A stretch of DNA of 37,500 bases, taken from positions 485,001 through 522,500 of the forward strand of contig JACVTC010000056.1 of the NCBI GenBank assembly GCA_016946835.1, given 5' to 3'. A program made the position numbers and the translations under genes. The DNA comes from Neocallimastix lanati (nom. inval.) (lineage: Eukaryota > Neocallimastigomycota > Neocallimastigomycetes > Neocallimastigales > Neocallimastigaceae). The stretch's first letter is position 1, and each line of letters opens with the position of its first letter. Positions 1 through 37,500 of this stretch are shown in pieces. The notes below the pieces were generated by a model. That model had not been told where the DNA came from, did no database searches, and worked only from the letters and a program-made list of their open reading frames with translations.

Positions 1-18
1 AATAATAATAATAATTAT

Positions 19-72
<54 letters not shown>
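1..72. repeat. (AAT)n microsatellite at left edge
   Basis: A near-perfect trinucleotide AAT/ATA repeat with one interruption. It lies within the intron that follows the Tudor exon ending at 79, so the next exon of that gene is outside the window. Confidence 0.9.
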
Positions 73-73
<1 letters not shown>

Positions 74-78
74 TTTAC

Positions 79-3000
79 CTTTCCAATTTTTATTATTTCT
101 GCTTTATAAAATTCAGTAGATAATTCGTTATCTTCAAATCGATATAATGAATAAATTTTATCATACTTATTAAAATTATTTGGACTATAATTTTCATATT
201 TTTTATAATCAATAATTTTTTCTTCCGGTATCATCCATGTATCTGGTATTTCCTTATCTGTATCAACATCTTTTACAATATATCTATATCAAAGTCATGT
301 TAATAATTATAATATTAGTAATAATAATAATATTAGTATTAACATAAATAGAAACAGCTATAATATAATTATTATGATAATAATTATAATTATAATAATA
401 TTAATGGTGATGATGTTTATAAATATTTATTATTTGTATCAACTTTTTTAAAATTTAAAATATATTATTAATATTAATTATATATATATATTTTAATTTA
501 ATATTTACGTTTTCTTCTGAGGAAGATATTTGTCAATTAATACTACATAACAACGTTTTTCCGAACTATAACCATTGGATAAGTTTCTAACTGAAACCCA
601 ACAAGCTACTCTATCTCCTACATTAAATTTCTTTTTTTCTTCATTTACTAATATATTAAATTATATACAATTGACCATTGATATAATTATTAAATAATAA
701 ATATACATATATAAATATATATATATATATATGAAAAGGTTATATTATTAATATTATTAATATTATTATTAATATTAATATTATTATTATTATTTTTATT
801 ATTATAAAAATTGAAAATTAGAATATTTATAAAATAATAATGATACAGAAATAAATATATAAATAAACAAATAAATAAGTAAATAAATAATTAAAATAAA
901 TAAAGAATTTTTTTAATTATATACCTTCAACACTTAATTTTTTTGAATTAGATCTCGTTATTCTTCTTGTTTCTTTTGTTGTTGTTTGAGGTGGAGTAAC
1001 TGCTATAGTATTTTTATTATCTGATGTTTTATTATTTCTAATTCTTTTTGATCTCCTAAGAGTAACATTTTCTTTTTCTTTTTTCATCTGTTTTTCATTT
1101 TCATCTTGATCTTGTTTACTATTTTTTAAAGAATTTACTGTTTCACTGTTTTCATCACTTTCACTTTTATTTTCATCATTTTCATCATTTTCATCATCTT
1201 TATTTACTCTTTCTTCTTTTTCTTCTTCTTCTTCTTCATCTTCATCTTCATTATCTTCATCTTTCTTATTTTCTTCTTTTCTATTATATTTGCTTTTATT
1301 TTTCTTTTTTGAATTTTTAAGTATATTATTTTTTTTGGGTATATCGACTTCCATATTTTGTTTATATAAAATTTCATTTCCGCTTTCTCCATTTTCAATA
1401 TCAATATCTGAACCATTTTCATTTCCACTATGATGACCATGACCATCATTGATTTGCTCTTTATCTTTCTTTAATTTTACTTCTTTTTCTTTGTGTTTTT
1501 CTTCTTGTTCATCTTCTTGCTGCTCTTCATCATCCTTCTTTATTTTATTTCTATTTCTATTTTTATTTTTATTTCTTTTATTTTCTTTATTATTGTATAT
1601 TAATTTTCCTTTTTCATTAAACTCATCTTCTTCTCCATCATCATTTTCTTCTTTTTTAACTTTATTAACATCAGCTTTACTCTTTTTATTCTCTTCTGTA
1701 TTTTTTATTTCTTTTTCTTCAATTTTGATATTCTCATTTCTTATTTTTTCTTTATTTTTTTCTATTTCAGAACTTTCATTTGAGCTTTTAATCTCCATTT
1801 TGACTTCTTTTTTAATATTATATTTATTTTCTTCATCATCTCCATCTATTTCCATATCAGAACTGTTCTCACTTTCTGATTTTCTATCTGTAAGATATTC
1901 TTTTTTATCATTACTATCTTCTAAGAACTTTTCATTTTTACTTTGACTATCAATATCAATATTATTTTCTTTTTTCTCTTTTGTACCTTGACTATTTTTG
2001 TCACTTTCATTAGCATTATTTTTAATTACAAATTTAATTTTTGGTAATATTATATCATTGTCTGTACTATTTCTGTTAGTCACATTAGTATTTGAATTTT
2101 CATTATTTTTTGCTTCAATCTGTAATTTATCATTATTAGATTCCATTTTGTTTATTTCTTTCTCTTTCTCTTTTTCTTGTTCCTTTTCTTTAATTATATC
2201 TTTCACTATATCTTTAACTATAGCTTTATCTTTATCTTTAGTATTATCTTTACTTATTTCCTTTTCTTTTGTTTTATTATTATTATTATTATTATTACTA
2301 TTACTACTATTATCAATTTCTGTATCTTTTTTATTTTTATTTTCTATTGTTTCTACTGCTTTTGATAATGCATCTATAATATTACTTTTATACTTTGATT
2401 CTAAATATTCTTTTTTAATAAAATCACTTGTACTTTTAAAATTTCTAGTTTCCATTTCTATTTCTTTCATAATATAAGAATGAAGTTTTGCTTTTTCCCA
2501 TGTTTTAATAGCATTCTCAAAAGATATACTTTCTCCTTTACTATCATAGGAATCTCTTAACGTCATTTTTTTCATGGTATCTATTGATTCCTTTATTTGT
2601 TCTTCTAAATTTTTTATTTCAGAACTTTCTTTAAATTTATTGAGTATCATTTTTCTTATGCTATCAAATAAACCTGTTCTTTTAAATTCATTTATAACAT
2701 CTGTAGGATTTATATTTTTATATTTCGGTATTACAACTTTATTCTCTTCCTCTTCCTCTTCTTTCTTTATTTCAGTTCTATTTTTTAACATATATCTACT
2801 ATTTCGTGATTGACTCTCATTTCTATGATAAGAATATGAATCTCTTCTAGACCTCCTATATCTAGGTCCTTTATCGGAATATTTTTTTCTACCTGAGAAA
2901 AAACTGTCTGTATATTTTGGATTGTCACCATATTTACTTGAGAAATGTTTTGAATGTTTTTTATACATTCGAGATTTTGAATCATAGTCATAATCATAAT

Positions 3001-3922
3001 TATAGTCATAATCATAATCATAATCGTAATCATATTCATAACGTTTATCATATTTATTTGGTTTATCCGTATAAGGGTATTTATCTGAACTATCTTTATT
3101 TAAATAATGATAGGTATCTGAATATCCATATTTTTCTGCATCTTTACTTGGATAATGATAATTTTCAGAAAAGCCATATTTATCATCTTTATAATAATAG
3201 GTATCTTTTGAGTCTTTTTTTGAATAGTAATATGTATCTTTATTGTCTTTTCCTTGATAATTATAAGAAGGTGGATTTGAATGTTTATATTTATATCTTC
3301 CTTTAGAATAATTATCCATAAAATATCCTGCATTTTTATATTTACTGTCATGATTACTATAATAATAATTCATTTTAATATGTTCTTTTCCTTTATCACT
3401 AATATTAGTACTATCGTAATATGAGTTAATTTCGGAATTTTTATTTGATATAAGTAATTGGGAAGAGGAGGGAATAATTTTTTGATTCATTGAAATTGAT
3501 AAATTATCAGATTCTAATATCATATTTTTAGGAGATTTCTGTTCATTATTATTAAAAGTATTAATAATGTTACCATCATCTTTTATATTATGTGAATTAG
3601 AATTTCCAGAATTATCTAATATTGAATGTGGAGGTGATGGAGGAGGTGGAGGTGGTTGTGAAGGTAATGGAGGAGGTGGAGGAGGTGGTTGTTGTGGTAA
3701 TGGGGGAGGATTTACCATTGGAAGCATTACTGCAGCATTATTTTTTATAATAAAATTAGGTTTTGGTAATTGTTGAGATATTGGAGGAGGAGGAGGTTGT
3801 GGTTGAGGTTGTGAAGGAAGAGGGGGAGGGGGAGGTTGTTGAGGTTGAGGTGGTGGTGGTGGTGGATAAGGGCTTGAATAGTATGGTGGTACTGGAATAT
3901 AATTAATATATCCCGGATCCAT
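79..3922 (-). CDS. Shg1/BOD1-domain protein fused to SGF29-like tandem Tudor (C-terminus off window)
   Basis: Proposed exons, minus strand: 3922-925, 647-509 and 283-79, with the next exon beyond the left edge. Together they give 1114 residues in one frame. The start codon at 3922 opens a Pro-rich segment (about residues 20-100), then a Tyr/Asp repeat (about 294-313) and an Arg/Ser patch. At about 403-525 comes NPTDVINEFKRTGLFD followed by a helical region, which resembles the Shg1/BOD1 domain of Set1 COMPASS subunits. A long Lys/Glu/Asp-rich stretch ends in a basic LRRSKRIRNNK segment. The first exon would stop at 917 if unspliced, but G|GTATAT at 925/924 is a good donor and rejoins in frame. 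The downstream exons read VGDRVACW, then KYDKIYSLYRFED and STEFYKAEII, which fits an SGF29-type tandem Tudor. In known proteins SGF29 is the SAGA reader of H3K4 methylation and Shg1 belongs to the H3K4 methyltransferase. The Shg1 call is fairly good. The fusion is inferred from splicing, and two separate genes remain possible. Confidence 0.66.
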
Positions 3923-4005
3923 TTTGTAATTTTAAAATTATAAATTTTTATTTTTTAATTTTATTTTTAATTTTAATTTTTATTTTTATTTTTTTGAAAT
4001 TTCTT

Positions 4006-4007
<2 letters not shown>

Positions 4008-4048
<41 letters not shown>
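4008..4048. repeat. Poly-T tract (41 nt) upstream of the Shg1-domain gene
   Basis: An uninterrupted run of 41 T about 85 nt upstream of the start codon at 3922, which is a poly-A tract in the direction of that gene. Long dA:dT tracts at this distance commonly exclude nucleosomes at fungal promoters. That role is inferred here. Confidence 0.6.
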
Positions 4049-4051
<3 letters not shown>

Positions 4052-5415
4052 TATTTTAATATATATTTATATATATATAATGAATATATAATATTGGTAT
4101 AAAATAAAAATTTAAAATTTAATTTTAAATATTATTAAAAAATAAACAATAATTAATACAAATAATAAGAATTTTAGTGAAATACTTATAAATTTAGCAT
4201 ATTTATTATTATTTATTTAATATATATTATTTATTTATTTATTTATTATTTATTTATTATTTATTTATTATTTATATATTTTCAGAAAAAAAAAAAATAT
4301 ATATATATATATATATATTATTAATATTAAATAAAATTAAATAAATTAAATTTAATAAATAAATAAATAAAAAAAAAAAAAAAAATAAGAATAAAAATAA
4401 AAATAAAAACAAAAATTGAAACTAAAAAAAATAAATAAAAAAAGTTAAGAAAATATATCAAATAAGTTGTTATATAAAATGTTCATATCCATATAATTAA
4501 AAAAGTAATTAGAAAATAAAATTTTCAAAAATATTCATTTTTAATACTTTCTATAAATATTATTAATGTTTTCATGATCAATAAAATTATAAAATGACTA
4601 TAATGGTTTAATAGTAATATTAAATAAAATAGTAGATATAACTAATATTTTTATTAGACATAAAATATATGAATATTAGTTTATTAATATTATATAAGGA
4701 AAAAATAATATGGTATTTTAATTAATAAAAAAAATTTATTTGAATTTGGAGATTATCTAAAAAAATGTTAATAATTAAATAATGTACCTTAAGTTAAAAT
4801 GATATATTTTAGTATAATAAAAATATAAACTAATACTATTAAAAAAAAAAAAAAGTTGAGGATGAAATAATAACTGTCTTTCAAATTAATATTTGGGTCT
4901 TTATAGAAAATTTCGTAAAAACTAAAGAACACATTGTTTATTATATAATTTTTATTTTAAAAGTTTATTTATTTGTACTATAAAGAATCAATATTAACAC
5001 ATGTACAAAAATATTATTTCATATATTTCTAAATTTAAAATAATTTTAATTAATAAATCAATACTAAAAATTAAAACGAATTCTTTTTTGGACATAAATA
5101 TCATGTATGTTTTTTGATTTTTTTTTTTTCTTTATAAGTCATTTTATAGGAACAATTACAATTATTTATTTATCAAAAGATAATTTTTATTTTAAATGAT
5201 TTCCTTTTTCCTTTATAATTTTACATTATGTATTATGTAAATATACTTTATTAATTTCTAATGTATCTTAAGAAATTGGGAAAAGTAGCTTTTTTGAATT
5301 TTTCGTTATTACCGATTAACCGATTAATTAGTATCTATTAACAAAAATATTGTTTACTTTTTTTGCTATAAAATGTTTTTATTGAACTTTTTTTTTTTTT
5401 TTAAATGTTAATTAT

Positions 5416-5457
<42 letters not shown>

Positions 5458-5589
5458 AAAAAACACACGATTAATAAAAAAATAAATATTATTTATCCAA
5501 TTAGAACATAATAATAATAATATTTTAAATAGTAATGTAAAATAAAGGTAGTATTCATAATAAAATGTATATACAAATTCAGAAAAAAA

Positions 5590-5960
5590 GTTCATATGCA
5601 ACGAATTTCACTTCTTGATTATAATATTTCTGTTTAAAGGAATTCGTATTCCGGATTAGGGTTTAAATGACTATCTGAAAGAAATTATGATCTCCTCTTT
5701 CAGAGGTATTGGTCTTGATAGCCTGGTCAATTTTTTTTTTTTTAGACTAGGAAGAGAATACACTTCCATTGCTTTATTAAATAGATTGTCAAATAAAAAA
5801 AAAAAAAAAAACCACATTCAAATACTTTAAATGTTACAGTTAGAAATTAGTTGAATATACTGTATTATAGTATATATATCATAGTTGTATATTATATGTG
5901 TGTGTATGCAGTACATATGAGTATGATTATAGCTTTAAGAGTTCATATATGCTATAATAG
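5590..5960. other. Higher-complexity segment with inverted repeats, possible noncoding RNA
   Basis: This segment has visibly more G/C than its surroundings and no sensible coding frame. It contains a hairpin of GGAAT and ATTCC at 5639-5652. A perfect 9-bp inverted repeat pairs TCTGAAAGA (5674-5682) with TCTTTCAGA (5696-5704). An alternative stem, CCTCT with AGAGG, spans 5694-5706. A T tract follows near 5731 and could act as a Pol III-type terminator. A further 8-bp inverted repeat joins ATTATAGC (5926-5933) and GCTATAAT (5951-5958). I looked for tRNA and U1, U2, U4, U5, U6, U12 and U6atac landmarks and found none. It could be an unannotated RNA, a UTR element or an eroded sequence. Confidence 0.3.
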
Positions 5961-6175
5961 GTTAGTGGTCATTCATCTATTACAATATACTAAATATTCT
6001 GTTTAATGTAACATACTGTTATAGTGATATATAGCAATAAGTACATATTAGATACATATTTCATACATAACTGTATGGGTTTTAATAATTAAAGATGTAC
6101 ACTATATATATTAAAGCACTCTTTTAATCATATTAGATTATTAAATATATTTTTATTTAAATATGAAAATTATTC

Positions 6176-6200
6176 GATATACATAAATTTTTATAATTTT

Positions 6201-6250
<50 letters not shown>

Positions 6251-6409
6251 ATATACATTTTTGATTTTTTTTGATATACATTTTTATTTTTTTTTTTTTT
6301 TTTGATATACATTTTAATCCTTATTTTTTATTTTTAATATACATTTAATTCATTTAATTATTATTATCTTTATTTTTGATACATTTTAATTATTTTTTAT
6401 TGATATACA
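6176..6409 (-). repeat. Cluster of GATATACA repeats (TGTATATC on minus strand) in the myosin 3' flank
   Basis: GATATACA occurs at 6176, 6250, 6273, 6304 and 6402, with variants AATATACA at 6336 and GATACA at 6378, separated by T tracts. Read in the myosin direction this is TGTATATC in A-rich context, within 150-380 nt after the stop codon and so probably in the 3' UTR. The core TGTA-TA resembles, but does not exactly match, the PUF/Pumilio RNA-binding consensus TGTANATA. Confidence 0.6.
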
Positions 6410-6556
6410 TTTTACTACTTCAATTGAATAGTCTATATATTTTGATATTTTGGATATTCTTAATATTTTTTAATTTTTAATATTTTGAATTTTCTCTATA
6501 TATATAATTATATATTAGATTTTGTTTAATAAAAAAATACTTCTTAATTATTCTAT

Positions 6557-9500
6557 TTAAATAGCATTGATTCTGGCCTTTAACTTCTCATTCTCTTTCT
6601 CGAATCTTGAAGCACGTTCACGTTGTTCATTAGCTTCACGTTCAATTCTACGTTTAGCAATTTGTAAGTTACTTTCAGATAATTCAAGTTCTTCAATTTG
6701 AGCCTTCATCTTCTTTATCTTACTTTCGTTTCTTTCCATATCTTCTTCATATTTAGTCTTATACTTCTCTTTCTCTTGTAATTGGTTCTGTAAGTCACGA
6801 ATAGTTCTTTCAGTCTTACGAGCATTTTGTAATAATTGCATCTTTTCTTTAGACTCATTTTCAAGTTGTTGTGAAACATCATCAAGACGAGCTTGAATTC
6901 TTGAAATATTTCTAGAGTTATCGTTAAGAGCGCAGGCTTCTAATTCAGAAATACGAGAATTAAGTTCCTTAACTTGCTTTTCAAGGGCAATCTTCGAACG
7001 TTCTAAATCAAGAGATATTTGCTTCTCTTTCTCCAATTCAGAATGTACTCCATCTTGTTCAGAACTCTTCTTTCTCAATTCTTCAATAGTATTGTTGTAT
7101 TCATCTTGTTGTTCATCTAATTTAGATTGAAGTTCATTAAGTTGAGTTTCCATAGTTTGGTTATTACGTTCAAGGTTTTGCTTAGCCTTAGATAATTGTA
7201 ATGTTTGTTCATTAAGGTCTTCAACTTGAGCTTCAAGAGTCTTCTTTGACTTTTCAGCAATGTTCAACTTAACTTCAGCATCTTCAAGATTTGTCTTCAT
7301 ATCTCTTAATTTGGCGCTAATAGCATTCTTTTGGTTTTCAAGTTCGTCACTACGAGCAACAGCTTCATCCTTCTTTTTAGTAATTTCATCGATTCTGTTT
7401 TCTAACTTTTCCTTATCCTTCTTCCAAGCTTGTAATTCACGACGATCCTTCTCCCATTCAGCGGAAATGTCGTTAATTTGTGTTTCAAGGTTCTTCTTGG
7501 TTTCCTTAAGCGTTAAAACTGAAGCTCTTTCCATTTCAAGTTCGGTAGCTAAGTTTTGGTTTTCCTTTAATAACTTCTTTCTAGTGTTTTCAATAATTTC
7601 ATCACGTTCATTGATTTCATTTTGGTACTTATTGGTGTTAGATTCAAGTTCTTGTTGAAGGTTTTGCTTCATTAATACAAGATCTTGCATATCTTGAGAA
7701 TCTTCTTCCATCTTTTCTTGGAGATCTTGTAATTGATCTTCTAATTGCTTGTACTTTTCTTCATATTGCTTAAGATCCTTAGCAGAATCTTGTAAGGTTT
7801 CTTCCATTTCCTTAAGTTGTAATTTAAGAGAACCTTCAGCCTTTTCAGCCTTAATTAAGTTCAATTCAGCTTGATCTAATTTAGAAATAGCACCATCATA
7901 TTTAGTCTTTAAGGCATCGTATGATTCACTTAATCCTTGACTCTTCATTTGTTCTTGACTTAATTGAGATTCAAGATCCTTAACATCAGCAGCAAGCTTT
8001 TTACGTTGGTTAATTTCTTCATTCTTAGCAATAACTTCTTGATCAAGGCTGTTCTTTAATTCATCATTTTCATCAGTTATCATCTTCTTTTGCTTTTCTA
8101 ATAAGGCAATAGTCTTATCCTTGTCTTCAAGATCTTGTTCCTTAATTCTCTTATCAGCGAATAATGCTTTTCTAGAATCTTCTAACTTTTCAATCTTCTC
8201 TTCAAATTCTGCCTTAATCTTATTCTTGATTTCATCAATATTAGCAGCACTACTCTTCTCTTGGGCATCTCTTAAGTCATCTTCCATTTCTTCTAAACGT
8301 TCAGTTAAGTCTCTATTTTGCTTTTCAAGGTTCTTCTTAGCATCACTTAATGAATCCTTTTCAGTTAAGACTTGTTCATATTCAGCATTAAGAGATTCTA
8401 ATTGAGCGTCAACTTGTTTCTTAGCTCTCTTTAAGGCATCAAGTTCTTCAGCAATCTTTTCTTTTTCGCTTTGAATATTATTAGACTTTTGTTCTTGAAT
8501 ACGAGTCAATTCTTCAAAGTTCTTGCAATCCTTTTCCTTACTTTCTAATTTACTATTAAGTTCTTTAATAAGAGCTTCTAACTTCTTATTAGACTTCTCT
8601 ATTTCGGCCTTATTCTTAGTACTCATTTCAGCATTGCTAGAAGCATTAGCAATTTCATTTTCTAATCTCTTCTTTGCCTTAATTAATTCATTCTTAGCAG
8701 CGATTTCTTCATCAAGTTGTTCACCCAATGAGTTAACTTCTTTGTACAACATCTTTCTGGTTTCCTCCATTTGATTATCTTTGTCAACCATATCTTGTTC
8801 AGCTTTTTGCTTATACTTAAGGAATTGTTGTTCAATGACTTTCTTTCCTTCTTCAGCCTTATCCTTTTGTGATGTCATTTCTTCGAGTTGTTCCTTAAGT
8901 TCAGCAAGTTGACTTTCTAAGCCACGGTTGGCCTTTTCTAAGTCATGAATATTGTTACTAGTTGTACTATCGTTAATTAAAGATTGTAATTCATTTTCTA
9001 AATCATTCTTCTTACGATTAACGGTATCGTAGTTGTGCTTTAAGTTTTCAAGTTCATCGTTTAAGGAATCAATAGTAGATTGAAGTTTCTTAGTTTGAGA
9101 TTCTGTAAGAGCATGTTCACGTTGTTCACTTTCTAATTGTTGAGTAACTTGGCTGAGTTGGTTTTCAGCATTCTTAGTCGCTCTTTCAGCAGCTCTGGAA
9201 ACATCGTGTTCATGTTCAACTTCATGCTTCAAATCTTCAATTTCAGCGACCAAACGAGACTTTGTCTTTTCTAATGTTTGGTTGCTGTTTTCAGCAAGAA
9301 CTAATTTGTCCTTAACTTCAGCAAGTTCCTTTTCAAGCTTCTTCTTAGAAGAATCAAGTTCATCAACCTTGTCTTTGTTTTCTTTGTTGAACTTTTCTTT
9401 GTATGCATCAAATTCACTACTCTTTTGAGCTAATTTTCTTTGAAGATCATTATTATTAGCTTCAAGTTCATCGTATTGTTGTTGTAATTCATTAATGTTA

Positions 9501-12500
9501 TTATTGAGCTTATTCTTAGCATCTTCCAAAATTTTCTTTTTATTAACTTCTTCTTCTAATTCATTCTGTAAGTTTTCAGCTTGCTTCTTGAATTGAATCT
9601 TTTCACGTTCAAGAGTTTGGTTCTTGCTTTCAAGTTCATCAGCACGAGTGTTTAAGTTTTGAATTTGTTTTTCATTGGAACTCTTTGAAACAATTAAATC
9701 GTTTAATTGGCTTTCAATTTCTTCAGAATGCTTTTGAGAATCTTGAAGATTGTTTTCTAATTGACGACAGTTCTTTTCTAATTTAGCAACATTCTTTTCG
9801 GCATCTTCTAACTTTTCAGTTAATTCATTAACACGTTTTTCAAGTGCAGACTTTGCTTGTCTTAAGTTCTCATTTTCATGTTGAAGTTCTTCAATTTCAG
9901 CCTTCAATTTTTCAATTTGAGAATTAGTCTTACGTCTTGTATCTTCTAATTCCTTAGTGGTATCTTCAAGTTGACTCTTCAAACTACTCATTTCAGCTTC
10001 ACGAATCTTTCTAAGTTCATTTTGCTTAGTCTTATCATCATCATTGGCTTGCATAACATCATGAAGGTTTTCAATTTCACCTTCAAGCTTGTTCTTTTGG
10101 GCAATAAGCTTTTGACGTTCAGCCTTTTCATTTTCTAAATCGGCTTCAACTGTTTGAAGCTTAAGAGCAAGTTCTCTTCTAGCCTTTTCAACATTTTCCT
10201 TTTCAGCTTCAGTTTCGTTTATTTGATTTGTCATATCTTCAATACTTTTGTCTCTTTTTTGGACGGAGTTTTCAAGTTCTGCTTTAGCTCTGTTAAGATC
10301 TTCAACAGCTTCTTTAGTTGCCTTTAATTCTTTAGTTACTTCGTTCAACTTTTGAGTAAGTTCCTCCTTGGCCTTTTGTTCGTTTTCTAAGTTGCTTTGA
10401 ATTTCACTAGCATTATTTTGAAGCTTAGCCTTAATCTTTTCTAATTCTGATTCCTTATCGTGAGCTGCACCAAGGTTTAAGTTCAATTCATTCAATTGTT
10501 GTTCTAAGTTCTTCTTTTCACTAGTTAATTTATCAATTTCATCTTTATTGGTTTGAAGATTTTCCTTTAATTGATTAATTAATTGTTCTTCTGCTTGTTT
10601 TTCTTTTTCATACTTTTCAATAGTAATCTTTCCTTGTTCTAATTGATCATTCAATTGCTCAAGATCAGAGTTTAATTTACTATTTTGTTTCTTTGCTTCT
10701 TCATATTGAGACTCCACGTTTTCCAATTCAGTCTTGGCTTCAGTTAATCTATCTTGGATGTCTTGGTTTTGAGTTCTATAGTTCTCTAACATATCATCCT
10801 TTTCGTTCATCATATTTCTTTCACTTTGAAGTTCTTGTTCTAATTGTTGTCTCTTCTGTTCAAGATCGCTGTTAAGAGCTTCAAGTTTACTCTTTTCTTC
10901 AGCTTCCTTAGTAGCCTTAGCTTCCCATTCTTGAGCCAATTCATCTTTCTTCTTTAATTCTTCATCAACTCTTGTAACATTTAATAAAGGCTTAACCTTT
11001 GTGTATAACTTCCACCATGACCATTCCTTAAGAGTAACATAGACTCTAGCGTTCTTTTGAATAATACGAATAGCGTGAAGACGATCAAGAATGATCTTGA
11101 AGTTCTTTCTAGCCTTATAACCTCTCCAGATGGCTTGAATCTTTTTAACGATCTTTGATAATTCAATATCTCTTAATTCTTCTAATTCGGCTAAAACACC
11201 GGCCTTGAAGAAAACTTTACTACTACCCATTCTATACTTTGCCTTATCTAAGTTCAAAGTATCAAGAATGATTTGAGAAGCATGACGACCATCCATGAAA
11301 CCTTCTGGAATATTCTTTTGAGCTAAGATTTCGTAACGTTTTCTGAATTCAGCAAATGGTAATCTGTTTGGGAAACCATTTCTACAAATTCTAATTCCTT
11401 CAAGTACACCATTACATCTAAGTTGTTCAAGAATAAGTGGAATATCTAATTTACCTGGCTTCTTTTCATTGTTTGGAATAATACATCTTACGAAGTGTGG
11501 TTCAGTAGAATATAATTGTTTCATTAAAAGTTGTAATTGTTCTTTGTGTTTGTTAGCTACTGTTCTGAAGGAACCCTTCTTTTGGTTAGTTCTTTGATTA
11601 TTATCAGCTGAATCTAAGTAGTCAGAGAAGAGGTTTGCAACGAAGCTGTTTGAGGAATTAGCGAATAATCTAGTAACATTTTCGTTTAATGGATCCTTGT
11701 TCTTATCAAGCCATCCAGTAACATTATACTTTACATTACCAGCGTAGTGACATAAGATGAAACCATCATCGAATTTTGGAACTTCATATTTATTGGATTT
11801 TCCTTTCCATAATCCATTTAATTTATCAATGAAAGTCTTATCAGTAGCCTTTGGCATAACACATTCTTCATCTAAACAAGAAAGAATACCAATTGGAGAT
11901 GTTTTTTCAATTAAATCAATAGTTGGTTGTAAATCGAGACCGAAATCAATGAATTCCCATTCAATACCTTCTCTTCTGTATTCTTCTTGTTCTAAAATAA
12001 ACATGTGGTGATTAAAGAATTGTTGAAGTTTTTCATTTGTGTAGTTAATACAAAGTTGTTCGAAACTATTCACTTCAAAGATTTCAAAACCAGCAATATC
12101 AAGAACACCAATAAATGTAGTCTTTGAGAAGTCCTTATCTAAAGTTAAGTTAATAGTATCAACTAATTGTTGGAACATTCTTTCATATAATACTCTTGCT
12201 AAAGCTTCAATAGAGTATGTAACTTGTTCTTGATTCTTAGCTTGGGTTACCCAATCTCTACCAGCCTTAATCTTTGGTTTTAATAATCCTCTAACAAAAT
12301 CATCAACATTAATACCCAATAAGTGACAAACCTTTTCGGCAGCAGAAGTATCTGGAAGTTGGGCTTGATCTTGTCTATCATTGACTGGTTTAATGTTACC
12401 AAGATGTAAAACAGCAGCAACAATAGCAAAGAAGTTTAATTGCTTCTCCTTATCAATACCCATAATTCTCATTGATTCCTGAAATTAATAATTAATTTTA

Positions 12501-13636
12501 AATGAAAATAAAAAATTTTATTTAGTATTTTTTTTTTAAAAGCAATAAAAAATATTGAAATTTAATATATATTTACACATAAATCTTTGAAATCTGCAGC
12601 ATCATCAACATCATCAATATTTTTATTGGAATTCTTGACAAATTCATAATCGTTTAATGTTTTATCCAATAATAATGACTCTTTTATATATATTAATTAT
12701 ATTGTTAGTATAAATATTTTGAAATATTTTTATTATTATTCATTTTGACTTACTTTTAAGTTCTTCGTCACCACCCTTTAATAATTGATAAAATACGTGA
12801 TAATTTCTTTCCTTGGGAGTTTGATGAGTAACACGAGACTTTTCGAATAAATACTTTTTAATGTTTGCACCACCAATTTGACCACTGGCATTAAATTCAA
12901 TTCTAATGAACTTACCCTATATAGAAAAAAAAAGATTAATTATCTTAATATATTATATATGAAATTTTTATAAAAATTTATTCTTTTACAATCTTTAATG
13001 ATATTTTTATTTATAAAATTTAGGTACTTACGAATCTTGATGAATTGTTATTTCTTACTGTTTGGGCGTTACCGAAAGATTCCAAAATTGGGTTTGCTTG
13101 TAAAATTTGATCTTCTAAGTTACCGCTTTTATCTTTACCATGTCCACCAGCAATTGCAGCTAAATATTGAATAACCTTTTTAGTATTTTCAGTTTTACCT
13201 GCACCAGATTCACCACTTTTTTAAAATAATAATAATTTTTTTAAATTATAAAAAGTTTTAATTCAAATTTGAAAATGTTTTATTTTCATTTTTTTTAAAT
13301 ATAAAGAAAAAATTATATTTATTTTTTTAATATTCAAATTTAATATTCAATAATATTAAAAAAAAAACTTACGTAATTAAAAGTGATTGATTTTCATGAT
13401 CTTGTAACATATCCAAATAAGCCATATCTGATGTAGCATAAATGTGTGGTTCTGCTTCACCACGTTTTTTACCTTTATAGTTTTGAATGTATTGATCATT
13501 ATAAATTTGAATTTTGAAATATGGATTAACAGCAACCAAGAAAAGACCAGAATAAGTCTATTAAAAAAATTTTTTTTTATATTTTTTATTTTAAGCAATA
13601 TTAATATATATAAATTCATTATTTTTATTTTTATTT

Positions 13637-13678
<42 letters not shown>

Positions 13679-14198
13679 ATTTTAAAATATTCATTTTTAT
13701 ACATACGTAAATAAGATTTGAATGATAACGAAGACGTAAATTATGTACAACTGATGCTTCGTTTAAATGTGTTAAATCAGCCATATCTTCGACTTTGTCG
13801 AATTTTGGTGGATTCATTTTTTGAAGGTCATTTCCATGGACTGTTCTTTTCTATATATATATATAATATTTTAAATTTTAGGAATTTTATTAAATAATTT
13901 TTTTTATAATATATGATTTAAAATGATCTATTGCATTTTAATGCTTACATCCCCATTATCCAATTCAACTACAAAATTATCTCCTTCTTGAGAGATAATT
14001 CTACCGGCAATATAACCTTCTTCTTTATCTGCAATCTATTGAAATTTATTATTTATAAAAGAAATACTTAATATCTATTTTTATCCTTTTCTTTACAACA
14101 ATTTTACTTTATTTTATATAAATAATATTTAAATTAAATCAAAAAATAATTACCCAAGTGTAATTTTTGGATGACCAGTTATCTTCTGGATTACTCAT
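6557..14198 (-). CDS. Conventional myosin II heavy chain, 8 exons, 2277 aa
   Basis: Exons on the minus strand: 14198-14154, 14035-13949, 13850-13707, 13557-13373, 13215-13032, 12916-12754, 12680-12577 and 12478-6557. All introns are GT-AG and the coding sum is 6834 nt. The motor has a P-loop GESGAGKT at 155-162, switch I NNNSSRFGKF ending near 217, and switch II DIAGFE at 431-436. The helical [19 protein letters not shown] follows, with the actin-binding HFVRCIIPN near 632-640 and GVLEGIR near 661-667. Two IQ-like helices (about 747-766 and 774-796) should bind light chains. From about 806 to the end it is an uninterrupted heptad-rich coiled coil, the filament-forming tail. This is a cytokinetic or cortical actomyosin motor. 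The tail of about 1470 residues is longer than the roughly 1100 usual in animal myosin II. All introns cluster in the first 1.7 kb. Codons here favour AAG, TTC and CCA more than in the neighbouring genes, which suggests strong expression. Confidence 0.96.
13639..13677. repeat. Poly-T tract within myosin intron 3
   Basis: 39 consecutive T between the exons at 13707-13850 and 13373-13557. On the transcribed strand it is poly-A, so it is not a polypyrimidine tract for this intron. It is typical of the low-complexity intron content in this window. Confidence 0.7.
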
Positions 14199-16661
14199 TT
14201 TTGATTCTAATAATTAAAATTTTTTAGTAATATTGTTAATATTTTCATGTAATATAATATAATTTTATCTTTAAATTAATAATTTCATTTTTAATTTAAT
14301 TATATCAAAATTTTTAAATATAAATCAATAATACAATATTTTATATATAATTATAAATATATATTTACATTTTACAAATAAATTTTGAAAGAATAGTATA
14401 AAATAATATTTATAATTATATATAAACAAAATCTATTTTAATTTATGTATATCAAAAAATGTATATTAATTCTGCTTTGTTATATTATTATATTTTCAGT
14501 CTATAAAATTTTTGTATTTTATTTTTTATTTTTTTTTTATTTTTTTTTTTTAACAAAAAATATATAATTTTTTCTCAATTATATATTTTTTTCTTTGTTT
14601 TTAAAAACTTTTATAAGTTAAGTAAAACTAAAAATATAAAAACATAAACTTATTTATTTGAAAATTTTAGTTTTTAAAAATAAAAATTAAAAAAATTTTA
14701 ATTTTATTTTTAATTATAAATTTATATATAGATTGATATATAATATTTTTGTTATTAAATGAATATTAAAAAAAAAAAAAAAAAAAAAAGTAATTTTATA
14801 CTATTATTAAAAATATTATAAATTTAAATTTTTATTTTAAAACTTTATTAAATTGAAATTTGTTAATACTTATTTATTATTAAAATAATAAAATCTAAAT
14901 ATAAAAACAATTTTTAATTTTTGATAATTATTTAATTTAATAATAATATTAATCTTTTTGATTTTATTTTTAATAAAAATATAATAGTATTACTAATTAC
15001 TCTAATACATATTATATTTTATATAAAAATATTGAAAAATACAAAATATCCTTTTTAATAAAGTAAATCAAAAAACATTATTTTTTAATACATATGTAAA
15101 ATAATTAAAAAACATAAATATATAAATATTATTGTAAAGCCAATGATATTTTTTTTCTATTGACCAAGTGCTAATATTTTTTAAAAAAAAAATTCATCCG
15201 TATTATAATAAAATATAGAAATTTTAAATCTTGAATTTACATGAAGAATTGACTCTTTATATAAAATTTTAATTTTAATAAAATTTATTAGAATGAATTT
15301 TAATTAATAAATAATTGAAACTTTTTAGCGTCATCATATTATTGAATAAGATTTTATGTTTTATTTTATTTTATTTTTGTTTTTTCTATTATCAAAAATT
15401 ATCAAAAAATAAAAAAAGTTTAATTATAAATTTATATTACTCTTTAAAAATAAAATAATTTTTTTAAGGATTAAACTTTCAAATGTAATAATATTGCTAT
15501 ATAAAGATAAAAATTAATTAAGAAAAAGGAGAAAAATTTTTTTTTTTTTTTTTTTTTTTTTAAATATGGAAAATGTTTCATTTATGATATATTTTATTAT
15601 ATATGTATGTATTTTTTTTATATTTTAAATTTTTTAAATTACAGATAAAAATTTATTATTAATATTAATAATAAAATAGTAATAAAGATTAATAGTAATA
15701 AATAATAAATAATAAATAATAAATAATAAATAATAAATAATAAATAATAAATAATAAATAATAAATAATAAATAATAAATAATAAATAATAAATAATAAA
15801 TAATAATAAATAATAAATAATAAATAATAAATAATAAATAATAAATAATAAATAATAAATAATAAATAATAAATAATAAATAATAAATAATAAATAATAA
15901 ATAATAAATAATAAATAATAAATAATAAATAATAAATAATAAGTAATAAATAATAATAGAAATAAATAATAAATAATAATAGTAATAAATAATAATACAT
16001 TAATAAATAATAAATAATAGTAATAATATAATGTTATAATTGTGATTATAATACTAATAATAGAAATAATACTAACACTAATAAAACTAGTAATATTTGT
16101 AAATAATAATACTACTAATAATAATATTAGTATATAATTATAAAAATACTTGTACTACTACTACTATTACTAATAATAATAATAATAATAATGGCTATTA
16201 AATAAAAATAAATATAAATGATTAATAGTATTTTAAAAATAAACTTTAAACAAAAAAGAATAATTAAATAATCAATGTTGAGATAGTATTAATATTAATA
16301 TATATAAAATAATTGTTTTAATTTTTCTTTTATTCTTTATATTCTTTTATATACATATATATATATGTAATTAATGTAGCTTATTTTTTTTTTAAAAAAT
16401 TTTTTTATAAATTATTATTTGGACATATTTTGAATAAAATATTTATATTTTTATTTTAAAATCATAAATTAAAATATTATTAATAGTATAAATTAAGTTA
16501 TATAATTCTTAATTCATAAATTTTATAATTTTTATATATATATATATATGTAAAATTTAAATTGATTCTTTTTAAAATATAATAATTTCATTTTTTAATT
16601 TTTAATATTTAATAGCAAAAAAAAAAAAAAAAAAAAAAAAGAAAAAATAATAGTAATAACA
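14199..16661. promoter_or_regulatory. Divergent intergenic region between myosin heavy chain and light-chain-like gene
   Basis: 2463 bp separate two start codons that face away from each other, so both promoters must lie here. Composition is nearly all A/T with poly-A and poly-T runs (for example 14770-14789 and 15538-15560) and the satellite at 15696-15940. I see no coding frame, no RNA gene and no distinct transcription-factor motif that I can name. Confidence 0.6.
15696..15940. repeat. (TAATAAA)n heptanucleotide minisatellite, about 35 copies
   Basis: A regular 7-nt unit, TAATAAA, repeats with almost no divergence. There is one 3-nt phase slip near 15800, and the array decays into mixed AAT/AGT repeats to about 16020. 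Because 7 and 3 are coprime, the minus strand reads as an open frame with a YYLLFII period, but this is a by-product of the repeat and not a protein. Confidence 0.9.
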
Positions 16662-17172
16662 ATGGTAATTAAAAATATACTATATTTTTAATAAAAATTT
16701 CTTCTAATTTTTTTTATATATTATTTTAAATATAAATATATAGACTGAAGTTTTGTCGGAATGTCAAATAAAAAAATTTGAAGAAGTATATAAATTTTAT
16801 GATAAAGATAGTGATAATGAAATAAGCGCTACAGTTTTTTGTGATGCTGTGAGATCGTTAGGATATGTTCCAAAAGATTCAGATATAGTTGAAATAACAA
16901 CAAAATATAATAATAAGTTGAATTTGGAAAATTTTATAGTATTGATTGGAAGAAAAATAAATAATAATAATTCTGAGGATGAAATAAAAGAAGCATTATC
17001 ACTTTTCGAAGATGGTAATGGAAATTTAAATGAAAAAGAATTTGTTCATTGTATGAAAACTTTAGGAAAATTATTGAAACCTGAAGAAATTAAAGAATTT
17101 CTGAATGAATTTGAAAGGAAAAATAAGAAAATATCAATAAATGATTTCAAAAATAAATTAGTTCAACAATAA
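16662..17172 (+). CDS. EF-hand protein resembling myosin essential light chain, 143 aa
   Basis: Exon 1 is only the ATG at 16662-16664. A 79-nt GT-AG intron follows, then exon 2 at 16744-17172. The spliced N-terminus MTEVLSECQIKKFEEVYKF has the spacing of the calmodulin/light-chain family, which is why I prefer it to any later start. Four EF-hand positions can be traced. Loop I (DKDSDNEISATV, residues 21-32) lacks the Glu at position 12. Loop II is lost. Loop III (FEDGNGNLNEKEF) is one residue short but keeps the GNG typical of essential light chains, and MKTLGK follows. Loop IV lacks acidic ligands. It is probably a Ca-independent structural subunit, as for Cdc4 and ELC proteins. It lies head-to-head with the myosin II gene, a natural partner through the IQ motifs. 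A generic calmodulin-like protein is the alternative. Confidence 0.8.
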
Positions 17173-17843
17173 GTTTTTGTATAATAAATTGAAAAAAAAA
17201 TTATTATTAATAATTTTATATTTTTTTGTTAATGAAAATAATTAATATAAATATAATTAAAAGATTGATAATGAAAAAAATGAAAAATGATTTTAAAAAA
17301 ATATATATAAATTATTATAAAATCATTTGTCATATTTATAAATATAAATACTTTATTGATAAATTAAATATGCAATATGTTTATAAACATTAATAAAATT
17401 TGTATTTGTATTAATAAATAAATAATAAATAAAAAATTTAAAAACTAAATAAATTTAAATTTAATTTTATTATAATTAGAAAAGGAATATTTATAATTTA
17501 TATTATGTATTTTTTATATAATAATCATATAATATAAATTTCAATAATATAATATTTAAGTTTTATTATTTTAAAATTTGAATAATATATAAAATTTTTA
17601 CATTTTGTTTTAATTTTACATAATTTTTATTTTATTTTATTTTATTTTAATTTTTTGTTTTATTTTATTTTATTTTATTTTATTTTATTTTATTTTTTTT
17701 TTTATATATATATAATTTTTAATTAATAATAGAATTAATTTAAAATTCATATATGTATTTTAATAATTTAAATAAATAGAATATAATATATATATATAAT
17801 TTTTTTTATATAACATATATTTATATACTGACTAAAATAAATA
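17173..17843. other. Intergenic spacer, no gene seen
   Basis: AT-only sequence between two plus-strand genes. It holds a (TTTTA)n pentamer array at about 17628-17693 and (TA)n runs just before the next start. It should contain the 3' end of the EF-hand gene and the promoter of the ANK-RasGEF gene. Confidence 0.7.
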
Positions 17844-20800
17844 ATGAATATATTAAAAACAAAGAAGGTAGAAAATGATATAAAAAGGTAAATAATAATA
17901 GCTATTATGTTAATTTTATCTTATTTTTATAATAACAGATTTAAATATAATTATCGATATACCAATTTTGATATTTCTAATAGGAATAATAAAATTGAAT
18001 ATGAATATAAAAAAGATGTAAATACTATCAAAGTTCCAAAATATGGAATGGATAAAGAAATTTTTCAAGGACAAAAATTATTTAATACTTGTCTTGTAAT
18101 TTTTTAATAATAATAATAATAAAAAAAAATAAGAACTTATTAATATTATTATTTTTATTTTTAATCATTAAAAAAATAATTTTTTTTTTTAATTTTGTTT
18201 TTTATACATATTTTTATTTATTATAATATATAGGATCTAAATGAAAATTATTTAAAAAAAAATATTAAAAAATCATGGAATTTAATGTTAAATGGAATTG
18301 ATACCCCACTAGATGATTATGGTAATACTGCACTTCATTTAGCTACAATTCAAAATGATTATGAACTTGTATCATTACTTTTATTGAAAGGAGCAAATCC
18401 AAATGTACGAAATCAGGGAAATGTCAAGCCAAGAATGATTGCAAAAATAATGGAATATCCTGATATATATAAAATTTTATTAATGCATGAAAATGCAACA
18501 TATATGAACATAGTTTCAAATTATTCATCAAAAAATGAAGAAACACAAAATGAAAACAATAATACAAATAATAACAGTACAGTTAAGGGAAAATCTAAAA
18601 AACAAAAAGGAAATAAATTGCTTTTTTCTTTAAATTATGATGATATGGAAGGATTTAATATACCCACACAAATTTCCAATTCTCAAGTAGATGGAAAATC
18701 AAAGTCTAATAGAAGTAGTATTTCAAACAAGGTAAACCAAAATGAAAATTTTAACAATGAAAACAATTCAATATATACAAATTTCAGTAATAAGTATGAA
18801 CGACAAAAGAATTTTCAACATCATAAAAAATATTTTCCAAAGTATTATCTTACAGCTTTTAATATGGCTTATTTAGGAATTTATAAAGATAATATTTATT
18901 CTTTATTAGATTCTGATAAAATAGAAGAAGCTGATGAAAATGGAGCAACATCATTAATGAAAGCAAGTTATAATGGTCACCTTAAAATAGTTGAATATTT
19001 AATTGGAAAAAAGGCGAATGTTAATGCTGTGGATAAGTTAGGATACACCGCTTTAGTATGGGCTTCTTTAAAAGGTCATAGTAAAGTTTGTGAATGTTTA
19101 GTTAAAAATGGAGCAGATGTAAATAAAGTATATGGTCATGGAAAAGCACATGCTGTAATTACACCATTAATTGCAGCAGCATACAATGGATCAAAAGAAA
19201 CAGTTATTACATTAATAAATCTTGGTGCTAATATTAATAAAAAAGTTGGTCCAGGAAATACAACAGCATTAATTGTAGCAACCTTAAAATATAGATTTGA
19301 TGTAGTAAATGAATTATTAAAAAGAGATGCCGAATTTGATGAAGACATTTCATGGATTTCAGATGGTGCTTTCTTTATGAAAATTCTGGAAAAAAGTCAT
19401 AATCATTGGATGGTGGATGAAAATTTCATTGAAAGTATTTTAATGGATAATGGAAGTGCGGCTACTTCTATATTATCTGATTTAAAAGTTAAACAATCAA
19501 AAGAAATGTCAAAAAAAATAAATAATTATAGTAAAAAAGAAAAAAAAAATATTAAAGATATGCAGTCAATATATCAGCATTATATAATAAAATCTGAAAA
19601 TCCTGAAATGAAACATGTTATAAGTAGTTCAATAATTAAAAAGAATAACTCATCATTACTTTCAAATGAAAGCATATATATAGATAGAAATCAACAAATA
19701 AAAAATAAATATTCGTATATTGAAGTAATATAAAAATATATATTTATTTTTTTCTATATATATTAGATCTTTTAAATTACAATATTTTTTTTTTAATAGA
19801 GAAAATTATATAAATTTATTATAAAATAAAATAAAAAATATCTGGTTAAATTATAATTATATTGATAATGTTAATATTATCATTAATTAATACATTTATT
19901 TATGGTAAAAATATTATAATTTTAATTTTCAGGAAACTATTGGAAATTGCTATTTTTCACCAACAGTTCATGAATTAATTCAATTAATTCCTTTATATGG
20001 TACAGAACTTGATACAATGTGGTTTAATATTCTTCGGTGCGCTTTTCAACTTATTGAATTAGTAAATAAGAATGAAAAATCTCAATATATATATATATAC
20101 AAAAAAATAGAATATTATATAGGTATATTCACCAAAGAAGTATCAAAAGTTGTTGTGACATACAATGCTGAAAATAAAAAAGTAGTAAATAATTACTCAT
20201 TATTTAATAATACATTATTAATTGCAAAAATAAAAGATATGATAATAAGAGTTTCTGATAATGATTTACATAATTTTTATTATGGAACTATGCTTTCTCT
20301 TGGTTGTTTACCACCAATGAATGCATCACATGATATGGTAGATAAAATAATTGTTTTAGTTAAAGAAACTTTCTATCTAACTAAATTAGCTAATGCCACA
20401 GGATATTTCCCAAAAATAGATACAGAACTAACTGTAAATTTAAAAATAATAATTTAATTAATTAATTAATTATATTTTAGAAATATAGTTATTAAAATTT
20501 TTTTTTTTTTTAAAAAAAATAATTATATGAATAGTTTGATTATAAAATTGAAGAAAACTTTGAAAATGAAAATGTTACTGATTTCCAAACATATCAACAA
20601 TTAAATAACTTAAAAAATTATGGAAAGAATATTAATTCAAAGAAGAATGAATTAGCATTATCAGTTGAAGACTTTAACACTGAGAGTGATGATAATCAAC
20701 TTGAATTTAGTAAATTAATTGATGATCATATTTATCATATTGAAAGTGCTTCTAATGAATTGTTTCAATCATTTATGCATTCAAATCAAAGTATTAGTAA

Positions 20801-23675
20801 GATAATTAATAATATTAGAGAAAAAATTGATATATTGATATATGATATTAAAAATAATAAGTATTTGAATAATTATTCTGAAAAAGAAATATTTTCACAA
20901 GAAGATATAAATATTATAATTATACAAACAAAGAATATTACTGAAGAAGGAATTGAATTTTTAAAGAAATGTGTAAAAATCCCATTAAAAGATATTTTTA
21001 GTATACAAATAAATGAAATTAAGGACCAAGAAGAGAAAATAGATAATCTATTTATAAATAAAAATTCAAATGAAAATGAACAAATATTTGATGATGAACA
21101 AATACGTGGTGATTTAATTAATATATTATCACCATGTATGATAAAAATAAAATTAATGGGACTTATCACTAAAAAAGCATCAGAAAAAATACAAAAAATG
21201 GTTAATAAATCAAAACAAAAGAATTTTGGTCAACAAAGAAAAGGATTCAGATTTATTGGAAAGAGTTCTAAAAAAGTATATTAATATCACTTTAAATTAA
21301 AATAATAATAATAATATTATTATATATATTAATTTATATTTTTTAAACTTTTTATTAAATGATTCTTTAGGCTAATGGTTCCAACTTAGATATATCAAAT
21401 GATAAAAGTAAAGAGTTACTTAGAGAAGATCTAACTGATCTAATATATGAACGTCCAGAAAATTCTACAAAATTGGTCATTAAAGGAGGAAAACTTATGA
21501 AATTAATTGAATGCTTAACATGGCCAAATGGTATTTATCATTATTGTAAATAATACATTAATACAAAAATTATAATATTAATAAAATATATTAATAAATA
21601 TTTATAGATGAAAAATTTTTTATTGTTAATGGATTTAATATTGATGAACATTTTGAAGATGATTTTATAATGACTCATCATTCTTTAGATTCATCAGAAT
21701 CTCTTTATAAAAAATTAACAAATAGATATCCTTTTTATACTATTTATTATATAAATTAATTATATATATATAAATTGAAAAATATTATTGAAACATAAAA
21801 AGTCATTATTCCTATAAAAAAAAAACATATGAAAATCTTCAACCACCTTCAAATATTGATATTGATAATGTTGATGAATTTGAACTCTATAAAAATGAAA
21901 AAATAATTCCTACTAAAATACGGTAAAAATCATTTAATATAATTATAATATTATATCTTAATAAAAATTATAATTAATATTATAAATTTAAATAAAAGTA
22001 TTCTTAATATAATAGATAAATGGATTAAAACATATAAAGATGAGGATATTTGTTTGAATGATAAATTAATTGAACAATATTATAGTTTTGCATACGAAGC
22101 TAGTAAAGATGAATTAAAACCATATAAAAATAAATTAACATTTACAGATAATACGGTAATTGTTAAAATTTTAAAACTATGGAAAATTAGTTATTGAAAT
22201 TAATATCTTTTATTGATATATTTATGTTTGTATATATATATATATATATATTTAAAAGAGTCCTCCAAAGATAAAGAATGATATTATAAGTGTATCAAAT
22301 GAAGAACCACTTCTTCCAAAACACATAACTATGAATGAATTAAGTAAATTAGATAATTTATTGAAAAATGATAGTAATTATATATTTTTAATTCCGGAAA
22401 AAGAATTTGCAAAACAATTAACATTAATTGAAAGTAAATATTATAAGTTGGTTACTGGAACTGAATGCCTTGATCAGATATGGGGATCAAAAAGACAAAA
22501 GGAAATTGATAGTTATAATAAAAGCAAAGATAATAAAAATAATAAGAATAATAATGATAATAAAAACAAGGACCAAAAGAATAATTCTAGCAGTGAACTT
22601 ATAGAATATCCTAATGTCACTAGAATGATTAAGCATACAAATACAGTAAGCATTTAAAATTTAATTATTAAATATTTATTTACGCACTAATATTATATTT
22701 ATTAACCATTTGTTGTTTATTTTTAAAGCTAACAACATGGGTTGCAAGTTGTATATTAAATTCTGAAGTTTTAAAGGATAGAGAAAAGACATTAAGATAC
22801 TTTACTCAGCTTGCTTATGTTTGTATTAATTATTTTAATAGACATTTAAAAAAAGTTAATATTAAAATATTTAAATAATTATAGGAATGTTATAAAATTA
22901 ATAACTTTAATGGTGCTACAGCAGTCGTTGCAGGTTTGTCCATGGGTCCTGTATTTCGTTTACATAAAACATGGAGAGTAAATAAATACTTTTTCTTCTT
23001 TATATAATATAAAAATTTTTATATATTTATTTTAAATCTAATTGTATTTATAAAATTGTTTCTAATCATATAGGAATTTAGAGATAAAAATAAATTATTA
23101 AATGAAAATTATACATTAGTTTCTGATATAGTAAGTCCTAAAGGTCAATATTCTAATTATAGAAAGAAACTTAAAGAACTGGATGATAAAAATGAAGCAA
23201 TTATGCCATTCTTAGGTAATTTCAATAATTATAAAATAGTATTTTTTATAATTATTATCATTATTTATTTATTTATTTATTTATTATTATATTTCATTAA
23301 TTTTCTTAATAATAATATTGGTAAAAAATTAATAAGTCATTGACTTTTTTTTTTTTTTTTTTTTGAAATTAATTTTTAATTGTAGGTGTATATTTTACTG
23401 ATTTAACGTTTGTAGAACTAGGAAATAATGATTATTTAGATAAAAATAGTAATTTAAATTTTGAAAAAAGAAGAAAAGCAGCAAGAATTATTAATGAAAT
23501 TAAACATTATCAAAAAAAAACATTTACGTTTAAACCAGTAGATCCTATTATAGATTTTATTGAAAATTTAGAGAATAATGAAAATCAACCTAAATATAGT
23601 GAGGATGATTTATATGATAAGTCATTAATGTATGAACCAAGAGAAGAAGAGGATGACGATGACGAAGAGGAATAA
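17844..23675 (+). CDS. Ankyrin-repeat RasGEF (RasGEF-N plus CDC25 domain), 14 exons, 1488 aa
   Basis: Exons: 17844-17887, 17939-18095, 18234-19724, 19933-20433, 20535-21275, 21371-21530, 21608-21725, 21827-21922, 21999-22155, 22259-22645, 22729-22818, 22885-22977, 23074-23215, 23386-23675. The sum is 4467 nt, in frame throughout. Ankyrin repeats occur at about 91-145 (DDYGNTALHLA) and 274-434 (NGATSLMKASYNGH and repeats). About 565-978 is helical and unassigned. RasGEF-N spans about 1013-1155 (LVIKGGKLMKLIECLT, later KIIPTKIRILNIIDKW). The catalytic RasGEF covers about 1184-1440, with EKEFAKQLTLIESKYYKL, TTWVASCIL, NFNGATAVVAGLS and FLGVYFTDLTF. The tail is acidic. It should load GTP onto a Ras-family GTPase, with the ankyrin repeats choosing a partner or site. 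The intron 21726-21826 is AT-AC, and the others are GT-AG. Which GTPase it acts on cannot be told. Confidence 0.92.
21726..21826 (+). other. AT-AC intron with U12-type splice signals
   Basis: The intron begins ATATCCTTTTT, an exact match to the minor-spliceosome 5' splice consensus RTATCCTTT, and ends in AAAAAC. A branch-site-like TTCCTATAA (21809-21817; consensus TTCCTTRAY) lies about 10 nt from the 3' end. No GT occurs between the exon end and the in-frame stop, so a standard donor cannot serve here. Removing 21726-21826 joins AG to ATATGAA and restores LYKKLTNRYENLQPP, the expected continuation of the RasGEF-N domain. Confidence 0.8.
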
Positions 23676-24292
23676 ATTAATATTATTATTTAGATAAATA
23701 GAATTTAAAAATTATTGTATATAATCTTTAGTATTTAATTTCTTTTAATTTTGATTACTATTTAATCAATTATGATATTATTAAAATTATACAATTTAAA
23801 ATATGAGACATAAATTTAAATATTTATTACAAAGTTTATTATTTATAAAATGTAATCTATATATAAATATATATATATATTATTCATTTACAAAATTAAA
23901 GATTTTATCAAAAATTTTATATTTTAATTCTTTATCTTTAAATTATTTATTTTTCGTTTTTCAAAAAGAAAAAAAAAAATTATAAAATAAAATAAAATAA
24001 AATGAAATGAAATAATAAAAATATATATATATATATATATATAATAAATATTCTTCAATTTAAGACCTTAATTAAATAAATTAATTGAAAAATAAAAAAA
24101 ATTTTTAAAAAAAAAAATTTAAATAAAATTAAATATAATAAAATTATTTTTATTGGTAATTTAAATTTGATATTTTAATTTCGAAATTTATAATTATACA
24201 ATATGAATATTTCATTATTGCTATCTAGTTGAGACTGAATATTTTGTTTATACTATTTAGTTAAGGCTAAATATTATTATTTATAAAAAGAA
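23676..24292. other. Intergenic spacer, no gene seen
   Basis: AT-rich sequence with (TA)n near 24020 and AAAT-type repeats. A 60-codon open frame at 23803-23985 is low-complexity with no homology I can recognise. A possible upstream exon of the next gene (ATG at 24203, MNISLLLS) could splice in frame to its ATG, but the evidence is weak. Confidence 0.55.
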
Positions 24293-26765
24293 ATGAATAG
24301 TAATATACTAATTAAATGTATTTCAAATAATAATTTTACTGCTATTGATATTGAATCAAACAGTTTAAAGTTAGTAAATATTTAATATTGACAAAATATC
24401 AATAAAGTATAATTTAAAATGTTAAATCATCATTTTTTTATACATATTCTATTATAAAGGTTACCTTATGAACATAAAATAAAGTATTTAAAACGAATAA
24501 TTTGCAAAAAGAAAAATGATTATTATGTTGATTTAAATGAGTTTAGTGATAACATTATAAAAAAAAATAAAGTTACTGCTATTGTAGAGTTTTCTAATAT
24601 AAATGAATATTTCAAATTTTCAAATGGTATTCAATTTATTAAATGCCATTATAATGAAGAAAATCAATATAATATAATGAATATGTACAATTATATTACA
24701 AGTAATATTGAAAATATTAAATATTATCAAATAAATGATTTAAATAAATGTTTTGAAGATAGTACAATTATATATAGTTAAGTTAAATATTATAATACAT
24801 TAAAAATAAAATAAAATATTATAAAATCGTACTTTTTTTTTATTAAATTAAAATACTATTTTAAATTAATTAGGTAATTTCCAAAAGCGAGAGGATGAAC
24901 AAACAGAAAATAATAATAGTTTTGTAATTTATTTTATTCTTATATTAGTTCTAGTTGTATTAATTATTGGTACAATAGTTTTCGCAGTAATACATAGAAA
25001 ACAAGATAAAAAAAAAGAACAAAAAGAAATAGAAAATAATAAGGTCAATAAAAATGAAAAAAGTAAGGATGAAGAAAAATCAGTGAAAGACAAAAATAAA
25101 TTGGAAACAGAAATGTCAAATAGTAGTTTAGACAACGAGCAAGATATAACAGAAAAAGGAGAATCAAGTAATTTCAACTTGATGAAGAATGCATTAAATG
25201 AAAATGATCAAACTAAAATAAACAATGACGATCCATTAAATTTATCAAATGATTATTATTATAAAGATTATTGCCAGAAAAGTCCAATATTATATAATAA
25301 CAAAAAAAATAATATTACGTTTGATTATAAAAATATGAATAATAATAATAAAAATAATTTATTACCAATGAGTAATCGACCACATTCAAAGCAAAATAGA
25401 ATATCAGTAAATCCAAATTGTTTACCTGAAATAAAAATTAGACCAGAATCACTAATGCTTGAAGAAGAACTAGCAAAGGAAGTATCGCGAATATTTAAAA
25501 ACTACGATGAATCTTTTAGATATTCGAAAACTTCATTCAAATCATTTGATCCAAGCCCATCTCATAGAATTAATAAAAGCCAAACAAAAGATTTAGAATC
25601 AAGTTCTAAAAGAAGTTCAAAAAATTTACAATTAAATAGATTATCTAAAAATATAAAAAGAAAAAAAGGTAAAAATGCAGTTCAAAAAAGAATTAGTAAT
25701 AATAGATCGTTAATAATATTACCAATAGAATCTGAATTATCATCAAACAGAAATTCATTATTGGATAATAAAAGAATTAGTTTTATTCAAAAAGGTACAT
25801 ATTCACATAGTAAAAGTGAATATTATTTCGATCATAATACTGAATCACCTGATTCAGAATTATCATCAGAAATATCACAAGTATCACCATTTAGTAATTC
25901 AAATTCTACTGATTCACCTATATCAGCGACATTAACAACCCCAACTGATGGTAATATATCAATTGATATTTCAAATATGAATGTTAGAAGTAAGAATAGA
26001 ATGAGTAAAAATGCTGTTAAAACAAAAAGTAGCATATATCAAATACAACAAATGCCTCATACAATTCAATATAATGAAGCAAGTAGATATGATTCAATCA
26101 ATATTATGATAGAAAATGCTGACGATTCAACAGCTGATGAATGTTCAGTAGTAATTCAAGTTAATGAAAATGAAGATAATAATAATAACACAAAGTCAGA
26201 ATTAAACAATAATAAAAATGAAAATAGTACAAATGATGAAAATAAAGATTTAAATATAAATAATGAAAATAGTAAATTAATGATAGTAACTAAACAAAAT
26301 AATAATAAAGAAAAATTAAAAAAGGAAGTATCAAGCTCTTCATCTGTAACATATGATGTTTGTGAATCTGTATTTGAAGAAAGTGAAAATGAAAAAGATG
26401 AAAATGTTAAATGTTTAATGAGTCCTGTATGTGAAAGTGATCATATAAGTGATAATAAAATAGAAATTATAGATAAATTACATCTTAACCAAGATGAAAT
26501 AAGCATTAAAAAAAGAAATAGCAGTCAATTTTCAGTTAATCTAGAGTGTAAAGAAGATGAAGAAAAATATGAGAAAAGTTCTAATAATAGTAGTAATTGT
26601 GACCTTCATCAAGAGAATACTAATACAGAAATGATACAAAATAAAAGAAATACATTTGGATTCTTTGACATTAATTCAAAAGATGCATTAAGAACCCTGA
26701 ATGAGAATATAAATAAAAGGATGACATTATCAAATCAAAAAGATTCTCAAGATATGAATAATTAA
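24293..26765 (+). CDS. Single-pass membrane protein with long low-complexity cytosolic tail, 761 aa
   Basis: Exons 24293-24369, 24460-24776 and 24874-26765 total 2286 nt in frame; the introns are GT-AG (donors GTTAGT and GTTAAG). Residues 1-147 form a moderately hydrophilic N-terminal domain that I do not recognise. Residues about 148-172 (SFVIYFILILVLVVLIIG onward) are a clear membrane helix followed by a basic stop-transfer HRKQDKKK. The remaining 590 residues are Asn/Ser/Lys/Glu-rich with basic clusters and many SxxE or SP sites, typical of a disordered, phosphorylated cytosolic tail. No signal peptide is visible at this start. Either the helix is a signal anchor with the N-terminus outside, or a short upstream exon (ATG at 24203) supplies the beginning. 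A sensor or receptor-like role is only a guess from topology. Confidence 0.7.
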
Positions 26766-26811
26766 TAAATATATTTTATTTTTGACAAAATTTGTAAAAT
26801 TAAAATTATTA

Positions 26812-26850
<39 letters not shown>

Positions 26851-27464
26851 GTAAATTACGTTTGATTAATAATGTAAATGTTTATAAAAATGTAAATGTA
26901 TTTAGATTTACTATACTGTAATTAAATAGTAAAAGTTGATAAAAAAAAATAAATCATCATAATAATCCATAATATAATTAATTAATTAATTTATTTATTA
27001 ATAAAAAATATATATTATCAATAATACACTATTTATTAATTTTATATAATAAAATAATATTATTTTAAATTTTTGACTTATAAAGATTTTTCTATTTAAT
27101 AAAATATTAAAAAAAATAAGAATAAATATAATCAATAACGGAAAACATATAATAACGACCTTTAAAAAAAATAATAAAATTAAAAATAAAATTAAAAATA
27201 AAAGTAACAAAATAATATAAATATTATTACAAGAAAGAAAAATTGTTATATATAAAATATATAATTTATAAATATAAATTTATAAAGAAAGTAATATATA
27301 AATATTATTTATTTTTAAATAAAGAAAACAATTAAAAAATATTATAAAAAATAATTTTCGAAAATTTATTTTTAATAAATTTTAAATTATGAAAGTTTTT
27401 TTTTCTCTCTTTAGAAAATAAAAAATATAATAAAATAAAATATAAATATAAATAATATTCAAAA
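26766..27464. other. Intergenic spacer with (AAAT)n
   Basis: About 700 nt of A/T-rich DNA holding an (AAAT)n tetranucleotide repeat at 26812-26850 and A-rich runs just upstream of the GGA start. It carries the GGA promoter. No credible gene is present, and the 70-codon minus-strand frame at 26998-27210 is only hydrophobic AT noise. Confidence 0.65.
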
Positions 27465-28169
27465 ATGATGAACATATTGATGAGACCTCCAAATCCATTG
27501 GATGATATTGTTGGTAAATTTCAAAGAATATAAATGTTTTTTATTAAGAAATGTATGAATTAAAATAAATTGAATGATATTGAATTTTTAATAATTTATT
27601 ATAATGAATAATAGAAAGAGCATGTAATCCAGCCTTGTATGAACCAAACCTTGCTTTAAATATGGAAATTTGTGATATTATTAATACAAAAAAGAAGAAT
27701 TAGTAAGTCAATATAAATATTTTAATAAAATTAAAAGTAAAAATTATTGAATATAATAATCATTAATCATATATAAATAATTAAAAAAAAAATGTATAAT
27801 AAATATCTTCTATTAATATTAATATAAATATTTAGTCCAAGATTTGCAGCAATTGCAATTGTCAATAAAGTCAACAGTAGAAACCCAACAGTATCTCTTC
27901 TTGCACTCAGTGTAAAATATTTATAATCTATATATATATATATTTTTATATAAATAAACGAAAATAATGTTTATTTATGTTTATTTTATTAAAATGGAAA
28001 TTTGATTTTGTATAAATACTATTTTTTTAAAAATATTAATATTAATATTATTATAATAAAAAGTTACTTGATCACTGTGTTAAGAATTGTGGTTATCCGT
28101 TTCATTTACAAATTTCAACAAAGGAATTTTTAAATGAATTAGTTAGAAGATTTCCAAGTCAACCACCTG

Positions 28170-28232
<63 letters not shown>

Positions 28233-28880
28233 TTTTATTTATTAAAATTATCTTCATTATTTATTAATTATATTTCTATTGTTATTTTATTAAAATTGTA
28301 AATATTAATATTTACTACAATGTATTATCGTTTTAATATATATTACAATATAAATAAAAGCTCGGTTATAATCCTGTTGAAAGTAGAATTTTGGAATTAA
28401 TTGAACAATGGAATTGCACTTTATGTGAGAATTCAAGACATAAGGAAGATTTTAAAAATATTGTTGAAATTAAGAAATTGTTGAGATTCCGTGGTAATTA
28501 ATTTAATATAAATTATAGAATATATTTATTTTATTATTTACAATTACAATATTTATTTTATATTATATTGTATTTTATTATATTATGCTATGTTAAATTT
28601 TATATATTATATTAAAAAAGGATATCGTTTTCCAAAATTATCAAAGGAAGTTATTGCTGTTATGAATCCAAATTCAGTAAGTAGTAATATTTTTATAATA
28701 AAAATTATTATATCCACTGTAAAAAGGATATATTCAGTAATAATATTTATTATTTTTTTATTGTATTAATAACTTATAAATTTGTAATATATATTAGGTT
28801 TTAAAAACTGAAGAAGAATTAGAAGAAGAAGATCAAACAGCAAACGCAGCTGTAATTATTAATATAAATATAAATGCCAT

Positions 28881-28913
<33 letters not shown>

Positions 28914-31629
28914 TATATTTTTTCAAAATATTAACTTTAAAAAAATTAATTTTATTATTAATTAAATAACAAAAGAAATTGGATGAACTTTTAAGAAGAG
29001 GTACACCAGCTGATCTTGAAGCTGCAAATGATTTAATGAAAATTATGGCTGGATATGTAAATTAATAAACAACAATAAATATAAAAATGAATAATTAATA
29101 TATATAGTAATTAATATTATTAAAATATATAGGATAGAGAAGCTATTCCAGATTATAAGAAACAAGTTTCTGATGACTTACAAAAAATTGAAGAAAAAGC
29201 AATGGAATTAAATAATCGTCTTGGAGAAAATTGCAAGCCTCACGAATTATCCCAACCTGATATTCAAGTATTATAGAATAGTAATTATATGATAAAATAA
29301 AATTCTATATTAATTTTAATTTAATTTTAAAGGATTTAGTTGCATCTTGTAAAGCTGCTCAACCAAAAATTCAAGTTTGGGTCACTGAAACTGAAAACGA
29401 GGAAAGAATTGGTATTTAATTATATAATTTTTTAAAAAATATATTGAAAATAAATATTGAAAATCTAAAATTTTAATATTCATTTATTATTTATTAATAA
29501 TCATAAAAAAAATATAATAAAATAAAAATAAAATGAAATAAAATAAAATTAAAAAAAAAAAAAAAATAAAAAAAAAAAAAAATAATAAAAAAAAAAACAA
29601 TTATTAGCTTATTTATTATCATTAAATGATACTTTAAATGTTGTATTGAAGAAGTACGATGATATTAAGAATGGAAAGAAGGTTGAAGAAGAATTTATTG
29701 AAGCTCCTTCTGAAGCTGTTAAACATCAAAAAGAAGAACAAGAACAAATTGAAAAGCAGAAAGAAGAAGAGAATCAAGCTCCTCTTATTGATTTCGACAG
29801 TGATCCAATAGATATGTCAAATCAACAAAATAATGTACAAGCTAGTATTCCACCAAGTGGTTCAAACAGTAATATAATTTATTTTATAGATATTTTAATA
29901 TACTCCAAATTCATCTTTATTAATTATACAATTATAATTATCATTTATAATTTATACCAAAAAAACAATAATCAGATTCATTACTTGATGACCTTACTGG
30001 ATTAAGCTTTACAGTAAATATTGAATTGAAATAATATCAAAAAACATTTATAATTATTTGAAATAATAATATTTACAAAACTAATATAATTTTAGGATAT
30101 TGATAAATCTTTTGGAGTTGGGGGTAGTATTGCTCTTACATTAACACCACCAGTACAAAGAAAAGGTAATAATAATAATTATTATTTTAAAAATTAATTA
30201 ATTGAGTATGTTGTTTCTTAATAAAATTACAAAAATTAATTATTTTATAAAATAGAACCAATGGCACCATCAACAAACAGTCCTTACGTTGTTCCAAATA
30301 TTTATCAAGCTAATAAAAACCAACAAAATGGTATAATATATATTATTATTATCTCGTTTTACTTTATTTTATTTTATTTTTTGGAATTAAAACATGTACT
30401 CATTATTTTGCTAATAAAATTTAAAATTTAAAAGATATATTTAATTTATCATGGAATGATGTCGAAAAAGAAAATCCAGCATCATCTAGTTCTTCTGCTC
30501 CAGTAAATAGTTCATCATCCAATGCACAAACTGTAAATAATTTATTGGATTTGGATATTCCAAGTATGAATAATAATAATATACCCGAAACAAACAAAAA
30601 CGATAATAATAATAATAATAATAATAATGCTGAAGATAATAATGATATATGGGAATTCCAAACAGTACCAGGTATATATATATATATATAATGTAAAATA
30701 TAATTAATAATAATTTTTATTTTAATTACTATTATTATTGTAATTATTTATTATATTTTATATATTTATTATATTATATTACATTATAATAATTTATTCT
30801 TATTTTTATTTTTAATAATTTATTTATTTATTTTAAATTTAATGATTAAATTTTTAAAAATTAAATAAATTGAATTAAAATTAAAATTATAAATAACAGT
30901 TCAAAATCCAGGTAAATTAAAATAATACTCATTTATTTATATATTATTTTAGTAATTTATATAATTTTTTATTATAATAAAAGAATATTATAAATTAATT
31001 TATAAATCTATTTTTTTTATATAAAACCATTTTTTATTTTATTTCTAAAGTTGCTGAATTTGAACAAAATGGTTTAAAAATAAAAATGGAACAAACTAAA
31101 GTTGAAAATAATATTCATGATTTTGAAGTATATTTATCTAATATGAAAGATCATGATATGGAAAATCTTATTTTCCAAGGTATTAAATTAAATAAAACTA
31201 ATAATATTTAATGAAACAAATAAAAATTTTTTAAAATAATTATATAATGTATTTATAATGTAATTAATGAATATATTTAAATATTTTATACTTTTAATTA
31301 AAAAAATTTATATATATTATTAAAGTTGCTGTTCCAAAGTCTATGCAATTAAAGCTTAGTGCATTATCATCTAATGTTGTTCCAGCACAATCTAATGAAA
31401 AAGTTCATCAATCTCTTTCAATATTAAACAAAAATAATGTAAGTATATAATGTTTTAATTAAATAATATGATATTATTTATTAAAATCATATATTTATAT
31501 ATAATTATATATATATATATTTCCTCCCGAATATTTATATTATAATAGGATAATATTAAAGTTAGATTTAGAATACAATATATTATTAATAATGAAAAGG
31601 TTTTAACCCAAGGAGATTTATCATTTTAA
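27465..31629 (+). CDS. GGA clathrin adaptor (VHS-GAT-hinge-GAE), 19 exons, 623 aa
   Basis: Exons: 27465-27513, 27615-27702, 27836-27911, 28064-28168, 28361-28493, 28621-28676, 28798-28851, 28976-29056, 29133-29267, 29333-29411, 29608-29868, 29976-30013, 30096-30165, 30256-30330, 30435-30671, 30900-30911, 31051-31179, 31326-31438, 31549-31629. All introns are GT-AG, 1872 nt in frame. The VHS domain (about 8-165) has LLALSLLDHCVKNCG. The GAT domain (about 185-310) starts LDELLRRGTPADLEAANDLM, the Arf-GTP-binding signature of GGAs. The hinge has clathrin-box-like LIDFD and LLDLD plus acidic/aromatic NDIWEF. The GAE ear (about 520-623) starts FEQNGLKIKM and ends EKVLTQGDLSF. GGAs are monomeric Arf-dependent adaptors sorting cargo from the trans-Golgi to endosomes. 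The very high exon count is notable for a fungus. Exon 16 is a 12-nt microexon. Confidence 0.95.
28173..28230. repeat. (TTA)n microsatellite in GGA intron 4
   Basis: About 19 copies of a trinucleotide repeat directly after the donor GTATTT at 28169. The repeat enlarges this intron to 192 nt but leaves both splice sites intact. Confidence 0.9.
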
Positions 31630-31951
31630 TTTTTAAAACGATCCAAAAAATAAATAAATAAAATGTTATTATTTAATAATAATATATATACATAAATATA
31701 AATTAAAACAGGTCTTTAATATATTAATAATTAAATATATGTAACTCTCAAAATTACATTATTAATACAATATTAAATATTAATAAAAAAAATCTAACAT
31801 ATAATAATTATAATAACAATAATATTAATGATAGTAATAAATATAAAAATAAAAATAACAAAAGATTACTTAAATATACGAAGATAAATATTAATAAGTA
31901 ATAATAAATTATTAATATTAGTTAAATTAAAACTAATATTAATAATTTAAA

Positions 31952-31991
<40 letters not shown>

Positions 31992-32413
31992 TATTATAGT
32001 ATTATAATATTAATAAACAAATAAATAAAATAAAGATTATAGCATTTAAAAATAATAATAAAGATTAAGCACCTTTTATACTTTTAAAATTGAATATTGT
32101 ATGCCTTTTTTTTTTTTTTTTTTTTTTTATTTTTTTTTTTTTTAATAAAATTTTATTTAATTTTTAATATTATCATTAATAATTATTTTAATTATATTAT
32201 CAATAATTTCATACATAATATTTATTTATTATTAATACTATTTTTATTTTTATTATTTTTTTTTTTTAAATCTTATTCTCTTTTCTTTCTTATTAAAATA
32301 ATTAATTGAGTAATTTTATTTTTTTTTTTTTTTTCTCATTAATAAATTCTATATAAATATATAGAATAAAAAAAAAAAAAAAAAATTAAACAAAAATATT
32401 TATTATTAAAAGT
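31630..32413. other. Convergent intergenic region, no gene seen
   Basis: The 3' ends of GGA (plus) and the secreted protein (minus) face each other here. The region is A/T-rich with a poly-A tract near 31957-31988 and T tracts near 32105-32145 and 32320. A 70-codon plus-strand frame at 32097-32309 is Phe/Ile/Leu-only sequence from T tracts and is not a gene. Confidence 0.65.
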
Positions 32414-32911
32414 TTATTTACATAAACTGGTAAATTCATTATAAAGATCATTAGAATTGATATCTTCGTAATGACTATCTCCAAGCAATATAGAATTAAG
32501 AATTATTGCTTTAATATTAGTAAATAATATTGATTTACATTTTTCGATGTAGCAAGTATCCTTTACTTTTTCTTTAAGTGCTAATTCATTTTTTAAAGCT
32601 TCATAGATATTGTCATATTCATAAGTTTTTTCAATGGCTGAATGATATGGGCAAAAATCACCATTAGTATCTCTAGCACAATATAAAGTGAGAGATGCTT
32701 TATAAATATCAAATATAGGTTCACTACAAGAAACTGAACCATTTATTATGTCCAAACAATTCTGATGATAACATATATCCGTTGGATTATCAAATACTTG
32801 ATTTATACAATTTTGGAAAATTTCAGGGTTTGTACATGATGTATAGCATTTACTGCAAAGTAAAAGTATAATTAAAAATGTGTGAATTGAAAAAAATTTT
32901 ATATAATTCAT
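32414..32911 (-). CDS. Small secreted cysteine-rich protein, 165 aa
   Basis: A single-exon frame starts at 32911. Residues 1 to about 21 form a signal peptide: MNYIKFF, then a hydrophobic IHTFLIILLLC core. The rest is rich in Cys (positions 22, 26, 35, 47, 52, 62, 78, 87, 120, 125 and 164), spaced as for an extracellular disulfide-bonded helical protein. There is no cellulosomal dockerin pattern, catalytic motif or repeat that I recognise. The composition is balanced and clearly coding compared with the flanking AT noise, and the spread of Cys argues against a random frame. Its function is unknown. The gene sits alone on its strand, convergent with GGA. An extra 5' exon cannot be excluded but is not needed. 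Confidence 0.78.
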   Translation of the reverse strand: MNYIKFFSIHTFLIILLLCSKCYTSCTNPEIFQNCINQVFDNPTDICYHQNCLDIINGSVSCSEPIFDIYKASLTLYCARDTNGDFCPYHSAIEKTYEYDNIYEALKNELALKEKVKDTCYIEKCKSILFTNIKAIILNSILLGDSHYEDINSNDLYNEFTSLCK

Positions 32912-33649
32912 TATAAAAAGGTTTATTATAATTATTATTATTATTCAAAAATAAAAAAATAAAAAAATTATAAATTAAAAAAAAAAAAAAAAGAAAAGAT
33001 TATAAAATTTTTATTATTATTATTAGTAGTAGTATTAGTATTATTATTTTTATAAATATTTTATATTATTATTATTATTATTATTAATCATTATGCTGAT
33101 TAAATTAAAAAAATTATAATTTCTATACTATTTAAAAATCACTCATACCTTAATAAAAGAATTAAATAATAATGAAATATCTCGTATCCCAAAATATAAA
33201 TAATATTAAGTAATAAATGATTAATAAAATTAATCATTTATTAAATTTTTAAATATATATATATATATATATTTTTTTTATAAATTAATTGATAATATTT
33301 ATAAAAAGTCTTACATGTTAAACTTTAATTATAACCTTTTAAAAGTGTAATTATTAAGTATAATTATTAAAAATTAAAGAAACATTATATTTTATATTAA
33401 CATGTATTTTTTAATTATTTTTTTTTTAAATATGTTAACTATTATTTAAACTAAAACGAAAAGTTTAAAAAATTACTGAAAATTAATATAAAACTACTTT
33501 TATATTATATATTTAAAAAAAAGTAAATATATATAAAAAATATGTAATTAATTTTATTAGTATTAAATCTTAAGTATTAATAATAATAATAATTATAATA
33601 ATAATAATAATAACAATAATAATAATAATAATAATATAAAATTATATCT

Positions 33650-33890
33650 TAATTTTTTTTTTGAACTAATTATATGTAATTAATAATAATAAAGCTTTTA
33701 TAAATATTTTTAAATACAACTGTATTTAAATATAATGTAAAAAGTTTTAATTAAATATTATTATAAAGATTAATAATAATAATAATAATAATTATGAATA
33801 TTATTTTTTTTTTTTTAAACTAATTATATGTAATTAATAATAAAGCCTTTCTAAATATTTTTAAATAAAATTGTATTTTAAACACAAAAT
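33650..33890. repeat. Two diverged tandem copies, about 154-bp period
   Basis: A block beginning CTAATTATATGTAATTAATA near 33665 and running through TAAATATTTTTAAATA is repeated near 33819 with small substitutions and indels. Both copies are followed by an A-rich segment ending in AAGTTT. The match runs about 80 nt, and the rest of the period is filled by simple repeats. Confidence 0.6.
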
Positions 33891-33948
33891 AAGAAGTTTC
33901 AAATATAATAAAAATATAATTCTTTGTATCATAAAGAAGTTGACAATA

Positions 33949-34015
33949 ATGAAATTTTATGACAATAACCAATTTCTACTATTAATTTTTATAATGTTGC
34001 TTAAATTCAACAATG
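33949..34015 (+). pseudogene. Orphan signal-peptide exon, rest of gene not found
   Basis: An ATG at 33949 encodes MKFYDNNQFLLLIFIMLL and then KFNN, a convincing secretion signal, and it stops at a splice donor (G|GTATAA at 34015/34016). Downstream is a repeat array (34041-34291). The only in-phase acceptor I found nearby (ag at 34389-34390) opens a Lys/Phe-rich frame that does not look like a protein domain and ends within about 120 nt. It may be the remnant of a secreted-protein gene broken by repeat expansion, or a chance frame. Confidence 0.3.
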
Positions 34016-34040
34016 GTATAATATATCTAAATTTATATAA

Positions 34041-34291
34041 ATAAATAAACAAATAAATAAATTATAAATAATAAATAAATAAATAAATAAAAAATAAATA
34101 AATAATTAAATAATTAAATAATAAATAAATAAATAATAAATAATAATTAATAAATAATAAATAATAGATATTAAATAATAAATAAATAATAATTATAAAT
34201 AATAAATAATAAATAAATAATAAATAACAAATAATAAATAATAAATAATAAATAAATAATAAATTAATAATAAATAATAATAAATAAATAA
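34041..34291. repeat. TAAA/TAATAAA-type satellite
   Basis: Irregular mixture of TAAA, TAAATAA and TAATAAA units. It is related in sequence to the cleaner heptanucleotide array at 15696-15940. Minus-strand Tyr/Leu/Ile frames here are by-products of the repeat. Confidence 0.8.
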
Positions 34292-34889
34292 TACACGTAC
34301 ATTTCAATATATATAAATTTATTCAATATTTTATTTTATTATAAAAAAAGAATAAAAATTATTTTGATTAAATTTTAATTTTAAATAAAGTGGAAAATTT
34401 TGTGTTACGTTATAAATTAAAAAAACTTTTTTTTCATATTTTTAAAAAAATTAAAATTTTTTTTATTCAGATTTTTTTTTTTTTTTTTTTTAAAATTTGA
34501 CATTAAATTTATTTATTAAAATATTGTATATATTAAAAATCAATAAATTATGTTATTTTAAAATAAAAAACAAAATAAAAAAATTAATTTTAAACTGTTT
34601 ACCAGAAACATTTTCATAAATATAATATCAGAATACAAAATATAAAGAAGAGTTAAATAGAACTTTTAAAAATGAATTTTTTTTTTAAATATTTTTTTTA
34701 TTGTCAATTTAATAATTAAATTTATTTTTTTTTTTTTGATTATTCTTTAATAAAAAATTATATATTATAATAATTAAAATAATAAAAATAATTATAATTA
34801 ATTATAATTAATTATAATTATATTTATAATAATAAAAATAATTATAATAATTAATTATAATAATAATAAAAATAATAATAATAATTAAT

Positions 34890-34937
<48 letters not shown>

Positions 34938-34981
34938 TAACTATAATAATAATAATAATATATAAAAAAATAAAATTAAGT

Positions 34982-36928
34982 ATGTCTATTATAAAAACAG
35001 ATGATAATATAAATAACCTTATTACCAATAATTCATTAACAGAAGAACAATTTGATTTAATGTTAAATCAAACTGTTAATTCTGATATATTTCAAATTTC
35101 CAGTTTACAATTTAATATTTCATCAGATCATTCCAAAGATTTAGAAATATATGAACCTCCTGAAACTAGTATTGAAAAAATAAAACAGGAATTAAATGAT
35201 ATGAATTTTTTTGAGGAATCAAATGAAAATCATTTTCAGGAATATGATAGTGTAGGAAATGTTGATAATATTGATGTAAATTTAGATTTGATAAATGATA
35301 GAATATTAAATTCAGATTTGAAGAATGATTTGAATGAGATTTCGATATCTACAGAATCTTATTCGATTCTAAATAATAATAATATTATTAATAATGACGA
35401 TATTTATAAAAGTAGTATCAACGACAACGATAATAATAACTGTAAAAATAATAATATATATTTTGATGAATCTAATATATCAAGAATTTCAACCACTGAA
35501 TTTTTAAAATCAGAATTAAATAATAATTCTTTAAATGATATAATAAAGATTGGTAATCGTAAATCATTGATAGAAATATATGAGAAGAATAAATCAATAG
35601 ATTCAATACAAAGTATTAAAATTAATAATTCCTTAAATTTATCTTTATCAAATTCATTTGATGCTGAACGTAACACTTCAAAAGATACAATTAAAGCAAT
35701 ATCAAAATCACCAGAAAACGATTTTTCATTTCAAAATGAACATTCAATAATAGGAAATTCAGAAAAAAATCAATCTCAACATATTGTTATGAATGATATA
35801 AATAATTCTGGTGTATCATCAATATTACTTTCTAAGTCAAGAAATAGTAAGGATCATAATTCTTTATTATTTGATAAAAAAGATATAAAAGAAAATAACT
35901 ATGAAAAAAAACAAAATGATTTAAATAATAGTAATCAAAAATTAACAAAACCTCCATTGCCTTCAAATTATATATCTTCTCAATCAACTATTTTAGATAG
36001 TTCTATAATTAATAATAATGAAATTTTAAATAAAAATCAAAATTCATTACCGAACATGGATAAAACTGATTCTCTTAATAAATCCACTATAAGTGAAAAT
36101 GGTGCTAATAATTTAATTAATAATTCAACATTAAATAAAGTCAATGAAACTTCTAATGTTAATATTCTTAACAGAAGTCAGTCATCAAATAAATCGTTGT
36201 TAAATAACATAGTAGAAGAAAGTAATATAAATTCTTTAAATAAAAGTCAATCATCAAATAGATCTTTGGTCAATAATATTATTGAAAAAAATAATAATAA
36301 AAGCGATATTTTTAATAAAAGTCATAATAGTAAAAGCCCTTTGAAAAAAGAATTAACATCATCTACTCTTTATACAAAAGAACAAAATAGTTTACACGAT
36401 ATAGTAAATTATCATGACGTATCCTTTGATAAACACAGTATCTATGAATATATTAATAATATGAATAAAGAAAATAATACGAGTATGACTGACACTAGTA
36501 TCTATAATTGTATTTTTAATATTAAGCCTGAAAAGATAATTAGTCAAAATATAAACGATAAATTGGATATTAATGATTTAAATGTTGAACCTATGAACAA
36601 CATAAAAAATTCAGATGTTAATCCTCAAGATAATGTTAATAATGAAAGTATTAATAACAATAACAATGAAAGTATTGATAAAACTAAGAATAATATAAAT
36701 AGTAATAATATTAATAAAAATAATAACGTCAGTGATGATAAGACCTGTACCGATGATAATAATAATATTATTCATAATAGTATAAGTAATAAAGATAATA
36801 TTAATAAAAGTATAAATAAGTTTTCATTTTCTAATTCTAAAGAATTAATAAATGAAAATACCAAAAGTACATTGAATAATTCTTCAATAAATAAAAACAA
36901 TATATCAGTCTTATCTAAAGATTTATCT

Positions 36929-36988
<60 letters not shown>

Positions 36989-37205
36989 TTAGTTTTAGAG
37001 AATAGTTTACCTAAAAGTTTACCACAAAATGGAATGTCATTATCAGTAAATAAGTATATAGACTCTATTAAAAGTAAATATATTAATATGCCGTCAGAAG
37101 ATATCAATAATCTAGTATTAAAGGAATTAACGGAAGAATGCAGACATTTAAAAAATTTAAATGAAGTACAATTAAAATTAAATAAAGAATTAGAATCCAA
37201 ATTAG
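34982..37205 (+). CDS. Asn/Ser-rich protein with C-terminal coiled coil (continues off window)
   Basis: The first exon runs from the ATG at 34982 to TTA G at 37205, followed by a donor GTAAGA. Reading through would stop at 37252, but the good donor right after a coiled-coil start (DINNLVLKELTEECRHLK then NEVQLKLNKELESKLG) makes splicing more likely. No AG acceptor follows before 37500, so the rest is outside. The 741 residues seen are mostly disordered, rich in Asn, Ser, Asp and Lys. Imperfect internal repeats (NRSQSSNKSLLNNI and NKSQSSNRSLVNNI) occur at about residues 398-438. A run of 19 Asn is encoded by an AAT repeat. The coiled coil at about 715-741 presumably continues. I do not recognise the family. 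A cytoskeletal or spindle-pole scaffold would fit the layout, but this is a guess. Confidence 0.78.
36932..36988 (+). repeat. (AAT)19 encoding poly-Asn
   Basis: 19 consecutive AAT codons within the Asn-rich coding exon. Pure codon use means it is a length-variable microsatellite under weak protein-level constraint. Confidence 0.9.
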
Positions 37206-37500
37206 GTAAGATTTTAATAATTTATATGAATATTGTTACATATTTGAAATAATTGATAAAATTTTTAAATTTATATAACAAATTATGTTATCATGTAATC
37301 ATATAAATATAATGCTACAATTTTATATAATAATAATCTGATAATATACATTAATATATAAATATATAAATATATAATATCAATAATTGCTTATTTTATT
37401 TTATTTTTTTTCTTTTTCAATTTTTCTTTTTATTTTTATTATTATTATAATAAATAAATGATTTTTATTAATACATATATATATTATATATATATATATA
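37206..37500 (+). other. Intron of the Asn-rich gene running off the right edge
   Basis: Begins with GTAAGA and contains only A/T-rich sequence with (TA)n at the end. No AG that could be an acceptor is seen before the end of the window. Confidence 0.55.

Follow-up and report, generated by a model that had tools for sequence, protein, structure and literature searches.

An AT-AC minor-class intron in a gut-fungal RasGEF gene and a U6atac with a changed intron-pairing element

How is an intron that begins with AT and ends with AC removed exactly from a gut-fungal transcript, when the U6atac genes found in the same genome carry a changed version of the element that pairs with the 5' splice site? 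The question is raised by a RasGEF gene at 18234-23675 of the window, by which we mean the whole 37,500-nt stretch of DNA analysed here (G+C content 19.4%, from a 199-Mb assembly). The gene model comprises 12 exons with an open 5' end, separated by ten GT-AG introns and a single AT-AC intron of 101 nt in phase 2, which runs ATATCCTTTTT...AC (Table 1). As an overall explanation, we consider it very probable that this intron belongs to the U12-type AT-AC class, lies in an expressed gene of an anaerobic gut fungus akin to Neocallimastix, and is removed by the minor spliceosome with a partial U6atac helix.

Table 1. Features of the RasGEF gene and its AT-AC intron (window positions) and the two U6atac genes (contig positions in genome G000).
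Feature	Position	Strand	Evidence
Exon 1, ankyrin-repeat-like part (our label), 5' end open	18234..19724	+	gene model
Exon 2	19933..20433	+	gene model
Exon 3; protein P0001 starts inside at 20835	20535..21275	+	gene model, P0001
Exon 4, RasGEF_N begins	21371..21530	+	gene model, profile match
Exon 5, ends ...LYKKLTN(R), phase 2	21608..21725	+	gene model, profile match
AT-AC minor-class intron	21726..21826	+	direct window reading, gene model; absent from protein P0001
5' splice site ATATCCTTTTT	21726..21736	+	complementarity to U11 start
Branch-point-like TTCCTATAA	21809..21817	+	3 mismatches to TTCCTTRAY
3' splice site AC	21825..21826	+	first AC downstream of branch-like element
Exon 6, starts (R)YENLQPP	21827..21922	+	gene model
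Exon 7	21999..22155	+	gene model
Exon 8, RasGEF catalytic domain begins	22259..22645	+	gene model, profile match
Exon 9	22729..22818	+	gene model
Exon 10	22885..22977	+	gene model
Exon 11	23074..23215	+	gene model
Exon 12 through stop codon	23386..23675	+	gene model
U6atac gene (L003)	C246:1236632-1236780	-	Rfam match
U6atac gene (L004)	C588:485025-485170	+	Rfam match

Exon 5 terminates in ...AAATTAACAAATAG at 21725 and the next letters are ATATCCTTTTTATAC, while the intron closes in ...TTCCTATAAAAAAAAAAC at 21826, with ...AAAAAAAAAAC as its terminal letters. The AT-AC signals read in the initial annotation therefore stand: ATATCCTTTTT conforms to the RTATCCTTT 5'-splice-site consensus, the ends are AT...AC, and ATAT at both borders leaves the junction ambiguous by at most four bases, with an identical protein product. 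The claimed lack of a GT donor is likewise borne out, as 21608-21826 holds only two GT (21625, within the exon, and 21802, within the intron) and no GC dinucleotide, so that no usable major-class donor is available at the exon end. The window holds four copies of RTATCCTTTT where 0.88 are expected, the other three being intergenic or opposite the coding strand when read by eye. A branch-like element had also been placed about 10 nt before the intron end; TTCCTATAA does lie there, nine bases from the end, but it departs from TTCCTTRAY at 3/9 positions, and the window shows no enrichment of TTCCTTRAY (3 observed vs 2.72 expected), so that the element alone is weak evidence. In its ATATCCTTT start and AC end, in standing as one among many GT-AG introns, and in the U11, U12, U4atac and U6atac matches of its genome, the intron resembles the U12-type AT-AC introns known from animals, plants and fungi of early-branching lineages, Neocallimastigomycetes among them, from which it differs in the weak branch element. 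It is a real intron and an ordinary member of its class.

The evidence for exact removal comes from a search of 5.8 billion proteins. The full sequence of P0001, a JGI protein of 657 aa whose longest source contig measures 2,139 nt, matches residues 765-1421 of the spliced model without a difference and contains LYKKLTNRYENLQPP across the junction. Its residues span 2,838 nt of the genome (20835-23672) with nine introns, more than fits on a contig no longer than 2,139 nt, so P0001 should derive from RNA and not from this genomic DNA, a conclusion drawn from the lengths for which we see no other reading. Through this protein, whose RNA origin follows from length, the intron is shown to be removed exactly from the RNA. 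Two related JGI proteins, P0002 and P0007 (contigs of 2,034 and 952 nt), pass through the junction without an insert, as do three named chytrid proteins at the same position. That removal restores the frame and the RasGEF-N domain, as first proposed, is confirmed by the joining of KLTNR to YENLQPP and by profile matches of the spliced protein to RasGEF_N (46.2 bits, cut-off 28.3) and RasGEF (165.7 bits), which make it a RasGEF protein with both domains; the version read through to the first stop in the intron reaches 25.5 bits for RasGEF_N, under the cut-off.

Exons 1 and 2 are apparently linked to the rest of the gene by reading frame only, the RNA-derived P0001 starting in exon 3. Within 18234-23675, an N-terminal part that we take from its sequence to be ankyrin-repeat-like apparently belongs to the same gene as the RasGEF part. 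Upstream in the window, a long simple-repeat stretch (15634-16154) is open in several minus-strand frames, and Rfam scans of the window returned zero matches.

Searches of the whole genome with Rfam models gave U12 at 56.8 bits (gathering threshold 53), U11 at 40.5 bits (39) and two U6atac genes at 57.4 and 56.4 bits (33), together with U4atac at 47.2 bits, under its gathering threshold of 53; none of the four families matched in 14 control genomes. The genome search for four minor snRNAs suggested in the initial annotation thus succeeded for three and fell short of the threshold for U4atac. Two minor-specific protein families were searched, and both matched above their curated cut-offs: CCDC84/CENATAC (PF14968) in two collinear exons on contig C13 that score 32.4 and 28.2 bits (cut-off 25.3), lie some 1.8 kb from each other and read CEICNRNQIKNKRHIYSKKHRERL and NWMPNFGGIWNLGPRS, and Ubiquitin_4 (PF18036), presumably the SNRNP25 domain, in one exon on contig C257 (36.2 bits, cut-off 22.8). 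CENATAC is the human factor for AT-AN minor introns (PMC8280824). The Rfam matches support the presence of minor snRNAs in the genome and, with the protein matches, point, as had been proposed, to a minor-spliceosome machinery in the lineage. Minor introns and minor snRNAs have been reported in Neocallimastigomycetes (Larue and Roy 2023, PMC10639083), which settles the earlier question of whether minor splicing had been described for the lineage and means that the existence of the system there is not new. In that study snRNA presence was scored by Infernal E-value, and in its accessible parts no remark on the U6atac sequence of Neocallimastigomycetes was found (PMC10639083).

Recognition of the intron start by U11 is supported by seven complementary bases: AAAAAGGGCTTATG, 134 nt upstream of where the Rfam hit starts, looks like a canonical U11 5' end, and with the 5' end placed there the first seven bases of U11, AAAAAGG, are complementary to CCTTTTT of the intron. 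On this placement U11 is unchanged. The predicted pairing of this U11 with ATATCCTTTTT amounts to -6.0 kcal/mol. At the U11 locus itself (about 1367 of L002, a piece of contig C50), the Rfam match seems to misplace the 5' end, and the U11 is long, 268 nt by the borders chosen. An unconstrained fold from AAAAAGGGCTTATG is multi-branched, with GCTTA paired right before the Sm-like site (read by eye), though the first five A are likewise paired in it, with the U-run of the Sm site.

U6atac departs from its family at the element that faces the intron. The Rfam consensus GUAUGAAAGGAGAGAAGGUUAGCA reads GUAUGAGCCGAGAGACAGUUGGCA in 2/2 genes found, with AGCCGA at positions 11-16 vs the consensus AAAGGA, that is, GCC instead of AAG at 12-14, with positions 15 and 16 kept. 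Both copies lie in one shared 1.2-kb stretch on two contigs, 96.6% identical, and are therefore not independent witnesses; a pattern search of the genome found no canonical AAGGAGAGANNNTTAGCA, a loose U6atac pattern retrieved these two genes only, and a U6atac pattern gave 0 matches in viral contigs. Complementarity of the element to the 5' splice site over +4 to +9 is incomplete: U4-A16 and C5-G15 are kept, while C6 faces C14, U7 faces C13 and U8 faces G12. The predicted duplex of the genome's own U6atac with the intron start stands at -2.8 kcal/mol over 11 nt (ATATCCTTTTT) and -5.0 kcal/mol over 15 nt, against -7.1 and -9.5 kcal/mol for the consensus U6atac, and a hypothetical intron start ATATCGGCTTT would pair with the own U6atac at a predicted -11.1 kcal/mol. 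The mismatch at +6 and +7 argues against the textbook catalytic core.

In other respects the two genes resemble the U6atac family (RF00619), sharing its conserved 5' end, GAGAGA core, 3' T-run and U4atac complementarity; they differ from it in AGCCGA for AAAGGA, in UUGGCA for UUAGCA and in a predicted hairpin. Eleven bases of the segment AGATAAGGACG are complementary to the 5' end of U4atac (CGTCCTTATCT), and the change of UAGCA to UGGCA is matched in U4atac by UGCCA (consensus UGCUA; compared by eye), while UGCC of U12 can pair fully with GGCA of U6atac. Judged from the genes, the kept complementarity and the matching changes are signs of a co-evolved and probably working U6atac. Position 26, which we take to lie in the catalytic triad, carries G for A (UUGGCA vs UUAGCA), and the changed stretch can pair with both UGCC of U12 and UGCCA of U4atac. 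In an unconstrained cofold, the best structure pairs U6atac 12-16 with its own 24-28 and not with U4atac, and positions 10-30 alone are predicted to form a 5-bp hairpin (one G-U pair, -6.0 kcal/mol) that joins both changed places. The consensus U6atac does not form this hairpin (0.0 kcal/mol for 10-30, and a different weak fold at -2.3 kcal/mol for 1-30). For random letters at the four changed positions, the chance of three new hairpin pairs ranges from 0.3% (AT-rich) to 1.6% (even), a figure that concerns a feature noticed post hoc.

In mammalian cells, pairing of U6atac with the intron start is needed: the intron change CC5/6GG stops U12 splicing, U11 GG6/7CC alone gives no rescue, U6atac GG14/15CC alone gives partial rescue, and the two together nearly full rescue (PMC4980772). 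The gut-fungal U6atac is like the GG14/15CC suppressor of that work (PMC4980772) in that position 14, within the element for pairing with the 5' splice site, is C, but its natural change covers 12-14 with G15 kept, and, whereas the laboratory suppressor pairs with a changed intron start, the gut-fungus starts found are standard.

Whether other minor introns in the genome follow the changed U6atac was approached by pattern searches. A first pattern with short spacing yielded 19 rows, with one AT-rich row set aside, and none of the 19 was accepted as an intron by eye. The pattern TATCCTTTN{60,90}TCCTTRAY gave 62 matches vs 32 in a control; 42 of them were examined (41 distinct), 30 by automated listing and 11 by eye, and the latter comprised six accepted AT-AC introns, one GT-AG intron and four candidates rejected as introns (L033, L034, L066 and L072). 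The six lie in genes whose names are partly our own assignments, namely eIF2A (L070), TTLL9 (L074), Spc24 (L053), a WDR19-like gene (L065), an SFSWAP-like gene (L047) and an unnamed gene (L069). All start ATATCCTTT and join open frames, with 3' borders chosen to keep the frame; they were found by their TATCCTTT and so cannot alone show that CC is the sole form.

Support for the joins differs among the six. In four genes (eIF2A, TTLL9, Spc24 and the WDR19-like gene) a Pfam match extends across the join; in the SFSWAP-like splicing regulator (Pfam DRY_EERY) no Pfam match covers the join, and the unnamed gene has no Pfam match. Support from outside proteins covers 2/6 introns: the predicted eIF2A join SPHSRIICIAGF is present in the Anaeromyces protein P0018, and the TTLL9 join EAAKFDFISTSF in the Neocallimastix lanati protein P0138 and the JGI protein P0137. 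For TTLL9, identity reaches 96% with a protein of Neocallimastix lanati and 93% with one of Anaeromyces robustus, from which we take the genome to be that of a neocallimastigomycete close to Neocallimastix, though probably not N. lanati itself. Five of the introns have a TCCTTRA nearby, and in these the AC at the chosen 3' border is the first one after the motif, 13, 18, 31, 34 and 35 nt downstream; the usual distance from branch to 3' end in U12-type introns is 10-20 nt. In the WDR19-like IFT gene 89 nt separate the TCCTTAAC motif from the end of the intron, and the motif is perhaps not the branch site. The GT-AG intron (L049, minus strand from 1500), in a gene that we take to encode a TRM9/ALKBH8-like methyltransferase, starts GTATCCTTTTCG, ends AG and has TTCCTTAAT about 50 nt from its end; it may be U12-type or U2-type.

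A search for starts in TATCGGC with a spacing of 40-70 gave 6 matches, coding-like by eye, vs 3 in the backward control. With +6 to +8 left free, 41 matches were obtained, a total that is itself meaningless in view of 101 in the backward control; CCT occupied these positions in 4, three of them accepted introns and one coding-like, and GGC in 0, 37 matches carrying other letters and context being read for the 4 with CCT. The binomial probability of 4/41 CCT is 2.3e-5 at genome composition and 0.0015 at an assumed coding-like composition, some rows being repeat copies. Minor introns that follow the changed U6atac are thus not supported, no sign of them having been seen, and introns with another start are possible.

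From the snRNA genes and base complementarity, a course of splicing may be proposed in which U11 would pair with the intron's CCTTTTT and U12 with the weak branch site, for which the best predicted pairing is -6.1 kcal/mol vs -8.0 kcal/mol for TTCCTTAAC in a plain T context. U4atac/U6atac and U5 would then complete the minor spliceosome, and U6atac would replace U11, forming only part of the usual U6atac-intron helix because its genes carry GCC at 12-14 instead of AAG. Accuracy may then come from fewer pairs being enough or from proteins holding the site, or a canonical U6atac may have been missed.

Several other readings have to be weighed against this course. Retention of the segment or a sequencing error was rejected on account of P0001, which matches the spliced model exactly and comes from a contig too short for genomic origin; with relatives that lack the insert as well, the probability of error, pseudogene or retention is next to negligible. 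Removal by the major (U2) spliceosome is highly improbable, for although some AT-AC introns are U2-dependent (PMC7072748) and the branch element of this one is weak, its full U12-type 5' splice site with seven bases complementary to U11 and the minor snRNAs apparently present in the genome speak against it. Where the U6atac genes are concerned, two cases are conceivable: the mismatch is tolerated in gut fungi, or the searches have missed a second U6atac. We regard it as unlikely that a canonical U6atac was missed or left unassembled, the two AGCCGA copies being non-functional duplicates. These copies are known from genes alone, may stem from one duplication or represent two haplotypes and count as one witness, and 46 of 4700 first-look candidates were scored; against this stand the outcomes of the loose and canonical patterns, the retained 11-base U4atac complementarity and the matched UGGCA/UGCCA change.

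If the mismatch is tolerated, the change may be nearly neutral, with U4-A16 and C5-G15 sufficing together with a few wobble or distal pairs and the mechanism otherwise the same, a reading that we find rather doubtful. Positions 15 and 16 and a residual predicted duplex over both lengths agree with it, whereas the stronger duplexes of the consensus U6atac do not, nor does the mammalian CC5/6GG change, which breaks U11 and U6atac pairing together with splicing (PMC4980772). Tentatively, and with a little less than even confidence, we suggest that in this lineage the two readings of the intron start have become uncoupled: U11 would still read the standard ATATCCTTTTT, U6atac would no longer provide the second reading and would fold its GCCGA onto UUGGC in its own catalytic region, and fewer pairs or protein would hold the catalytic stage.

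In full-text literature searches, with most subscription journals outside coverage, U6atac together with Neocallimastix occurred in PMC10639083 only, and no paper matched the exact terms that combine minor splicing with either Neocallimastigomycota or anaerobic gut fungi. As far as these searches reach, a natural mismatch of this kind, between the intron start and U6atac, is unreported and forms the new point here. A practical consequence is that AT-AC introns can mislead gene models, as in eIF2A of Piromyces finnis and Piromyces sp. E2: the Piromyces finnis paralogue keeps extra residues, DILLILIFYILNKYKNMF, where the minor intron would lie, in the Piromyces sp. E2 model the preceding exon is absent, and the public gut-fungal models P0020 and P0017 look wrong there. 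For the minor spliceosome, a changed U6atac alongside unchanged introns would provide a natural test of the need for pairing and of the source of accuracy.
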